Assembly: GCF_009923995.1 (NCBI RefSeq)
Contig: NZ_RFSK01000004.1
Span: 62,001 to 126,000 of the forward strand
Source: Janthinobacterium sp.
GTDB taxonomy: Bacteria; Pseudomonadota; Gammaproteobacteria; Burkholderiales; Burkholderiaceae_D
Direction of reading: 5' to 3'
DNA: 64,000 nt
Shown piece after piece: positions 1-64,000 of this stretch (the stretch's first letter is position 1; every line of letters starts with the position of its first letter). Below the pieces are notes generated by a model, which ran no database searches, was not told the origin of the DNA, and saw only the letters and a program-made list of their open reading frames with translations. A program made the translations under genes and the position numbers.

Positions 1-2
1 AT

Positions 3-944
3 GTTGAAGCGGCACGCACCGGCGGCACGGCGGCCGGCCAGGCCCACGCCGCAAAGCCGCGGGGTGGGCAGGCAGCCGTCCCCTTGGCGCCAGGCGCCGG
101 GACCTTGCAGGCGCTGGCGGAAAATAGCCAGCAGGCCCTGCAGTTGAAATCTTGGCAAGCCATGGCGAATCACGGCGCGCAGGCGCAGGCCGTGGTGCAA
201 TTGCAGGCCGCCCCGCAGGCTGTGATTCAGTTGGGCAAGAAAAAGGAGAAGTGGCGCAACGCTGCCATCGACGGAGAATTGAAAAGCGCCAGCGGACACC
301 TGACCGTGGGCCATACTGCCGAAACGGCCGATAGCGGCCACCACAAGCTTGCAAAAAGTAAATTGAAGAAACTCTACCCGTCGCTGACGGACGATGACAA
401 GGCAACGCTGGGCGTCAAAGGCGAGAAAGACTTGCTGAGCCTGCGCTCCAATATCACCCTCGGTCCCAACTCCAGCCTGCGCAGCGAAGACCCGGGCGAC
501 GGCTTCGATGCCAATTTCGACGCGGGCGGCGCCATGACGCCACGCTCGGCGCACCTGGCGCGCGCGGACCGGGCGCTTGACGGCGGCGAGTTCAAAGACA
601 CCCATGTACGCGAGGGCGTAGAGTCCGGCGCGCGCTGGGGCGCCGTCGCGGGCGGCCTGGCTGGCCTGGCCAACTGGGCCTTGCCTCCGGTGGCCGCTTT
701 GCTGGGCATCGCCGCTGCTCCCGTCGTGGCGGGGGCCGGCCTGCTGGCTGCCGGAGCCATGACTGGGGCGCTGGGCGGCTCCCTGGTCGGCTACTACAGG
801 CAGAGAAAAAATGATCAAAGGAAACAGCGTGCCGTCGATGAAATCGCCAAGGCAGAGAAAGCGCATCCGCCCGGGAATGTGCTGGACGAGGACTTGAGCA
901 TGTGGCAGCAAGACCACAAGAAAAAATTCTCCAAAAGGAAATAG
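3..944 (+). CDS. Probable eCIS-associated cargo/toxin-like protein (5' end outside window)
   Basis: The frame is open to the left edge, so only the C-terminal part is seen. The first in-window start candidate is a TTG at 84 with no ribosome site, so the true start is probably upstream. The visible N-terminal part carries the low-complexity pattern 'ALAENSQQALQLKSWQAMA...VVQLQ', which resembles the linker of proteins encoded beside extracellular contractile injection systems (often after a DUF4157 domain). The C-terminal third has a Gly/Ala-rich hydrophobic hairpin (about nt 627-795) followed by a Lys/Arg-rich tail, which could be a membrane-inserting toxin segment. This is inferred from pattern resemblance; the catalytic or toxic activity is unknown. 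Confidence 0.55.
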   Translation, partial: VEAARTGGTAAGQAHAAKPRGGQAAVPLAPGAGTLQALAENSQQALQLKSWQAMANHGAQAQAVVQLQAAPQAVIQLGKKKEKWRNAAIDGELKSASGHLTVGHTAETADSGHHKLAKSKLKKLYPSLTDDDKATLGVKGEKDLLSLRSNITLGPNSSLRSEDPGDGFDANFDAGGAMTPRSAHLARADRALDGGEFKDTHVREGVESGARWGAVAGGLAGLANWALPPVAALLGIAAAPVVAGAGLLAAGAMTGALGGSLVGYYRQRKNDQRKQRAVDEIAKAEKAHPPGNVLDEDLSMWQQDHKKKFSKRK

Positions 945-1032
945 GCATGGACGGCGTGCCCGGGCGCCGAAGCGCCGGCCCTGCGGCGCTGGCAAGGGGC
1001 GGCAGGGCCGCAGGAATGCGTGTGGGGGGGAG

Positions 1033-1067
1033 CGCGCCGGCGGGCACAGCGTGCCCGGGCCGGCGCG
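1033..1067. terminator. GC-rich hairpin between convergent genes
   Basis: CGCGCCGG (1033-1040) plus GGGCAC (1042-1047) pair with GTGCCC (1051-1056) plus CCGGCGCG (1060-1067) around a 3-nt loop. It lies between the convergent ends of the cargo-like gene and the iron permease gene. There is no T-tract, so it is a weak or Rho-assisted bidirectional terminator at best. Confidence 0.35.
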
Positions 1068-1074
1068 ATGCAGA

Positions 1075-3006
1075 TCAGGCCGGCTTGCGCTTGCCGGCCG
1101 AGATGCGGTTCCAGCCGTAGCCGGCAACGATGATGGCCAGGATGGCCGCCTGCGCCAGCAGGGTTTCCGCCGTCGGCAGGATGCCCAGCAGGTCGATGCG
1201 GGCGAAATCGACGGGGGTCACGCCCACCCAGCCCGCTTCCTGCAGCGCGGCCACGCCCTTGCCCATCAGGATCACGGCCAGCACGGCCACGAAGGCGGAC
1301 GTCCACGAGAAGAACTTGCCGATCGGCATGCGAGCGCTGCTGCGCAGCAAGGCCCAGGCGATGACGGCCAGCAGCACGATGGCCACGAGGAAGCCGCCCA
1401 GCAGGGCGCCGCCATTGCCGTCCGCCGCCAGGGCGGAATAGAACAGCACGGTTTCAAACACTTCCCGGTAGACGGCGATGAAGGCCAGGGCGAACAGGCC
1501 CCAGGCCGAGCGCCGCGACATGGCCGCCGTGAGTTTCTCGTGCAGGTATTCCTGCCAGCGCCCGGCGCTGCTCTTCTGGTGCATCCACAGGCCCACGCTG
1601 AGCAGGACCAGGGCCGCGAAGACGGAGCCGAGTCCTTCGCTCACTTCGCGGCTGGCGCCGCTGATGGTCACCAGGTAGGTGGCCGCCACCCACGTCAGGC
1701 CGCCCGCGCCCAGGGCGCTGATCCAGCCCGCATGCACGTAGGGTAATACATCGTGGCGCTTGGCCTTGCGCAGAAAGGCGATGATGCCGATGACGATCAG
1801 CAGCGCTTCCACGCCTTCGCGCAATAAAATCGTCAGCGCGCCGACAAAGGTCGTCATCGGGTCCGCCTGGGCGTCGCCCAGCTCCGCCTCCACGTGGGTA
1901 AACAATTGCTGCAGCTTGTCGCCGGCCGCCTCGGCATCGGCCAGCGTGCCCTTGGCTACGGCCGAACGGTAGGCCAGCATGGCGTTTTCCACGGCCAGCA
2001 GCAGGGATTTGTTGCGCGCGCCGACCATCGGCTCGATCGGCTCGAAGCCGTCCAGGTAGGCCGACAGACCCAGGCGCGTGGCGGCGGCGCGGTCGCCCGC
2101 CCGCATGGCATCCAGGCTTTCGGCCAGGCGCAGGCGCGACAGGGCCAGGCCGGCCGGCTTGTGCGCCTCGGCCTTGCCGGGCGCGCTGCGCAGGTAGGCC
2201 GTCAGCGCCCGGGCTTCGTCCGCGCCCAGCTTGGCGGCCGCCGCTTCCTGCGTCAGGGTCGTCACGGCGGCCAGGTCCGCGTACAGCTGTTTGGCCCGGG
2301 GATCGTCCTGCCACAGTTTTTCACCGTGCGCGCGCGCCGCCGCGTCGTGCGACATGCCGCCGATAAAGAAGGCCAGGTCCCACCGTTCGCCGTCGGACAA
2401 CTGGCCGAAACTGGCCATCGAGGTGCCGGCCACGCCCTGCGAAATGACCTGGTACAGGGCCATCAGGCTGCGCGACTGCGCCCGCTCGCCATCCGTGAAG
2501 GCGATGGGCTTCGGCTCCAGGCTGGCCGCCAGCGGGCCGTCGCCGCCGCCGGCCACGCCGTGGCACGATGCGCACTGGGCCGCATACAGGGCCGCGCCGC
2601 GCGCCAGGTTGGGCAGCGCCTTGGGCGCCACGGGAATCGGATAGGCGGCGATGAGCAAGCCGTTCGCCTGGTGCGCCAGGCGCTTGACCTGCGCGCCGTC
2701 CGCCTTGGCGACGACGGCGGCGCGCAGCTCGGCGATGGCGGCGGCGATGGCTGCCTTCGACGCGTGCGCGGGCAGGGCGGCGATCTGCGTCGCCGCGTTG
2801 TCCGTGAAGTCCAGCATTTCCGCGTATTCCGCTTCGCTGACCACCTTGCCGTGCTCGACGGCGCCACCGTAATCGACGGCCACGTAGTCGATCAGCTGCC
2901 ACAACTGCTTGGCGCCCGTGTCTGGCGCAGTCTCCTGCGCCTGCGCGCCAGCGGCCAGCAGCAGGGCGGCGGCCACGAGGGGATAGCAGGCGAGCCATTT
3001 CTTCAT
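1075..3006 (-). CDS. Cytochrome c / FTR1-family iron permease fusion
   Basis: Predicted high-affinity iron uptake protein of the inner membrane. A signal peptide (MKKWLACYPLVAAALLLAAGAQA) is followed by a periplasmic c-type cytochrome domain with CASCH near residue 145, then a C-terminal FTR1 permease domain. The permease has the two REXXE iron-binding motifs, REGVE (about residue 396) and REVFE (about 514), and several membrane helices. In FTR1 systems Fe(II) oxidation is coupled to Fe(III) import; the fused haem domain could supply the electron step. In-frame ATGs at 3018 and 3033 overlap a Fur box, so the start at 3006, which begins a clean signal peptide, is preferred. Monocistronic. Confidence 0.88.
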   Translation of the reverse strand: MKKWLACYPLVAAALLLAAGAQAQETAPDTGAKQLWQLIDYVAVDYGGAVEHGKVVSEAEYAEMLDFTDNAATQIAALPAHASKAAIAAAIAELRAAVVAKADGAQVKRLAHQANGLLIAAYPIPVAPKALPNLARGAALYAAQCASCHGVAGGGDGPLAASLEPKPIAFTDGERAQSRSLMALYQVISQGVAGTSMASFGQLSDGERWDLAFFIGGMSHDAAARAHGEKLWQDDPRAKQLYADLAAVTTLTQEAAAAKLGADEARALTAYLRSAPGKAEAHKPAGLALSRLRLAESLDAMRAGDRAAATRLGLSAYLDGFEPIEPMVGARNKSLLLAVENAMLAYRSAVAKGTLADAEAAGDKLQQLFTHVEAELGDAQADPMTTFVGALTILLREGVEALLIVIGIIAFLRKAKRHDVLPYVHAGWISALGAGGLTWVAATYLVTISGASREVSEGLGSVFAALVLLSVGLWMHQKSSAGRWQEYLHEKLTAAMSRRSAWGLFALAFIAVYREVFETVLFYSALAADGNGGALLGGFLVAIVLLAVIAWALLRSSARMPIGKFFSWTSAFVAVLAVILMGKGVAALQEAGWVGVTPVDFARIDLLGILPTAETLLAQAAILAIIVAGYGWNRISAGKRKPA

Positions 3007-3012
3007 TTTAAT

Positions 3013-3031
3013 GAACATGATTCTCATTCTC
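3013..3031 (-). promoter_or_regulatory. Fur box upstream of the FTR1 permease
   Basis: Read on the minus strand, GAGAATGAGAATCATGTTC matches 15 of 19 positions of the Fur consensus GATAATGATAATCATTATC. It sits just upstream of the start at 3006 and covers an alternative ATG (3018). Iron-dependent repression of the permease is inferred. Confidence 0.75.
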
Positions 3032-3292
3032 ATTTCTTGTTAACCCGGCGACTATAGGACAGCTACTCGCGGGTGTCAACGGCGCACGGGCGTGCGCGGG
3101 CGCAAAAGGCGGCGCCCTCGCGCATATTTCTTGCCGGGCTGGCAGGGGGAGGGCGCAGGCAGTGTCGGGGAAGCGCCGCGCAGCGGGCGGCGGGAGAAAG
3201 GAAAGATGGGAGGCTGGCCGCGCGCGTGCTGCGCGTCGCGGCCCCGTGCGCTTGCCGGCGGCAGGGAGGTCCCTGCGGCGCCGGCGGACCGG

Positions 3293-4330
3293 TCAGCTTT
3301 GGCTGAAGTCGAGCACGACGCGCGCGGCCACCTTGCCGTGCTCCAGGCGGTGGAAGACGTCGTTGATGGCCGACAGGGGCTGCAATTCCACGTCGGCCCT
3401 GACCTTGCCATTGGCGGCAAACGCCAGCGCCTCGGCCATGTCCTGGCGCGTGCCCACAAACGAGCCGCGTATCGTCACGCAATTGGCGACGACGTCGAAC
3501 AGGGGCGTGGGGAAGTCGCCCGGCGGCAGGCCCACCAGCACGCAGGTGCCCCGCTTGCGCGTCATGGCCACGCCTTGCTGGAAGGCATCGAGCGATGGCG
3601 CCGTGATCAGCACGCCGTGGGCGCCGCCGCCGGTCGCTTCGCGCAGGGCCGCCACCGGGTCGCCCTGGCGCGCATTGATGGTCACTTCGGCGCCCAGGGT
3701 GCGCGCGTGTTCCAGCTTGCCTTCATCGATGTCGACGGCCGCCACGCGCAAGCCCATGGCCAGCGCATACTCGATGGCCAGGTGGCCCAGGCCGCCGATG
3801 CCGGACACGGCCAGCCATTCGCCCGGCCGCGCTCCCGTTTCCTTGATGCCCTTGTAACTGGTCACGCCGGCGCAGATGATGGGCGCCGCCTGCACGGCCG
3901 ACAGGCCCGCCGGAATATGCGCGACGTAGCGCGGGTCGGCCAGGATGTATTCGGCGAAGCCGCCATTCTTCGTGTAGCCGCCGAACTGCGCCTCGGCGCA
4001 CACGGTTTCCCAGGCCGCCAGGCAATGCTCGCAGTGGCCGCAGGCGGAATACAGCCAGGGCACGCCGACCCGCTCGCCCAGCTGCACTTCCGTCACGCCC
4101 GCGCCCACGGCCACCACCAGGCCGATGCCTTCGTGGCCGGGGATGAAGGGTGGCGTGGGCTTGACGGGCCAGTCCCCGCGCGCCGCATGCAAGTCCGTGT
4201 GGCAGACGCCGCAGGCTTCCGTCCTGACGAGGATCTGGCCGGGGCCGGGCACGGGCACGGGCACCTCGCGAAGCACCAGGGGCTGGCCCAGTTGCTCGAC
4301 GACGGCGGCTTTCATGGTAGTGGGTGTCAT
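3293..4330 (-). CDS. adhP: Zinc-dependent alcohol dehydrogenase (AdhP-like)
   Basis: MDR-superfamily NAD-dependent alcohol dehydrogenase of about 345 residues, oxidising primary alcohols or reducing aldehydes in the cytoplasm. The N-terminal domain has the catalytic-zinc motifs GVCHTDL and PGHEGIG and a four-cysteine structural-zinc lobe (SACGHCEHC...C). The Rossmann domain has GIGGLGHLA. The start at 4330 is chosen because AAGGAA lies 7 nt upstream; a longer upstream frame lacks a ribosome site. It stands alone between the iron permease and the decarboxylase-like gene. The symbol is by family resemblance; substrate preference cannot be read from sequence. Confidence 0.88.
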   Translation of the reverse strand: MTPTTMKAAVVEQLGQPLVLREVPVPVPGPGQILVRTEACGVCHTDLHAARGDWPVKPTPPFIPGHEGIGLVVAVGAGVTEVQLGERVGVPWLYSACGHCEHCLAAWETVCAEAQFGGYTKNGGFAEYILADPRYVAHIPAGLSAVQAAPIICAGVTSYKGIKETGARPGEWLAVSGIGGLGHLAIEYALAMGLRVAAVDIDEGKLEHARTLGAEVTINARQGDPVAALREATGGGAHGVLITAPSLDAFQQGVAMTRKRGTCVLVGLPPGDFPTPLFDVVANCVTIRGSFVGTRQDMAEALAFAANGKVRADVELQPLSAINDVFHRLEHGKVAARVVLDFSQS

Positions 4331-4538
4331 GGTATTCCTTGTGTAGTGGCAAATGCGTAATGCAGGACGCAGGCGCTCTGTCACGGTCTGTGCAACAGAG
4401 ACTTGCAATGGTCATATTCTGCTGCACACAATAGGAAAAATGATTGATCTACATCAACTTATACGGGGAGGCCAAGGGATAAAGAAGCACCTGGCACGGT
4501 GCTCTTCACTGCTGGTTTGCTGGAGGCTGCTCCGCAGC

Positions 4539-5537
4539 TTACTTGCCAACACCGAGGGCTTGCAGCGGCTGCGGGGCATACAGGGCATTCTGGAAGGCGG
4601 GCACGTATTCATATTTCATCATCTTCCCCAGCTTCAATGACTTGATGTACCGGGAGAAGCTGCCGTCGCCCAGTTGCAGCTCGACCGATTCCGCGCGCGT
4701 GCTCGATGCGTGGCTCAGCAGGCGGGAAACGGCACGGCCATACGTCAGCTTGCCGGCGCCATCCCTGTTGGTGAAGCTGTTGCTCACCAAATCGGCCTCG
4801 TGCGACAAGTCGCCCAGTTTTTTCCCTTCAAAGACAAAATCAAGCTTTCCCGTTGCGCTGTCCCTGACCTCGAAGGAAATGCTCGATGCCGTCTCCTTCA
4901 GATCGATGGCCGTCAGCCATTTGGGCAAGTTGTAGCCGACGACGCCGCGCACCCTGGCCAGTTCCGTGTTCACGGGCAGCTTGAGCACATAGCCCCAGAA
5001 ATCCTTGGACAGCGATTGGCCCAGCAAGGTAAAGGGGCCAAAACTGCTTGCGCCGGGTTGATTGGTCACGATCGCCAGTGAAATTTCATTGTAGCTGTCG
5101 TTGTCGCAGTAGTCATAGGCGTAGGCCGTCAATGCCACGGCGCCCCGGCCTGGCCACACTTGCAGCGGCTGCACCTGCTGGCGCATGTCTTCCGGCACCA
5201 GCTCCTTCAGTCGTGCCAGGTCCGCCGTAAAGACGGCTGTGATCTTGCGGTTCTTGTAATAAAAGTTCGGCGAATACGAGGTAAAGCCGATGTCCACCTT
5301 TTCTTTCTTGATTCCCTTGAACCAGCTCAGGTCGACGTCCGGCGCTTCCGCCGCAATGACCGACAAAGGCGGATTCGAGCGAAAGCGCTCATACAGGCCG
5401 CCAGCCTGCACGGGAACGTCATGGCCCGCGATGTTCACGACGACCCGGGTGTCATCCACGGCGGTGTCGGCCCAGGATAAGATTGCTGCCGTACCCAAGA
5501 GACATCCAGTGGCTGCCGCGGCTATGTTCATCTTCAT
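4539..5537 (-). CDS. Secreted acetoacetate-decarboxylase-like protein
   Basis: About 332 residues starting with a signal peptide (MKMNIAAAATGCLLGTAAILSWA). The central part (VWPGRGAVALTAYAYDY...YNEISLAIVTNQ) resembles the acetoacetate decarboxylase superfamily, but I cannot identify the Schiff-base lysine with confidence, so catalytic activity is uncertain. AGGAG 6 nt before the ATG at 5537 decides the start over an ATG at 5552. It lies 56 bp downstream of, and in line with, the Old Yellow Enzyme gene; the two probably form one operon under the MerR-type promoter at 6860-6890. An export signal is unusual for this family. Confidence 0.6.
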   Translation of the reverse strand: MKMNIAAAATGCLLGTAAILSWADTAVDDTRVVVNIAGHDVPVQAGGLYERFRSNPPLSVIAAEAPDVDLSWFKGIKKEKVDIGFTSYSPNFYYKNRKITAVFTADLARLKELVPEDMRQQVQPLQVWPGRGAVALTAYAYDYCDNDSYNEISLAIVTNQPGASSFGPFTLLGQSLSKDFWGYVLKLPVNTELARVRGVVGYNLPKWLTAIDLKETASSISFEVRDSATGKLDFVFEGKKLGDLSHEADLVSNSFTNRDGAGKLTYGRAVSRLLSHASSTRAESVELQLGDGSFSRYIKSLKLGKMMKYEYVPAFQNALYAPQPLQALGVGK

Positions 5538-5593
5538 TTCTCGCTCCTGCAATGGTTGATACGGAAAAGTTCAGTCAAGACCCGCTGCGGCCA

Positions 5594-6832
5594 TCATGCG
5601 GCAGGCGCATGCCTGTTCATCCGGCGGCGATACTGCCGATTCCTGACGACGGTTTCGAACTGCTGAACCAGCAGGGCGAGGGCAGGGGCCACATGCGGCC
5701 TGGCCGGCTTGCCCTGGCTCAAGCGCCGCAGCTGGTACTTCACCATCGCCATATAGGCGATGGACGACAGCACCTTGTTTTTCCAGGTGATGGCGCGCAG
5801 CGCGGGGCTGGCTGCCTGATCGGACAGCCAGGCCTGCGGCAGCCGGGGATCGAGTGCCAGCGCCGTCCCCATGCCGGCCATGGCGATGCCGCTGTCGAGC
5901 ACTTGCTCGACCACCTGGTAGCGGCGGATGCCACCCGTCACCATGAGCGGCATGCGGGCCACCGTGGCGATGTCCTTGGCGAACTCGAGGAAATAGGCTT
6001 CGCGGGCCAGCGTGCGGCCGTCGCGGGTCTGGCCATGCATGGCCGGTGCTTCATAACTGCCGCCAGACAACTCAATCAAGTCCACGCCCAGCGTGTTGAG
6101 CATGGATACGACCTGTTTGGCGTCTGCCGCGCTGAATCCGCCCTTCTGGAAATCCGCCGAGTTGAGCTTCACGGCGACGGCAAAGCCTGCGCCGACAGCC
6201 TGCCGCACCGCGCTGACGACATCCACCAGCAGCCGGGCCCGGTTTGCTATCGATCCGCCCCAGCGGTCGTTGCGCTTGTTGGTGATCGGGGAGAGGAACT
6301 GGCTGATCAGGTAACCGTGTGCCGCATGGATCTGCACGCCCGTAAAGCCAAACTGCTGCGCCAGCTGCGCGGCGCGGACAAAGCGCTGTTTCACGTCGGC
6401 AATATCGGCCTCCGTCATCTCGCGCGGCGCCGCAAATTGCTTCGAGAAATTGCCCAGATCCATGGACACGGCGGACGGGGCCATGGTTTCCTGTCCCATG
6501 GCGGCAGGCATCTGGCGGCCCGGATGGTTGATCTGCATCCAGATGTGCGCCCCCCGTGAACGGGCCGCACGGGACCACTGCTCGAAGCGGGCGCCAAATT
6601 GCGCCGACTCGAGCACCACGCCGCCGGGGCCCGTCATGGCGCGGCGGTCGATCATCACGTTGCCGGTGATCATCAGGCCGACACCGCCGTCGGCCCATGT
6701 CTGGTACAGGCGTATCAGCGCCTCCGACGGCGCGTGGTCCTGGTCTGCCATGTTCTCTTCCATGGCGGCTTTGGCGAGGCGGTTCGGAATGACAGTCCCA
6801 TTGGGCAGTGTCAGTGGGGTAAAGGGTTTCAT
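5594..6832 (-). CDS. NADH:flavin oxidoreductase, Old Yellow Enzyme family
   Basis: FMN-dependent TIM-barrel oxidoreductase of about 412 residues. OYE landmarks seen: PLTLPNGTVIPNRLAKAAMEE at the first strand, the H-A-A-H-G-Y-L-I-S-Q-F-L-S-P substrate/FMN motif near the middle, NKRNDRWGG, and a late GGIRR phosphate-binding turn. It likely reduces activated C=C bonds or electrophiles. GGAG lies 6 nt before the ATG at 6832. First gene of a two-gene unit with the decarboxylase-like gene and divergent from a MerR regulator, suggesting induction by a reactive or xenobiotic compound. Confidence 0.88.
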   Translation of the reverse strand: MKPFTPLTLPNGTVIPNRLAKAAMEENMADQDHAPSEALIRLYQTWADGGVGLMITGNVMIDRRAMTGPGGVVLESAQFGARFEQWSRAARSRGAHIWMQINHPGRQMPAAMGQETMAPSAVSMDLGNFSKQFAAPREMTEADIADVKQRFVRAAQLAQQFGFTGVQIHAAHGYLISQFLSPITNKRNDRWGGSIANRARLLVDVVSAVRQAVGAGFAVAVKLNSADFQKGGFSAADAKQVVSMLNTLGVDLIELSGGSYEAPAMHGQTRDGRTLAREAYFLEFAKDIATVARMPLMVTGGIRRYQVVEQVLDSGIAMAGMGTALALDPRLPQAWLSDQAASPALRAITWKNKVLSSIAYMAMVKYQLRRLSQGKPARPHVAPALALLVQQFETVVRNRQYRRRMNRHAPAA

Positions 6833-6859
6833 GTTGATCTCCAAGGTTGCGATAGCCTC

Positions 6860-6890
6860 ACGATAAGCTTTAAGCTAACTTGAAGGTCAA
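6860..6890 (-). promoter_or_regulatory. MerR-type promoter for the OYE operon
   Basis: On the minus strand -35 TTGACC (6885-6890) and -10 TATCGT (6860-6865) are separated by 19 bp, the overlong spacer typical of MerR-family activation. The spacer region holds the dyad CTTCAAG-TTAG-CTTAAAG (6868-6885). Confidence 0.7.
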
Positions 6891-6972
6891 GCCCTAAAAC
6901 GAAAAAGTTCCATGTCGCGTTCGGGACACTGGGTTGACGAAGTCCGCAGCCTTTGAGCCACAAAGCTCCTGC

Positions 6973-7009
6973 GCCCGCTTGACATGCAAGCGGGCTTCAA
7001 GCTTATAGT
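6973..7009 (+). promoter_or_regulatory. Second 19-bp-spacer promoter, reading into the merR-like gene
   Basis: TTGACA (6979-6984) and TATAGT (7004-7009) are 19 bp apart. Arms GCTTGA (6977-6982) and TCAAGC (6997-7002) form a dyad across it, and GCCCGCTT (6973-6980) / AAGCGGGC (6988-6995) is a perfect inverted repeat over the -35. Autoregulation of the regulator at 7144 is inferred. Confidence 0.6.
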
Positions 7010-7143
7010 CGGTGACGCGGTGTTCGCGCACTGGGCGGGGATTGGGCAAAGGCGCAGGACGATTCCGTGTCTGGTTTCAACAGTGGCACAGGCACCGCCG
7101 TAAGCCCCTTGGGACAACAAATTGCACTAATTTAGGAAACACC

Positions 7144-7557
7144 ATGAAAATTGGCGAATTGGCCAGGCGCAGCGGCTTGGCCGCCTCCACGATCCGCTTC
7201 TACGAATCGAAGGGCTTGCTCAAAGCCGTGAGCCGGCAGTCGAACGGCTACCGCGACTATCCGCTGGAAGCCGTGGCCGTACTGTCCATTATCAGCGGCG
7301 CCCAGCAGGCGGGCTTTTCCCTGGAGGAAATCAGGCAAGTCTTGCCGGAGGATATGTCTTCATGGAAACATGACGAGCTGCTGGCGGCACTCAACAGGAA
7401 GGTGGCGGATATCGCCGCGCTGGAAGCGCGCCTGGCGCAGAACAAGGCCCAGCTCCTGTCGCTGATTCAACTGATAGACGCCAGGCCGGAGGATGTGGAT
7501 TGCAAGGAGAATGCTGCCAGGGTCATGCACAGCATGGGAATGACCGGCAAGGAGTAG
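7144..7557 (+). CDS. MerR-family transcriptional regulator
   Basis: 137-residue regulator: N-terminal winged HTH (MKIGELARRSGLAASTIRFYESKGLL), then a dimerisation coiled coil (about residues 75-110) and a short tail with a single Cys (VDCKEN). It lacks the Cys pattern of known metal sensors, so an organic or redox ligand is more likely. AGGAAA precedes the ATG. It is divergent from the OYE operon and flanked by two promoters with 19-bp spacers; control of both is inferred. Confidence 0.88.
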   Translation: MKIGELARRSGLAASTIRFYESKGLLKAVSRQSNGYRDYPLEAVAVLSIISGAQQAGFSLEEIRQVLPEDMSSWKHDELLAALNRKVADIAALEARLAQNKAQLLSLIQLIDARPEDVDCKENAARVMHSMGMTGKE

Positions 7558-7632
7558 ATGCGTGCTGCGCATCACGCCGCAGCCATCCCGACATTGGCGC
7601 CCGGGGCACCGCAGCCGCCTGGCATGGGCCTG

Positions 7633-8010
7633 TCACCGGCTTGCCGCAATCACCTCGCTCATATATTGATGCAAATCGCGAAAATCGCTGACTTTCCAGG
7701 CGTACGGCGCCACCTTGACGCCATTTTCGCGCAGGGTCTTGGGAATCAGATCGCCATTCGGGCGCAGTATGACCGATGACACGATGACACCGGGGTAATC
7801 GCGCAGCCTTTTCTTGAAGGCGGCCGTCGTGAGATCCGGCGTGGGCGGATTGCTTTTATGCGCCAGCGCGCCCGTACCCTTGATATCCGCGCCGTGGCAC
7901 ATGGCGCAACGCTGCAGGAACAGCTTCTTGCCGTTGGCATTCTCCGCATAGGAAGGCGGCGTTTGCATGAGGGATAACATTCCCAGCGTAGCGATAACTG
8001 ATATTTTCAT
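7633..8010 (-). CDS. Small secreted c-type cytochrome
   Basis: 125 residues: signal peptide MKISVIATLGMLSLMQTPPSYA, then a single haem-binding CAMCH motif and a downstream Met-containing C-terminal helix (QYMSEVI). A periplasmic electron carrier of the cytochrome c class I type. The ribosome site is weak (GAAG). It is divergent from the copper efflux operon across a 365-bp gap that contains a CueR-like promoter reading the other way. Confidence 0.85.
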   Translation of the reverse strand: MKISVIATLGMLSLMQTPPSYAENANGKKLFLQRCAMCHGADIKGTGALAHKSNPPTPDLTTAAFKKRLRDYPGVIVSSVILRPNGDLIPKTLRENGVKVAPYAWKVSDFRDLHQYMSEVIAASR

Positions 8011-8246
8011 TTCTTCATGTCGTCTGATTGTATGAACCCGATATGCATCGGGGAAATCCCCGTCGTGCGCCTGCCGCAGCCCGCTCCCCGCGATGCGGGA
8101 AGGGGGAAGCAGCCATGGGCGATGCCCACGCGTTTGCGGGAGGGCGGCCGGCCCGGCGGCATTGTCCCACAAGCCCCGCATGCGACGCCCGGCATTATCG
8201 TGCGCCGTCATGTTGCAGGGTTGACAGGGCAACGCATGGAAAATGC

Positions 8247-8277
8247 TTGACCTTCCCGCCATTGGAACGCTTACAGT
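8247..8277 (+). promoter_or_regulatory. CueR-like promoter of the cus operon
   Basis: TTGACC (8247-8252), a 19-bp spacer and TACAGT (8272-8277). The spacer begins TTCCC and has GGAA on the other side, matching the left half of the known E. coli copA CueR site (CTTGACCTTCCCC). No cueR-type gene is adjacent; the regulator is presumably elsewhere. The 8011-8375 gap holds nothing else I can support. Confidence 0.65.
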
Positions 8278-8375
8278 GCGCATATCGGCAAGTAATGCGC
8301 ATTGTTTGGCCATTTTGCCGTCCCGTATAGTCGGCCCCTGTCCAGCCAGCCTGGCAGCACCCTTATAGAACGTTG

Positions 8376-8792
8376 ATGAAGATAAGTCGCGCCACGCGTT
8401 TATTGACGGCATTCGTCGCCATACTCAGCATGCTGTTCATGCAGCACGCTGCTGCGGCATACCTGTGTCCGGGCGCGCCGCTGGTGGGGAGCAGTCCGGC
8501 GGCCAGCATGCACGGGGCGATGACGGCCATGCCGGACATGCCCGGCTGTACCGGCATGGATACGGATCAATCGACCTTGTGCCATGTGTATGCGCATGGC
8601 GATGCCGCCAGGCAAACACTGGACAAGGTGCATGGCGCCGACCTGCCGCCTTTCATCGCCATCGTCGTGCCCCTGCTGTGGCTGGTGCCCGACGCTCCCA
8701 TCCTGCAGCACGGCCGTCCGCCCCCGGACGTGACCCTGGCGCGCTCCACCGCGCCGCCCATCGCCATCCGCCATTGCTGTTTCCGCATTTGA
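8376..8792 (+). CDS. Small secreted protein heading the copper efflux operon
   Basis: 138 residues: signal peptide (MKISRATRLLTAFVAILSMLFMQHAAA), a Met/Cys/His-rich stretch (MHGAMTAMPDMPGCTGMDTD...CHVYAHGD), a hydrophobic segment (FIAIVVPLLWLVP) and a C-terminal CC pair. I do not recognise a family. Position directly after the CueR-like promoter and 77 bp before cusC, plus the thiol/thioether content, suggest a periplasmic copper-binding accessory. A TTG 3 nt upstream is an alternative start. Confidence 0.65.
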   Translation: MKISRATRLLTAFVAILSMLFMQHAAAAYLCPGAPLVGSSPAASMHGAMTAMPDMPGCTGMDTDQSTLCHVYAHGDAARQTLDKVHGADLPPFIAIVVPLLWLVPDAPILQHGRPPPDVTLARSTAPPIAIRHCCFRI

Positions 8793-8869
8793 CACCGCAG
8801 ATTGCCTAGAACCTTGTCGTCTCGCCATTTTTGGCGCGGCGCTATTGTCCATCGCATTCTGGAGTCCCC

Positions 8870-10183
8870 ATGTCACTTTCGCATGGCGTGCAGCCGCACG
8901 CACGCGCAGCGCGTCTTCGCCCCTGGCGCAGGACGGCGCTTGCATTCGCCCTCGCATTCCCCTTGTTTGCCGCGGCCGCGCCGCCGCCACTGACCTTCAA
9001 CGAGGCGCTGCGGCTAGCCGTTGCCCGCTCGCGCCAGCTGCCCGCGCAAGACCAGGCGGCCATCGCCGCGCAGCAGATGGCCGTCGCGGCGGGCCAGCGG
9101 CCCGATCCTGTCCTCAAGGCAGGCATCGATAATCTGCCCCTGGGCGGCCGCGACCGCTTTAATTTGAACAACGATGCCATGACCATGCGGCGCATCGGCA
9201 TCGCGCAGGAATTGACGAGCGCCGATAAATTGCACTGGCGCGCCGTCCGCCAGCAGCGCGAGGCGGGCAGGGCGCAGGCGCAACAGCAGGCGGCCCTGGC
9301 CGCCATCGAGCGCGACACGGCCATCGCCTGGCTGAGCGTGTATTACAACCGGGAAATGGTCACCGTGCTGGCCACGCAGCTGGCGCTGGCGGGACAGGAA
9401 ATCGACGCGGCCGAGGCAGCCTATCGGGGCGGACCCGGCAGCCAGACGGCGCTGCTGGCCGCGCGCGCCGCCCTGTTTGCGCTGGAAGACCGCGCCAGCC
9501 AGGCCCGCCGCGACCTCGACGTGGCAGTCAATGCCCTGGCGCGCTGGACGGGCGGCCCGGGCGAGCTGGACGGGTCCGGCTTGCCTGACCTGGACAACAT
9601 CGGCCTCGATCCGGCCATCCTGGAGACCAGCATCACGCGCCGGCCACAGCTAGCGGTGCTGGCGCTGCAGGAAGAAGCGGCGCAAGCGGACGTGCGGCTG
9701 GCGCAGGCGAACCGCCATGCGGACTGGAGCGTCGAAGTGGCCTTCCAGCAGCGCGGCAGCGCCTACGCCAACATGCTGTCCGTGGGCCTGTCGCTGCCCC
9801 TGCAGTGGGACCGGCCGCAGCGCCAGGACCGCGAACTGGCGGCGAAACTGGCCCTGGCCGAACAGGCGAAGGACGCGCGCGAGGAAGCCTTGCGCGACGA
9901 TGCCGTCGCCACGCGCGCCTTGCTCATCGCCTGGCAGAGCGGCCGCGAACGGGGCGCGCGCTACGCCCGCCAGCTGCTGCCCGTGCTGGAACAGCGCAGC
10001 GCGGCGGCCTTGGCCGCCTACCGGGGCGGCAAGGCCACCCTGGCCGACGTGCTGGCCGCGCGGCGCGGCGCACTCGACGCGCGCCTCGCCTGGCTGCAAG
10101 TGCAGATGGACACCGCCCAGCGCTGGGCGCAGCTGCGTTTCCTCTTTCCCGACACCCCGCACGACCTGGAGCAGCAGCCATGA
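8870..10183 (+). CDS. cusC: Outer-membrane efflux protein CusC/TolC family
   Basis: 437-residue outer-membrane factor: a signal peptide (around ALAFPLFAAAA), then the two repeated TolC-type domains with long alpha-helical stretches and the LTFNEALRLAVARS entry motif. It provides the outer-membrane duct of a tripartite RND metal pump. GGAG precedes the ATG at 8870; an upstream in-frame ATG at 8831 lacks one. Its stop overlaps the start of cusB (ATGA), which indicates coupled translation in cusCBA. Confidence 0.88.
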   Translation: MSLSHGVQPHARAARLRPWRRTALAFALAFPLFAAAAPPPLTFNEALRLAVARSRQLPAQDQAAIAAQQMAVAAGQRPDPVLKAGIDNLPLGGRDRFNLNNDAMTMRRIGIAQELTSADKLHWRAVRQQREAGRAQAQQQAALAAIERDTAIAWLSVYYNREMVTVLATQLALAGQEIDAAEAAYRGGPGSQTALLAARAALFALEDRASQARRDLDVAVNALARWTGGPGELDGSGLPDLDNIGLDPAILETSITRRPQLAVLALQEEAAQADVRLAQANRHADWSVEVAFQQRGSAYANMLSVGLSLPLQWDRPQRQDRELAAKLALAEQAKDAREEALRDDAVATRALLIAWQSGRERGARYARQLLPVLEQRSAAALAAYRGGKATLADVLAARRGALDARLAWLQVQMDTAQRWAQLRFLFPDTPHDLEQQP

Positions 10184-11691
10184 ACCATCCAACAACACTC
10201 GCCATCGCCGTCGCCGCCGTGCTGGCGGCAAGCTATGCGGGCTACCAGGTCGGCGCCGCCAACGGCAGCCGCACCGCACCGGCGCAGGCCAGCACTAAAA
10301 AACCCCTGTACTGGCACGACCCCATGGTGCCGGGCCAGAAGTTCGACAAACCGGGCAAGTCACCGTTCATGGACATGCAGCTGGTGCCCGTGTATGCGGA
10401 CAGCGATGCGGCCGGGGACGGCAGCGGCATCCGCATCGATCCCCGCGTCCAGCAAAACCTGGGCGTGCGCACGGCCCGCGTTACGTCCGGCCCGCTGGCC
10501 GCGCCGCTGGCGGCCGTCGGCAGCGTGGCCTACAACGAGCGCGACGTGGCCCTCGTGCAGGCGCGCAGCGGCGGCTACCTCGAGCGCCTGGTCGTGCGCG
10601 CCCCCTTCGATCCCGTGCGCAAGGGGCAGGCCCTGGCCGAGCTGTACGTGCCGGACTGGATCGCCGCGCAGGAGGAATTCCTCGCCGCCCGCCGCATGCG
10701 GGGCGACGGCGCGGCCGGCCTGGCCGACGCGGCCCGCCAGCGCATGCGCCTGGCCGGCATGGACGAGGCGCAGATACGCCTGGTGGAAAACAGCGGCAGC
10801 GTGCATGCGCGGCTGACGGTGGCGGCGCCCATCGCCGGCGTCATCGCCGGGCTGGACGCCCGCGAAGGCATGACGGTGGCCGCCGGCGCGCCCCTGTTCC
10901 GCATCAATGGCCTGTCCAGCGTATGGGTCAATGCCGCGCTGCCCGAGAGCGCGGCGGCCAGGGTGCGTCCCGGCACGGCCGTCGAGGTGCGCGCGCAGGC
11001 GCTGCCCGGCAAGGTGTTCCACGGCAAGGTCAGCGTGATCTTGCCGGAAGTTAACGCGGCCACGCGCACCGTGACGGCCCGCATCGAGCTGGCCAATCCC
11101 GGCGCCTTGCTGCTGCCCGGTATGTTTACCACGCTCACTTTCGCCCCGGGGGCGGCAGCCGACGTCCTGCTGCTGCCATCGGAAGCCGTGATCGCCACGG
11201 GCACGCGCCAGCTCGTCATGCTGGCAAGCGACGCCGGCCGCTTCACGCCCGTCGAGGTGCAGACGGGCGCGGAAGGCAATGGCATGACGGAAATCCGCAA
11301 GGGTCTGGTTGCCGGGCAGAAAGTGGTGGTGTCGGGCCAGTTCCTCGTCGATTCGGAAGCCAGCCTGAAGGGTACGATCACGCGCATGGGCGGCATGCCG
11401 GCCGCCGCCGCGCCTGCCGCCGCGGCGCGGCATCACGCTGCCGGCACGGTGGAACAGGTCGGCCCGCACGACATCACCATTTCGCACGGCCCCGTCGCCT
11501 CGCTGCACTGGGGACCGATGACCATGGCCTTTGCCTTGCCGCCGGGCGGCCTGCCGGCACAGATCCGTGTGGGCAGCAAGGTGGACTTTGACTTCAGCAA
11601 GAGCGCGGCGGGCGGCTTCGCCATCACGGCCATCCGGCCCGCCGCCATGGACGGCATGGCGATGCCGGCGATGCAGGGAGGCAAGCCATGA
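10180..11691 (+). CDS. cusB: RND metal efflux adaptor CusB with fused CusF domain
   Basis: 503-residue periplasmic adaptor. N-terminal membrane anchor, a heavy-metal-binding domain ([23 protein letters not shown]), the barrel-sandwich/beta-barrel core, and from about residue 415 a CusF-like copper chaperone domain. That domain has H near the start ([10 protein letters not shown]) and the W..M.M metal site [10 protein letters not shown]. In E. coli CusF is a separate protein, so here delivery and adaptor are fused. The Met-rich C-terminus ([10 protein letters not shown]) supports Cu(I)/Ag(I). Overlaps both neighbours by ATGA. Confidence 0.9.
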
Positions 11692-14600
11692 TCGCCAAAC
11701 TCATACGCTGGTCCATCGGCAACCGCTTCCTCGTCCTGCTGGCCACCGTGTTCCTGGCGGCCTGGGGCATCTGGTCCCTGGCGCACACGCCGCTCGACGC
11801 GATTCCCGACCTGTCGGACACGCAGGTCATCGTGCGTACCAGCTATCCGGGGCAGGCGCCGCAGATCGTGGAAAACCAGGTCACCTACCCGCTGACGACC
11901 ACCATGCTGTCCGTGCCGGGCGCGAAGAGCGTGCGCGGCTATTCCTTTTTCGGCGATTCCTTCGTCTACATCCTGTTCGAGGATGGCACGGACCCGTACT
12001 GGGCCAGGTCGCGCGTGCTGGAATACCTGAGCCAGGTGCAATCGCGCCTGCCCGCGCAGGCGAAGACGGCGCTGGGGCCTGACGCCACGGGCGTGGGCTG
12101 GATCTACGAGTATGCGCTGGTCGACCGCAGCGGCAGGCAGGACCTGGCGCAGCTGCGCGCCCTGCAGGACTGGTTCCTCAAGTTCGAGCTCAAGGCCCTG
12201 CCCAACGTGGCGGAAGTGGCCAGCATCGGCGGCATGGTGCGCCAGTACCAGATCGTGCTGGACCCGGACAAGCTGCGCGCCTACGGTATTCCGCACGGAA
12301 AGGTGATTGCCGCCGTGCAACGCGCCAATCAGGAAACGGGCGGCGCCGTGCTGGAACTGGGCGAGGCGGAATACATGGTGCGGGCCTCGGGCTACCTGCA
12401 GTCGCTCGAGGATTTCCGCCAGATTCCCCTGGCGACGACGGACGCGGGCGTGGCCGTGCGCCTGGGCGACGTGGCCACGGTGCGGCTGGGGCCGGAAATG
12501 CGGCGCGGCATTGCCGAACTGAACGGGGAGGGCGAGGTGGCGGGCGGCGTGATCATCATGCGTTCGGGCAAGAATGCGCTGGAGACCATCGCCGCCGTGA
12601 AAGCCAGGCTGGCCGTGCTGAAAGGGGGCTTGCCGCCCGGCGTGGAAATCGTGCCCGTGTACGACCGCTCCAGCCTGATCCAGCGCGCCGTGGGCAACCT
12701 GCAGCACAAGCTGATCGAGGAATTCATCGTCGTGGCGGTGGTTTGCGCCATATTCCTGTTCCACCTGCGCTCGGCGCTGGTGGCCATCGTCTCGTTGCCG
12801 CTGGGCATCCTGATCGCCTACATCATCATGCATTACCAGGGCGTCAACGCCAACATCATGTCGCTGGGCGGCATTGCCATCGCCATCGGCGCCATGGTCG
12901 ACGCGGCCGTCGTCATGATCGAGAATGCCCACAAGCATATCGAGGCGTGGCAGCACGCGCACCCGGACCAGCGGCTGCAGGGCGACACGCACTGGCAGGT
13001 GATCGGCGACGCGGCCGCCGAAGTGGGGCCGGCCCTCTTCTTTTCCCTCCTGATCATCGTGCTGTCCTTCATTCCCGTGTTCAGCCTGGAAGCGCAGGAA
13101 GGGCGGCTGTTCGCCCCGCTGGCGTTCACCAAGACCTATGCCATGGCCGCCGCGGCGGGCCTGGCCGTCACCCTGATCCCCGTGCTGATGGGCTATCTGA
13201 TCCGTGGCCGCATACCGGCCGAGCACAGCAACCCGCTCAACCGCTGGCTGATCGCCACGTACCGGCCCCTGCTGGAGAAGGTGCTGCGCCGTCCGAAGAC
13301 CACCTTGCTGGTGGCGGGCCTGGCCGTGCTGCTGACGGCGTGGCCGCTGTCGCGCCTGGGCGGCGAATTCATGCCGCCGCTGGACGAGGGCGACCTCTTA
13401 TATATGCCGTCGGCCTTGCCGGGCATAGGCGCGGGCAAGGTGGCCGAGCTGCTGCAGCAGACGGACCGCCTGATCAGGACCGTGCCAGAAGTGCAGACGG
13501 TGTTCGGCAAGGCGGGCCGCGCCGAGACGGCGACGGACCCGGCGCCGCTGGAAATGTTCGAGACGACGATCCAGTTCAAGCCGCGCGCGCAGTGGCGGGC
13601 CGGCATGACGCCGGACAAGCTGGTGGCGGAACTGGACCGCGCCGTGCAGGTGCCGGGCCTGACGAATATCTGGGTGCCGCCCATCCGTAACCGCATCGAC
13701 ATGCTGGCCACGGGCATCAAGAGTCCCGTCGGCATCAAGGTGGCGGGCGCCAGCCTGCAGGACATCGACGGCATCACGGCACAGATCGAGCGCGTCGTCA
13801 GGACGGTGCCCGGCGTGTCGTCCGCGCTGGCCGAGCGCCTGAACGGCGGGCGCTACGTCGATATCCGCATCGACCGCGACGCGGCGGCCCGCTACGGCCT
13901 GAATATCGCCGACGTGCAAGGCATCGTCGCCAGCGCCATCGGCGGCGAGAATGTGGGCGAAACGGTGGAAGGCTTGCAGCGCTTTCCCATCAATGTGCGC
14001 TATCCGCGCGAACTGCGCGATTCCGTCGAGAAACTGCGCGACCTGCCCGTGCTGACGGAGCGGGGCGCGCAGATCCGCCTGGGCGACGTGGCCGCCATCC
14101 GCATCGATGACGGCCCGCCCATGCTGAAAAGCGAGAACGCGCGCCTGTCGGGCTGGGTGTACGTGGATATCCGCGGGCGCGACTTGAGTTCCGCCGTGCG
14201 CGACATGCAGCGGGCCGTCGGCGCGCAGGTCAAGCTGCCGGCCGGCTATGCCGTGTCGTGGTCGGGGCAGTTCGAGTACCTGGAACGGGCCACGGCCAGG
14301 CTGAAAACCGTCGTGCCCGCCACCTTGCTGATCATCTTCGTGCTGCTGTACCTGACCTTCCGCCGCGCCGATGAGGCGGCGCTGATCATGGCCACCTTGC
14401 CGTTCGCGCTGGCGGGCGGCATCTGGCTGCTGTGGCTGCTGGGCTACCACCTGTCGGTGGCCAGCGGCGTGGGTTTCATCGCCCTGGCGGGCGTCTCGGC
14501 GGAGTTTGGCGTCATCATGCTGCTGTACCTGAAGCAGGCCTGGGAAGCGAAACTGGCGCAGGGCGCGCAGGGCGAGGCGGCCTTGCTGGACGCCATCCGC

Positions 14601-14852
14601 GAAGGGGCCGTGCTGCGCGTGCGGCCCAAAGCCATGACGGTGGCCGTCATCATGGCCGGTTTGGTGCCGGTGATGCTGGGGGAGGGCACAGGATCGGAAG
14701 TGATGCAGCGCATCGCTGCGCCCATGGTGGGCGGCATGCTCACGGCGCCGCTGCTGTCGATGTTCGTCGTACCGGCCGTGTACTTGTTGATACGCCGCAA
14801 GGCAATGCGTGCGGCGATGGCCCAGCAGTCGTCCGCGCAGCTTGTGCATTAG
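11688..14852 (+). CDS. cusA: RND heavy-metal efflux pump CusA
   Basis: 1054-residue inner-membrane RND transporter of the HME family: first helix near residues 10-30, two large periplasmic loops and further helix bundles. The TM4 proton-relay region ([20 protein letters not shown]) is clear. It exports monovalent copper/silver to the CusC duct using the proton gradient. Full length for the family; the stop is followed by two strong hairpins. The assignment to Cu/Ag rather than Co/Zn/Cd rests on the CusF domain and CueR-like promoter. Confidence 0.9.
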
Positions 14853-14896
14853 GCAAGCGCAAGGCGCCCGCAGCGCGAGACGGTGCGTGCACGGGA

Positions 14897-14950
14897 GGTG
14901 CCGCCGCTGCGGGGCGGCACCGCATTGCCCGGCGGCCCTTGCGCCGGGCA
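14897..14950 (+). terminator. Two hairpins downstream of cusA
   Basis: GGTGCCGCC (14897-14905) pairs with GGCGGCACC (14913-14921), and TGCCCGGCG (14926-14934) pairs with CGCCGGGCA (14942-14950). They end the cus operon; neither has a clean T-tract. A short GC-rich direct repeat (GGGCATGGGGCC, twice) follows. Confidence 0.5.
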
Positions 14951-15078
14951 TGGGGCCGGGCATGGGGCCGGTACGGGCATCGGGTAGAATGAGAAAAAGA
15001 GCCCGTCGCGCCTGCATTCTTCGCTGAACGCGAATAGTCGCGCGGCGCGGCGCCCGTCCACTTTGTTTTCCGGCAGCC

Positions 15079-15975
15079 ATGGATCGAATTCAAGCTATGC
15101 AGGTGTTTCTGCGCGTCGTGGAAGCGAACAGCTTCAACAAGGCGGCCGAAACGCTGTCGATGGCGCCGTCCTCCGTCACCAGCATCATCAAGAGCCTGGA
15201 AAGCCACCTGCAGGTGCGGCTCCTGCACCGCACCACGCGCAGCCTGAGCCTGACGCCCGAGGGCGAACGCTACTACCAGCGCAGCCGCGACATCCTGCAA
15301 GCCATCGACGACACGGAATCGGACTTGCAGCACCGCAGCAGCCGGCCCAGGGGGCGGCTGCGGGTGGACATGCCGGGCGCCGTGGCGCGCGCGCTGGTGC
15401 TGCCGCGCCTGCAGGAATTCTTTGCCCTGTACCCGGACATCCAGCTCATGCTGGGCATGAACGACCGGCCCATGGACCTGGTGCAGGAAGGCATCGACTG
15501 CGTGCTGCGCACGGGGCAATTGCGCGATTCGGGCCTGGTGGCGCGGCGCCTGGGCGCGTTTCAATGGATTACCTGCGGCGCGCCCGCGTATTTCGAGCGG
15601 CATGGCGTGCCGCAAGGCGTCGGCGAGCTGCACGCGCACCAGGCGGTACAGTATTTTTCCGGCAGCACGGGACGCATCGCGGAATTTCATTTCTTGCAAG
15701 ACGGCAAGGAAGTCGCCGTGCCGCTGACGGGGCAGGTGGCCGTCAACGACACGGATTCCTATATCCGCTGCTGCCTGCACGGCCACGGCCTCATCCAGCT
15801 GGCCAGCCACCTCGTGCGCGAGGAACTGGCGTCGGGCCGGCTGCGCGAAGTGCTGGCCGGGGCGCGGCGCGCGCCCGTGCCCGTGTCGCTCGTGTATCCG
15901 CACAACCGCCACCTGTCGCCGGCCGTGCGCGTGTTTACCGACTGGCTGGTGGACATCTGCGCCGAGCTGGGCTGA
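15079..15975 (+). CDS. LysR-family transcriptional regulator
   Basis: 298 residues. N-terminal winged HTH (AMQVFLRVVEANSFNKAAETL...VTSIIKSLESHL) followed by a periplasmic-binding-like effector domain. The sequence type (RPRGRLRVDMPG...GLVARRLGAF) matches the large CrgA-like LysR subgroup. It is transcribed in the same direction as the amidohydrolase/porin pair 175 bp downstream, and may control it; this is inferred from position only. Confidence 0.88.
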   Translation: MDRIQAMQVFLRVVEANSFNKAAETLSMAPSSVTSIIKSLESHLQVRLLHRTTRSLSLTPEGERYYQRSRDILQAIDDTESDLQHRSSRPRGRLRVDMPGAVARALVLPRLQEFFALYPDIQLMLGMNDRPMDLVQEGIDCVLRTGQLRDSGLVARRLGAFQWITCGAPAYFERHGVPQGVGELHAHQAVQYFSGSTGRIAEFHFLQDGKEVAVPLTGQVAVNDTDSYIRCCLHGHGLIQLASHLVREELASGRLREVLAGARRAPVPVSLVYPHNRHLSPAVRVFTDWLVDICAELG

Positions 15976-16149
15976 GCGGCGCGGCCCGGCAGGCGGGCGC
16001 CGGCGATTCTTCGCCCGCGCCGCATAGTGAAAACGCCGGGCGCCCCTTTTTCCCCGTTTCCCCTTCTGACATCATCGCCGCATAGCCATTGCGACGAGCG
16101 TGATCTCTTGCATCACACGCAGGGCGACACACAGAAGAGGGAAAACACC

Positions 16150-17613
16150 ATGCAATCGAACCGCCGCCAGTTCCTGGCCCATGCCGTTTCCGCCGCCGCC
16201 GCACTGGCGGCAGGTCCATCCGCCCTGGCCGCCGCCGCCTCGCCCGCTCCCCGCGTGACGGGCAGGGCGGCTGCCGAGCGGACCCGGCCCCTGCTGCTCA
16301 AGGGCGGCACCATCCTGTCGATGGACCCGCAGCAGCCGGACCTGCCGCAGGGCGACATCCTGATACGCGGCAGCACCATTGCCCGCATCGCCGGGCATAT
16401 CGAGGCCGGCGACGCGGAAGTCATCGACGCGCGCGGCCGCATCGTCATCCCCGGCTTCGTCGACACACACCGCCACGCGTGGGAAGGCCAGTTGCGCCGC
16501 ATCAATCCGAATTCCGCCGACCTGGGCAACTACATCGCCGGCACCCACCAGGCGTTCGCGCCGCATTACCGGCCGCGCGACATGTATGTCGGCAACCTGC
16601 TGACGGCGCTGGGCGCCATCGACGCGGGCATCACCACCCTGATCGACAACTCCCACAACAGCCGCTCGCTGCAGCATGCCCTGCACGCCGTCGATGCGCT
16701 GCACGATGCGGGCATCCGCGCCGTGCATGCGCCGGGCGCGCCGCTGGTCGGCAAATGGGACAGTGCCAGCTGGTACGCCGACCTGGCCACCTTGCAGCAG
16801 GAGCGCTTCAGCCAGGGCGGCGGCCTGCTGACCCTGGCCATGATGACTTCCGTGGACCGGGAACAGTGGGCCGTCGGCCGCCGCCTGGGCATCCCCCTGG
16901 TGACGGAATTCTTCGGCCAGGACATGTCGGCCCAGCTGCCGGAGCTGCACCGCGCCGGCTTGCTGGGCCCCGACAATATCTTCAACCATTGCACCGACCT
17001 GAGCGAGGAAGCGTGGCAAATCCTGAAGGCCACGGGCGTGCAGGTCAACGTCTGCCCCCGTTCGGACACGCACTGGGCGCTGGGCAGCGGCATCTTCGGC
17101 TACCAGGCCGCCATCGACCATGGCATGCGCCCCGGTTTCAGCGTGGACAACGAAAGCGCCTACGGCGGCGACATGTTTGCCGAGATGCGCGCGGCGCTGT
17201 ACCTGCAGCGCAGTTCGGCGCTGGCGCGCAAGTCCGCCAGCCACGCCAGCGCGCCGGTGGACATGCGGGCGCTGCTGTCGGCGGCCACCATCGACGGTTC
17301 CGCCGTCGCCGGGCTGGGCCGGCAGACGGGCAGCTTGCGCGAAGGCAAGCAGGCCGATATCGTGCTGATCAATACCAACGACATCAATCTGTATCCGTCG
17401 AATAATGCGCTGGGCACCGTCGTCGGCGCGGCCGAGCGCAGCAATGTGGAAACCGTCATCATCGGCGGACGCATCCGCAAGCAGCACGGCAAGCTGCTGG
17501 ACCTCGACATGGCGGCCCTGCATGCCGCTACGCAAGAGTCGCAAGCCCACCTGTTCAAGGCCGCCGGCTTCACGCCGGACGCCTTCGCCAGGCAGTTCCA
17601 CGTGCGCGGCTAG
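16150..17613 (+). CDS. Tat-exported amidohydrolase (TRZ/ATZ-like)
   Basis: 487 residues with a Tat-like signal (SNRRQFLAHAVSAAAALAAG). The metal-dependent hydrolase core shows the first-strand metal ligands VDTHRH, a later His (FNHCTDL), and an Asp in FSVDNES. It resembles the cytosine-deaminase/atrazine-chlorohydrolase branch, which deaminates or dechlorinates N-heterocycles; the substrate is unknown. GAAGAGGG precedes the ATG. The porin gene starts 9 bp after its stop, suggesting an uptake-and-hydrolysis operon. Confidence 0.8.
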   Translation: MQSNRRQFLAHAVSAAAALAAGPSALAAAASPAPRVTGRAAAERTRPLLLKGGTILSMDPQQPDLPQGDILIRGSTIARIAGHIEAGDAEVIDARGRIVIPGFVDTHRHAWEGQLRRINPNSADLGNYIAGTHQAFAPHYRPRDMYVGNLLTALGAIDAGITTLIDNSHNSRSLQHALHAVDALHDAGIRAVHAPGAPLVGKWDSASWYADLATLQQERFSQGGGLLTLAMMTSVDREQWAVGRRLGIPLVTEFFGQDMSAQLPELHRAGLLGPDNIFNHCTDLSEEAWQILKATGVQVNVCPRSDTHWALGSGIFGYQAAIDHGMRPGFSVDNESAYGGDMFAEMRAALYLQRSSALARKSASHASAPVDMRALLSAATIDGSAVAGLGRQTGSLREGKQADIVLINTNDINLYPSNNALGTVVGAAERSNVETVIIGGRIRKQHGKLLDLDMAALHAATQESQAHLFKAAGFTPDAFARQFHVRG

Positions 17614-17622
17614 GGGCCGCCC

Positions 17623-18723
17623 GTGAAAGCGGCCTGTGTTTACGGCGCGCTGCTGGCCGGCGGCGTGCTGGCCGCCGGCGCCCAGGCGCAGTCCGATGAC
17701 GGCATGTACGGCATCGTCGATGCGGCCCTGGTCGGCGAGCGCGGCGGCGCCGCGGGCAAGGTGAACAAGCTCACCAGCGGCGCCAGCGCGTATTCCCGTC
17801 TCGGTTTTCGCGGCAAGGAAGCGCTGGGGGGCGGCCTGTCCGCCGTGTTCCTGCTGGAACTGGGCATGCGCATCGACGATGGCAGCCTGGATAACACGAA
17901 CGGCCAGCTCTTCAACCGCCAGGCGTATATCGGCCTGGAAAGCCGCGACTGGGGCAGCGTGCGCCTGGGTCGCCAGCACACCTTCCTGTATTACACGCTG
18001 GTGCAGGTGGCCGATCCGTTCAGCCTGGGCTACGCGGGGACGGCGAAGAATCTTTTTCCCGTAAAAAACGTGGTCCGCACCAGCAACACCATCAGCTATA
18101 CGTCGCCCGCGCGCCGGGGCTGGACGGCCGAGGCAGCGGCCAGCCTGGGCGAACAGGCGGCAGACAGCCATGCGGGGCGCCAGCTGGTCATGGCCATCGG
18201 CTATGCGGCGGGGCCGCTCACCGTGCGCCTCGCACACAGCGTGCTGAACCAGGACGTGGCCGCCGGCGCGGCGCCCCTCGCCGCCGCCGTGTCGCAGGGA
18301 AATGCCCGCAACAGCGTGCTGGCCATGAACTACCGCTACGCTTTCCTCACCGCCTACCTGGCCTGCGGCGTGGACAAGGGGGCCAACAGCTCACCCGTGC
18401 CCAACCCCGGCGCCTACGGTGCGCCCGGCAGCGTCGTGCCTTCCACGGACAGCACCGACCTGCTGCTGGGGGCCAGCATTCCTGCCGGCACACAGGGCAG
18501 GGTGATGACCTCGTTCATCCGCAAGCACGACAGGACGCCGTTCCAGCAGGACGCCAGCCAGTGGGCGCTCGGCTACACCTACGCCCTGTCGCCGCGCACC
18601 AGCACCTACCTGGCGTGGGCGAAGATCCGCAACCGCAACGGCGCCGCCTACACCGTAGGCAACGGCAACGAGGCCGGTTCGGGCAACAGCGCCTTCAATC
18701 TTGGCCTGCGGCATAACTTTTAA
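17623..18723 (+). CDS. Gram-negative porin (Burkholderiales type)
   Basis: 366-residue outer-membrane porin: signal peptide ending AAGAQAQ, the opening SDDGMYGIVDAALV strand, a central RLGRQHTFLY motif, and a terminal aromatic strand (FNLGLRHNF) typical of BAM substrates. The start is GTG at 17623, without a clear ribosome site, 9 bp after the amidohydrolase stop, so translational coupling is likely. It probably lets the hydrolase substrate into the periplasm. Convergent with the next LysR gene, with only 9 bp between stops. Confidence 0.85.
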   Translation: MKAACVYGALLAGGVLAAGAQAQSDDGMYGIVDAALVGERGGAAGKVNKLTSGASAYSRLGFRGKEALGGGLSAVFLLELGMRIDDGSLDNTNGQLFNRQAYIGLESRDWGSVRLGRQHTFLYYTLVQVADPFSLGYAGTAKNLFPVKNVVRTSNTISYTSPARRGWTAEAAASLGEQAADSHAGRQLVMAIGYAAGPLTVRLAHSVLNQDVAAGAAPLAAAVSQGNARNSVLAMNYRYAFLTAYLACGVDKGANSSPVPNPGAYGAPGSVVPSTDSTDLLLGASIPAGTQGRVMTSFIRKHDRTPFQQDASQWALGYTYALSPRTSTYLAWAKIRNRNGAAYTVGNGNEAGSGNSAFNLGLRHNF

Positions 18724-18732
18724 GCACGGCCC

Positions 18733-19623
18733 TCAGGCAGGCGGGAACAGGTGCGCATGCAGAAAGTCGATAAACACGCGGAACCTGGGCGCAAGATGCT
18801 TGCCTGACGGCCACATGATGTGGAACGGTGCCGGATTTTCTGCGCAGCGCGGCAAGACGTGGACCAGCCTGCCAGCCGCCAGGTGCGGGCCGATGGCGAA
18901 ATCCGGCAGGTAGGCGATGCCCAGGCCCTGCAGGGCGAACAGGATGCGCGCCTCTAGGTTGTTGCACACGACGGAAGTCGGCAGCTGGAAGTCGGCGGCG
19001 ATTTCGTCGGGGCAGAGGGGCCAGACCTGCAGCTTGCCCGTATTCGGATAGCGGAACTGGATGCAGGCGTGGCCGGCCAGGTCGGCACAGCTGTCCGGTA
19101 TGCCGTGCCGGGCGAAATACGCCGGCGCCCCCGCCAGCAGCATGCGGTACGATCCCAGCCGGCGCGCCGTCAGGCGCGAATCGGGCACGTTGCCGCTGCG
19201 GATGACGGCATCGAATCCTTCCTCGATCACGTCGACGCGGCGGTCGGTGAAATCGAGGTCCAGGTCGACGTCCGGATAGGCCTGCTTGAATTGCGCCAGC
19301 ACCGACAGGAAGGGCTCGCCCACTTGCGGCAGGCTGACGCGCAGGCGGCCGCGCGGGCTCATGTGGACCTGCGACAGCTCGGTCTGCGCCGCCTCGATTT
19401 CGGCCAGGATGCGGCGGCTGCGTTCGAGGAACATCGTTCCCTCCGCCGTCAGCGTGATGCTGCGGGTGCTGCGGTGAAACAGCCGCACGCCCAACTGCTC
19501 TTCCAGCGCGCCGACGCGCTTGCCGATGGCGGAAGCGGACACGCCGAGTATCCGGCCGGCAGCGACGAGGCTGCGGGTTTCCGCCACTTGCACGAATACA
19601 TTGAGGGCGCTGATGCTTTCCAT
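18733..19623 (-). CDS. LysR-family transcriptional regulator
   Basis: 296 residues: HTH (ALNVFVQVAETRSLVAAGRIL...AIGKRVGALEEQL) and LysR effector-binding domain with the SRLTARRLGSYRMLLAGAPAYF segment common to the CrgA-like group. Divergent from the oxidoreductase/MFS pair across 116 bp. The intergenic region has a near-symmetric AT-rich element (GGAGGATTAACTCCGTAAATAACGG..., 19645-19670) that could be its site. Control of the neighbouring pair is inferred. Confidence 0.88.
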   Translation of the reverse strand: MESISALNVFVQVAETRSLVAAGRILGVSASAIGKRVGALEEQLGVRLFHRSTRSITLTAEGTMFLERSRRILAEIEAAQTELSQVHMSPRGRLRVSLPQVGEPFLSVLAQFKQAYPDVDLDLDFTDRRVDVIEEGFDAVIRSGNVPDSRLTARRLGSYRMLLAGAPAYFARHGIPDSCADLAGHACIQFRYPNTGKLQVWPLCPDEIAADFQLPTSVVCNNLEARILFALQGLGIAYLPDFAIGPHLAAGRLVHVLPRCAENPAPFHIMWPSGKHLAPRFRVFIDFLHAHLFPPA

Positions 19624-19739
19624 GATGTTTCCTTATTGCGGAGGATTAACTCCGTAAATAACGGCACTATACCCCACTTACTCCGGATCGGCGCAGCTCC
19701 TACGATATAGCCTTCTTCCTCCACTTGAATAGGCTCATC

Positions 19740-20777
19740 ATGAATACCACGCTTCCCGCTACCCATCAACGCTGGGAAATTCCCTCCCTGGGGCTGGACC
19801 GGCTCGCATTGCGCGAACTGCCGCTGCCGGCGCCCGAGGCAGGCGAAATCGTCATCGCGACCGAGGCCGTGTCGCTGAACTATCGCGACGCCGAAGTGGT
19901 CGACAACGGCATGGGCAATGCGCTGGCGTTCCCGTTCACGCCGGCGTCCGACATGGCGGGCCGCGTCGTCGCGGTGGGTGCCGGCGTGACGCGCTTCGCG
20001 GTCGGCGACCGCGTGCTGTCTGCCTACATGCCCGGCTGGATCGACGGCGTGCCGCTGTCATGGTCGGAGGCGCCGACCCGCGGCGGCCCGCTGTCCGGCG
20101 TGCTGTCGCAGTATGTGGTCGATTCGGCCGAATGGTATGTGCATGCGCCGCGCACCTTGAGCGCCGCGCAGGCCAGCACGCTGCCGGTGGCGGCGCTGAC
20201 CGCCTGGATGGCCCTGGTCGAACTGGGCAAGCTGCACGCCGGACAGACGGTGGTGGTGCAGGGGACGGGCGGCGTGTCCCTGTTTGCCGTGCAGCTGGCC
20301 GCCGCCCACGGCGCCCGCGTCATCGTCACCAGCGGCAGCGATGCGAAGATCGCGCGCGCCATCGCCCTGGGCGCCCAGCACGGCATCAACCGCAATGCCA
20401 CGCCGGACTGGCAGCAGGAAGTGCTGGCCCTGACCGGCGGCCGCGGCGCGGACCACATCCTGGAAATGACGGGCGGCGAGAACGTCGCGCGCTCGCTGGC
20501 CGCGGTGGTGCAGGGCGGCCGCATTTCCATCATCGGCCTGCTGGACGCCGACAGCTTCACCTTGCCCATCCTGCCGGTGCTGGGCAGCCGCGCCACGATC
20601 GTCGGCATCGCCGTCGGTCCGCGCCGCGCGCTGGAAGACCTGGTGCGCGCCATCGACCTGCTGGGCATCGAGCCCGTGATCGACGCCACCTATCCGTTTT
20701 CCCAGGTGCCCGCCGCGTTTGCCCATCTCCAGCGGGGCGCGTTCGGCAAGATTGTGGTGCAGGTTGGCCAAGAATGA
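19740..20777 (+). CDS. NAD(P)-dependent alcohol dehydrogenase / quinone-oxidoreductase-like protein
   Basis: 345-residue MDR-family enzyme: GroES-like N-terminal domain (LNYRDAEVVDNGMG) and Rossmann domain with VVQGTGGVSLFAVQLA. The zinc-binding Cys/His residues of classical ADHs are absent, which points to the quinone reductase/zeta-crystallin branch. ATG at 19740 follows TAGG; a TTG at 19725 is less likely. An MFS exporter gene follows 99 bp downstream; both may be regulated by the divergent LysR protein. Confidence 0.82.
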   Translation: MNTTLPATHQRWEIPSLGLDRLALRELPLPAPEAGEIVIATEAVSLNYRDAEVVDNGMGNALAFPFTPASDMAGRVVAVGAGVTRFAVGDRVLSAYMPGWIDGVPLSWSEAPTRGGPLSGVLSQYVVDSAEWYVHAPRTLSAAQASTLPVAALTAWMALVELGKLHAGQTVVVQGTGGVSLFAVQLAAAHGARVIVTSGSDAKIARAIALGAQHGINRNATPDWQQEVLALTGGRGADHILEMTGGENVARSLAAVVQGGRISIIGLLDADSFTLPILPVLGSRATIVGIAVGPRRALEDLVRAIDLLGIEPVIDATYPFSQVPAAFAHLQRGAFGKIVVQVGQE

Positions 20778-20876
20778 GGGCCGCGCCATGTATCGTACGA
20801 CAGCGCGGGCGTGCCACCGCGGGCGGCGGGACAGGCGGCAGGCTGCCCCGGCCGTTCGGCGGGCGGGAGTGCGCCG

Positions 20877-22064
20877 ATGACTAGGCGGATTCCCTCGTCT
20901 GCGGCGATGCCGGCCATCATGCTGGGACTGTTTGGCCTGTACACGCTGGAGTTTGGCATCGTCGGCATCCTGCCCGACATTGTGGAGCGCTTCGGTGTCA
21001 CGGTGGCGCAAGCCGGCATGCTGATGGGCATATTTGCCCTCATCATCGCCATCCTGGGGCCGTTTCTGGTGCTGATATCGTCCCGCCATGACCGCAAGAA
21101 GGTCCTGGTGGCAGCGCTGCTGGGCTTTTCCGTCTGCAGCGCCTTGTCTGCCTATGCGCCGAACTTCTCCAGCCTGATGGCCCTGCGCATCGTGCCGGCG
21201 CTGCTGCACCCGGTATTCTTCTCGGCCGCATTTGCAGCAGCGGCCTCGCTCTATCCCAGGGAGCGGGCGGCGCATGCCATGGCACAAGCCTTTGTCGGCA
21301 CCAGTTTCGGCCTGGTGCTGGGCGTGCCGGCGACGACCTGGGTGGCGGCGCATGTCTCCTACGAGGCGTCCTTCCTGTTCTGTTCTGCCGCGACGGTCAT
21401 CGCCGGCATCGGCCTGATGCTGATGCTGCCGGGGCAGGGACGTCCGGTGGCGCTGAGTTTCGGACGCCAGCTGGCGGTGCTGCGCAAGCCCGCGCTGTGG
21501 CTCAACATCGTCGCCACGGTGCTGGTATTTACTGCCATGTTCTCCGTGTACAGCTACGCGGCGGAATATTTAAGGAGCGCCACGGGCATGGATGCCACCA
21601 CGACCAGCCTGGTTCTGCTGGTCTTCGGCATCGGCGGCGTGTCGGGCAATTTGCTGGCAGGGCGGCTGCTCGGCCGCAATATGGTCGCCACCACGCTGCT
21701 GCATCCCGTCGCGCTGGCCTTGGCCTATGGGGTGCTGCAAGTGTGCGGCAGCGCAAACCTTGCCAGCATGACCATCATCGCCGTGCTGTGGGGCGCAACC
21801 CACACGAGCGGCATGCTGATAAGCCAGGTGTGGCTGACTTCCGAAGCGTCCGAGGCACCCGAGTTCGCGACCAGCCTGTTTGTGTCCGCCGGTAACGGCG
21901 GCGTCGTGCTGGGCTCCGCGCTGGGTGGCAGCTTCATCAACGCCTACGGCGTGCAGGGCATCGTCTGGTGCGGCCTGATCTTCTGCCTCCTGTCACTGGC
22001 AGCGATCGCCGCGAAAGTGTTACTTTATCCGGCGCCGTCAGGGGGAGCCGCTGCCGTCAATTAA
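20877..22064 (+). CDS. MFS transporter (DHA1/arabinose-efflux-like)
   Basis: 395 residues with about 12 membrane helices. The loop after helix 2 has the MFS signature (LVLISSRHDRKKVLV) and helix 5 the V-P-A-T-T-W variant of motif C, features of drug/sugar exporters such as AraJ/YdhP. GGGAG precedes the ATG at 20877. The C-terminus is immediately followed by decayed mobile DNA, so this is the last intact gene before the AT-rich island. Confidence 0.85.
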   Translation: MTRRIPSSAAMPAIMLGLFGLYTLEFGIVGILPDIVERFGVTVAQAGMLMGIFALIIAILGPFLVLISSRHDRKKVLVAALLGFSVCSALSAYAPNFSSLMALRIVPALLHPVFFSAAFAAAASLYPRERAAHAMAQAFVGTSFGLVLGVPATTWVAAHVSYEASFLFCSAATVIAGIGLMLMLPGQGRPVALSFGRQLAVLRKPALWLNIVATVLVFTAMFSVYSYAAEYLRSATGMDATTTSLVLLVFGIGGVSGNLLAGRLLGRNMVATTLLHPVALALAYGVLQVCGSANLASMTIIAVLWGATHTSGMLISQVWLTSEASEAPEFATSLFVSAGNGGVVLGSALGGSFINAYGVQGIVWCGLIFCLLSLAAIAAKVLLYPAPSGGAAAVN

Positions 22065-22100
22065 GACGCCGTGCGGGCCGGTGCAGGTGACTGGCCCGCA

Positions 22101-22472
22101 TTCCCCGTACGCGCCCCGAACGGCGAACAGATGGGCCAAGTCCACGTCCGCGACCCGCACCGTTTCGACTTTCGCGTGGCCGGGGCACATTAGATCGCCA
22201 GCTACATGGCGAAATACTGCGCCAAGGAAATGCAGTGCAGGGCGCTTGACCAGAAACGCAACTTCCGCTCCAGGGGCATCGTGGTACCGGAAGTCGATGT
22301 ATGGCGGGTGCCGTTTTGTGCAAACATGCTGCGCGCTGCGCAGGTCGCATTTCAGGCGCTTTCCGGCCATTGCAGGGACGGTTTGCAGACCTGGTGCAAC
22401 AACAATCTCGGCGTCGTGTACCTGGCAACGGCACCGGGAATGCCACAAGTGGTGGACGATGGCCCGTTCTGA
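22101..22472 (+). pseudogene. Decayed rolling-circle replication initiator (HUH Rep) fragment
   Basis: One frame reads FPVRAPNGEQMGQVHVRDPH... and, after an in-frame TAG (about 22191-22193), continues as IASYMAKYCAKEMQ...LDQKRNFRSRGIVVPEV to a stop at 22470-22472. The Y-M-A-K-Y-C-A-K stretch matches motif 3 (YxAKYxxK) of the phiX174 gpA/filamentous-phage gpII superfamily of nicking Reps. The upstream HUH motif is missing and a stop interrupts it, so it is a remnant. It fits an old filamentous-phage-like or plasmid insertion near the dif site. Confidence 0.5.
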
Positions 22473-22511
22473 CAGTTCTCCACCTTGATTGACGGGGAGG
22501 AGGGACGTGAC

Positions 22512-22799
22512 ATGGCAAATTTTGATGCTAATTCACTGCGGATACTTGAGCAAATTGAGGATGAATTTCGCAATCAGTACTGGATTATTCGAAATTCCAG
22601 ACGAACGAACTGGAGGGCGGTCAACCGCACGAGAATGTTGGGCGATTTTATGTACATGCTTGGGGTGCCTAAATGGGCAGTGCAACAGGCCCGATATTGT
22701 TTGCGTTTACGTGTATGTGAGCGTTGCTTTAAGGACGAGATTCGCTGTCATGGAATCTGTGATCGTGCGATGCGGGGAGACTTCGATAGCCAAAACTAG
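22512..22799 (+). CDS. Small hypothetical protein in the AT-rich island
   Basis: 95 residues (MANFDANSLRILEQIEDEFR...). I recognise no family. A strong GGAGGAGGG site 6 nt before the ATG supports expression. The C-terminal half has four Cys in a C-x2-C...C-x4-C arrangement (VCERCFKDEIRCHGIC) that could bind zinc. It lies between the Rep remnant and the putative abortive-infection operon and has lower GC than the host genes, so it is probably part of the same foreign segment. A hairpin/T-tract terminator follows. Confidence 0.5.
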   Translation: MANFDANSLRILEQIEDEFRNQYWIIRNSRRTNWRAVNRTRMLGDFMYMLGVPKWAVQQARYCLRLRVCERCFKDEIRCHGICDRAMRGDFDSQN

Positions 22800-22910
22800 A
22801 ATTGAAAAAGGAGATTTTCACAACTTTTTTTGCGGGTTTGCAACATTTGAAGTGGCTTTTAAGCAATTTTTGCGGTTAGAATGCGAGAAGTACCGCAGAA
22901 TTTCCTTAAA

Positions 22911-22933
22911 GCACATGTCTATTGTGCCTTTTT
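22911..22933 (+). terminator. Rho-independent terminator
   Basis: GCACA (22911-22915) pairs with TGTGC (22923-22927), followed by C-TTTTT. It separates the small cysteine-containing gene from the operon starting at 23008. Confidence 0.5.
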
Positions 22934-23007
22934 AAGTAGCTGTGGCCATTTTAATCTTAAAGTAAGGCCAAGTGAAAACACACATTTGACGCCTTAAAAA
23001 GGAATAT

Positions 23008-23826
23008 ATGTCAATGGAATTTGAGGTTGTAATAGATACCCAACAATATGCAGTAGACATGAAATCTGGATTGGATACATTGAAAGGTGTTTCTGATGCT
23101 ACACGCTGTATTGCCCAGACTGTGCTTGAACGTAAAGTTCCTGTAAGGAAAACGGCACACGCACCAGTGCGAACCGTAATGAAACGCACGTTTGAAGGGT
23201 CCTACGGTCAAAAATTTAGCATTGATGTATTTGATGATATTCTCCAAGCCAAACTTACCGCTATTGGACAATCTGCATTTTCTGAAATTATTTCTTTCTA
23301 TTTAAATGAATCTATATATATTGAGATAAAAGATTTGTCGGACAAGGCGCAAGAGGTAATAGATTCTCTTGGAAATTTATCGCAAGAACTTACTGATCGA
23401 TTACGTATTACTGCAGTAACGAATATTCATGCAGTTACAAAAAATTTCGGCCACGATGTAAGAGTTCAATATCGACAACGTGATGGCATAAAGCTTTTAG
23501 TGGAATTCAATGACGAGTCAGTAAGAACTCTTGATTTGGAGCGTTCTAACGAGGAAATTGAAATACTAGCTGCGATAACTCGATTTAATACTAAGACAGG
23601 AAATGGTCGGCTTCAAATAAAAGGGTCGAATGAAACCGTGGCCTTCGGATTTTCTACCGAGTATGAGAGTATTTCGATGATAGGGAAGAAGAAGTTTTCT
23701 ATAAATTTAAATGAAAACAATGGCATAAAGCCTGAATATCATTTGCATATGAAGCTGAAGGTTTCCCCGGTTCGGATTCACAGTCAAAAAATAGTGAAAT
23801 ACATTGTGGAGGGTTATGAAAGTTAA
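23008..23826 (+). CDS. Unknown protein, first gene of putative abortive-infection operon
   Basis: 272 residues, AT-rich codons, no family recognised. No signal peptide or membrane helix is visible. The N-terminal half is mixed alpha/beta; the C-terminal 110 residues are predicted beta-rich (VRVQYRQRDGIKLLVEFNDESV... and LHMKLKVSPVRIHSQKIVKYIV). AAAAAGGA lies 4 nt before the ATG. It overlaps the next gene by 11 bp, so the two are translated together. Given the partner's resemblance to putAbiC, it may be a sensor or regulator; this is inference from linkage alone. Confidence 0.7.
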   Translation: MSMEFEVVIDTQQYAVDMKSGLDTLKGVSDATRCIAQTVLERKVPVRKTAHAPVRTVMKRTFEGSYGQKFSIDVFDDILQAKLTAIGQSAFSEIISFYLNESIYIEIKDLSDKAQEVIDSLGNLSQELTDRLRITAVTNIHAVTKNFGHDVRVQYRQRDGIKLLVEFNDESVRTLDLERSNEEIEILAAITRFNTKTGNGRLQIKGSNETVAFGFSTEYESISMIGKKKFSINLNENNGIKPEYHLHMKLKVSPVRIHSQKIVKYIVEGYES

Positions 23827-24550
23827 TTGGTATAGATTTTTCGCCATAACTGCTATGGTCCTGGTGGGATTGACTTATATAGTCAAATTCTGCGGCTTTG
23901 GGGCATCCACTGCTGAAGATTTTGCGATATGGGGGCAGTTTGGCGACTATATGGGGGGATCGTTGAATCCCATATTAAGCTTCATATCTATTATGCTACT
24001 TATAAAATCGCTTAATCTGCAGAATGAAACAAATTTGGATTTGCGAAATGAATTAAGGGAGAACAAGCGAAATGAAAAGTTGAGGTCATTAGGACTTCTA
24101 TTTTTTAATATGATAAATTCGCAGAAGTTATTACTGGATAATTTTTCGTTTGATTTTCCCAATGGGGTGATGCCTGAGAAACGTGGTGCGGCAGCAATAA
24201 TGCACATTGAGGATGGAGTTCATCTTCTTCGGCAAGTAGGGGCAAAAGATACTGCAATTACTAATTTTCTGACGGCATTGGATTCAACAGATCAAATCTA
24301 TGGGATTCTTCGCGCTTTTTATATCACTGTAAAAATGGTTACTGAGAAACTAAGTGATGAAAATGATTTTACAGCCAACGATAGAAGGGAGCATTTATTG
24401 ACACTGATTAATTTTACGGACTACGCACAATTCAGACTTGTATTGATGGCCATTCAATTTTTAGACGTTCATGGGGCGAGATATCTCAAAGAGAATAAGG
24501 ACTTTATGGCAACACTAGAAGAAGTTAAATCGGGAATAGATCTTTATTGA
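23816..24550 (+). CDS. Putative phage abortive-infection (putAbiC-like) membrane protein
   Basis: 244 residues. Helix 1 (about residues 8-26) and helix 2 (about 45-62) bracket the motif W-G-Q-F-G-D-Y-M-G-G-S-L-N-P-I-L-S-F, which I associate with the putative phage abortive-infection family (putAbiC). A coiled-coil (LRNELRENKRNEKLRSLGLLFF) and an all-helical cytoplasmic domain follow. GGAGG sits only 3 nt before the ATG at 23816, inside the preceding gene; a TTG at 23804 is an alternative. AT-rich composition marks it as acquired. The defence role is inferred from family and context. Confidence 0.68.
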   Translation: MKVNWYRFFAITAMVLVGLTYIVKFCGFGASTAEDFAIWGQFGDYMGGSLNPILSFISIMLLIKSLNLQNETNLDLRNELRENKRNEKLRSLGLLFFNMINSQKLLLDNFSFDFPNGVMPEKRGAAAIMHIEDGVHLLRQVGAKDTAITNFLTALDSTDQIYGILRAFYITVKMVTEKLSDENDFTANDRREHLLTLINFTDYAQFRLVLMAIQFLDVHGARYLKENKDFMATLEEVKSGIDLY

Positions 24551-24632
24551 AGAGGAGTGGTTCAGATCAAGCCCCGAAAGCATGTAGACCCAAGCATGGA
24601 GCAACCACAAGTATCTTCCACTCCGACTTCTT

Positions 24633-24660
24633 ATTTGACATAATATAAATTATGCGAAGT
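24633..24660 (-). other. XerCD recombination site (chromosomal dif)
   Basis: Read on the minus strand: XerC arm ACTTCGCATAA, 6-bp centre TTTATA, XerD arm TTATGTCAAAT. Against E. coli dif (GGTGCGCATAA-TGTATA-TTATGTTAAAT) this matches 8/11, 5/6 and 10/11. KOPS octamers (GGGNAGGG) lie on the plus strand to its left and almost only on the minus strand to its right, as expected around the replication terminus. It also borders the island with the decayed Rep, in line with dif being a target of XerCD-using filamentous phages. Confidence 0.85.
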
Positions 24661-25969
24661 TGTGGAGCAATTCGTCAAATCCCCCTTTTTGCAAGTTGGA
24701 CAATCGCAAATGCGATTTTAGCGTCTTGGACACGCGTGCTCCCAGGATTTCTGCGCTGCGCATTCTGTCTGGCCTGGACTCTCGCCGCGAAGCTGGCCCT
24801 TGAGCGAAACGCGCAGCATCCGTGGCCATGGATGCCGCCTGTTCCGTGTGGCGCCCGGCTGCCGGTGCAATGATGGCGGTTCGATGTCGCGCGGACTGTC
24901 CTGCCGTGCCGCTACGGTTGCTCGTGCCTTGCAGCGCGGCCTGTCTGGAGCCGTCACGCGCCTGGTTTCCTGCTTGCGCCGCTACGTGGCTGCGGCAGCT
25001 GGCGTAGCGGGATTGCCAGGAAACTGTTGTTCTGCGCATTCCTGCGCATTCGGCTGCGGCGCTGCGCCATCAGGCTGCGCTAGCGCATGGTCCGCGTCGC
25101 GCTGCTGGCTGCACGACGTTTTTACCAGCCAGGCGTGGTGAACACGGACACGGACCGTTCCGGCTCGGTGCCGTGGCCAGTGCGCCGCGCTCATGGCCGC
25201 GCTGGTCCGTTCGGGACGCGCCACACGCAGTCCCGGGGCCTGGGGGCAAAGCCAGCTGCCGGGATGCGGGGCCTCCCATCGCCATGATCCGGGCGCCTCG
25301 CATACTTTAAATGGCAAAATCATGCTGGTGCTTGCGGGTGCAAGATTGCCTGCCTTACATGCTGCATGCGGCCATACCCGGGTCTCGTCGGGCATGATCA
25401 CAGGGAAATATCGTATTGAAATCAATGAGCTACTGATAGTTTTGAATGTAAAACATCATATTTTCCATGGGTCGGCCACGCAGCGCATTTTTGCCAGCCT
25501 TGATGTGTTTTCGCCATCTTTTGCATCGGAGGCGTCCTGGACCATGCTGAGGCAAGTGCGCCCGATGCCCGGCAATCCCGGCGGCGGCAGCGCGACCCGG
25601 CTGGGTGGCTGATGGCCGGTCGCTGCTCACATCGCGGCTTGAATGCAGATACGGCAGATACTGCAGATGCGGCCGAAGCGACCGGGCGGACGCAGGCGAT
25701 CTGCGGCTGGAAACTGCGCCGTGGCCGTCGCTGGCGTCTTCCTCCCTTCCCCGCCCTGCTCCCGGCGCCTTCCTGGCACCATACCAGCCCGCGGGAAATC
25801 GGGCACTGGTATGGCCCGCATCGGCCGTCTACTGGGGAAGATTGGCAACTGGTATTGTGATCTTGCGCAAAGGATAAAACCAGTTGACTACCACCTGCAA
25901 TGCTTGCACTCTGAAAAATCGGACGGTGTGCAGCCGGCCGGCCATGAAAAAATACATAAGGAGATGCAA
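24661..25969. other. 1.3-kb region without a supportable gene
   Basis: Between dif and the chitinase no frame shows a convincing protein: the open frames on both strands are compositionally shadow-like, lack ribosome sites and match no motif. Composition changes from GC-rich (24.7-25.3 kb) to mixed (25.3-25.5 kb). The last about 150 bp presumably carry the chitinase promoter. I see no RNA gene or repeat. Confidence 0.5.
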
Positions 25970-27346
25970 GTGAACCGGACAGTCATGAATACCCTCATCA
26001 TTACCCTCTTTGGCGGGACGCTGGCCGCCTGCGGCGGTGGCAGCGACGGCGCCAGCGGTGGCGCGAGCCAGCTGCTGGCCGGCGGCACCGAAGCGGTCGC
26101 CTGCTATACGCCGTGGAACAGCGGCACCGCCTACAACGGCGGCGGCAAGGCCAGCTACAACAACGTCAATTACACGGCCAACTGGTGGACGCAGGGGAAT
26201 AATCCATCGACGAGCAGCGGCGGCGCCGGCAGCGGCCAGCCATGGACGGTGGTGGGAGACTGCGGCACGCCCACCCCGACTCCTACGCCGACTCCAACTC
26301 CTACACCTACGCCAACTCCGACGCCAACGCCTACCCCTACCCCTACCCCTACTCCGACGCCAACACCAACACCAACACCAACTCCGACACCGACGCCCAC
26401 CGGCCTGGCCAAGCACGCGCTGATCGGCTACTGGCACAACTTCACCAACCCCAGCGGCGCCACCTATCCGATCAGCCAGGTCAGCGATGACTGGGACGTG
26501 ATCGTCGTCTCGTTCGGCGACAATGCGGGCGGCGGCAATGTCAGCCTGACCATCGATCCGGGCGCCGGCACGGAAGCGCAGTTCATCGCCGACGTGGCCG
26601 CCAAGCGGGCCAAGGGCAAGAAAGTCATCCTGTCGCTGGGCGGGCAGAACGGCTCCGTTTCCGTCGGTTCCACGGCCGAAGCGACGAATTTCACCAACAG
26701 CCTGTACGCCATCATCACCAAATACGGTTTCGACGGCATCGACCTGGACCTGGAAAACGGCGTGGCGCAGGGCGCGGCCATCCAGACCTATCTGCCGATT
26801 GCCGTGAAAAACCTGAAAGCCAAGGTCGGCAGCAGCTTCTACCTGTCGATGGCGCCGGAATGGGTGTACGTGGAAGGGGGCTACACGAGCTATGGCAGCA
26901 TCTGGGGCGCCTACATTCCCATCATCAATGCCTTGCGCTCCGAGCTGACGGTGCTGCATCCGCAGTACTACAACAATGGCGACATCTACACGCCGTACGC
27001 GACGGGCGCCATCAAGGCCGGCTCGGCGGACCAGCTGGTGGCCACGGCGCGCATGCTGATCGAAGGATTCAACTATGGCGGTAATACCTTCGCGGGCCTG
27101 CGTCCGGACCAGGTGGGCTTTGGCGTGCCGTCCGGCCGCAGCTCGGCCGGCTCCGGCTTCACGACGAATGCCGACGTCAGCAATGCCCTGAACTGCCTGA
27201 CGCGCCTGCTCAACTGCGGCACCATCAAGCCGCTGCAGGCGTATCCGGACTTCCGCGGCGTGATGACGTGGTCGATCAACTGGGACCGCCACGACGGCTA
27301 TAACTTCTCCGTGCCGACGAAGGCCGTGCTGAAAACCCTGCCGTAA
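25970..27346 (+). CDS. GH18 chitinase-like lipoprotein with CBM5/12 domain
   Basis: 458 residues. Lipoprotein signal with lipobox LAAC (Cys about 21), a short ChtBD3/CBM5-12-like module (ACYTPWNSGTAYNGGG...NWWTQGNNP, about 44-82), a (Pro-Thr)n linker (about 101-144), then a GH18 barrel. The catalytic motif is DGIDLDLE with the acid/base Glu at about 262; SLGGQNG is the other conserved strand. Chitin hydrolysis at the cell surface is predicted. AAGGAG 6 nt before GTG at 25970 decides the start; the nearer ATG (25964) touches the ribosome site. Confidence 0.88.
   Translation: MNRTVMNTLIITLFGGTLAACGGGSDGASGGASQLLAGGTEAVACYTPWNSGTAYNGGGKASYNNVNYTANWWTQGNNPSTSSGGAGSGQPWTVVGDCGTPTPTPTPTPTPTPTPTPTPTPTPTPTPTPTPTPTPTPTPTPTPTGLAKHALIGYWHNFTNPSGATYPISQVSDDWDVIVVSFGDNAGGGNVSLTIDPGAGTEAQFIADVAAKRAKGKKVILSLGGQNGSVSVGSTAEATNFTNSLYAIITKYGFDGIDLDLENGVAQGAAIQTYLPIAVKNLKAKVGSSFYLSMAPEWVYVEGGYTSYGSIWGAYIPIINALRSELTVLHPQYYNNGDIYTPYATGAIKAGSADQLVATARMLIEGFNYGGNTFAGLRPDQVGFGVPSGRSSAGSGFTTNADVSNALNCLTRLLNCGTIKPLQAYPDFRGVMTWSINWDRHDGYNFSVPTKAVLKTLP
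26269..26400 (+). repeat. Pro-Thr codon microsatellite in the chitinase linker
   Basis: An about 130-bp run of hexamers of form CCNACN encodes the PT linker. Such tracts can change length by slippage in multiples of 6 bp without breaking the frame, altering the spacing between the chitin-binding and catalytic domains. Confidence 0.8.
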
Positions 27347-27381
27347 GCGGCCAGGCCCGCCCGCGCATGGGGGCCACCGGC

Positions 27382-27966
27382 TCACATGCGCAGCAAGGCC
27401 GCGCCCAGCACGCGCATGTGCAGCGCGATGCCCTCGCGCTGCGTCTCTCCGCCGCCCTGCGCGTGCTTGAGGCCATCGATGGTCGCCAGCATCAGCTGCG
27501 CCACCTGCGCGGCGTTCGCATCGACCCGGCGCAGGGCGATGTCGCCGGCGGCTTCGGCCTGTTCCAGCGCGCCGGCCAGGGCGTGGACCAGCCTGGCCCG
27601 TGCCGCCAGCGTGATGCCGGCGGCCAGCGTCATGTTGGCGTCAAACAGTTCCTCTCCATGGGGACTGGCCGAAATCTCCGCCAGCAAGCCTTGCTGGAAT
27701 GCCAACAAGGCCGTTTCCATGCGCGCGAAAACGGGGCCGGGTTCGGCCAGCGCCGCTGCCACCTGCGCCAGGACCGTGGCATGGGCCCGTTCGGAACCGG
27801 CGCGGAACACGTCTTCCTTGTTCCTGAAATGCAGGTACAGCGCGGCGCGCGACATGCCCGCCGCCTGCGCGATGTCGAGCATGGACGTCTTGCGGTAGCC
27901 GTAACGGCAAAACACGGCCAGCGCCGCATCGAGGATGTGCTTTCGTTTCAGGGCATCGTTCGTCAT
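27382..27966 (-). CDS. TetR-family transcriptional regulator
   Basis: 194 residues: N-terminal HTH (RKHILDAALAVFCRYGYRKTSMLDIAQAAGMSRAALYLHF...KEDVF) and an all-helical ligand domain. The ATG at 27966 begins the usual TetR N-terminus; the frame extends upstream to a TTG at 28017, but that reads through the operator. A perfect 12-bp-arm palindrome lies 6 bp upstream, and the NTF2-like gene is divergent, so the repressor likely controls both. Confidence 0.87.
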   Translation of the reverse strand: MTNDALKRKHILDAALAVFCRYGYRKTSMLDIAQAAGMSRAALYLHFRNKEDVFRAGSERAHATVLAQVAAALAEPGPVFARMETALLAFQQGLLAEISASPHGEELFDANMTLAAGITLAARARLVHALAGALEQAEAAGDIALRRVDANAAQVAQLMLATIDGLKHAQGGGETQREGIALHMRVLGAALLRM

Positions 27967-27971
27967 GCGGA

Positions 27972-28005
27972 CATGTTGACACTCTGAGTATATAGTGTCA
28001 ACATG
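27972..28005. promoter_or_regulatory. TetR operator: perfect 12-bp inverted repeat
   Basis: CATGTTGACACT (27972-27983) and AGTGTCAACATG (27994-28005) are exact inverted repeats with a 10-bp AT-rich spacer. A further TTGACA...TGTCAA pair lies just downstream (28011-28035). The site sits between a divergent tetR gene and the gene at 28059, overlapping probable promoters of both. Confidence 0.8.
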
Positions 28006-28058
28006 ACTTTTTGACAAAAACCGTCAAAGTGTCAATCACCGTCTCGAACAGGACTGTC

Positions 28059-28460
28059 ATGAACGATTTCAACGCAGCAATGAACGCCGACCAGCAAATG
28101 GAATGGCTGCGCCACGCGGAACGCAGCCGTGTGCGCGCCCTGGTGGCGGCCGATGTGGCAGCGGCCCGCCTCCTGCACGCCGATGACTTCCAGCTGATCA
28201 CGCCCATCGGCAGCATGCTGTCGCGGGACGACTACCTGGGGGCCATCGCCTCGGGCCACATGCGCTATGTCAGCTGGGAGCCGGAAGCGATCAGCGTGCG
28301 CCTGTACGGCGCGGCCGCCGTCCTGCGCTACCAGGCGCACCTGGAAATCGTCTTCGCCGGCCACGCCGTGCCGCGCGCACGCTACTGGCATACGGACAGC
28401 TACGAATGGCGCGACGGGCGCTGGCAAGCCGTCTGGTCGCAGGCGACGGCGATACGCTGA
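28059..28460 (+). CDS. NTF2-like / DUF4440-type protein
   Basis: 133 residues with the cystatin-like NTF2 fold pattern: an N-terminal helix, ARLLHADDFQLITPIGSMLSRDDYLGAIASG, then beta strands ending YWHTDSYEWRDGRWQAVWSQAT. Proteins of this group are small-molecule binding or isomerase-like; the specific activity is unknown. AGGA precedes the ATG. It is divergent from the TetR gene and shares its palindromic operator, so it is probably the repressor's target. Confidence 0.8.
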   Translation: MNDFNAAMNADQQMEWLRHAERSRVRALVAADVAAARLLHADDFQLITPIGSMLSRDDYLGAIASGHMRYVSWEPEAISVRLYGAAAVLRYQAHLEIVFAGHAVPRARYWHTDSYEWRDGRWQAVWSQATAIR

Positions 28461-28772
28461 GCCGCTCAAGCGGGGCGCCCTTCAGCCGCGGCAAGCCTGG
28501 CCGGCGTTGCGCGGCATGACGGGGCGGCCAGGCCGGCGGGCGCGCCGCGACGGCCGGCCTTTCCCCGAACCCCGCCCGTGTCCCCGTGCCGGTCGCATGC
28601 CGGTTGCGCGCCTGGCCCGCGCCACCGCGCCGCGTCTGGCGCCATCGCGGCCCGGCCCCGCAGGGCGCAGCCGGCGCCCCGGAATCCGTGCTTCATGCCC
28701 GCCGCTATTGCGGCCAGCGTGGCTTTGCCATATTCTGCTGCTCTTATGGCAATTTCCGGGGCCGCCCACTTC
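28461..28772. other. Gene-free GC-rich stretch before the LytS-type kinase
   Basis: No supportable gene, RNA or repeat. The kinase frame stays open back to 28578, so a longer N-terminus (for example ATG 28746) cannot be excluded, but none of these starts has a ribosome site. Confidence 0.4.
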
Positions 28773-29828
28773 ATGCTGACACTCCGCCGCGTCCTCGATG
28801 GCTTGCGCGCCTGCCTGTCCCTGCCGCGCCTGTGCGTGGCGGGACTGGCCGCACTGGCCGAATTCGCCCTGTTTTCCCTGTCCTGGGAAGACCCGCTCTG
28901 GTATCTGGCCATGGCGGTGTTCCTGCCGGCGCTGGCGGCACTGCTGGCGTACGGCCTGTTCGAGCGCTGGCCGCGCCGGCTGCCGGGCACGCTGGCCCAT
29001 TGGGTGCTGCAGGTGCTTGGCGTGGCGCTGGCGATCGTGCTGACCCTGGCCGGACTTTATCTCCTCAATACCGGGGCCGGCGCGCCGCCGTTCTGGCAGG
29101 TGCCGGTGCGGCTGCAAAGCTTTGTCGCGCTGGCGTTCCTGGGACTGCTGCTGGGGCCGTGGATGGCCATGGCCGCCCTGCTGCGCCAGCGCGACGCCCG
29201 CGTGCGCGAGGCCGAGCGCAGGCGCGGCGAACTGGAACGCCAGGCCCGCGATGCGCGCGCCTCGCTGCTGCAGGCCCAGGTCCAGCCGCATTTCCTGTTC
29301 AATACGCTGGCCAGCCTGCAGGCGCTGCTCGATGCCGGCTCCAGCCATGCGGCGCCCGTCCTGGCCCACCTGGTGACGTACCTGCGGGCCGCCGTGCCGC
29401 GCCTGAACGAATCGGCCACCCGCCTGGAGCAGGAACTGGAGATGGTGGGCGCCTATCTGGTGCTGATGCAGCTGCGCATGCCGGACCGCCTGCGGTTCGC
29501 GATCGACGTCGCGCCCGGCTGCGCGCGGCTGCAATGCCCGCCCATGACCCTGATGACCCTGGTCGAGAATGCCGTGCGCCATGGCATCGACCCCGGCCTG
29601 GACGGCGGGCGCATCGACGTGCGCATCAGCGAAGCGAACGGTCGCTGCCATATCGAGGTGAGCGACACCGGCGTGGGCCTGCAGGCGGGCAGCCCCGGTC
29701 TCGGCACGGGCCTGGGCAGCCTGCGCGAGCGCCTGGCGCTGATGTTCGGCGCCGCGGCGGCCTTGCGCATCAGCGAAAATGCGCCCCACGGTTTCCGTGT
29801 TTCCATCGAGTGTCCCGCATGGCCATGA
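28773..29828 (+). CDS. LytS/YehU-type sensor histidine kinase
   Basis: 351 residues. About four hydrophobic N-terminal segments (residues 15-130) form the membrane sensor, then a coiled linker (EAERRRGELERQARDARASLL), the HisKA_5-type phospho-acceptor motif VQPHFLFNTLAS (His about 173) and a HATPase domain with VENAVRHGI and a GLGLG-like G box. It signals to the LytTR regulator whose gene overlaps its 3' end. An ATG at 28746 is an alternative start. A second, related pair lies at 58.4-60.4 kb. Confidence 0.88.
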   Translation: MLTLRRVLDGLRACLSLPRLCVAGLAALAEFALFSLSWEDPLWYLAMAVFLPALAALLAYGLFERWPRRLPGTLAHWVLQVLGVALAIVLTLAGLYLLNTGAGAPPFWQVPVRLQSFVALAFLGLLLGPWMAMAALLRQRDARVREAERRRGELERQARDARASLLQAQVQPHFLFNTLASLQALLDAGSSHAAPVLAHLVTYLRAAVPRLNESATRLEQELEMVGAYLVLMQLRMPDRLRFAIDVAPGCARLQCPPMTLMTLVENAVRHGIDPGLDGGRIDVRISEANGRCHIEVSDTGVGLQAGSPGLGTGLGSLRERLALMFGAAAALRISENAPHGFRVSIECPAWP

Positions 29829-30610
29829 CCATCACCGCCCTGATCGCCGAAGATGAACCGCTGCTGCGCGCCAGCCTGCGGCGCCAGCTGGCCGAGTGCT
29901 GGCCGGAGCTGCAGGTCGTGGCCGAGGCGCGCAACGGCCCGGAAGCGCTCGCCCTGTTCGAGCGGCACCAGCCGGCCGTGTGCTTCCTCGACGTACACAT
30001 GCCGGGCCTGTCCGGCGTCGAGGTGGCCAGCCAGATCGGCCGCCGCGCCCACCTGGTCTTCGTCACCGCCTACGACCAGTATGCGGTGCGCGCCTTCGAA
30101 CAGGGCGCGCTCGACTACCTGGTCAAGCCGGTGCAGCTGGCGCGCCTGGCCGGCACCGTGACGCGCGTGCGCGAACGCCTGGCGCAATCCCGGCCCGGCC
30201 TGGCCGGCGAGGCGCTGCTGCGGGAGCTGGCCGCCTGCCTGCAGGCCGCGCCCGCGCGCGCAGCGGCACCGCCGCCCCTGCGCTGGCTGCGCGCCTCCGT
30301 GGGGCCGGCCGTGCGCCTGATCCCCGTCGACGACGTCGATTACCTGAAGTCCGACGACAAGTACACGCTGGTGGCCTGGCGCGACGGCGGCAAGCCTGCC
30401 GAGGCGCTGCTGCGCAACACGCTCAAGGAACTGCTGCCGCAGCTCGATGCGCAGCAGTTCCAGCAGATCCACCGGGCCGTGGTGGTCAACCTGCATGCCG
30501 TGCGCCAGGTCGTGCGCGGCGCCCATGAAACGGCGGAACTGACCCTGAAGCACCGGCCGGAAGTGCTGCCGGTCAGCCGCACCTTCCTGCACCTCTTCAA
30601 GGCGGAATAG
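29819..30610 (+). CDS. LytTR-family response regulator
   Basis: 263 residues: a receiver domain (ALIAEDEPLLR, phospho-acceptor Asp in CFLDVHMPGLSG, conserved Thr in VFVTAYD, Lys in YLVKP) and a C-terminal LytTR DNA-binding domain (VDYLKSDDKYTLVAW... QIHRAVVVNL). It overlaps the kinase gene by 10 bp; an ATG at 29825 giving a 4-bp ATGA overlap is equally possible. It may activate the DUF4386-type gene 195 bp downstream, inferred from order. Confidence 0.9.
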   Translation: MAMTITALIAEDEPLLRASLRRQLAECWPELQVVAEARNGPEALALFERHQPAVCFLDVHMPGLSGVEVASQIGRRAHLVFVTAYDQYAVRAFEQGALDYLVKPVQLARLAGTVTRVRERLAQSRPGLAGEALLRELAACLQAAPARAAAPPPLRWLRASVGPAVRLIPVDDVDYLKSDDKYTLVAWRDGGKPAEALLRNTLKELLPQLDAQQFQQIHRAVVVNLHAVRQVVRGAHETAELTLKHRPEVLPVSRTFLHLFKAE

Positions 30611-30804
30611 CCGCCGGCGCGGCCTGGCCGGCGCGGGCCTCCTTTCGCCGAACGGTGCCGCGCTGCCCATCGCGTCCTGGCGCGCTTCGGCACCCCGCGC
30701 GCGTGCCGCGTCGGATCGGCCTTGCGGCGGCGGCCCCGCTTGCCGACACTGCGCCCACGGGTCCTGCACGGACCGCCACTTGCCAATCCGATAAAGGTGT
30801 ACCG

Positions 30805-31536
30805 ATGAAACCACAATTTTCCGCCGCAGCCCCCCTGCATGACGCTCCCCTGCCCCGCCCGGCCGCCTCGCACGACGCTGCCGCGCCGGGACGCTGGCTG
30901 GGCGCGGGCCTGCTGCTGACTTTCGGCCTGGGCATCTGCTCGAATTTCCAGCTGCAGCCGCAGGTGTTCGCCGCGCCGGGCTTCCTGTCGCGGGCCGCCG
31001 GCATGCCGCTGCAGGTCGGCCTGATCGTCCTGCTGGGACTATTCACGGCCCTCGTCGGCGTGGCCATGGCGGCGGCCCTGCGCGGCTGGTATGGAGCGCA
31101 GCAGCCCCTGCTGAGCCGCTGCTACGTGGCGCTCGTGGCGGCGGCCCTGGCCACCAGCCTGTTCGAGGGCACGTTGGTGCTGGCCATGCGCAGCCTGAGC
31201 GCCGCCTACCTCGCCGCCGGCGCCGACGCCCTCGCGTACGAGCCGGCGCGCGCCCTGCTGGCCGGGCTGCGCAACGGCGTGCACTTCCCGGACAAGCTGC
31301 TGGGCGGTCTCGGCGTGACCCTGATGTATCTGCTGCTGTACCGCGCCGCGGCCATCCCGCGCCCCCTGGCCGTGACCGGCATGCTGGCCGGCGTGCTGCA
31401 GTGGATCGCCGTCGCGCGCGAACTGTTCGGCCTGGACGTGATGCACGCCCTGCTGCTCCCCCTGGGGCTCGTGTACCCGCTCACGGGCCTGTGGCTGCTG
31501 CTGCGGGGCCTGGCGCCACGGCCTGCCGCTGGCTGA
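30805..31536 (+). CDS. DUF4386-type membrane protein
   Basis: 243 residues with six or so hydrophobic helices after a polar N-terminal tail. The NFQLQPQVFAAPGF segment and the helix pattern resemble the DUF4386 family of unknown function. AAAGG lies 8 nt before the ATG. It follows the LytS-LytTR operon in the same direction and may be its regulated output, which is inference. Function unknown. Confidence 0.65.
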   Translation: MKPQFSAAAPLHDAPLPRPAASHDAAAPGRWLGAGLLLTFGLGICSNFQLQPQVFAAPGFLSRAAGMPLQVGLIVLLGLFTALVGVAMAAALRGWYGAQQPLLSRCYVALVAAALATSLFEGTLVLAMRSLSAAYLAAGADALAYEPARALLAGLRNGVHFPDKLLGGLGVTLMYLLLYRAAAIPRPLAVTGMLAGVLQWIAVARELFGLDVMHALLLPLGLVYPLTGLWLLLRGLAPRPAAG

Positions 31537-31649
31537 TGGGACAGCTGGGGGCGTGGCCTGCGGCGGTGCCGGGGATATTGGCAATGAGATGCAGGCTATT
31601 CATAGTCTGCATCTATTGATTCGGTTGAAATATTTTACTTCCTTTTGTA

Positions 31650-31668
31650 AATGAGAATCGTTACTATC
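31650..31668 (+). promoter_or_regulatory. Fur-like box upstream of the DUF2061 gene
   Basis: AATGAGAATCGTTACTATC closely follows AATGATAATCATTATC-type Fur sites (first 14 positions differ at two). It lies 41 bp before the TTG start at 31709, where a promoter would be. Iron control of that gene is inferred. Confidence 0.55.
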
Positions 31669-31708
31669 TAACTCAAGGATAAGCGAATTCTACAGAAAGG
31701 AGCATCCC

Positions 31709-32131
31709 TTGTTTACAGCCATCAAAACATTCAGCCAGGTCTGCACGCATATGTCGATCGCCTTCGGCCTCGCCTATTTGCTGACGGGGTCCCTGGCGCT
31801 CGGTGGCTTGGCGGCAATTATCGAACCCGTCATCAACGTGGCCCTGCTGCCCTGGCATGAAAAGGCCTGGCACGCGCTGCGCCGCCGCCACGCGGACAGC
31901 CCTCTGGGCCTGGCCGCGCGGGCCGGCGAAAAGATCAGCCAGACCTGCCTGCACATGGGCGTGGCCTTCGGCGTGATGTACTGGGCCACGGGATCGATGG
32001 CCTTCGGCGGCTTGCTGGCCGTGGTCGAGCCGATCTGCAACGTGATCGTCCTGCCCTTCCATGACCGCCTGTGGGAACGCATCCGTTCCCGCATGGAAAG
32101 CCGCGGCGCGGCCCGCCTCGCGGCCCTGTAA
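31709..32131 (+). CDS. Tandem DUF2061 membrane protein
   Basis: 140 residues made of two similar about 65-residue halves: FSQVCTHMSIAFGLAYLLTGSLALGGLAAIIEPVINV and ISQTCLHMGVAFGVMYWATGSMAFGGLLAVVEPICNV. Each has two hydrophobic segments and a trailing W/F-H-x-x-x-W, matching DUF2061. The start is a TTG with an excellent AAGGAG 6 nt upstream; no ATG or GTG fits. Its promoter region has a Fur-like box. Its stop directly abuts the stop of the convergent amidase. Function unknown. Confidence 0.82.
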   Translation: MFTAIKTFSQVCTHMSIAFGLAYLLTGSLALGGLAAIIEPVINVALLPWHEKAWHALRRRHADSPLGLAARAGEKISQTCLHMGVAFGVMYWATGSMAFGGLLAVVEPICNVIVLPFHDRLWERIRSRMESRGAARLAAL

Positions 32132-33577
32132 TCAGTTTTCCGTATTCCCCGCCCACACGGGCGGCCGCCGTTGCCCCCATGGCGCCGCCCGCTCCAGCTG
32201 CCCCGCCAGGCGCAGCAAGGTGCCATCGTTGCCATACGCCGCCATGAACTGCATGCCGATCGGCAAGCCATCGGCCGACTGCACCAGCGGCACGGACATG
32301 GCCGGCAAGCCCGCCACGTTCGCCAGCGGCGTGTACGGCGAGTGCTCGAACAGGCGCGCCGTCCAGCCCAGGCCGTCCAGCGCCGCCTCGTTCTCCCCAT
32401 AGCGTCCCAGCGGCCACGGCAGGTCCGGCAAGGTGGGCGTGAGCAGCACGTCGTACCGGCCGAACAGGGCGCCCGCCTGGCGCGTCACCGTGTTGCGCAC
32501 GTCGAGGGCGGCGACAAAGTCCACCGCCGACACGCTCTGCCCGTAACGGTAGCAGGCCAGGGTGGCGGCTTCCAGCGTGTCCGGCGACACGGCGCGCCCG
32601 CTTTCCTGCGCCACGCCGTCCATCCACGGCACCAGGTTGGCGCACCAGATGCTGGCGTTGGCTTGCACGAAGACGTCCCACGGCACGCCCAAGTCAGGCG
32701 CAACCTCTTCCACGTGGTGGCCAAGTTCCTCCAGCAGGCGCACGCTGGCGTCCAGCGCGGCGCGCACGGCAGGCACGGGACGGGCGCCATTGCAGGCATC
32801 GCGCTGCACGCCGATGCGCAGCCGGCCCGGCGCCACGTCCACCTGCGACAGCCAGGTGGCGCGGGGCGCGGCCGTCACATACGGCTCGCCCCGCATCGCG
32901 CCCTGCACGCAATCGAGCAAGGCGGCGCTGTCGCGCACGCTGCGGCTCACGCCCAGCTGCACGCCCAGGCCGCTGAAGATCTCGTCCATGGCGGGACCGT
33001 TCGAGACCCTGCCCCGGCTCGGTTTCAGGCCGAACAGGCCCGTGGAGGCGGCCGGCACGCGGATGGAACCGGCTGCGTCCGTCGCATGGGCCAGGGGCAC
33101 GATGCCGGCCGCCACGGCCGCCGCCGCGCCGCCGCTGGAGCCGCCCGCGCTCAGCGCCAGGTTCCACGGATTGCGCGTGGCGCCGTACAGCACGGGTTCC
33201 GTGGTGGTGGCAAAGGCCATTTCCGGCGTGCTCGTGCGGCCAAAGGTGCGCAATCCCGCCTGGCGCAGCTGCGTCATCAGATGCGAGTCGGCGGCGGCCA
33301 CGTGGCCGGCGCCCAGGCGGCTGCCGTATTCGCTGCGGCGGCCCGCCATCGTGATGGCCACGTCCTTGATCAAAAAGGGTACGCCGGCGAAGGGTGCCGC
33401 GCTGTCGATGGGGGAGCAATCGGCCTGCCATAGCTCGACCACGGCGTTGATGTGCGGGTTGACGGCGGCGCAGGCGCGCACGGCCGCGTCGTGCAGTTCG
33501 GCCGCGCTGACGTGGCCGGCGCGCAGCAGCTGGGCCAGCCCCAGCCCATCAAAGCTTGTATATTCATGGAGTTGCAT
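32132..33577 (-). CDS. Amidase (amidase signature family)
   Basis: 481 residues. Amidase-signature landmarks: catalytic Lys in PFLIKDVAI, the Gly/Ser-rich ALSAGGSSGGAAAAVAAG segment with the cis-Ser, and the nucleophile Ser in DAAGSIRVPAA. It hydrolyses a carboxamide to acid and ammonia; GatA, 6-aminohexanoate-cyclic-dimer hydrolase and generic amidases share these features, and no gatB/C is near, so a catabolic role is likelier. Divergent from a LysR gene that probably regulates it. Confidence 0.87.
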   Translation of the reverse strand: MQLHEYTSFDGLGLAQLLRAGHVSAAELHDAAVRACAAVNPHINAVVELWQADCSPIDSAAPFAGVPFLIKDVAITMAGRRSEYGSRLGAGHVAAADSHLMTQLRQAGLRTFGRTSTPEMAFATTTEPVLYGATRNPWNLALSAGGSSGGAAAAVAAGIVPLAHATDAAGSIRVPAASTGLFGLKPSRGRVSNGPAMDEIFSGLGVQLGVSRSVRDSAALLDCVQGAMRGEPYVTAAPRATWLSQVDVAPGRLRIGVQRDACNGARPVPAVRAALDASVRLLEELGHHVEEVAPDLGVPWDVFVQANASIWCANLVPWMDGVAQESGRAVSPDTLEAATLACYRYGQSVSAVDFVAALDVRNTVTRQAGALFGRYDVLLTPTLPDLPWPLGRYGENEAALDGLGWTARLFEHSPYTPLANVAGLPAMSVPLVQSADGLPIGMQFMAAYGNDGTLLRLAGQLERAAPWGQRRPPVWAGNTEN

Positions 33578-33678
33578 TCGTTAGTTCCTGTAAAAGGTGA
33601 AGAATAGAAGTGACAGGAACCACTCTAGGGCTTGCGCTATTATAGTGGAAATGAATAAGGTAAATACTAGGTATAGCC

Positions 33679-34593
33679 ATGAACAATTTACATAAGCTGG
33701 ACTTGCACAGGCTGGACTTGAATCTGCTGCTGACCCTGAACGCACTCCTGATCGAACGCAACGTCACGCGGGCGGCAGAGCGCCTGCACCTGAGCCAGCC
33801 GTCCGTCAGCGTACAGCTGGGCAAGCTGCGCGCCGCCTTCGGCGATCCGCTGCTCCTGCCCGGCCCGCGCGGCATGCTGCCCACGGCGCGCGCCCTGGCC
33901 CTGCTGGCGCCCCTGCAAGCCGTGCTGGCCCAGCTGGAGCAGGTCCTGCAGCCGGCACCGGCGTTCGACCCCGTCACGGCCCAGGTGCGCTGGAACCTGG
34001 CGGCGGCCGACGCCACCGAGTACGCGATCCTGCTGCCCATGCTGCCCGCCCTGCGCGCCCAGGCGCCCCTGTCGCGCATGGCCGTCTTCGAGGCCGTGCC
34101 GGCGCGCATGGCGCAGGCACTGGAGACGGGCCAGGTCGACCTGGGCTTCCTGGCGCAGGAAGAAGCGCCGCCCGGCCTGCGCCACCGCACCCTGTTTACG
34201 GAGCACTACGTGCTGGCGGGCCGCCACGACCACCCGCTGCTGCAGTCGCCGCCCGACCTCGATCAATTCTGCGCGCTGGAATTCATCGTCGTCTCGCCCA
34301 ATGGCGGCGGCTTCCGCACGGCCGTCGATACGGCCCTGCAACAGCTGGGACGCACGCGCAAGGTGGTGCTGTCCGTGCCCCACTTCCTCATCGTCCCGCC
34401 CCTGCTGGCCGCTTCCGACATGGTGGCCCTGCTGCCGTCGCGCCTGCTGAAGAATGCGCTGGGCACCCTGCGCACGTGCGAGCCGCCCGTCGCCCTGCCC
34501 GACTACGAGATGGCCATGGTGTGGCACGAGCGCATGCACCTGGAGCCGGGCCACCGCTGGCTGCGCGAGCGCATCGCGGCAAGCGTGGCGTAG
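33679..34593 (+). CDS. LysR-family regulator (NodD/NahR-like subgroup)
   Basis: 304 residues. HTH in LLLTLNALLIERNVTRAAERLHLSQPSVSVQLGKL, with an N-terminal 'LDLHRLDLNLL' start typical of the NodD/NahR/LinR group that responds to aromatic compounds. Divergent from the amidase across 101 bp that should hold the shared LysR site. Activation of the amidase in response to its substrate is inferred. Confidence 0.88.
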   Translation: MNNLHKLDLHRLDLNLLLTLNALLIERNVTRAAERLHLSQPSVSVQLGKLRAAFGDPLLLPGPRGMLPTARALALLAPLQAVLAQLEQVLQPAPAFDPVTAQVRWNLAAADATEYAILLPMLPALRAQAPLSRMAVFEAVPARMAQALETGQVDLGFLAQEEAPPGLRHRTLFTEHYVLAGRHDHPLLQSPPDLDQFCALEFIVVSPNGGGFRTAVDTALQQLGRTRKVVLSVPHFLIVPPLLAASDMVALLPSRLLKNALGTLRTCEPPVALPDYEMAMVWHERMHLEPGHRWLRERIAASVA

Positions 34594-34623
34594 CGGGACG
34601 CCCGCCGGGGCGCCCTGCGGCCC

Positions 34624-34677
34624 TTGACAAAGGGATCGGGTCCGTATACTGTTTCGTTTTATTACTAACTAAGTTAG
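34624..34677 (+). promoter_or_regulatory. Promoter and MarR-type palindrome before the MFS-MarR-monooxygenase operon
   Basis: TTGACA (34624-34629) and TATACT (34645-34650) are separated by 15 bp, shorter than usual. Downstream, CTAACT-A-AGTTAG (34665-34677) is a perfect palindrome just before the MFS start, placed to act as an operator for the MarR protein at 36092. Confidence 0.65.
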
Positions 34678-34689
34678 CTATTTATTGTG

Positions 34690-36099
34690 ATGAAGACTGT
34701 CCCGCTGCCGCGCTGGCCGATTTTAGTGGTCATGATCGTTGCCGAAATCATGGACCTTGCCGCCTCCACCATCGTCAACGTCGGCGGTCCTGCCCTGATC
34801 GGCTCGCTCGGCGCCAGCGCCGCCCAGATGCAATGGGTCATCGGCGGCTATGCGCTGGCCCTGGGCGCGGGACTCGTGCTCGGCGGGCGGCTCGGCGACC
34901 GCTACGGACGGCGCGCCATGTTCCTGTACGGCCTGGGCGCCTTTACCCTCGCCTCGCTGTGCTGTGCCATGGCGCCGACCATTGCCGCGCTGATTGCCTT
35001 CCGCCTGCTGCAGGGACTGGCCGGCGCCATGCTGCTGCCGCAGGGACTGGGCTTGCTGCGTGAAAACTACAGCGGTCCGGACCTGGCCAGGGTCTTCGGC
35101 ATCTTCGGTCCCATCCTGGGCCTGGCGGGCATACTCGGCCCCGTGCTGGGCGGGCTGCTGCTGGAAACGGCGCCGTTCGGCCTGGGCTGGCGGGCCGTGT
35201 TCCTGATCAACCTTCCCGTCGGCGCCGCGTGCTTCCTCGTGGCATGGCGCTACCTGCCGCGCCGCCCAGGCGATCCGTCTATCCACATCGACCTGGCCGG
35301 CAGCGGCTTGCTGGTGCTGTCGTCCGTGCTGCTGGTCTTGCCGCTGGGCGAGGCGGGCGCGTGGCCGGGCTGGGGCTGGGCCAGCATCGCCGTCGCCGTG
35401 CCGGGCTTCGGCCTGTTTGCCCTGCGCCAGTCGGTCCTCGCGCGGACCGGGCGCACGCCGCTCGTGATGCCGTCGATTTTCCGGCGGCCCGCCTATACGG
35501 CGGGGCTGGCGGGCATCGCCCTGTTCTTCTGTTCGCTCATCGGCATGCAGCTGGTCGTCACCCTCTTCTTGCAGATCGGCCATGGCTTGACGGCCGGCGC
35601 GGCAAGCATCGCCAACCTGCCCTTCGCCATCGGCACGGCCTGCGGCGCCACCTTGAGCGGCGCCGTGCTGGCGGCGCGGTTCGGACGCAAGGTACTGCAG
35701 CTGGGGGCCGCTGTCCAGCTTGCCGGCCTGGCGCTGCTGCACTTTGAACTGGGCAAGACGGCGGCATTTTCCGCCTGGCAGGTGGCGCCTGGCTTGCTGG
35801 TGTGCGGCATCGGGGCCGGCCTGGTGATTGCCGCGCTCTTCAGCATCATCCTGGCGGCCCTCGATGCGCCGCAGATCGGCTCCGGTTCCGGCGTCCTGAC
35901 TGCCGTGCAATCGATCGCCGCGTCGATCGGCGTGGCCGTGTTCAGCGGAGCCTTTTTTGCCGCCCAACCCGCGCTGACGCCGGACCTGGCCTTCCGTGCC
36001 GCGCTGGCCATCCAGGCCTGCATACTCGTCGCCTTTGCGGGCGTGACCTTATTTTTCCCCACTGCAACACACTCTGAACTTGAGGTAAATCATGCATGA
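34690..36099 (+). CDS. MFS drug exporter, DHA2 (EmrB/QacA) family
   Basis: 469 residues with about 14 helices. The first helix ends D-L-A-A-S-T-I-V-N-V, the loop 2-3 motif is GGRLGDRYGRR, and helix 5 has the antiporter motif C (GILGPVLGG). It exports a toxic organic compound in exchange for protons. The start is ATG 34690 (a GTG at 34687 is adjacent). First gene of an operon with MarR and a FAD monooxygenase: efflux, sensing and modification of the same compound is the likely logic. Confidence 0.88.
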   Translation: MKTVPLPRWPILVVMIVAEIMDLAASTIVNVGGPALIGSLGASAAQMQWVIGGYALALGAGLVLGGRLGDRYGRRAMFLYGLGAFTLASLCCAMAPTIAALIAFRLLQGLAGAMLLPQGLGLLRENYSGPDLARVFGIFGPILGLAGILGPVLGGLLLETAPFGLGWRAVFLINLPVGAACFLVAWRYLPRRPGDPSIHIDLAGSGLLVLSSVLLVLPLGEAGAWPGWGWASIAVAVPGFGLFALRQSVLARTGRTPLVMPSIFRRPAYTAGLAGIALFFCSLIGMQLVVTLFLQIGHGLTAGAASIANLPFAIGTACGATLSGAVLAARFGRKVLQLGAAVQLAGLALLHFELGKTAAFSAWQVAPGLLVCGIGAGLVIAALFSIILAALDAPQIGSGSGVLTAVQSIAASIGVAVFSGAFFAAQPALTPDLAFRAALAIQACILVAFAGVTLFFPTATHSELEVNHA

Positions 36100-36604
36100 C
36101 CAGAAAGCACCCATCGACGCATACCCACCCGAAGACCCGCGCGGCATGCATATCGCCGGCGACGTCATCGGCCGCCAGCTGCAGGATATCGCCATCCTCA
36201 CGCGGGAAACGGCGCTGCGCCTGAGCAATGCCCTGGGCATCAACCAGACGGACATGGCCCTGATGGAGCAGCTCATCACCCATGGCCCCCTGTCGCCCAA
36301 TGAACTGGCCGCGCGCCTGTCCGTCACGACGGCGGGGGTGACGCTCGTCATCGACCGCCTGGAACGGGCCGGCCACGTGACGCGCGTGCGCCAGCAGGAC
36401 GACAAGCGCCGCGTGCTCGTGCATCCCGTGCCAGCCTCCGTGGCGCAGACCTACCGCCACATCGCGCCGATGCTCGACGGCCTGGACGCGGTGCTGGGCG
36501 CCCTGTCCGCGCACGAGCGCGCGACGATCGAACAATTTCTCCAGCAAGTCATTACGGTATACCAGACCACCTTGCCTGGCACATCAGGAAAGAAGAAGCC
36601 ATGA
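36092..36604 (+). CDS. MarR-family transcriptional regulator
   Basis: 170 residues with a winged helix: GPLSPNELAARLSVTTAGVTLVIDRLERAGHVTRVRQQDDKRRVLVHP. The wing has the conserved D-x-R-R. The gene overlaps the MFS stop by 8 bp and the monooxygenase start by 4 bp. It probably represses the operon at the palindrome 34665-34677 until a ligand binds. Confidence 0.9.
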   Translation: MHDQKAPIDAYPPEDPRGMHIAGDVIGRQLQDIAILTRETALRLSNALGINQTDMALMEQLITHGPLSPNELAARLSVTTAGVTLVIDRLERAGHVTRVRQQDDKRRVLVHPVPASVAQTYRHIAPMLDGLDAVLGALSAHERATIEQFLQQVITVYQTTLPGTSGKKKP

Positions 36605-37800
36605 AAAAGCAAAGAAGCATCCTCGTCACGGGCGCCAGCGTCGCCGGTCCCACCCTGGCATACTGGCTGGCGCGCCAGGGCATGGCCGTGACGGTCGTCG
36701 AACGGGCGCCCGAGTTCCGCGACGGCGGCCAGACCATCGACGTGCGCGGCGCCGGCAAGGTGGTGGCGCAGCGCATGGGGCTCGAGAGCGCCATCCGCGC
36801 CAGGAGCACGCACGAAGACGGCATCCGGTTTGTCGACGAGCAAGACCGCACCCGGGCGGAGATCGGCATCGGCGCGTTCGACGGCAACGGCCCCGTGGCG
36901 GAACTGGAAATCCTGCGCGGAGAGCTGGCCAGGCTGCTGATCGAGCATGGCCGCAGCACGGTGGAGTACCGCTTCGGCGACAGCATCGCCGCGCTCGAGG
37001 ACTTGCCGCACGGCGTCAAGGTGCGCTTCGCGCAGGGCGGCGAGGAAATGTTCGATCTCGTCATTGCCGCCGAGGGCGTCGGCTCGCCCACGCGCAAGCT
37101 CGTCTTCGGCGACGAAGTGCGGCGCCGCTCCTTCAAGCTGTACACGGCGTATTTCACCATCCCCCGCGCGCCGGGCGATGCGCGCCAGATGCGCTGGTTC
37201 AATGCCCCTGGCGGCCTGAGCGTGTGCGTGCGTCCCGACAACCTGGGCACCAGCCGCGCCCTGCTGTCCTTCCAGGAAGCGGCCAATGGCTACGAAAAGC
37301 TGTCGCCGGCCCGGCAGAAGACCTTGCTGAAGGAAAAGTTCGCCGGCCTGAAATGGGAAACGCCGCGCATCCTGGCCGCCCTGGACGACGCGCCCGACCT
37401 GTACCTGGACCAGATTTCCCAGGTAAAGATGGCCCGCTGGTCCAAGGGCAGGATAGCGCTCGTCGGCGATGCCGCGTATTGCGCCTCGCCCATCAGCGGC
37501 ATGGGCACCAGCCTGGGCATGTGCGGCGCCTACGTGCTGGCGGGCGAACTGGGACGCCACGACGATCACGCGCAAGCCTTTGCCGCGTATGAAAGCATCA
37601 TGCGGCCCTATGTCGACCAGGCGCAGGACGTGCCCCTGTTCGCGCCCCGGCTCGCCTCGCCCCACAGCCGCGCGGGGATCGCCCTGGGCCATGCCCTGTT
37701 GCGTATGAGTAATGTGCCCATCGTCAAATCACTGCTGGCCAGGTTCTTGACACCCAAGGCCGATGCCCTGGCGCTGCCCGATTATGCGCACATGCGCTGA
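36601..37800 (+). CDS. FAD-dependent monooxygenase (PHBH/TetX-like)
   Basis: 399 residues. FAD-binding: GASVAGPTLAYWLARQG (GxGxxG variant with Ser), the mid-domain DLVIAAEGVGSPTR motif, and GDAAYCASPISGMGTSLG binding the flavin ribityl chain. Aromatic-ring or tetracycline-type hydroxylation with NADPH is the family activity; resemblance to the TetX branch plus the linked exporter and MarR regulator suggests detoxification of an aromatic antibiotic. Specificity is not proven. Starts in an ATGA overlap with marR. Confidence 0.85.
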   Translation: MKKQRSILVTGASVAGPTLAYWLARQGMAVTVVERAPEFRDGGQTIDVRGAGKVVAQRMGLESAIRARSTHEDGIRFVDEQDRTRAEIGIGAFDGNGPVAELEILRGELARLLIEHGRSTVEYRFGDSIAALEDLPHGVKVRFAQGGEEMFDLVIAAEGVGSPTRKLVFGDEVRRRSFKLYTAYFTIPRAPGDARQMRWFNAPGGLSVCVRPDNLGTSRALLSFQEAANGYEKLSPARQKTLLKEKFAGLKWETPRILAALDDAPDLYLDQISQVKMARWSKGRIALVGDAAYCASPISGMGTSLGMCGAYVLAGELGRHDDHAQAFAAYESIMRPYVDQAQDVPLFAPRLASPHSRAGIALGHALLRMSNVPIVKSLLARFLTPKADALALPDYAHMR

Positions 37801-37944
37801 TGCCCGCGTCCGGCAGCCGTGCCTTGCATACACGAATCGGCGGCCGGATGCACTAAGCTCGATTACCTAGTCGGCCGATAGAAACTCCCAATTTCCGCCC
37901 CGGCGGCGGATGCGTATGCTGGCCCCTGATAATAGAGGGTCACC

Positions 37945-40047
37945 ATGAACGCCAATTCCACTTCCATTCTGCCGTCCGGCGCGCGCCGCCGTCTTTCCTT
38001 TCCACCCGCCCTGATGCTGGTACTGCTGCTCCTGATGAGCATCCTGTTCTGCTCCCCGCCGGCTTGGGCCGCCGCACCGCCGGCGACGGCGGCGCCGTCC
38101 GCCGAACTGATCAAGCGTGGCGAATACGTCGCCCGCCTGGGCGACTGCGTGGCATGCCACACGAGCCCGAACGGCGCCGCCATGGCGGGCGGCCTGGAGC
38201 TGAAAACCCCGTTCGGCACCATCTACAGCACGAATATCACGCCGGACGCGAAGACGGGCCTGGGCAGGTATTCGTTCGCGCAATTCGACCGCGCCATGCG
38301 CAAGGGCGTGGCGGCCGACGGCCACAACCTGTATCCGGCCATGCCCTACCCGTCCTACGCGAAGATCACGCCGGACGACATGCAGGCCCTGTACGCCTAC
38401 CTGCAGCGGGGCGTGGCGCCCGTGGCACAGCAGAACCGCGACACGGACATGAAATGGCCGTTCAGCATGCGCTGGGGCCTGTCCCTGTGGAATGCCGTCT
38501 TCCTCGACGACGCGCCGTTCAAGCCGGACGCCAGCAAGTCGGCCGTGTGGAACCGCGGCAGCTATATCGCCCAGGGGCTGGGCCACTGCGGCTCCTGCCA
38601 CACGCCGCGCGGCGTGGCCTTCCAGGAAAAAACCATGGGCCAGGATGGCAGCGGCGGCAAGCACTACCTGTCCGGCTTCACGTTTGACGGCTGGCATGCG
38701 GTGAATTTGCGCAACCTGTGGACGCCGGCGGAAATCGTGCGCCTGCTGAAAACGGGCCGCAACAGCTTCGGCACGGCGGCCGGCAGCATGACGGAAGTCA
38801 TCACGCACAGCACCCAGTACTTCACGGACGGCGACCTGGACGCGCTGGCCCAGTACCTGCACGGCCTGCCGGCCAAGCCGGGCGCGCCCGTGACGCAAAA
38901 GGCCCCGGCGCCCCTGGTGGCGGCCGGCGACGACGCCCTGTACAACACGCGCGGCGGCCTGGGCTACCTGCAGTTCTGCGCCACCTGCCACCGCCGCGAC
39001 GGCCGTGGCGTGGACAACATCTTCCCCACCCTGGCGCAGAATGATTCCGTGCAGTCGAAAGACCCCACCACCGTCATCCACATCGCCCTGACGGGCTGGC
39101 AGTCGGCCGTCACGCAGCATTCGCCCCGTTCCTTCGGCATGCCCGCCTATGACCAGCTGACGAACGATGAACTGGCGGAGATCCTCACCTTCGTGCGCGG
39201 CAAGTGGGGCAACCAGGGCGCGCCCGTCACGCCCGCGCAGATCGCCAGGGTGCGCAAGGACCTGCAGCTGAAAGGTCCGCCGGCGACGGATTTCGACACG
39301 CCCCGCTACGCGGCACTGAAGGCGGACCCGAATGCCCGGCAGTTGATCCACGGCATGCAGCTGATGACGGAAACGCGGGCGCGCCTGCCGAAGAACGTGG
39401 GCAACGACCTCAATTGCAGCAGCTGCCACCTGAACGGGGGCACGGTCGCCAACGGCTCGCCCTTCCTGGGCATCGCGGCATTCTTCCCGGCCGAGGCGCC
39501 GCGCGCGGGCAAGGTGATCAACCTGGGCGAGCGCATCAATGGCTGCTTCAAGCGCTCGATGAATGGCAAGCCCCTGCCGGCGGACGGCCCCGACCTGCAG
39601 GCCATGGTCGCCTACATCGAGTGGATGAAGGGCGCCACGCAGGCGAAGGACAAGGTGCCGGGACGGGGCGTGGCGAAGATCGACCGCAGCCTGCTGCCGA
39701 ATCCAGTGAATGGCAAGAAAGTGTATGCAGAGCAATGTTCCGTCTGCCACGGCGCGAATGGCGAAGGCATCAAGGGCGCCGATGGCGCGGTGGCCTTCCC
39801 GCCGCTGTGGGGCGAGCGCTCCTTCAATATCGGCGCTGGCATGGCCAGGACCTACACGGCAGCCGGCTTCGTCAAGGCGAATATGGTGATGGGCCACGGC
39901 CAGAAATTCCCGCTGGGACAGGGCAACCTGTCCGACCAGGATGCCGTCGACGTGGCCGAGTACTTCAGCCACATGCCCCGTCCGGACTTCCCGGACAAGG
40001 TCAAGGACTGGCCGCATGGCGGCAAGCCCAAGGATGCGCGCTACTGA
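37945..40047 (+). CDS. Pentahaem c-type cytochrome (alcohol-DH cytochrome + TsdA-like fusion)
   Basis: 700 residues with a signal sequence (LMLVLLLLMSILFCSPPAWA) and five haem-binding motifs: CVACH (about 68), CGSCH (215), CATCH (345), CSSCH (491) and CSVCH (598). The first three domains match the tri-haem cytochrome subunit of membrane gluconate/alcohol dehydrogenases (GEYVARLGDCVACHT...). The last two resemble the dihaem thiosulfate dehydrogenase TsdA (LNCSSCHLNGG). No dehydrogenase subunit gene is adjacent. GAGGGT precedes the ATG. The fusion is unusual; its electron donor is unknown. Confidence 0.85.
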   Translation: MNANSTSILPSGARRRLSFPPALMLVLLLLMSILFCSPPAWAAAPPATAAPSAELIKRGEYVARLGDCVACHTSPNGAAMAGGLELKTPFGTIYSTNITPDAKTGLGRYSFAQFDRAMRKGVAADGHNLYPAMPYPSYAKITPDDMQALYAYLQRGVAPVAQQNRDTDMKWPFSMRWGLSLWNAVFLDDAPFKPDASKSAVWNRGSYIAQGLGHCGSCHTPRGVAFQEKTMGQDGSGGKHYLSGFTFDGWHAVNLRNLWTPAEIVRLLKTGRNSFGTAAGSMTEVITHSTQYFTDGDLDALAQYLHGLPAKPGAPVTQKAPAPLVAAGDDALYNTRGGLGYLQFCATCHRRDGRGVDNIFPTLAQNDSVQSKDPTTVIHIALTGWQSAVTQHSPRSFGMPAYDQLTNDELAEILTFVRGKWGNQGAPVTPAQIARVRKDLQLKGPPATDFDTPRYAALKADPNARQLIHGMQLMTETRARLPKNVGNDLNCSSCHLNGGTVANGSPFLGIAAFFPAEAPRAGKVINLGERINGCFKRSMNGKPLPADGPDLQAMVAYIEWMKGATQAKDKVPGRGVAKIDRSLLPNPVNGKKVYAEQCSVCHGANGEGIKGADGAVAFPPLWGERSFNIGAGMARTYTAAGFVKANMVMGHGQKFPLGQGNLSDQDAVDVAEYFSHMPRPDFPDKVKDWPHGGKPKDARY

Positions 40048-40105
40048 CGCGCAGCCGAATGCGCAATCTGCTACGCTCATGCCACGACCATTGCGGGAGT
40101 CTTGC

Positions 40106-40879
40106 ATGAGCAGCAACATTCATCACGCGGCCGCCGACGGCTACGCCAGCGGCGCCGATACCTACGTCAAGGGCCGGCCCGACTATCCGCCCGCCGTCTC
40201 GGACTGGCTGCGCGATACCCTGGGCCTGGGGCCGGGCAAGACGGTGCTGGACCTGGGCGCCGGCACGGGCAAGTTCACGCCCCGCCTGGTCGACACGGGC
40301 GCGACGGTGATTGCCGTCGAACCCGTGCCGGCCATGCTGGCAAAATTGTCCGCCGCCCTGCCGCAAGTCCGCGCCCTGGCCGGCACGGCCACGGCCATTC
40401 CCCTGCCCGATGCCAGCGTCGACGCCGTCGTCTGCGCGCAAGCCTTTCACTGGTTCGCCACGCCCGAGGCGCTCGACGAGATCCTGCGCGTGCTGAAACC
40501 CGGCGGCAAGCTGGGCCTGGTGTGGAATCTGCGCGACGCCAGCGTGCCCTGGGTGGCCAGGCTGGACGCCATCGTCAACGAAGCCGAAGGCGACACGCCC
40601 CGCTACTACACGGGCGCCTGGCGCCGCGTCTTTCCCCACGCGGGCTTGACGCCATTGCAGGAAACACAATTTTCCCAGGAGCACACGGGCACGCCCGAGG
40701 ACGTGCTGTTCAACCGTGTGCGCTCCACCAGCTTCATCGCCGCCCTGCCGCCGCAGGCACGGCAAGGCATCGACGACGCGATCCGCGCGCTGATCGCGTC
40801 CGAGCCGGCCCTGCGCGGCCGGGAGCGCATCGGCGTGCCCTACCGGACGGCTGCCTTCGTGGCGCAAAAGGCGGCATAG
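40106..40879 (+). CDS. Class I SAM-dependent methyltransferase
   Basis: 257 residues. SAM-binding motif I VLDLGAGTGKFTPRL, acidic motif II AVEPVPAML, and the VVCAQAFHWF / LKPGGKLGLVWN motifs of the Methyltransf_11 group (UbiE/BioC-like, similar to the yeast Tmt1 branch). Substrate unknown. GGGAG lies 7 nt before the ATG. It sits in line after the pentahaem cytochrome and before the catalase-like gene, without obvious functional linkage. Confidence 0.87.
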   Translation: MSSNIHHAAADGYASGADTYVKGRPDYPPAVSDWLRDTLGLGPGKTVLDLGAGTGKFTPRLVDTGATVIAVEPVPAMLAKLSAALPQVRALAGTATAIPLPDASVDAVVCAQAFHWFATPEALDEILRVLKPGGKLGLVWNLRDASVPWVARLDAIVNEAEGDTPRYYTGAWRRVFPHAGLTPLQETQFSQEHTGTPEDVLFNRVRSTSFIAALPPQARQGIDDAIRALIASEPALRGRERIGVPYRTAAFVAQKAA

Positions 40880-40971
40880 GCAGGTATTTGCGGCCTGTGT
40901 ATGCCAGCAAACAGAAGAATGTGGCGTTGGCGGCAATGATGGAGCACACTCACCCATCACAAGGAAAAGCC

Positions 40972-42096
40972 ATGTCCGCCATTCCCCGTCCGCCCCTGCC
41001 CTACGAAGCACGCTACGAATATGAAGAGGAAGGCGAGCAGGAGACGCGCGCGCAGCTGCTGCAGACCCTGCACGGCATTTCCGCCACCACCTATGCCGAT
41101 TCCGGCCACGCCACGCGCAGCGTGCACGCGAAAAGCCACGGCTTGCTGCGCGCCCGCCTGCAGGTGCTGGACGGCCTGGCGCCCGAACTGGCGCAGGGCC
41201 TGTTCGCCGTGCCGGCCGGCTACGACGCCGTCATGCGCATCTCCACCATTCCCGGCGACATGCTCGACGACAAGGTTTCCGTGCCGCGCGGCATGGCCGT
41301 CAAGGTCATCGGCGTGCCGGGCATCCAGCTGTCCAGCCTGGATGCGGACGACGGCGCGCCGCCGGCCGCCACGCAGGATTTCGTGCTCGTCAACGGTCCC
41401 GCCTTCCTGGCGCCCAGCGCGAAGAAATTCCTCGGCAGCTTGAAGTTGCTGGCTGGCACCACGGACAAGGCGCCGCGCCTGAAGCAGGCCCTGTCCACCG
41501 TGCTGCAGGGCGCGGAAAAGGCCCTCGAAGCCGTGGGCGGCGAAAGCGGCACCCTGAAAAGCCTGGGCGGCCATCCGGAAACCCATGTGCTGGGCGAAAC
41601 CTACTACAGCCAGGCGCCCATCTTGTATGGCGCCTACATGGCCAAGGTGGCGTTGGTGCCCGTGTCGCCGGAACTGGCGGCCTTGCGGGGCGCGCATGTC
41701 GACCTCGACGGCAAGCCCAACGGCTTGCGCGACGCCGTCGTCGCCTTTTTCGGCCGCCACGCGGCCACGTGGGAAGTGCGCATCCAGCTGTGCCGCGACA
41801 TCGCCACCATGCCGCTGGAAGACTCTTCCGTCGCCTGGCCGGAAGAAGACAGCCCCTATCTGCCCGTGGCCCGCCTCACGGCCCTGCCGCAGGCGGGCTG
41901 GAGCGAGGCCCTGTCGCGCGCCGTGGACGACGGCATGGCCTTCAGCCCCTGGCATGGCGTGCTGGAACACCGCCCCCTCGGCTCCATCATGCGCGTGCGC
42001 AAGGCCGCATATGCGATGTCGGCCCGCTTCCGCTTCGAGCGCACGGGCAACATTGCCCGCGAACCGCGCGACCTCGCCGCTTTCCCCGCCGGCTGA
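40972..42096 (+). CDS. Catalase-superfamily protein
   Basis: 374 residues, shorter than classical catalases (about 480 or more). The distal-side motif SVHAKSHGLLRARL corresponds to the catalase VHAKG segment with the essential His, and R-K-A-A-Y near residue 345 fits the R-x-x-x-Y proximal haem ligand. It belongs to the small catalase/peroxidase-like (SrpA-type) group that may bind haem and use peroxide. AAGGAAAAG precedes the ATG. Only 5 bp separate its stop from the NRAMP-like gene, so they form one operon. Confidence 0.78.
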   Translation: MSAIPRPPLPYEARYEYEEEGEQETRAQLLQTLHGISATTYADSGHATRSVHAKSHGLLRARLQVLDGLAPELAQGLFAVPAGYDAVMRISTIPGDMLDDKVSVPRGMAVKVIGVPGIQLSSLDADDGAPPAATQDFVLVNGPAFLAPSAKKFLGSLKLLAGTTDKAPRLKQALSTVLQGAEKALEAVGGESGTLKSLGGHPETHVLGETYYSQAPILYGAYMAKVALVPVSPELAALRGAHVDLDGKPNGLRDAVVAFFGRHAATWEVRIQLCRDIATMPLEDSSVAWPEEDSPYLPVARLTALPQAGWSEALSRAVDDGMAFSPWHGVLEHRPLGSIMRVRKAAYAMSARFRFERTGNIAREPRDLAAFPAG

Positions 42097-42101
42097 GCGC
42101 C

Positions 42102-43391
42102 ATGCCCGCCGATACGCCCGCGCAAGACAAGGCCGCCCCGTCCGACACCTGGCTGGGCAAGCTGGGGCCGGGCCTCGTCACGGGCGCGGCGGACGATGAC
42201 CCCAGCGGCATCGCCACGTATGCGCAGGCGGGGGCCCAGTTCGGCTTCGGCATGCTGTGGACCGTGTGCCTGACGTTTCCCCTGATGCTGGGCATCCAGG
42301 TCATCAGCGCCAAGATCGGCCGGGTCAGCGGGCACGGGCTGGCGACGAATATCCGCCGCCACTATCCCCGCCCCCTGCTGTATGCCATCGTCGCCTTGCT
42401 GCTGCTGGCCAATGTCATCAATATCGCCGCCGACGTGGCCGCCATGGGCGACGCGCTCACCCTCATCATCGGCGGCCCCACCCACCTGTATGCGCTGGGC
42501 TTCGGCCTGCTGTCCCTGCTGCTGCAAGTGTTCATCCCGTATCAAAAATACGTGCGCATCCTGAAATGGCTGACCCTGGGCTTGCTGGCCTACGTGGCCA
42601 CCGTGCTGACCGTGCAGATTCCCTGGGGCGAAGTGGCGCTGCGCACCGTCTGGCCGAAGATGGCCTGGACGGCGGCCTCCGTCACCATGATCGTGGCCGT
42701 GTTCGGCACGACGATCAGCCCCTATCTGTTTTTCTGGCAGGCGTCGCAGGAAGTGGAAGACCTGCAGGCGGACGCGGACGCGCAAGCCCTGCGCCGCACG
42801 CCCGAGCAGGCGCCGCTGCAATTCCAGCGCATCAAGCTGGACACGGCCATCGGCATGGGCTTTTCCAACCTCGTAGCCTTCTTCATCATGCTGACGACGG
42901 CCGTGACCCTGGGCGCGCAAGGCATCACGCACATCGACACCTCGGCCCAGGCCGCCTCCGCACTGCGTCCCATCGCCGGCAACTTCGCCTTCGCCCTGTT
43001 CAGCCTGGGCATCATCGGCACGGGCTTGCTGGCCATCCCCGTGCTGGCCGGCTCTGCCGCCTACGCCATGGCGGGCGCCTTCCACTGGAAAAGCAGCCTG
43101 GAACTGGCACCGCGGGCGGCGAAGAAATTCTATGGCATCATCGCCACGGCCACCCTGCTCGGCGTGGCCCTGTGCTTTACGCCGCTCAACCCCATCCAGG
43201 CCCTGTACTGGAGCGCCGTCATCAACGGCGTCATCTCCGTGCCCATCATGGCCCTGATGATGGGGATGGCCGCCCGCCCCGCCATCATGGGAACGCTCAC
43301 CATCTCGCGCCGGCTGCGGGCGCTGGGCTGGCTGTGCACGGCGGTCATGGCCGTGGCCGTGCTGGCCATGTTCGCCGCCATGGCGTTCTGA
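42102..43391 (+). CDS. NRAMP-family divalent metal transporter (divergent clade)
   Basis: 429 residues, about 11 membrane helices. Helix 1 reads GLVTGAADDDPSGIATYAQAG: the usual DPGN metal-binding motif is replaced by D-P-S-G. In helix 6 the usual M-P-H is replaced by I-S-P-Y, so this is an NRAMP-related member that may carry something other than Mn/Fe, for example Mg. It follows a catalase-like gene by 5 bp, suggesting a link between metal transport and peroxide handling. Confidence 0.82.
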   Translation: MPADTPAQDKAAPSDTWLGKLGPGLVTGAADDDPSGIATYAQAGAQFGFGMLWTVCLTFPLMLGIQVISAKIGRVSGHGLATNIRRHYPRPLLYAIVALLLLANVINIAADVAAMGDALTLIIGGPTHLYALGFGLLSLLLQVFIPYQKYVRILKWLTLGLLAYVATVLTVQIPWGEVALRTVWPKMAWTAASVTMIVAVFGTTISPYLFFWQASQEVEDLQADADAQALRRTPEQAPLQFQRIKLDTAIGMGFSNLVAFFIMLTTAVTLGAQGITHIDTSAQAASALRPIAGNFAFALFSLGIIGTGLLAIPVLAGSAAYAMAGAFHWKSSLELAPRAAKKFYGIIATATLLGVALCFTPLNPIQALYWSAVINGVISVPIMALMMGMAARPAIMGTLTISRRLRALGWLCTAVMAVAVLAMFAAMAF

Positions 43392-43397
43392 TGCCCG

Positions 43398-44189
43398 TCA
43401 ACCCCGTGGCTTGAGCATGCCTTCCACGATGCCCAGCACGGTTTCGCGGGGCAGCAGGCGGGGCAGCCAGGCCAGCAGGCGGTTGGGCCGCCCCGCCACG
43501 TGGCTGCTGCGGCCCCGGTCCAGCGCGCGCAGCGCCTCGTCGACGACGGCTTGCGGCGCCATGCGCTTGCCCACGGCCGCCTCGGGCGCGGCCACCACGT
43601 CGAAGAAGGCCGTCTCCGTGGCGCCCGGGCACAGGGCCAGCACGCGCACGCCCCGGTGGCGGTGTTCCGCCCACAGGGCTTCCGAGAACGACAGCACGAA
43701 GGCCTTGCTGGCGCCGTACACGGCCATGTAGGGATCGGGCTGCAGGGCCGCCGTGGACGCCACGTTGATGATGGCGCCCCGCCCCTGCGCCAGCATGTGC
43801 GGCAAGGCGCAGTGCGCCAGCTCCATGAGGGCGGTGCAATTGACGGCCACCTCCAGCCTCTGGCGCGCCAGGGAAATGGTCTCGAACCTGCCATGCGTGG
43901 CAAAGCCCGCGTTATTGATCAGCACGTCGGGCGCCATGCCCAGCGCGCAAGCCTGCGCGTAGGCCGCTTCCGCGGCGCCGGGCTGGCCCAGGTCGGCCAC
44001 TAGGGCATGGGCGCGGATGCCGTGGCGACGGGCCAGGTCGGCGGCCAGCGCCTCGAGCACGGCGCCGGAACGGGCCAGCAGCAGCAAATGGGCGCCGCGC
44101 GCGGCCAGGGTTTCCGCAAAGACGCGGCCGATGCCGGACGAGGCACCCGTGATCAGCACGGTTTGCTTGGTATATTGGAAGGTGGTCAT
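43398..44189 (-). CDS. Short-chain dehydrogenase/reductase (DltE-like)
   Basis: 263 residues. Classical SDR: cofactor motif TGASSGIG (residues 12-19), NNAG, catalytic Ser in NVASTAA, YGASK (Tyr/Lys) and a PGATET turn. NADP(H) preference is plausible. Convergent with the NRAMP-like gene (6 bp apart) and divergent from a MerR gene; a MerR-type promoter with a 19-bp spacer points into it, so its expression is probably ligand-induced. Confidence 0.87.
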   Translation of the reverse strand: MTTFQYTKQTVLITGASSGIGRVFAETLAARGAHLLLLARSGAVLEALAADLARRHGIRAHALVADLGQPGAAEAAYAQACALGMAPDVLINNAGFATHGRFETISLARQRLEVAVNCTALMELAHCALPHMLAQGRGAIINVASTAALQPDPYMAVYGASKAFVLSFSEALWAEHRHRGVRVLALCPGATETAFFDVVAAPEAAVGKRMAPQAVVDEALRALDRGRSSHVAGRPNRLLAWLPRLLPRETVLGIVEGMLKPRG

Positions 44190-44218
44190 GGCAAGTGTGG
44201 GTAGTGAAAGGGAATTCA

Positions 44219-44249
44219 CTGTAAACTGTGGTCTTTGGTCCACGGTCAA
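44219..44249 (-). promoter_or_regulatory. MerR-type promoter of the SDR gene
   Basis: On the minus strand TTGACC (44244-44249), a 19-bp spacer and TTACAG (44219-44224). The spacer has the dyad ACTGTGG (44225-44231) / CCACGGT (44240-44246). It sits between the divergent SDR and merR genes. Confidence 0.65.
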
Positions 44250-44258
44250 GGGAAAACG

Positions 44259-44663
44259 ATGCGCATCGGAGAAATCACGCGCCTGACGGGCGTCAGCAGG
44301 GACACGGTGCGCTTCTACGAGCGCCAGGGATTGCTGGATGCGGCGCCGCAGCCGGGCATGACGAATAACTACAAGGAATACTCGGCGCAAGCCCTGCGCC
44401 GCATCGAACTGATCGGCCACGCCAAGGCGCTGGGCTTTACCTTGAAGGAAATCGCCGAGGTCATTGCCGTGTGGCAGGAAAATGCCCTCGATGGCGACAC
44501 CAAGCGGGCCATGCTGGAAACCAAGATCGCGCAGATCGACGACAAGGCCCGCTCGATGGCCGTGCTGCGCGCCGGCCTCGTCGATGCGCTGGCCAAGGTG
44601 GAGACGGGCTGTGCGGATGGCGCGCCGGCAACAGGATGGCAGACTGACAAGGATAAGCAATGA
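44259..44663 (+). CDS. MerR-family transcriptional regulator
   Basis: 134 residues: HTH (MRIGEITRLTGVSRDTVRFYERQGLL), the wing (NNYKEYSAQALRRIELIGHAKALGF) and a coiled coil; one Cys near the C-terminus, not a metal-sensor pattern. AAGGGAAAACG precedes the ATG. It overlaps the SMI1/KNR4 gene by 4 bp (ATGA) and is divergent from the SDR gene, whose promoter it likely activates. Confidence 0.88.
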   Translation: MRIGEITRLTGVSRDTVRFYERQGLLDAAPQPGMTNNYKEYSAQALRRIELIGHAKALGFTLKEIAEVIAVWQENALDGDTKRAMLETKIAQIDDKARSMAVLRAGLVDALAKVETGCADGAPATGWQTDKDKQ

Positions 44664-45313
44664 ATAACTATTACACCCGCTACCGCCACCTGGCAATCGA
44701 AGGCGCCAAGCCGCCGCCCACGCCGGGCCAGGTCGCCGCCATCGAAGCCCTGCTGGAAGCGCCCCTGCCGCCCGCCTTCCTCGCCTTCCTGCAGGTGGCC
44801 AACGGCGCCTGCTGCGACTACGCCTGCGACGTGCCCGATGGCGAGGGCGGCGTGGAGACGATGGGCTTCAATACCTTCTTCAGCGCCGACGACGGCGATT
44901 TCTGCGATGAAACCCTGGTCGGCGAGATCCGCGCGGCGCGCCAGCACCTGGCCATGCCCGAGAAAATCCTGCCCTTCGCCCGCGACGGCGGCAATTCCAT
45001 GCTCTTCCTCGACCTGACGGACGACGGGGGCGGCCGCGTGCTGGCCTACGTGGAGGAGTTGCCGGGCTGGACGGGCAAGCGCGCCCATGGCTACATCGTG
45101 CTGGCGCCCTCCTTCGATGCATGGCTGGACAGCCTGTACATCGACCGCGACACGGTGCTCGACGAACTCGAACACAGCGTCTCGGCCCCGTCGCACCTGG
45201 AAGCGATGGCGCAGTGGCTCGATATCGGCATGCCCGCCTGGCGCCGCGATGCGGGCCTGGCCGCCTTGTTTGCTCTTAAACAAGTCGAACTGTACGCCAG
45301 CGAACAGGACTAG
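44660..45313 (+). CDS. SMI1/KNR4-family protein
   Basis: 217 residues. The SUKH-type pattern is clear: PPTPGQVAAIEALLEAPLPPAFLAFLQVANG at the N-terminus, then a central beta region with LPFARDGGNSMLFLDLTDDG. SUKH proteins serve as immunity proteins to contact-dependent toxins or as general regulators. Here no toxin gene is adjacent; the gene is translationally coupled to merR (ATGA). Orphan immunity or a house-keeping role are both possible. Confidence 0.85.
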   Translation: MNNYYTRYRHLAIEGAKPPPTPGQVAAIEALLEAPLPPAFLAFLQVANGACCDYACDVPDGEGGVETMGFNTFFSADDGDFCDETLVGEIRAARQHLAMPEKILPFARDGGNSMLFLDLTDDGGGRVLAYVEELPGWTGKRAHGYIVLAPSFDAWLDSLYIDRDTVLDELEHSVSAPSHLEAMAQWLDIGMPAWRRDAGLAALFALKQVELYASEQD

Positions 45314-45413
45314 TCCTACGGGAATCCTCGTGTGTGTCCTATGGGTGTGCGCAGGCGGCTGGCTTAACATTGTCATCAGCTTGCAGAAAAAACCACACAC
45401 GAAAGGATTTCCC

Positions 45414-45965
45414 ATGCGCATAGCCACCACCAGTTCCCGCACCCCGTCCCTGAAAAGCGTCGCCATCGGCGCCGCCGTGGCCCTCCTGAGCGGCATCGCC
45501 ATCAACAGCATCGCGGCCGCCGCGCCGGGGGCGTACGACAAGCAATTCCTCAGCAAGGCCGCCGATGCGGGCAGCACGGAAATCGCCGCCAGCAAATTGG
45601 CGCAGAGTAAGAGCAGCAATGGCGACGTGAAACAGTTCGCCGATGCCATGGTGACGCAGCATACGCAAGTGGCCGACGAGCTGAAACAGCTGGCCGGCAG
45701 CAAGCAGATCGCCGTGAGCGACGCGCCGGGCGCCCGCCACAAGGCGCAGCTCGACAAGCTGGGCCGCCTGGAAGGCCGGCAGTTCGACACGGAATATGCG
45801 GCCAGCATCGGCGTGGCGGCACACAAGGATGCCGTGAAACTGTTCACGGATGCCAGCCAGAAGGCCAGCGATCCCGACATCAAGGCCTTTGCCGTCAAAA
45901 CCCTGCCAGCGCTGCAACATCACCTGGACATGGCCAACGCCTTGCACGCGGCATTGGCGAAATAG
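45414..45965 (+). CDS. DUF4142 secreted protein
   Basis: 183 residues: signal sequence (SVAIGAAVALLSGIAINSIAAAA), then a four-helix bundle ferritin-like DUF4142 domain (YDKQFLSKAADAGSTEIAASKLAQSKSSNGDVKQFADAMVTQHTQ...). Periplasmic, of unknown function, often stress-related. AAAGGA precedes the ATG. Single gene ended by a strong Rho-independent-type hairpin. Confidence 0.87.
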   Translation: MRIATTSSRTPSLKSVAIGAAVALLSGIAINSIAAAAPGAYDKQFLSKAADAGSTEIAASKLAQSKSSNGDVKQFADAMVTQHTQVADELKQLAGSKQIAVSDAPGARHKAQLDKLGRLEGRQFDTEYAASIGVAAHKDAVKLFTDASQKASDPDIKAFAVKTLPALQHHLDMANALHAALAK

Positions 45966-45983
45966 ACGGCAATAAGCGGGTAG

Positions 45984-46016
45984 ATACTTGCCGTACGTGC
46001 TGTACGGCAAGTATTT
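45984..46016 (+). terminator. Strong hairpin terminator after the DUF4142 gene
   Basis: ATACTTGCCGTAC (45984-45996) and GTACGGCAAGTAT (46002-46014) form a perfect 13-bp stem with a 5-nt loop; the run TTTCCCC follows. Confidence 0.75.
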
Positions 46017-46068
46017 CCCCTCTTGGCATACAATGCGGCAACTTCGTTTTTGGCGCCGCCATGACCTC

Positions 46069-46449
46069 ATGCAGCTACTCAAGAAAACCGGCCTGACCGC
46101 CGCCGCCATCCTCTTCCTCATCCTGCTGGCAGGCTGGCTGTTCATCAAGGTGGCCGCCGCCCGCAACGCTACCGTGTATGCGCAGCAATGGAACGAGCGG
46201 GGTACGTGCGTGATCAAGACCCTCGTGCCCCATTACGGCACGGGCGTGCCGCAAAATATCGTGCGCGCCTTCAGCACGTCGAATTTCTTCCGCGTCTATC
46301 ACAAGGATGGCACCTTGTTGGAAAGCACGGAATGGGTGCTGGACATGCACGAAGATGGCATCCTCGACCATGCCCGCTGGGGCCAGAACCGCGCCATCTA
46401 CCCCACCGACCTGGGCTACGAGGGCTGGACCCTGCCCGAGTGCGCGTGA
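46069..46449 (+). CDS. Hypothetical membrane-anchored protein
   Basis: 126 residues: one N-terminal hydrophobic helix (LTAAAILFLILLAGWLFIKVA) and a small periplasmic domain (CVIKTLVPHYGTGVPQNIVRAF...WTLPECA) with two Cys that could pair. No family recognised. No clear ribosome site; an ATG at 46033 is an alternative. It lies 13 bp before the next unknown gene, so the two may be co-transcribed. Confidence 0.6.
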   Translation: MQLLKKTGLTAAAILFLILLAGWLFIKVAAARNATVYAQQWNERGTCVIKTLVPHYGTGVPQNIVRAFSTSNFFRVYHKDGTLLESTEWVLDMHEDGILDHARWGQNRAIYPTDLGYEGWTLPECA

Positions 46450-46462
46450 ACGGGGAGTCAGC

Positions 46463-46900
46463 ATGCAAAAAGTGAAACAAAAGGGTTTGCGCGGCCCCTG
46501 GGGCGACGCCCTCTACGTTCCCACCTTGCACCATTTCCTCGGCCCTTACGACGTGTATGACCGCGAGGAAACCCTGGGCGTGGAACTCGATGCCTGGGAC
46601 ATGAACGATGCGGCCCAGCGCGCGGCCCTGATACGCCGCGATATCACCTCGCAATACAAGGAACTCAGCTACCGCCACCGCTACCTGCTGCTGCAGGTGC
46701 TCGAACGCGCCCTGCAAGACCCGGCCTACGATTTTGCCGCCATCCTCGAGCATGACCCGGAAAGCACCCATGCCCTGCCCGCCCGCTGGGACGAAATGGA
46801 CGATCCGCGCGCCTTCTTCGCGGACATTTACGCCCTGGCGCAGCAGGACTGGCGCGACGACCTGGCCAGGGCGGCGGCGGAAGACCCGGCCACCTGGTAA
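46463..46900 (+). CDS. Hypothetical cytoplasmic protein
   Basis: 145 residues, acidic and helical, no signal or membrane segment (MQKVKQKGLRGPWGDALYVPTLHHFLGPYDVYDREE...). GGGGAG lies 7 nt before the ATG, and it follows the membrane-anchored gene closely. I recognise no family or motif. Convergent with cadR. Confidence 0.65.
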   Translation: MQKVKQKGLRGPWGDALYVPTLHHFLGPYDVYDREETLGVELDAWDMNDAAQRAALIRRDITSQYKELSYRHRYLLLQVLERALQDPAYDFAAILEHDPESTHALPARWDEMDDPRAFFADIYALAQQDWRDDLARAAAEDPATW

Positions 46901-46952
46901 GGCGCCGCCGGCGCCTCACCCCGACTGCATCGCAGCTCCGGCAGCCAAGCGA

Positions 46953-47387
46953 TCAATGCGGCAGATCGGTATGGCAGGCGCAGTCGTGGCCGCTGGCTGC
47001 TTCGGACAGGTTTTGCAGGATGGCGCAATCTTGCGACGGCTGCGGCTGGTCGCACTGGTGGCGCAGGGTCACCAGCTGCTGCTGCAGGGTTTGCAGGTTC
47101 GCCATCTGTTCGGCGATGCGCAGGATGTGGTGGTCCAGCAGCTCGTTGACGCTCTGGCAGCCTTCGGCCGGGTTGTTCTTGAACTCCAGCAAGGCACGGA
47201 TATCCGTCAGGCCGATCTGCAGCGAGCGGCAATGGCGGATGAATTGCAGCCGTTCCTGGTGCTCTTCCCGGTATTCGCGGTAGCCGGCGCTGTTGCGGCC
47301 CGGTTCCTGCAGCAGCCCCGCCTTTTCATAGTAACGCACGGTTTCCACGTCACAATCCGTCCGTTTGGCCAGTTCTCCGATACGCAT
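46953..47387 (-). CDS. cadR: Cd(II)/Pb(II)-responsive regulator CadR
   Basis: 144-residue MerR-family protein: HTH (MRIGELAKRTDCDVETVRYYEKAGLL), dimerisation helix, and Cys residues where CadR/PbrR proteins bind metal (GCQSVNELLDHH; QCDQPQPSQDC; C-terminal HDCACHTDLPH). The Cys/His-rich C-terminus is a feature of CadR. It is divergent from the metal P-type ATPase with a shared MerR-type operator. Cadmium, lead and zinc cannot be separated by eye. Confidence 0.9.
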   Translation of the reverse strand: MRIGELAKRTDCDVETVRYYEKAGLLQEPGRNSAGYREYREEHQERLQFIRHCRSLQIGLTDIRALLEFKNNPAEGCQSVNELLDHHILRIAEQMANLQTLQQQLVTLRHQCDQPQPSQDCAILQNLSEAASGHDCACHTDLPH

Positions 47388-47422
47388 GGCATCCCCTTTT
47401 CATTCTTTCGTGCAAATTCTGC

Positions 47423-47453
47423 TTGACCCTGTAGCGGCTACAGGGTTTCTAAT
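47423..47453 (+). promoter_or_regulatory. CadR operator/promoter of cadA
   Basis: TTGACC (47423-47428), a 19-bp spacer and TCTAAT (47448-47453). ACCCTGTAGC-G-GCTACAGGGT (47426-47446) is a perfect 21-bp palindrome of the kind known for CadR/PbrR/ZntR sites. It reads into the ATPase gene and lies 36 bp upstream of cadR on the other side. Confidence 0.85.
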
Positions 47454-47485
47454 GCAAGCATACACGAATCCTGAAGGATGATGCG

Positions 47486-49849
47486 ATGCCGCACGATACC
47501 CATAACCACGCACAGAATGATGCTTCCGGGCACGGCCACACCCACGGCCCAGACCACGGCCACGGGCACCCGCCTGCGCAGGGCCACGATCATGCGCACG
47601 GCGCGCAGCCGGCCACGGCGCCCAAGGCCGCCGGCTGCTGTTCCAGCCAGCACGCCTGCTCGTCCACGCCTGCCGCCCAGGCCGCGCCAGTGCTGCCCAG
47701 CGCCGCAATCGCCGGCGCGCGGACGGTGCAGTACCGCATCGTCAACATGGATTGCCCCACGGAAGAGCGGCTGATCCGCAACAAGCTGGCGAACATGGCC
47801 GGCGTCGTCGGCCTCGATTTCAACCTGATGAACCGCGTGCTCGACGTCCACCACACCCTGCCCTCGCTGGCCACGGTGGAAGCGGCCCTGCACGGCATCG
47901 GCATGCAGGCCGTGCCCATGGAAACGGGCGCCGCCATCGTGCGCGATCCGGCCGAAGGCAGCCTGTCCGGCCTGCAAAAAGGCTTGCTCGTCGTCTCCGG
48001 CCTGGCCGCGGCGGGCGCCGAGGCGCTGGCGTGGACGACGCACGCGGACAGCTCGCCCCTCGTCATCGCCCTGGCCCTGCTGTCCATCGCGACGGGCGGC
48101 TGGCCGACCCTGAAAAAGGGCTGGATCGCCCTGAAAAGTTTCACCCTCAACATCAATTTCCTGATGAGCCTGGCGGTTTTCGGCGCCATCGCCATCGGCC
48201 AGTGGCCGGAAGCGGCCATGGTCATCTTCCTTTTCGCCATCGCCGAACTGATCGAAGGCCTGTCCCTGAACCGCGCCCGCAACGCCGTGCAAAGCCTGAT
48301 GCAGCTGGCGCCCGACGTGGCGACCGTCGCCGGCGCGGGCGGGGCATGGCAGCAAGTACCGGTTGCCTCGGTAGCCATCGGCACCTTGATGCGCGTCAAG
48401 CCGGGCGAGCGCGTGGCCCTCGACGGCCTTGTGCAAAGCGGCGAGTCGTCCGTCAACCAGGCACCCATCACGGGCGAAAGCATGCCGGTCGACAAGACCG
48501 TGGGCGACGTCGTGTATGCGGGCACCATCAACGAACGGGGCGTGCTCGACGTCACCGTGACGGCCAACAGCGGCAACAGCACCCTGGCCAAGATCGTCAA
48601 GGTGATCGAGGAAACGCAGGGCAAGCAGGCGCCCACGCAGCGCTTCGTCGACAGCTTCGCCCGCTACTACACGCCCGCCGTCGTCGTCTTCGCCGTCCTC
48701 GTGGCCGTGCTGCCGCCCCTGCTGCTGGGCCAGCCGTTCATGGCCTGGGTCTACAAGGCGCTGGTGATGCTGGTCATCGCCTGCCCCTGCGCCCTCGTCA
48801 TTTCCACGCCCGTGACGGTGGTCAGCGGCCTGACGGCGGCCGCGCGGCGCGGCATCCTCGTAAAAGGCGGGCAATTCCTGGAAACGGGCTACCGCATCAA
48901 GGCCATCGCCGTCGACAAGACGGGCACCCTGACCATGGGCAAGCCGGCCGTCACAGACGTGGTGGCCATGGACGGCGGCGGCCGCGACGCCATCCTCCTG
49001 CTGGCCGCCAGCCTGGACGCCAACTCGGCCCACCCCCTGGCCGCCGCCATCGTCAAGGCGGGTCCGCCCGCCGACCGCCACCTGGCCGTCACCCAGTTTG
49101 CCGCCCTGCACGGGCGCGGCGTGCGCGGCAGCATCGCCGGCCAGACGTATTACCTGGGCAATGCCCGCCTGATGGCGGACCTGAACGTCCTCACGCCGGA
49201 ACTGCAAGCCATCCTGGCGGGCCTGGAACAGCAAGCCTACACGGCCATGGTACTGGCAACGCAAGCGGGTCCGCTGGGCGTGATCGCCGTGGCCGACGTG
49301 CTGCGTCCGACGGCCGCGTCCGCCATCGCCCGCCTGAATGCCCTGGGCGTGGCCACCGTGATGCTGACGGGCGACAACCTGCTGACGGCGCAGCGCATCG
49401 CCGCCGAGGTGGGCGTGAGCCTCGTCAAGGCGGAATTGCTGCCGGAAAACAAGCTCGATGAAATCAAGGCCCTGCAGCAGCGCTTCGGCGTGGTAGCCAT
49501 GCTGGGCGACGGCGTCAACGACGCGCCCGCCCTGGCGCAGGCCGACATCGGCTTCGCCATGGGCGCGGCCGGCAGCGACACGGCCATTGAGACGGCCGAC
49601 GTGGCCCTGATGGACGATGAACTGGGCAAATTGCCCGAGTTCATCAGCCTGAGCCGCCGCACGCGCGCCATCCTCGTGCAAAACATCAGCTTTGCCATCG
49701 GCATCAAGGCCGTCTTCTTCGGCCTGGCCCTGGCCGGCATGGCGACCCTGTGGATGGCCGTGTTCGCGGACGTGGGCGCCAGCCTGCTGGTGGTGGCCAA
49801 CGGCTTGCGCCTGCTGCGCGGCAGCAAGCAGGCCTCGTCCCAGGCATAA
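47486..49849 (+). CDS. cadA: Heavy-metal P1B-type ATPase (Cd/Zn/Pb exporter CadA/ZntA-like)
   Basis: 787 residues. A His-rich N-terminal tail (HGHTHGPDHGHGH...) and a CC/C cluster precede an HMA domain with metal site M-D-C-P-T-E. P-type landmarks follow: TGESMPVDK, the membrane CPC motif (about residue 433), phosphorylation site DKTGTLT (Asp about 477), SAHP and GDGVNDAP. It exports divalent soft metals from the cytoplasm. Regulated by the divergent CadR through the 21-bp palindrome. Confidence 0.92.
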   Translation: MPHDTHNHAQNDASGHGHTHGPDHGHGHPPAQGHDHAHGAQPATAPKAAGCCSSQHACSSTPAAQAAPVLPSAAIAGARTVQYRIVNMDCPTEERLIRNKLANMAGVVGLDFNLMNRVLDVHHTLPSLATVEAALHGIGMQAVPMETGAAIVRDPAEGSLSGLQKGLLVVSGLAAAGAEALAWTTHADSSPLVIALALLSIATGGWPTLKKGWIALKSFTLNINFLMSLAVFGAIAIGQWPEAAMVIFLFAIAELIEGLSLNRARNAVQSLMQLAPDVATVAGAGGAWQQVPVASVAIGTLMRVKPGERVALDGLVQSGESSVNQAPITGESMPVDKTVGDVVYAGTINERGVLDVTVTANSGNSTLAKIVKVIEETQGKQAPTQRFVDSFARYYTPAVVVFAVLVAVLPPLLLGQPFMAWVYKALVMLVIACPCALVISTPVTVVSGLTAAARRGILVKGGQFLETGYRIKAIAVDKTGTLTMGKPAVTDVVAMDGGGRDAILLLAASLDANSAHPLAAAIVKAGPPADRHLAVTQFAALHGRGVRGSIAGQTYYLGNARLMADLNVLTPELQAILAGLEQQAYTAMVLATQAGPLGVIAVADVLRPTAASAIARLNALGVATVMLTGDNLLTAQRIAAEVGVSLVKAELLPENKLDEIKALQQRFGVVAMLGDGVNDAPALAQADIGFAMGAAGSDTAIETADVALMDDELGKLPEFISLSRRTRAILVQNISFAIGIKAVFFGLALAGMATLWMAVFADVGASLLVVANGLRLLRGSKQASSQA

Positions 49850-49920
49850 ATAGTTTCATCTGGACAATTCATGTAAAAAACGCTACTTTGGGGCTGTCCA
49901 CAACCGTCCCAAGGTAGCCG

Positions 49921-50988
49921 ATGCCTCCTTTGCTCCGCCTCACCGTGCTGGCCGCCCTGCTGCTGCCGCTGACCTGCCTGCACGCCACAGGCCCGCCTCC
50001 CCCCGCTGCCACCGCCTGCGCCTCGCCCGCCCAGCCCCTGCGCGAACAGGGCTACGTGCCCATCAACGGCATCGGGCAATGGGTCACGATCACGGGCGCG
50101 GCCTGCCGCAATCCCGTCATCCTCTTCATCCATGGCGGTCCCGGCAATGCCTTGAGTCCGTATGCGGATGCCATCTATGCGGGCTGGCAGCAGGATTACA
50201 CCCTGGTGCAGTGGGACCAGCGGGGCGCGGGCATGACGTACGCGCAGCAGCGCCCGTCCGACGACGTGCCCCTGACGGTGGCGCAGATGCGCGACGACGG
50301 CATCGCCGTGGCCGAATACCTGCGGCAACGCCTGGGGCAGGACAAGGTCATCCTGATGGGCAGTTCCTGGGGCTCGATCCTGGGCGTGCACATGGCCAGG
50401 GCCCGGCCCGACCTGTTCCACGCCTATGTGGGCGCGGCACAGGTGGTCAATGCGCGGCAGAACGAGGCGGGCATGTACCGGGAGGTTCTGGCGCTGGCGC
50501 AGGCGGCCGGCGATACGGCCACGGTGGACAGGCTGGCGGCGCTGGGTGCGCCGCCATGGCGCGACCCGCGCAACTTCGGCATCCTGCGCCGCTTCGACCG
50601 CAAATATGAAGCGCTGGCTACGGATGCGCCGCCGAAACACTGGTGGCAGCCGGCACCGTTCTACGCCACGCCGGCAGCCCTGGCCGCCGCCGAGGCGGCC
50701 GACGATTATTCCTACCTGCAATTCATCGGCCTGCACGGCGACGGCATGTTCGCCAGCATCGACCTGCCCGCGCTGGGCACGCGCTTCGACTTGCCCGTGT
50801 TTCTCGTCATGGGCGAAGCCGACCTGCTGACCTCGCCCGCCATCGCGCGCACCTATTTCGACAGCATCACGGCACCGGCGAAGGGGTTTACCGTGGTGCA
50901 ACGGGCCGGGCACGACCCGAACCAGGCCATGCTCGACGCGCAATGGAAGGTCCTGCGCGAGCAGGTGGCGCCGATGACCGGTCACTGA
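49921..50988 (+). CDS. Secreted alpha/beta hydrolase (proline-iminopeptidase-like)
   Basis: 355 residues with a signal peptide (LLRLTVLAALLLPLTCLHA). Oxyanion motif FIHGGPGNAL, WDQRGAG, and nucleophile elbow GSSWGS, the signature set of the S33 prolyl-aminopeptidase branch; the catalytic Asp is probably in GEADLL and the His in RAGHDPN. Periplasmic or secreted peptidase or esterase is predicted. It is the last GC-rich gene before the second AT-rich island. Confidence 0.82.
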   Translation: MPPLLRLTVLAALLLPLTCLHATGPPPPAATACASPAQPLREQGYVPINGIGQWVTITGAACRNPVILFIHGGPGNALSPYADAIYAGWQQDYTLVQWDQRGAGMTYAQQRPSDDVPLTVAQMRDDGIAVAEYLRQRLGQDKVILMGSSWGSILGVHMARARPDLFHAYVGAAQVVNARQNEAGMYREVLALAQAAGDTATVDRLAALGAPPWRDPRNFGILRRFDRKYEALATDAPPKHWWQPAPFYATPAALAAAEAADDYSYLQFIGLHGDGMFASIDLPALGTRFDLPVFLVMGEADLLTSPAIARTYFDSITAPAKGFTVVQRAGHDPNQAMLDAQWKVLREQVAPMTGH

Positions 50989-51017
50989 TTTATCTCAGCA
51001 AGCCACCAGTGTACATG

Positions 51018-51037
51018 GGATGCACAGCATTGCATCC
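51018..51037 (+). terminator. Hairpin after the hydrolase gene
   Basis: GGATGCA (51018-51024) pairs with TGCATCC (51031-51037), 6-nt loop, no T-tract. From here to 51320 the sequence turns AT-rich and holds no gene I can support; it marks the left edge of the second island. Confidence 0.4.
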
Positions 51038-51320
51038 TATGAGCTTGCTTTCCACTCATAGACGGTTGTGTGAGCTATTGCTGCCATCGTTGATTTTACT
51101 GAGATTATTTTCTTTACTCCAAATAATGAACCGTGTAACTGGAGAAAAATATTGGCAACCTGGATGAGATTAGATAGTGCTACTATTCCTATAATGGACG
51201 GAAATGTAAAAAAACTCGATATATGAAGAAAAAGTTCCCGCAATGGAATCACCATATGCATAATTTCGCAGAAGAGATGCATATTGAGCAATAGATAGAA
51301 TGTCTCACTCAAGGATACTC

Positions 51321-52430
51321 ATGTCATTTGAACTGAAATACGCGATCATTCATAGCTTTACCAAGGAATCAAAACAGTCCTACGCCACCAATATAGTAAA
51401 AAAAACGGCACTACTTAAGAATGAACTTCCGGCGGTGATGTCGCTTGTGCAGGGGGTCTCCGCATTGTTAGGAAAACCCGGCAATATTCTTAGTTATGGG
51501 CAATTTTCGAATGATATGCGGCAGGGGAAATTCCCTGCTGAATTTGATTGCTATTCTTCAAAACCATTGGATGCAGCTGCATTTATTTCCATGAGTCATC
51601 TTGCAGTTGATGAACTAGCAGCCGCTTCCGAGTCAGAGTCATTTTCTACCGGCGGACATATTTTGGTTTCATATTATTTGATTGATAATAAGAAATTTAT
51701 ACTTGTTGCCATGATCAAACAACGAGGCGGGGTTAGTCTTGATAAAGATTACGTGCCGATTGCTGTTACAGAAATAGATTTATCTAAGGTTCATCAAGCT
51801 GCACGTATCAATTTATCGAGATACGTTGAAGTTGCGGCGCAACCAGGACTTTCTAATGATGACGATGAAGATGTAGTGGAAGAACGAACCTATTTGTCTT
51901 TTGTCGGTCAAGGCACCCACAATTTGGCATCGGGTTACTTTGTCAAAGCATTGGGATGCACAAAAGGAATTTCATCTTCACGAGCAACTGGAAATGTAAT
52001 ATCTGCTGTCCGCACATTTTTTTCTAGCGCAGAACTGAAACCACATCGAAGTGCAGCATGCAATGGTGTTATTGCCTATTTAAAAAAGAAACTTGATGCG
52101 AAAGAAAATGCAGTCCTCAATGACTTGGTTTACGCGGCAATAGCCACGCTTACAGAAGGACAAAGCGCAATAATTGACCAACTGAAGGAATTCTTAAATG
52201 ATGAACGAACAAAAATTCCTGCCGAGTTTGCAATTCATGCACCTACCCTTCGAAAGAAAACTATGATTAAGGGGGAGACTGCAAACTGGACGATGCAATT
52301 TGAGCAGGGTATGTTAGGACTAACCGCAAATGCAGCCATCATATATAATGAAGATAAAAAAACACTAACATTCACCAACCTAGGGGAAAAATTGATCTCG
52401 GATATTGAATCTGAACTCAAGCAAAGATAA
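51321..52430 (+). CDS. Nucleoid-associated protein, NdpA/YejK family
   Basis: 369 residues. The N-terminus (MSFELKYAIIHSFTKE) and a central block matching the 37-kDa nucleoid-associated protein family (HILVSYYLIDNKKFILVAMIKQRGG...EIDLSKVHQAARINLSRY; FVGQGTHNLASGYFVKALGC) support this call. E. coli YejK is about 335 residues and binds nucleoid DNA. AAGGA lies 6 nt before the ATG at 51321; the ATG at 51300 has none. The gene is AT-rich, unlike its neighbours, and the next gene begins 2 bp after its stop. A sensing or DNA-binding role in a two-gene module is inferred. Confidence 0.8.
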   Translation: MSFELKYAIIHSFTKESKQSYATNIVKKTALLKNELPAVMSLVQGVSALLGKPGNILSYGQFSNDMRQGKFPAEFDCYSSKPLDAAAFISMSHLAVDELAAASESESFSTGGHILVSYYLIDNKKFILVAMIKQRGGVSLDKDYVPIAVTEIDLSKVHQAARINLSRYVEVAAQPGLSNDDDEDVVEERTYLSFVGQGTHNLASGYFVKALGCTKGISSSRATGNVISAVRTFFSSAELKPHRSAACNGVIAYLKKKLDAKENAVLNDLVYAAIATLTEGQSAIIDQLKEFLNDERTKIPAEFAIHAPTLRKKTMIKGETANWTMQFEQGMLGLTANAAIIYNEDKKTLTFTNLGEKLISDIESELKQR

Positions 52431-52432
52431 AA

Positions 52433-53659
52433 ATGTTCTCTAAGATCGTTGAACTATATAGAGCACTAAATTTCCCAAAGGTTGAGGGGAACAAGTTCTT
52501 CTTTAATGGTGCCATTGACCAATCAATAGCTTCGCTAGTTGAGGAAGTGGATAAACTTGCTAGCCATTTTGGGTCGTTTTCGCATAAGGAAATTTATGAA
52601 CTTCACTTAGATGTCGAATTTAATCTGCCAGCTTCCGAATCAGGAAGATTTTATCAAAATTTCGCGGAATTTCTTCTATTTACACCCACACTGAATTTTG
52701 GCAGTATTTCAGAGGAATTTTATATATGTGACATCGACTACTACTCCAAAGATGTGGCAATTCCTGATGCAATGCGTAAACTTGAGACACTATGTAGGTT
52801 TATTAGAGCAATTTCCAAGTTAGCTGTTCAAAATAGCTTCCAAATAGAAAATACATCGCGCGATAATAGATTGGTTTTTGTTGTGGCGGCTGATGGGAAG
52901 TCGCCAGCGAAGACATTGCTGATAGATATCAAGGTGACAGAAGAATTATTGGAATATTGTTTGCCGCATATAAAATTTTTGGAGTCATTACTTTCCAAAA
53001 ATAGAAAAAATGATGTACATGTTGAAGAGCGACTGACTATTATGCGATTGGCGATTGCAGATATATTAAATTCAGTAGTGGGCGAAGTAGAGCGATTCCA
53101 GTATTTGGTAAAAAATTGGGGCGATGTTCTGTCAAAGTATCATCATAATTTTTTGGCATTCATCCATCAATACTCTTTTGAAAAAGTTCGCAAGGAAATC
53201 GCCACAACGGAAATAGAACATGCCACAAAACTCAGCGCAGTTCTCGGCGATATCTCTGGTAAGTTGCTGGCACTGCCTGTATCGTTGGCAGCAATTATAC
53301 TATTGCGAAAAGCTAATTCAAGCGAAGAATTTGCAATTGGCTTTATCGGTTTGGCTTGCGTATCTTTAATTTTTATTGGCATTTTGATTAATCAATGGTT
53401 ACAGGTGCGTCGTTTGCGCGGAAGCTTTGAAGTTATTTTCTCTCAGTATGACGTATCGAAATTTCCATTAAAATTAAGCAAACCAATAAGTAATGCAAGA
53501 AGAAATGCTGATATTCAATATTTTACTTTAATTGCCACATTTATAATTTTCGGAGTCCTTGCACTATTACCACTTGGAGGCGCAATCTATGTATTAAATG
53601 ATCGCTCACAATTACGTTTGAGCGAGATATGCCTTTTGATCGCAAGTCAATTCCCCTAG
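52433..53659 (+). CDS. Unknown protein with three C-terminal membrane helices, partner of NdpA-like protein
   Basis: 408 residues, AT-rich, no family recognised. The first about 275 residues are soluble, mixed alpha/beta then helical (VEERLTIMRLAIADILNSVVGEVERFQYLV). Hydrophobic segments follow at about 278-293, 299-320 and 363-386. A soluble sensor-like domain followed by membrane helices is the layout of many membrane-acting abortive-infection effectors. Starting 2 bp after the NdpA-like stop, it is almost certainly co-translated. Function is unknown; a defence role is a hypothesis. Confidence 0.75.
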   Translation: MFSKIVELYRALNFPKVEGNKFFFNGAIDQSIASLVEEVDKLASHFGSFSHKEIYELHLDVEFNLPASESGRFYQNFAEFLLFTPTLNFGSISEEFYICDIDYYSKDVAIPDAMRKLETLCRFIRAISKLAVQNSFQIENTSRDNRLVFVVAADGKSPAKTLLIDIKVTEELLEYCLPHIKFLESLLSKNRKNDVHVEERLTIMRLAIADILNSVVGEVERFQYLVKNWGDVLSKYHHNFLAFIHQYSFEKVRKEIATTEIEHATKLSAVLGDISGKLLALPVSLAAIILLRKANSSEEFAIGFIGLACVSLIFIGILINQWLQVRRLRGSFEVIFSQYDVSKFPLKLSKPISNARRNADIQYFTLIATFIIFGVLALLPLGGAIYVLNDRSQLRLSEICLLIASQFP

Positions 53660-53931
53660 CGCCATGAACAGTGCTTCGGAAATTTTCCGCCTTCTTTATT
53701 TCCTGAAGGAAATTAGTTTCAGACATAGTAGATAAAAACTAAAGTTTCTGTGATTGTCAGTACCTCCCCTATTTTCAGAGTATGTTTAAGCTATTACAGC
53801 TAACCTGATAACGTAAAATGGACACCATATGAATGGATGAATGGAGCGGGCAATACGCACTTGCTTTGATCCGGCCAATGCATTGTTTCCGGCAAAGCCA
53901 AGCAGTAATGCACACTTTGCCCCCTACATGG

Positions 53932-54741
53932 CTATGGCATGGCATCCCTGTCGATCCGCGCCGTCAGTCGGCGCTCGAAATCCTGCAGTTCCGCCCCGTT
54001 GAGGTCCGATATCAGCTGATAATGCATGCCGGCGCGGCTCCAGCGTATCAGGTGATAGCCCTGCCGCGTGCTGGCGCGGGGCGGCGCCTCTGCCGCGTCT
54101 GGCCAGACGTACAGGTTCAGCACGTGCTGGTGCCGGCGGTACGCGAGGGCGGCGACGGGACGCTGCCCGATATAGTCGAGGCGCCCGCCTACCAGGGGAT
54201 AGCCTTCCTGCGCCAGGTCCACCACGGGCGGTGAAAAGTCGAGCTTGCCGCTGAACCACGGCTTGACGGTGTGCTGGTCGGACGATGCCACGTCGGCCAG
54301 GTGGTTGGGCAGCAGCGAACGGAAATGGCTGGCGACGATCTCCTGCTCCAGCCGCTCCGTGTCGGAAGGCGCGGACAGGTACAGGGCCAGGGTGACGGCC
54401 AGGGCGGCCGTGCTGGCGCTGGCCACGCCGAAGTTGATCCACGCCCACGGCAGTTGCGCCCAATGCCGGCCTCGGCGCGCCTCTTTCTCCTCTTGCGCCT
54501 CCTGTTTCATCCCTTTCGCCTCGTCCCGCAACGCCTCCTGCAGGCGCTGGCGCAGGGCGGCCGGCGCCGCATGCCGCGTGCCATGCGTGCCGACGGCCGC
54601 GCGCAAGGCCTGCATCTGCGCGCTGGCCCTGGCGCAGTCCGGACACCGGTCCAGGTGCTGGCGCAGTTGCGCCGCCGCCTGGGCATCGAGTTCGCCATCG
54701 GCCAGGGCGGACAGCTTGCGGCGGGATTCCTTGCACTCCAT
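53932..54741 (-). CDS. Anti-sigma factor with zinc-finger motif
   Basis: 269 residues. N-terminal zinc-binding anti-sigma domain (MECKESRRKLSALADGELD...LRQHLDRCPDCA, the H-x3-C-x2-C motif), one membrane helix (about residues 105-125) and a periplasmic domain. It should hold the ECF sigma factor encoded just upstream. The ATG at 54741 begins 1 bp after the sigma stop; an ATG at 54753 overlapping the sigma gene is an alternative. The periplasmic part (HTVKPWFSGKLDFSPPVVDLAQEGYPLVGGRLDYIG) resembles the usual ChrR/RsrA-type partners of this class. Confidence 0.87.
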   Translation of the reverse strand: MECKESRRKLSALADGELDAQAAAQLRQHLDRCPDCARASAQMQALRAAVGTHGTRHAAPAALRQRLQEALRDEAKGMKQEAQEEKEARRGRHWAQLPWAWINFGVASASTAALAVTLALYLSAPSDTERLEQEIVASHFRSLLPNHLADVASSDQHTVKPWFSGKLDFSPPVVDLAQEGYPLVGGRLDYIGQRPVAALAYRRHQHVLNLYVWPDAAEAPPRASTRQGYHLIRWSRAGMHYQLISDLNGAELQDFERRLTARIDRDAMP

Positions 54742-54742
54742 T

Positions 54743-55291
54743 TCATTTCTCATCGGTATGTTGTTTCAGGTAGTCAAGCAGCAGCTTGCGTCCGCGCGCC
54801 AGGCGCGACATCACGGTGCCCAGCGGAATGCCGACGATGTCCGCAATCTCCTTGTACGAGCAGTCGTCCATCTCCTTCAGGACCAGCACTTCCCTGAAAT
54901 GCCGCGGCAGCGCTTCCAGGGCGTGATCGACGGCGTCCTTCACGTCGGCCCGGGCGAGGATGTCTTCCGGGTTGCCGCCCGCCGCCGGCGCCATGCCGCA
55001 TGCCCCGTCGTCCTGGCCATGGAGCTCCTCGTCAAAGCCGATGTCGCCCTGTTCCGCGCGGTTGTCGCGCAGGGAGGTGTAATACGTGTTGCGCACGATC
55101 GTCAGCAGCCAGGCGCGTGCGCCATCGCCATGGTAGCCATCCATGAAGCGGTAGGCCCGCAGGAACGCCGTCTGCACCAGATCCTGGGCATCCTGGTCAT
55201 TGCGCGTGAGCCACCGTGCCAGGTTGTAGGCGGCGTCCAGGTGAGGCAAGGCCATTTTTTCAAAGTACCTGGTTTTATCGATGTCACTCAA
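54743..55291 (-). CDS. ECF RNA polymerase sigma factor
   Basis: About 182 residues: region 2 (LPHLDAAYNLARWLTRNDQDAQDLVQTAFLRAYRF) and region 4 (LPRHFREVLVLKEMDDCSYKEIADIVGIPLGTVMSRLARGRKLL). The start is taken as TTG 55291 (M/L-SDIDKTRYFE), the N-terminus expected for this group; ATG 55255 would cut into region 2. It probably drives its own operon and the divergent cytochrome/phosphoesterase/cupredoxin genes. Confidence 0.85.
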   Translation of the reverse strand: MSDIDKTRYFEKMALPHLDAAYNLARWLTRNDQDAQDLVQTAFLRAYRFMDGYHGDGARAWLLTIVRNTYYTSLRDNRAEQGDIGFDEELHGQDDGACGMAPAAGGNPEDILARADVKDAVDHALEALPRHFREVLVLKEMDDCSYKEIADIVGIPLGTVMSRLARGRKLLLDYLKQHTDEK

Positions 55292-55533
55292 ATGAACACC
55301 CGTCAGCCTGTCTATCGTCTCGGTCTCTCTTGCTAAGACTCGCCTTGCCCGCCGTTTATTCCCGCCGCCGCCACTTTTTTTGCGCCGTGCCGGTATTTCA
55401 CGGCCAGCCGCCCTCGCCGGCAGGAAAACTGGCGCAAACGGGAATATTTTCCGCGCCTTTGGAGTTATAGCACTTGCAGGCCCCGGCTGCATCGCGCCGG
55501 TGCCAGGCAACTGCAAAACGAAAGGATGCCGAC

Positions 55534-55929
55534 ATGAACCACCCCTGTTTCCTCCCTGGCCTGGCCGCCGCCATGCTGCTGGCCGCCGGCGGCGCCAGCG
55601 CCGGCGACGCCGCTCATGGCCAGGTGCTCTACAAAACCATGTGCATGTCCTGCCACTCGATCGACTACAACGGCGTCGGTCCCGCGCACAAGGGCGTGTT
55701 CGGCCGCAAGGCGGGCAGCGCCGCCGGCTATGCCTACTCGCCCGCCGTGAAGGCGTCCGCCATCGTGTGGAACGAAAAAACGCTGGACCAGTGGCTGGCG
55801 GGGCCGGAAAAACTGATCCCGGGCCAGAAAATGGGCTATCTGGTGCCGTCCGCGCAGGACCGCGCCGACCTGATCGCCTACCTGCAGCAGGAATCCGCGC
55901 GGGCCAGCCCGGCGCAGGCCGCCAGATAG
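55534..55929 (+). CDS. Small secreted c-type cytochrome
   Basis: 131 residues: signal peptide ending GGASAG, haem motif CMSCH, and the mitochondrial-like class I pattern (GDAAHGQVLYKTMCMSCH...GPAHKGVFGRKAGSAAGYAYSPAVK, Met ligand in PGQKMGYLV). AAAGGATG precedes the ATG. First gene of a set with a metallophosphoesterase and a CuA-like protein, divergent from the ECF sigma gene. Confidence 0.88.
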   Translation: MNHPCFLPGLAAAMLLAAGGASAGDAAHGQVLYKTMCMSCHSIDYNGVGPAHKGVFGRKAGSAAGYAYSPAVKASAIVWNEKTLDQWLAGPEKLIPGQKMGYLVPSAQDRADLIAYLQQESARASPAQAAR

Positions 55930-55983
55930 AGAGCGTTGTACCACCGCCTGCCAGCCATGCCAGGCACTTAAAGGAGAGTCATC

Positions 55984-56880
55984 ATGATGGACCGCAGAAG
56001 TTTCATGAAACTGACCGCCATCGGCGGCGGCGCCGTATTCATGTCCGGGCTGTACGGACATGCGCCGGCGGCGGCAGCCGGCAAGACGGCCGCCCCCTAC
56101 GAGGATTTCTATTTCGTCCAGCTGTCCGACGTACACTGGGGTTTCACGGGCGCCGCCAACCCCGATGCCCGCAACACCTTCAGGAAGGCCGTCGCCACCG
56201 TCAACGCGCTGGCCGTGCAGCCCGACTTCATCATCTTCACGGGCGACTTGACGCACACGACGGACGACCCGAAGGAACGGCGCCAGCGCATGGCCGAATT
56301 CAAGGACATCGCGGCCGGCCTGACGGTGAAGACCGTGCATTTCATACCCGGCGAACATGACGCCTCGCTCGACAACGGCGCCGCCTTCCAGGAAAACTTC
56401 GGCCCGTCGAATTACACCTTCGAGCACAAGGGCGTGCACTTCATCGCCCTCGACAACGTGTCCGACCCCGGCGCGCGCATCGGCGAGGCCCAGCTTGCAT
56501 GGCTCAAGAACGACCTGGACCGGCAGGCAAGCGATGCGCGCATCGTCGTCTTCACCCACCGGCCCCTGTTCGACCTCGTGCCCAAGTGGGACTGGGCCAC
56601 GCGCGACGGCGACCAGGCCGTGGCGCTGCTGGCGCCGTACCGCAATGTGACGGTGTTCTACGGCCATATCCACCAGGAACACCACCACATGACGGGGAAC
56701 ATCGCCCACCACGCCGCCAAGTCGCTGATTTTCCCCCTGCCCGCGCCCGGCTCGCAGGAAAAGCGCACGCCCCTGCCATGGGACCCGGCCGCGCCGAACA
56801 AGGGACTCGGTTGGCGCGAAGTGGAAGCGCAAGCGGGTAACGATTACAAGCTCGCGGAATTTCCCGTGGCCGGGAGCTGA
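55984..56880 (+). CDS. Tat-exported metallophosphoesterase
   Basis: 298 residues with a Tat signal (MDRRSFMKLTAIGGGAVFMSG). Calcineurin-like motifs: QLSDVHWGF (first D-x-H), FTGDLTHTTD (G-D), PGEHD (the usual G-N-H-D with Glu in place of Asn), VVFTHRP and YGHIHQEHHH. Hydrolysis of a periplasmic phosphoester with a dinuclear metal site is likely. AGGAG lies upstream. Second gene of the cytochrome/phosphoesterase/cupredoxin set; the link to redox proteins is unexplained. Confidence 0.87.
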   Translation: MMDRRSFMKLTAIGGGAVFMSGLYGHAPAAAAGKTAAPYEDFYFVQLSDVHWGFTGAANPDARNTFRKAVATVNALAVQPDFIIFTGDLTHTTDDPKERRQRMAEFKDIAAGLTVKTVHFIPGEHDASLDNGAAFQENFGPSNYTFEHKGVHFIALDNVSDPGARIGEAQLAWLKNDLDRQASDARIVVFTHRPLFDLVPKWDWATRDGDQAVALLAPYRNVTVFYGHIHQEHHHMTGNIAHHAAKSLIFPLPAPGSQEKRTPLPWDPAAPNKGLGWREVEAQAGNDYKLAEFPVAGS

Positions 56881-56883
56881 ACC

Positions 56884-57267
56884 ATGGACCGCGCAAGACG
56901 ACAGTTCTGCATCCGCAGCGCGTGCGGCTTCGGTGCGCTGCTGGCGGTGGCCGCCATCGAAGCCCGGGACCTCAAAAATATTGCTGGAAATGAAAGAATT
57001 ATCGCCATCGAGGCGAAGAAATTCGTCTACACGCCCAACGAGATCACCCTGAAGACAGGCGAGCCGGTGGTGCTGGCCTTCACGGCCATCGATTTCATGC
57101 ATGGTTTTTTCATACCGGACATGAAAATCCGCGCGGACCTGCAGCCGGGCCAGGTCACGCAAGTGCGCCTGACGCCCGCGCAGGCCGGTGAATATCCCTT
57201 CCTGTGCGACAATTTCTGCGGCAGCGGCCACGAAGAGATGAGCGGCAAGATCATCGTCACGGACTAG
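56884..57267 (+). CDS. Small CuA-type cupredoxin
   Basis: 127 residues. N-terminal RRQFCIRS hydrophobic export signal, then a COX2-like cupredoxin fold. Ligands seen: His (about 73, FMHGF), then C-x3-C-x3-H-x2-M in FLCDNFCGSGHEEM (Cys about 108 and 112, His 116, Met 119), the exact spacing of the dinuclear CuA site of cytochrome oxidase II and NosZ. Here it stands alone. Starts 3 bp after the phosphoesterase stop. A periplasmic electron carrier is inferred. Confidence 0.82.
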   Translation: MDRARRQFCIRSACGFGALLAVAAIEARDLKNIAGNERIIAIEAKKFVYTPNEITLKTGEPVVLAFTAIDFMHGFFIPDMKIRADLQPGQVTQVRLTPAQAGEYPFLCDNFCGSGHEEMSGKIIVTD

Positions 57268-57294
57268 GCCGGCGCGCGCGGCGCCGCCCGCCCG

Positions 57295-58311
57295 TCAGTC
57301 CCGCGGCCGGCGCGCCGCCTGCCGGGCCGCTGCCAGCGCCGCGACGAAGGCGGCGTCGCCGTCGGCGCAGGCGCTGGCCGTGCAGCTGCCCACGTCCTCG
57401 GCGATGCGGAAGCCTTCGCCCAGGCTGCTGGCGTTGCCGCGTCCGCCATGCCCGCGCGCAGCGCTGCGCAGCACCTGGCGCGAGGCAGAATAGCTGCCGC
57501 CCCGCGTGATGAAGTAATCGCCTTTCGCCTCGCAGCCCTCGCTCCAGGCCGCGCCATCGGCGGGCGCGCCCCGGTAATCGGGGTGCTGGCAATCGGCCAC
57601 CCACTCGGCCACGTTGCCCATCATGTCGTGCAAGCCATGGCCGTTGGGCGCATACATGCCGACGACGGCCGTGTACTCGGCGCCATCGTCGCAATCCGTG
57701 ACGAGCATGTCGAGGCCGAAGTCGCGCCGGGCGGCGGCCTGGAAGCGCCGGTCCTTCATGTTGGCGTAGGTACATAATTGATCTGGCGCATCGCCGGACG
57801 GGTATTTCGTCGTCGTGCCCGCGCGCGCCGCGTATTCCCACTCCGCCTCGCTGGGCAGGCGGAAGGCGCGCCCCGTCTGCTGCGCCAGCCATTGCACGTA
57901 GGCATGGGCATCGGTCCAGCTGACGCACATGACGGGGTGGTAGTCCGTCGGCGCGTGCGCGGGCGCATCCCAGCCCGCTTGCTTGAGCGCCATGCCGTCG
58001 CCGCGCTCGAATTCCCAGCATTCACTAGCCGCCCGGTAGCCGGTGGCGGCGACGAATTGCCGGAACTGCGCCACCGTCGTCTCGTATTTCGCCAGGCGGA
58101 AGGCTGCCACGCGCACGGCGCGGGGCGGTCCCTCGGCCGGATTGTGGCTGCCGTCGCCGATGGGCGGCTCCGTGCTGCCCATGATGAACGTGCCGGCGGG
58201 AATGCTGGCCATGGGTGGGAGGATGGGCGGCTGCGGGGCCGCCGGTGCGGCCTGGACGCTGCCCGGGAGCGCGCAGGCGAGGCAAAGCAGGCCGTGTTTC
58301 AGGTGGTTCAT
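57295..58311 (-). CDS. SUMF1/FGE-family protein lacking the catalytic cysteines
   Basis: 338 residues: signal peptide (LLCLACALPGSVQA), then the formylglycine-generating enzyme (SUMF1) domain with GTFIMGSTE, LPSEAEWEYAARAG, GLHDMMGNVAEWV and RGGSYSASRQVLRSAARG...GEGFRIA. In active enzymes the RGGS segment carries two Cys; here no Cys is seen there, so oxidation of sulfatases is unlikely and a binding or structural role is more probable. AGGAAG precedes the ATG at 58311. Convergent with the cupredoxin gene. Confidence 0.83.
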   Translation of the reverse strand: MNHLKHGLLCLACALPGSVQAAPAAPQPPILPPMASIPAGTFIMGSTEPPIGDGSHNPAEGPPRAVRVAAFRLAKYETTVAQFRQFVAATGYRAASECWEFERGDGMALKQAGWDAPAHAPTDYHPVMCVSWTDAHAYVQWLAQQTGRAFRLPSEAEWEYAARAGTTTKYPSGDAPDQLCTYANMKDRRFQAAARRDFGLDMLVTDCDDGAEYTAVVGMYAPNGHGLHDMMGNVAEWVADCQHPDYRGAPADGAAWSEGCEAKGDYFITRGGSYSASRQVLRSAARGHGGRGNASSLGEGFRIAEDVGSCTASACADGDAAFVAALAAARQAARRPRD

Positions 58312-58455
58312 GGGCTTCCTGGTCATGGTGGGTGGAGGTCCAGATTGCCAGCCTGTCCCGCCCCGTGCCCTGCCCATGCGACGAATCGACAGTACGGCCG
58401 ACGAATGGCAAGCCATGTTCTGGTCAATCAGGCAAGGGGCCGCTACACTACGCCC

Positions 58456-59616
58456 ATGATGCAAAAAACAACCCTGTCGCAGGGCTGGCGCTCGCTATGG
58501 GAGCTGCGCCCCCGGCATGCCGTCCCCCTCCCGACCCGCCTGCTGCTCATTTCGCTGATCGGCGTCGCCCTGGCACTGGGCCTGATGGCCATCGTCGCCA
58601 TCTTCGGGCGGGTCGACCGGCCGCGCTGGTGGTGGGCCTCGCTGCTGCCGAACATCGGCATCTGCCTGTGCATCGTGCATACCCTGTTCGGCGCCCTGCG
58701 CCTGGCCGGGCGCTGGCTGCCCGCGCCGCTGGCCGAGCGCATGTCGGACGTGCGCGACGTGCGCGCCGGCATGGCGCTGGGCGCGCTGGCCCTGGCCGCC
58801 ATCATCGCGGGCATGACGATCGGCTTTACCATCGTGCCCATCCTCGTCGGCTTCAAGCTGTGGGGCATGTTCGTCTCCCTGCCCGCCGCGCTGACCAAGT
58901 TTGCCGTCTTCATCCTCTTCATCATGGCCGCCAACTGGGCGTGGTGGCGTGCGCGCCTGCGTCAGCAGCAGCTGCAGACCGAGGTGACGGATGCCCGCCT
59001 GCGCCTGCTGCAGGGGCAGATCGAGCCGCACCTGCTGTTCAACACCCTGGCCAACATCCAGAGCCTGATGGACTACGACCCGCCCCGCGCCAAGCGCATG
59101 CTGGAAACGTTTTCCGGCTACCTGCGCGCCAGCCTGGCGCAGCTGCGCCAGGGCGACAGCAGCGTGGACGCGGAACTCGACATGGCGCAGCAGTATCTTT
59201 CCTTGCTGCAAATACGCATGGAAGAGCGGCTGCGCTTCCGCATCGACGCCTGCGCGCAGGCGCGCCTGGCCCGCATGCCCGCGCTGATGCTGCAGCCGCT
59301 GGTGGAAAACGCCATCGAGCACGGACTGGCGCCCACCCTGGACGGTGGCAGCATCGTCGTGCGGGCCGTGGTGCGCGCGGGACGCCTGGAAGTGCGCGTG
59401 CTGGACGACGGCGCGGGCCTGGCCGCATCCGGCAAGCCGGCGCGCCCGGGCAGCGGCATGGCGCTGGCCAACCTGCGCTCGCGCCTGCAGGCCCAGTTCG
59501 GCGCCGACGCCAGCCTGAGCCTGCGCGAGCGCGAGGGCGGGCCTGGCACCGAAGCCGTGCTGGAGCTGCCCTGCCAGCCTGGCGCCGGCGCCACCGCCAT
59601 GCCGGCGGCGGCATGA
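58456..59616 (+). CDS. LytS/YehU-type sensor histidine kinase
   Basis: 386 residues. Four hydrophobic segments (about 30-170), then the HisKA_5-type motif IEPHLLFNTLANIQ (His about 192) and HATPase with VENAIEHGL and a GSGMALANL G-box. It belongs to the same family as the kinase at 28773. Its stop overlaps the regulator start (ATGA), so the two are co-translated. Stimulus unknown. Confidence 0.88.
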   Translation: MMQKTTLSQGWRSLWELRPRHAVPLPTRLLLISLIGVALALGLMAIVAIFGRVDRPRWWWASLLPNIGICLCIVHTLFGALRLAGRWLPAPLAERMSDVRDVRAGMALGALALAAIIAGMTIGFTIVPILVGFKLWGMFVSLPAALTKFAVFILFIMAANWAWWRARLRQQQLQTEVTDARLRLLQGQIEPHLLFNTLANIQSLMDYDPPRAKRMLETFSGYLRASLAQLRQGDSSVDAELDMAQQYLSLLQIRMEERLRFRIDACAQARLARMPALMLQPLVENAIEHGLAPTLDGGSIVVRAVVRAGRLEVRVLDDGAGLAASGKPARPGSGMALANLRSRLQAQFGADASLSLREREGGPGTEAVLELPCQPGAGATAMPAAA

Positions 59617-60365
59617 TGCGCGCCCTGATCGCGGACGACGAGCCGCACCTGGCGCTGTACCTGCGCGACCAGCTGCTGGCCCTGTGGCCGGACTTGCAGG
59701 TCGTCCACGTGGCGCGCAACGGCATCGACGCCGCCGCCCGGATCGCCGAGCTGGAGCCCGATATCGCCTTCCTCGACATCCAGATGCCGGGCCTGACGGG
59801 GCTGGAGGTGGCGCAAGGCATCGAGGGCGCGACGCGCGTGGTCTTCGTCACGGCCTACGACGCATTTGCCCTGCAGGCGTTCGAGCACGCGGCCCTCGAC
59901 TACCTGCTCAAGCCGGTCACGGCAGAGCGGCTGGCCCGCACCGTGGTGCGCCTGCACTCCGTGCCGCCCCAGCCGCCCGCCAGCGCGGCCATGGCGCAGG
60001 CCTTGCAGCAGCTGGCCCCCGCGCCCGGCCCTGCCCGCCCCCGGCTGCGCTACATCCTGGCCTCCCGGGGCGAGCGCGCGCACCACCTCGACGTGGCCCA
60101 GGTGCGCTTTTTCCATGCGGACGACAAGTACACGGTGGTGGCCAGCGTGGAGGGCGAATTCCTGATCCGCACGCCCATCATCGAGCTGGCCGCCCAGCTT
60201 GATCCGGAACAATTCTGGCAGGTGCACCGCTCCACCGTGGTCAACCTGGCCTGGCTGGACGGCACGCGCCGCGACGAAGCGAGCCGCTTGTTCCTGCGCA
60301 TGCGCGGCCACGCGGACGAGCTGCCCGTGAGCCGCGCCTTCGTGCACCTGTTCAGGGCCATGTAG
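59613..60365 (+). CDS. LytTR-family response regulator
   Basis: 250 residues: receiver domain (ALIADDEPHLA; phospho-acceptor Asp in AFLDIQMPGLTG; VFVTAYD; YLLKP) plus C-terminal LytTR domain (VRFFHADDKYTVVAS... QVHRSTVVNLAWL). Paralogous in layout to the regulator at 29819. Genes controlled are unknown; the next gene is an alpha/beta hydrolase. Confidence 0.9.
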   Translation: MMRALIADDEPHLALYLRDQLLALWPDLQVVHVARNGIDAAARIAELEPDIAFLDIQMPGLTGLEVAQGIEGATRVVFVTAYDAFALQAFEHAALDYLLKPVTAERLARTVVRLHSVPPQPPASAAMAQALQQLAPAPGPARPRLRYILASRGERAHHLDVAQVRFFHADDKYTVVASVEGEFLIRTPIIELAAQLDPEQFWQVHRSTVVNLAWLDGTRRDEASRLFLRMRGHADELPVSRAFVHLFRAM

Positions 60366-60468
60366 CGCCCGGCTTGCCATCCGTCGCGCCGGCTGTCGAT
60401 GCGTCGCAAGTGCCGTGCGGCGGGCCTGGCCGTCGGCGATGCTGGGGTTTTCCCTGCCGGAGACATCC

Positions 60469-61278
60469 ATGCTCATCCCCTTCCTGCTTTCCCTGTGCGC
60501 GGCCACCGCCGCGCCGGCCCTGCCCGTCCCCGCCATCGACAGCATCGGCGGGCGCCAGCTGGAGTCGCTGACCCTGCGCCACGCCACCTCGCGCGACGTG
60601 GTGGTGTTCGAGAACGGCTCGCGCGCCACCATCGAGAAATGGGGCACGGTGCCGGCGCGGCTGGCGCAGCAGGCGAGCGTGTTCGCCTACAACCGGCCCG
60701 GCTATGGCCACAGTGAGGCGGCCGCCACGCCGCGCGACGGGCGCACCATCGTCGAGGAGCTGCGCGCCGCGCTGCGCTTCAAGGGCCTAGCGCCGCCCTA
60801 CGTGCTGGTCGGCCATTCGCTGGGCGGCCTGTACCTGCAGCTGTATGCGCGCGCCTATCCGCGGGAGGTCAAGGCGCTGGTGCTGGTCGACGCCCTGTAT
60901 CCGCGCATGGTCAGGCCCGTGCAGGAGTTTCCGTGGCTCACGCGCATCGCCGGCCGGCTGGCCTTTTCCCGCACGGTGTGGCGCGAAATCGAGCACATCG
61001 ACGCGACGGGCGAGATGGTGCTGGACTTGCCGGACGCCGGCACGCCCGTGGTGCGCCTGGAAAACCGGCCCGTTTCCAGCACGGCGATCGCCGTGGACTT
61101 CGGCGCGTTCAGGATGGACCAGGCCAGCCGCGACGCCGTCAAGGCGCTGTATCCGCAGGCCGTCAACATGGCGGCCGATTCCAGCCACCAGATGGCCCTG
61201 ACGTCGCCGGACGTCGTCGTGGCCGCGATCCGGCAGGTACTGCCGCCGGCGGCCGAGAAAGTTGCTTTGGGAGAATGA
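60469..61278 (+). CDS. Alpha/beta hydrolase with signal sequence
   Basis: 269 residues: short export signal (MLIPFLLSLCAATAAPA), then an alpha/beta hydrolase fold with VVFENGSRA, AYNRPGYGHS, nucleophile elbow VGHSLGGLY and a terminal His (SSHQM). GGAG is 6 nt before the ATG at 60469; an ATG at 60439 has none. Esterase or lipase-like activity is likely but the substrate is unknown. Ends in a bidirectional hairpin. Confidence 0.83.
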   Translation: MLIPFLLSLCAATAAPALPVPAIDSIGGRQLESLTLRHATSRDVVVFENGSRATIEKWGTVPARLAQQASVFAYNRPGYGHSEAAATPRDGRTIVEELRAALRFKGLAPPYVLVGHSLGGLYLQLYARAYPREVKALVLVDALYPRMVRPVQEFPWLTRIAGRLAFSRTVWREIEHIDATGEMVLDLPDAGTPVVRLENRPVSSTAIAVDFGAFRMDQASRDAVKALYPQAVNMAADSSHQMALTSPDVVVAAIRQVLPPAAEKVALGE

Positions 61279-61321
61279 TTCCCGGGCCAGCCATGCCTGA
61301 TGTGGAGCCGGGCTGTAAACG

Positions 61322-61355
61322 CGACCGGCCCGCCGTGTGTGCGGCGGGCCGGTCG
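61322..61355. terminator. Bidirectional hairpin terminator
   Basis: CGACCGGCCCGCCG (61322-61335) and CGGCGGGCCGGTCG (61342-61355) form a perfect 14-bp stem with a 6-nt loop between the convergent hydrolase and MFS genes. There is no T-tract. Confidence 0.6.
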
Positions 61356-61388
61356 TCGTGCGGCATGAGGGGGCGCGAAGCCCGTGCA

Positions 61389-62876
61389 TCACGCGGCGCG
61401 GCGTGCGCGCAGGTGCAGGTAGCGGATGGCGCCGGCGGCGGTCATCAGGATGGCGGAAGCCGTTGCCAGCACGACAATAAATGCCTTGTCGAAGGCCGAA
61501 CGGGCCAGTTCCGACACTTGCAGGCCCAGTTCGGCCGGCAGCTGCTCGGCGGCCAGCAGGGCCGCGTCCAGGGTGTCATGCACGTTCGGCAACACGCCCG
61601 CGCTTTCCGGGATCACCAGGGTGGCGCTGTAGACGGCCGACAGGATGGTGCCCAGCACCGTCACGCCGATCACGGCGCCCAGTTCGTACGACACTTCCTC
61701 GATCGAGGCGGCCATGCCGGCCTGTTGCGGCGCCACGTTGAGCATCACGGCGCTGGAGGCGGCCGTCATGACGGCGCCCAGGCCCAGGCCCAGGATCACC
61801 AGGCTGGCTACCTGCGCCGGGACGGTGGCGTTGTGCAGCAGCAGATAAGACGCCATGCCGATGCCCGACAGCAGCAAGGAACCCCACAGGACCTTGGCCT
61901 TGTCGGCCCGCGGCAGCATGAAACCCGTCAGCGGACCCGCAAACACGGACGCCAGCGGCAGCGGCAGCAGCAGCAGGCCCGCTTCCAGCGGCGACAATTC
62001 ACGCACCAGCTGCATGTGCTGGCTCAGCGCCAGTTCCATGCCGATCAGGGCGGCGGAGGCCACCATGGCGGCGGCCACGGCGCTGGAAAACGGCAGTTCG
62101 CGGAACAGGGCGAAGTCGATCAGCGGCCTGGCCTGGCGCTTCTGGCGGCGCACGAAGGCCAGCATGAAGACGGCGCCCACGGCGAACGAGGCGGCGGCCA
62201 GCGCATACGAAGGCTGCGACTTGCCCAGCTCCTTGATGGCATACACGCCGCCAAGCAGGCCCATCATGATTTGCAGCGAGCCCTTCAAATCCCACGGCTT
62301 GTCGCGGTTGCCGGCCCGTTTCGGCAGGATGACGGTGGCCAGCACCAGGGTCAGCACGACGATGGGCACGTTGATCAGGAAGACGGAACCCCACCAGTAG
62401 TGTTCCATCAGGAAACCACCGAGCACGGGACCGAAGGCGGCGCCGCCCGAGGCGATGGCGGCCCACACGCCGATGGCGAACGAGCGCTCGCGGTTGTCCG
62501 TAAAGGTCAGGCGGATGATGGACAGGGTGGCCGGCATCATCAGGGCGGCGCCGATGGCCAGCAGCACGCGGGCAAAGATCAGCCATTCCGGCGCGGGCGA
62601 AAACGCGGCGCACAGCGAGGCGATGCCGAACACGGCCAGGCCGGCGAGGAAGACGGGTTTGTGGCCCAGGCGGTCACCGAGGGTGCCCAGGCCGGGCAGC
62701 AGGCCGGAGACGACCAGCGCGTAGACGTTGATGATCCACAGTTTTTCGGAAGCGGACGCTTGCAGGTCGCGCGTCAGCGCGGGCAAGGCGGTGTAGAGCA
62801 CGGTCATGTCGACCACGATCAGGAACAGGGCGCTGGAGACGATGGCCAGCGTCAGCCATTTTTTCATTGGATGCAT
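61389..62876 (-). CDS. MFS drug exporter, DHA2 (SmvA/EmrB-like) family
   Basis: About 495 residues, 14 helices. First helix LTLAIVSSALFLIVVDMTVLYTALPAL, loop motif GDRLGHKPVFLAG, and motif C variant FGPVLGGFL, matching SmvA/QacA exporters of quaternary ammonium and dye cations. MHPMKKW start at 62876; ATG 62867 is an alternative. No linked TetR gene in the window; monocistronic. Confidence 0.88.
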   Translation of the reverse strand: MHPMKKWLTLAIVSSALFLIVVDMTVLYTALPALTRDLQASASEKLWIINVYALVVSGLLPGLGTLGDRLGHKPVFLAGLAVFGIASLCAAFSPAPEWLIFARVLLAIGAALMMPATLSIIRLTFTDNRERSFAIGVWAAIASGGAAFGPVLGGFLMEHYWWGSVFLINVPIVVLTLVLATVILPKRAGNRDKPWDLKGSLQIMMGLLGGVYAIKELGKSQPSYALAAASFAVGAVFMLAFVRRQKRQARPLIDFALFRELPFSSAVAAAMVASAALIGMELALSQHMQLVRELSPLEAGLLLLPLPLASVFAGPLTGFMLPRADKAKVLWGSLLLSGIGMASYLLLHNATVPAQVASLVILGLGLGAVMTAASSAVMLNVAPQQAGMAASIEEVSYELGAVIGVTVLGTILSAVYSATLVIPESAGVLPNVHDTLDAALLAAEQLPAELGLQVSELARSAFDKAFIVVLATASAILMTAAGAIRYLHLRARRAA

Positions 62877-62995
62877 AAACAACTCATGGATTGTAGTGTA
62901 ACTTTTAACAACTATCGGTATGGATGAACTTGGTGCTGCGCAAATATTTGCGTTCCAGGCTGCCACGGGCCTGGGCTGGGCGGGGGCGGCGGGCG

Positions 62996-63580
62996 TCAGC
63001 CACGGTCGCCATCCTGGTCATCCACGGCGGACGTCACCGCCGGCACGTCGAGTTCGCGCAGCATGACGACGGACACCTGCTTGAAGCCGCGCCCCTGGAA
63101 GAAGGCCTGCGCCGTCAGGTTGTGCGCGCCGCATTCGAGGAACAGCCGGGCGATGCCGTGGCTGCGCAATTCGCCGGCGATCCACTCCACCAGCAGGCTG
63201 CCGATGCCGCTGCCCCGCACGGACGGCAGCAGGACCAGGTCGTCCAGCGCGGCAAACGATTTCGAGGCGCGCTGGCGCGTGTCGATGGACACCAGGGCCA
63301 TGCCGACGATGGCCTCGCCCGCCGTGGCCACGGCCAGCAGGGTCGAATCGCCATGCTCCCAGTCATGCGACAGGGCGGCGCGGATTTCGCCACGTATGAC
63401 TTCCGGCAAGTCCGCGCGCCAGTTGCCGGGCGCATCGGCGCGTTCGCCCTGCAGCTCCGAATGGGAAATGTAGTCGGCGCTGACGTTGTCAAGATAGAGC
63501 TTGCACAGCGCATCTTCGGCGGTGGCGTCGTGACACCAGCTGAAGCTGATGGCAGGGGTAGGGACTTGAGCGTTTTTCAT
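62996..63580 (-). CDS. GNAT-family N-acetyltransferase
   Basis: 194 residues. Acetyl-CoA-binding motif A: LDDLVLLPSVRGSGIGSLLVEWI, with the R-G-x-G-I-G pattern, and motif B around FLECGAHNLTAQAFFQGRGF. Substrate unknown. ATG 63580 is the natural start; an upstream frame extension lacks a ribosome site. Divergent from the LysR gene at the window end, which may regulate it. Confidence 0.86.
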   Translation of the reverse strand: MKNAQVPTPAISFSWCHDATAEDALCKLYLDNVSADYISHSELQGERADAPGNWRADLPEVIRGEIRAALSHDWEHGDSTLLAVATAGEAIVGMALVSIDTRQRASKSFAALDDLVLLPSVRGSGIGSLLVEWIAGELRSHGIARLFLECGAHNLTAQAFFQGRGFKQVSVVMLRELDVPAVTSAVDDQDGDRG

Positions 63581-63677
63581 GGCGGATCTCGTGTTGTTGA
63601 AAATGTAAATGCATTTTATGTCGCCCCTGAATGGCATTCAAGTTAAAATCCATCTGTAAAACAGATAGGTGGATGCC

Positions 63678-64000
63678 ATGCAATGGACTTTGGAACAAAT
63701 GCGCTACTTCGAGGCGGCCGTCGCGGCCGGTTCTTTCTCGGGCGCGGCGCGCCGGCTGGGCCGCGCGCAATCGGTGGTCAGCACCTCGATCGGCCTGCTG
63801 GAAGCGGAATTCGGCGTGGAACTGTTCGACCGCTCGCGCCGCAGCGCCGTGCTGACGGAAGCGGGCAAGGCGATGCACCTGGAAGCATGCGAACTGCTGC
63901 GCCAGGCCGAGCGCCTGCAACTGCGCGCCCAGCTCCTGAGCGCCGCGCCCGAGGCGCAGCTGACCCTGGCGCTGGACGAAGCCCTGCCCTACCTGGCCAT
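63678..64000 (+). CDS. LysR-family regulator, truncated by the window end
   Basis: The first 107 residues are visible: MQWTLEQMRYFEAAVAAGSFSGAARRLGRAQSVVSTSIGLLEAEFGVELFDRS is a LysR HTH, followed by the linker helix. The frame runs off the right edge. AGGTGGA precedes the ATG. Divergent from the GNAT gene. Confidence 0.88.
   Translation, partial: MQWTLEQMRYFEAAVAAGSFSGAARRLGRAQSVVSTSIGLLEAEFGVELFDRSRRSAVLTEAGKAMHLEACELLRQAERLQLRAQLLSAAPEAQLTLALDEALPYLA

Follow-up and report, generated by a model that had tools for sequence, protein, structure and literature searches.

A horizontally acquired gene pair of Janthinobacterium sp., encoding an NA37/NdpA protein and a membrane protein, as a probable divergent DS-1-type anti-phage module

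Two adjacent genes of Janthinobacterium sp., located in a 64,000-nucleotide stretch of contig NZ_RFSK01000004.1 that was analyzed as a whole (hereafter the window), encode an NA37/NdpA (YejK-like) protein and a membrane protein. The best overall explanation, to which we give a probability of roughly 60%, is that they form a DS-1-type anti-phage module, divergent and gained by horizontal transfer, in which the NA37 protein would sense infection or restrain its partner and the membrane protein would act as the effector. Taken by itself, the assignment of the pair to DS-1-type defense modules is highly probable.

An AT-rich block inserted between two host genes

The NA37 gene, the first of the pair, occupies positions 51321–52430 of the + strand. 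A start at 51300 is the alternative, and the one at 51321 is preferred because a candidate Shine–Dalgarno-like AAGGA (51311–51315, + strand), read from the sequence, precedes it and most of the aligned relatives begin at or close to its Met. The gene for the membrane protein (52433–53659, + strand) follows; both ORFs are open, and 2 bp separate the NA37 stop at 52430 from the membrane protein ATG at 52433. They lie in an AT-rich block of 2942 bp (50989–53930) with a GC content of 0.39, compared with ~0.67 in the remainder of the window, between the stop codons of two convergent host genes. The left one, outside the module, encodes an alpha/beta hydrolase (49921–50988, + strand; proline iminopeptidase-like; NCBIfam TIGR01250, E 3.1e-12, below cut-off), and the right one an anti-sigma factor (53932–54753, − strand; NCBIfam antisig_RsrA, E 1.6e-14, below cut-off), after which comes an ECF-type sigma factor gene (about 54743–55396; sigma70-ECF TIGR02937, over cut-off). 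The GC contents of the NA37 and membrane protein genes are 0.405 and 0.373 compared with 0.692 and 0.687 in the two neighbors, and the third-position values are 0.34 and 0.335 compared with 0.871 and 0.85. The initial annotation, made from the sequence alone, had described two AT-rich genes 2 bp apart between a hydrolase gene and an anti-sigma gene, and their coordinates, + strand, and GC were confirmed. It had also singled them out for their composition; the pair is indeed lower in GC, but the window holds another AT-rich stretch at about 22.5–24.6 kb, and of the four one-kb bins among 64 with GC <0.45, three are at the block.

This other stretch (22485–24550; GC 0.38 over 23001–24000) contains two overlapping ORFs of 272 (23008–23826) and 248 (23804–24550) amino acids. 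The N-terminal part of the 248-residue product is hydrophobic by eye, and we take the protein to be reminiscent of putative abortive-infection (putAbiC) proteins; the putAbiC model PF16872 gave zero matches in the host genome at E 1e-3, the controls also being without a match. Elsewhere in the window (46953–49849), a MerR-type regulator gene, recognized by eye, is divergent from a gene for a heavy-metal P-type ATPase, and both are present in 5/5 same-genus loci examined.

A search of 40 same-genus genomes for the anti-sigma protein gave matches at E ≤1e-20 in 8, the host included. Five same-genus loci with anti-sigma identities of 75 to 78% were compared, two at 47 to 55% being omitted, and the anti-sigma region was syntenic in all five. 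The hydrolase gene adjoins the anti-sigma gene without an insert in three of these relatives (L062, L063, and L065), where the gap between aligned flanks measures 41, 42, and 38 bp, respectively, versus 2,965 to 2,968 bp in the window. A fourth locus (L066) has a shortened hydrolase and 31 bp between the aligned flanks, and at the fifth (L064), where the hydrolase was not found, the site holds ~1.4 kb of other DNA. Neither pair protein was matched in any of the five loci. Because three same-genus genomes hold only about 40 bp at the site, the block is an insertion. The horizontal acquisition proposed at the outset is thus borne out by these empty sites, and the contrary case, a pair conserved in all relatives with a host-like history, did not occur. 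No clear terminal repeats were seen at the block ends, just 7-base matches, and no tRNA gene was found within the 64-kb window. The block contains no other ORF of at least 100 amino acids; a minor 91-residue ORF with a TTG start (51037–51312, − strand) is the sole additional one of at least 80.

The two proteins, their pairing, and their relation to DS-1

The first protein matched NA37 (PF04245) with an E value of 1e-41 and 143.9 bits (cut-off 24.6), in agreement with the NdpA/YejK family assignment made earlier, and its gene is the sole NA37 gene of the host genome at E 1e-3. The structure 9be2 is both its top structure match and its only solved sequence relative (E 1.3e-28). The second protein (408 residues) has a soluble domain at about 1–270 and then three C-terminal hydrophobic helices. 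Hydropathy peaks were located at 273–291, 301–319, and 370–388, and the mean of 64 aligned membrane proteins peaks at 273–291, 300–318, and 370–388; the layout that had been read from the sequence therefore agrees with hydropathy, the 273–291 peak being weak in the window protein. The hydropathy and charge pattern suggests that the N-terminus is inside. At E 1e-3, 67 homologues were found among 7995 candidates scored, 63 of which form alignment A1; alignment A2 comprises 66 of the best 120 of 157 matches. This protein, called unrecognized in the initial annotation, was matched by no Pfam model over a cut-off, but NCBIfam DS1_2 did match it, as described below. The SieB match (PF14163; E 0.078) was below its cut-off, and a flippase-like model was matched by 1 of 27 relatives (E 5.5e-4). 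The structure prediction that had been recommended for this protein gave a model with pLDDT 85.3 and pTM 0.63 and led to no precedent: comparison with PDB and viral folds returned no match at E 1e-3, and the best E value of a PDB sequence search was 0.92. Because the fold search was empty, an effector role of the membrane protein has no structural precedent.

DS-1 is a two-gene anti-phage system published in 2026, identified with DefensePredictor, whose 42 validated units, named DS, were validated against phage according to the accessible text of the report (PMC13092281). The same text lists a YejK nucleoid-associated domain among the domains new to defense, and this YejK-domain unit would be DS-1, judging from the NCBIfam names; no mutants or mechanism are given for it in the accessible text (PMC13092281). 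The first window protein matched NCBIfam DS1_1 (NF053868, "nucleoid-associated anti-phage protein") with 93.4 bits and E 1.4e-26 (cut-off 330) over residues 65–358 of 376, and the profile search with the 408-residue protein matched DS1_2 (NF053869, "anti-phage protein") with 87.6 bits and E 8.3e-25 (cut-off 315) over residues 71–342. In a diverse set of 27 membrane protein relatives, 26 also matched the DS-1 models. The proposed link to defense is thus supported by matches of both halves to DS-1 and by carriage on prophages and plasmids (see below); the description of the system as undescribed is not, since DS-1 is already in print (PMC13092281). By its sequence, the window pair is a divergent DS-1-type relative and not the tested DS-1 system itself; because its scores are far under the curated cut-offs, the activity tested there may not extend to it. 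DS1_2 was over its cut-off in 0 of 398 phylum genomes (10 matched below it), and PADLOC 2.0.0 reported nothing for either pair protein.

The species genomes were scanned with the membrane protein family alone, giving 41 loci. An NA37 gene lies upstream on the same strand in 38 of them, at a distance of ≤30 bp in 37; in the other (L032), it is 251 bp off and its ORF is short. The three loci without an NA37 gene (L027–L029) have truncated membrane protein genes and come from two Pseudomonas strains. Because most of the 41 loci are Pseudomonas, they are not all independent. Some copies are decaying, as seven loci are damaged by breaks, splits, or truncation (L006, L013, and L031, which are split, together with L027–L029 and L032) and the partner in genome G091 is shortened. 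In the host's family, the membrane protein profile is rare and patchy (11/392 genomes), and all 11 of these genomes also carry NA37 over the cut-off, among 17/385 that do. The distance matrices of the two proteins correlate with r 0.92 over 37 pairs, L075 being excluded, and 0 of 2000 permutations reached such a value. The pair is therefore a true, stable two-gene module, as the initial annotation had proposed; its partner homologues do co-occur with NdpA-like genes.

Mobile elements carry the pair as well. The window membrane protein matched 8 of 72,556 plasmid records, and the NA37 gene is directly upstream in all four of those opened (H1, H4, H5, and H6). Two of 50,697 phage records were matched, both from Klebsiella and both with the NA37 gene upstream. 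A search of 5426 E. coli genomes with the DNA of one Klebsiella phage pair gave matches in 39, with identities of 60 to 80% and in none over 80% of its length; that of the other is at least 80% covered in 14 of 5426 at about 76% identity, and some part of its stretch was matched in 1090. Three E. coli loci that were opened (L099, L100, and L101) look like prophages: in L099 and L100, the pair adjoins antiterminator Q in the direction of lysis or holin genes (with an intervening methyltransferase gene in L099), and in L101 it is before the putative holin of a transposable, Mu-like prophage. These three score at most 98.7 (DS1_1) and 99.8 (DS1_2) bits, about as low as the window, and all prophage or phage pairs found in E. 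coli and Klebsiella together ≤98.7 and ≤103.2 bits. Because the E. coli pairs score as low as that of the window, the tested DS-1 was not recovered among the pairs found. Viral contigs contained no relative of the window membrane protein and seven loci for an E. coli relative of it. In the recommended neighborhood survey, the pairing with NA37 recurred, but the neighborhoods, seen in part, are mixed and often housekeeping, and no consistent defense island was seen. A type I restriction system is beside L040 and a NACHT protein gene near one plasmid pair; PDB comparison of five neighbors, chosen because they were large, pointed to a TPR protein, an efflux pump, an RNA helicase, and an iron receptor, the one in L074 having no match.

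NA37 genes with other partners

In 385 genomes of the host's family, 17 NA37 genes were over the cut-off, and all 17 have an effector-like partner: 11 DS-1-type proteins, two RelA/SpoT proteins, two of the GapS4 type, and two other membrane proteins. The six non-DS-1 genes are likewise in tight operons, and an 18th genome (G230) holds NA37 pieces with stops, under the cut-off. The initial description of NdpA as usually a solitary chromosomal gene therefore fails in this family sample; across the wider order, no partner was recognized at 41 of 53 places.

The two family genes with RelA/SpoT partners precede proteins that matched PF04607 (E 1.5e-14 and 1.6e-13), and such pairs amount to six loci and two plasmids, the genes overlapping by 1 to 4 bp (L122, 4204–6290; L125, 4633–6686; L218, 2913–4993; L219, 2910–4993; and L212, L213, L214, and L216). 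Such pairs look like NA37-gated alarmone-type toxin operons, and by analogy to known toxic synthetases, the RelA/SpoT partner probably acts as the toxin within each operon. In L122 and L125, it also gave a weak match to the PADLOC candidate PDC-S33, and no PDB sequence relative of one RelA/SpoT partner was found at E 1e-3. GapS4 is a Gamma-Mobile-Trio system, and at two loci (L121, 4670–7786; L123, 4703–7826) NA37 is directly upstream of GapS4a–GapS4b homologues in a three-gene operon. One of these loci scored 256.9 bits for GapS4a (just under the cut-off of 270) and 319 for GapS4b (over the cut-off of 300), and the other is 63 to 65% identical to it; because a plasmid search with GapS4b found no match at 1e-10, the NA37–GapS4 link rests on two loci. 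A second membrane family of 475 to 508 amino acids accompanies NA37 in three loci and one plasmid (L124, 3389–5942; L126, 4663–7249; L215; L220, 2535–5050). The two members in the host's family (483 and 508 residues) have three C-terminal hydrophobic helices, and the members looked at have two or three. Profile comparison of the DS-1 partner with this family, whose profile comprises three sequences, gave 75.8% with alignment A5 and 13.0% with A1, and the two membrane families are possibly distantly related. Among plasmid matches, an NA37 gene overlapping by 4 bp was present in two of three RelA/SpoT matches opened (of five) and one of two second-type membrane matches opened (of four); the two without it were a distant match at 25% identity and a short ORF beside an IS26 copy. 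By blastp, the RelA/SpoT- and GapS4-type effectors share no sequence similarity with the membrane protein.

Order-wide, NA37 was over the cut-off in 51 of 399 genomes. The 56 rows gave 53 places once one decayed copy and that of the window had been set aside and two rows merged; of these, seven have a DS-1-type partner, four RelA/SpoT, and one the second membrane type. Because most order NA37 genes (the 41 mentioned above) have no recognized partner, NA37 proteins also work without one; the GC content of these 41 is close to that of their loci. At L164, L182, L198, and L205, ORFs of 282 to 427 amino acids lie closely downstream of such genes and may be further partners. In a tree of 88 NA37 proteins, from which a fused frame (L181) and a contig-end fragment (L191) were excluded, three groups each make up one whole side of a branch: RelA/SpoT (6), second membrane (3), and GapS4 (2). 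The unpaired rows (39) need three changes and the DS-1-type rows (38) two, owing to 21 unpaired genes that form a clade among the latter; the deep joins among the non-DS-1 groups are unsure because long branches meet in that part of the tree. The pattern of NA37 with interchangeable effectors in the host's family is the new part of this analysis, as it was not found in the literature searched, whose coverage is weak for subscription journals and preprints.

Proposed mechanism, alternatives, and known systems

In E. coli, YejK acts as an inhibitor of gyrase and topoisomerase IV, and in S. pneumoniae, StaR activates topoisomerase I, according to the accessible text of PMC10053502; NA37 proteins therefore touch DNA and topoisomerases, and DNA binding by the window protein is assumed by analogy with these two. 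We propose that the NA37 protein, on DNA in the cytosol, would hold the membrane protein inactive or detect infection, for which phage DNA, changed DNA topology, or topoisomerase state are candidate cues. The soluble domain of the membrane protein is probably on the cytosolic side, and upon infection this protein would disturb the inner membrane and stop the infected cell before phage release. NA37 is more likely the sensor or inhibitor because it is the constant gene ahead of unrelated effectors; since it is constant and the RelA/SpoT partner is probably a toxin, the membrane protein is more likely the effector here. This division of roles, inferred from neighborhoods, is somewhat favored. 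NdpA-like sensing with a membrane effector, as first suggested, thus has indirect support, in that operons with unrelated effectors likewise begin with an NA37 gene.

A broader reading, that NA37/NdpA is a general plug-in sensor or inhibitor of immunity, placed first in compact mobile operons with interchangeable effectors, is tentative, with slightly less than even odds. If true, the effectors would be two membrane families, RelA/SpoT-type synthetases, and GapS4-type genes, DS-1 would represent a single branch within a wider family gated by NA37, and the chromosomal YejK that has no partner may be a domesticated version, or the parental form, of the same DNA-state sensor. The position of NA37 genes ahead of several unrelated effectors predicts that the NA37 protein recognizes a cue common to them, which may be DNA topology or a topoisomerase, and gates whatever effector follows; nucleoid proteins of this long-known but obscure family would then take part in immunity.

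Among the alternatives, the one that survives best, although we consider it unlikely, reverses the roles: the membrane protein would sense infection at the inner membrane, and NA37 would be the effector, attaching to phage DNA as it enters so as to prevent replication or late transcription, with no membrane damage. Kiwa, as described in the accessible text of PMC12904381, has such a membrane sensor and DNA-binding effector. In a fold search with the NA37 protein, KwaB chains followed YejK with scores within noise, these chains not being independent. Profile comparison of NA37 with KwaB by hhalign gave probabilities of 0.6% and 0.4%, upon which Kiwa membership by homology was dropped, and the KwaB family PF16162 was matched by 0 of 30 NA37 proteins in a HMMER search with its filters on and an E limit of 10. 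Reversed roles also leave the NA37 genes ahead of RelA/SpoT-type proteins unexplained.

The pair could instead be a toxin–antitoxin-like operon serving stability or mobile-element competition, with phage defense as a side effect. Its gene order and its 2-bp spacing or 4-bp overlap resemble those of toxin–antitoxin operons, plasmid and prophage carriage fits, and the RelA/SpoT partners resemble toxic small alarmone synthetases. We regard this explanation as distinctly unlikely; it must treat as secondary the phage validation of the DS units given in the accessible text of PMC13092281. Very improbable is a role of NA37 as a regulator of mobile-element genes with an unrelated passenger as its partner. 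The precedent is NdpA2, which with TprA lifts MvaT repression of the PAPI-1 transfer genes (PMC8565334, accessible text), and NA37 genes are on many plasmids (199/72,556 records at E 1e-3); however, the partner goes with the NA37 gene (38/41 loci; r 0.92), and a transfer gene to regulate is absent from the block, which has no other ORF of at least 100 amino acids. That the genes are ancestral host genes of odd composition has no supporting point and is practically dismissed by the empty site in three same-genus loci, the presence of the membrane protein in only 11/392 family genomes, and a third-position GC of 0.34 versus 0.85 to 0.87 in the neighbors.

The preferred reading, a DS-1-type module with NA37 as sensor or inhibitor, can be set against known systems. 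Like Kiwa, the pair has two components, one a membrane protein and one a cytosolic protein linked to DNA, but NA37 has no detectable sequence relation to KwaB, and order and sizes differ: in L076–L081, a membrane-type ORF of 191 to 207 amino acids, presumably KwaA, precedes KwaB. The window NA37 protein has the same family and fold as YejK and StaR; its gene, in contrast, is mobile, AT-rich, and paired, and its 98.1 bits are below the YejK equivalog cut-off of 341. The NA37–RelA/SpoT and NA37–GapS4 operons likewise have NA37 first and an effector-like gene next, with an overlap of a few bp or nearly so, whereas their NA37 proteins are in separate clades. As to DS-1, whose gene order is taken from the model names, the window scores are about 28% of the curated equivalog cut-offs and so place the pair outside the equivalogs, but it shares with DS-1 a two-gene operon (here with genes 2 bp apart) of an NA37/YejK-family protein and an anti-phage partner, and its proteins match both models over most of their length. 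The window pair extends DS-1 to proteins 28 to 31% identical to those of an E. coli prophage pair.
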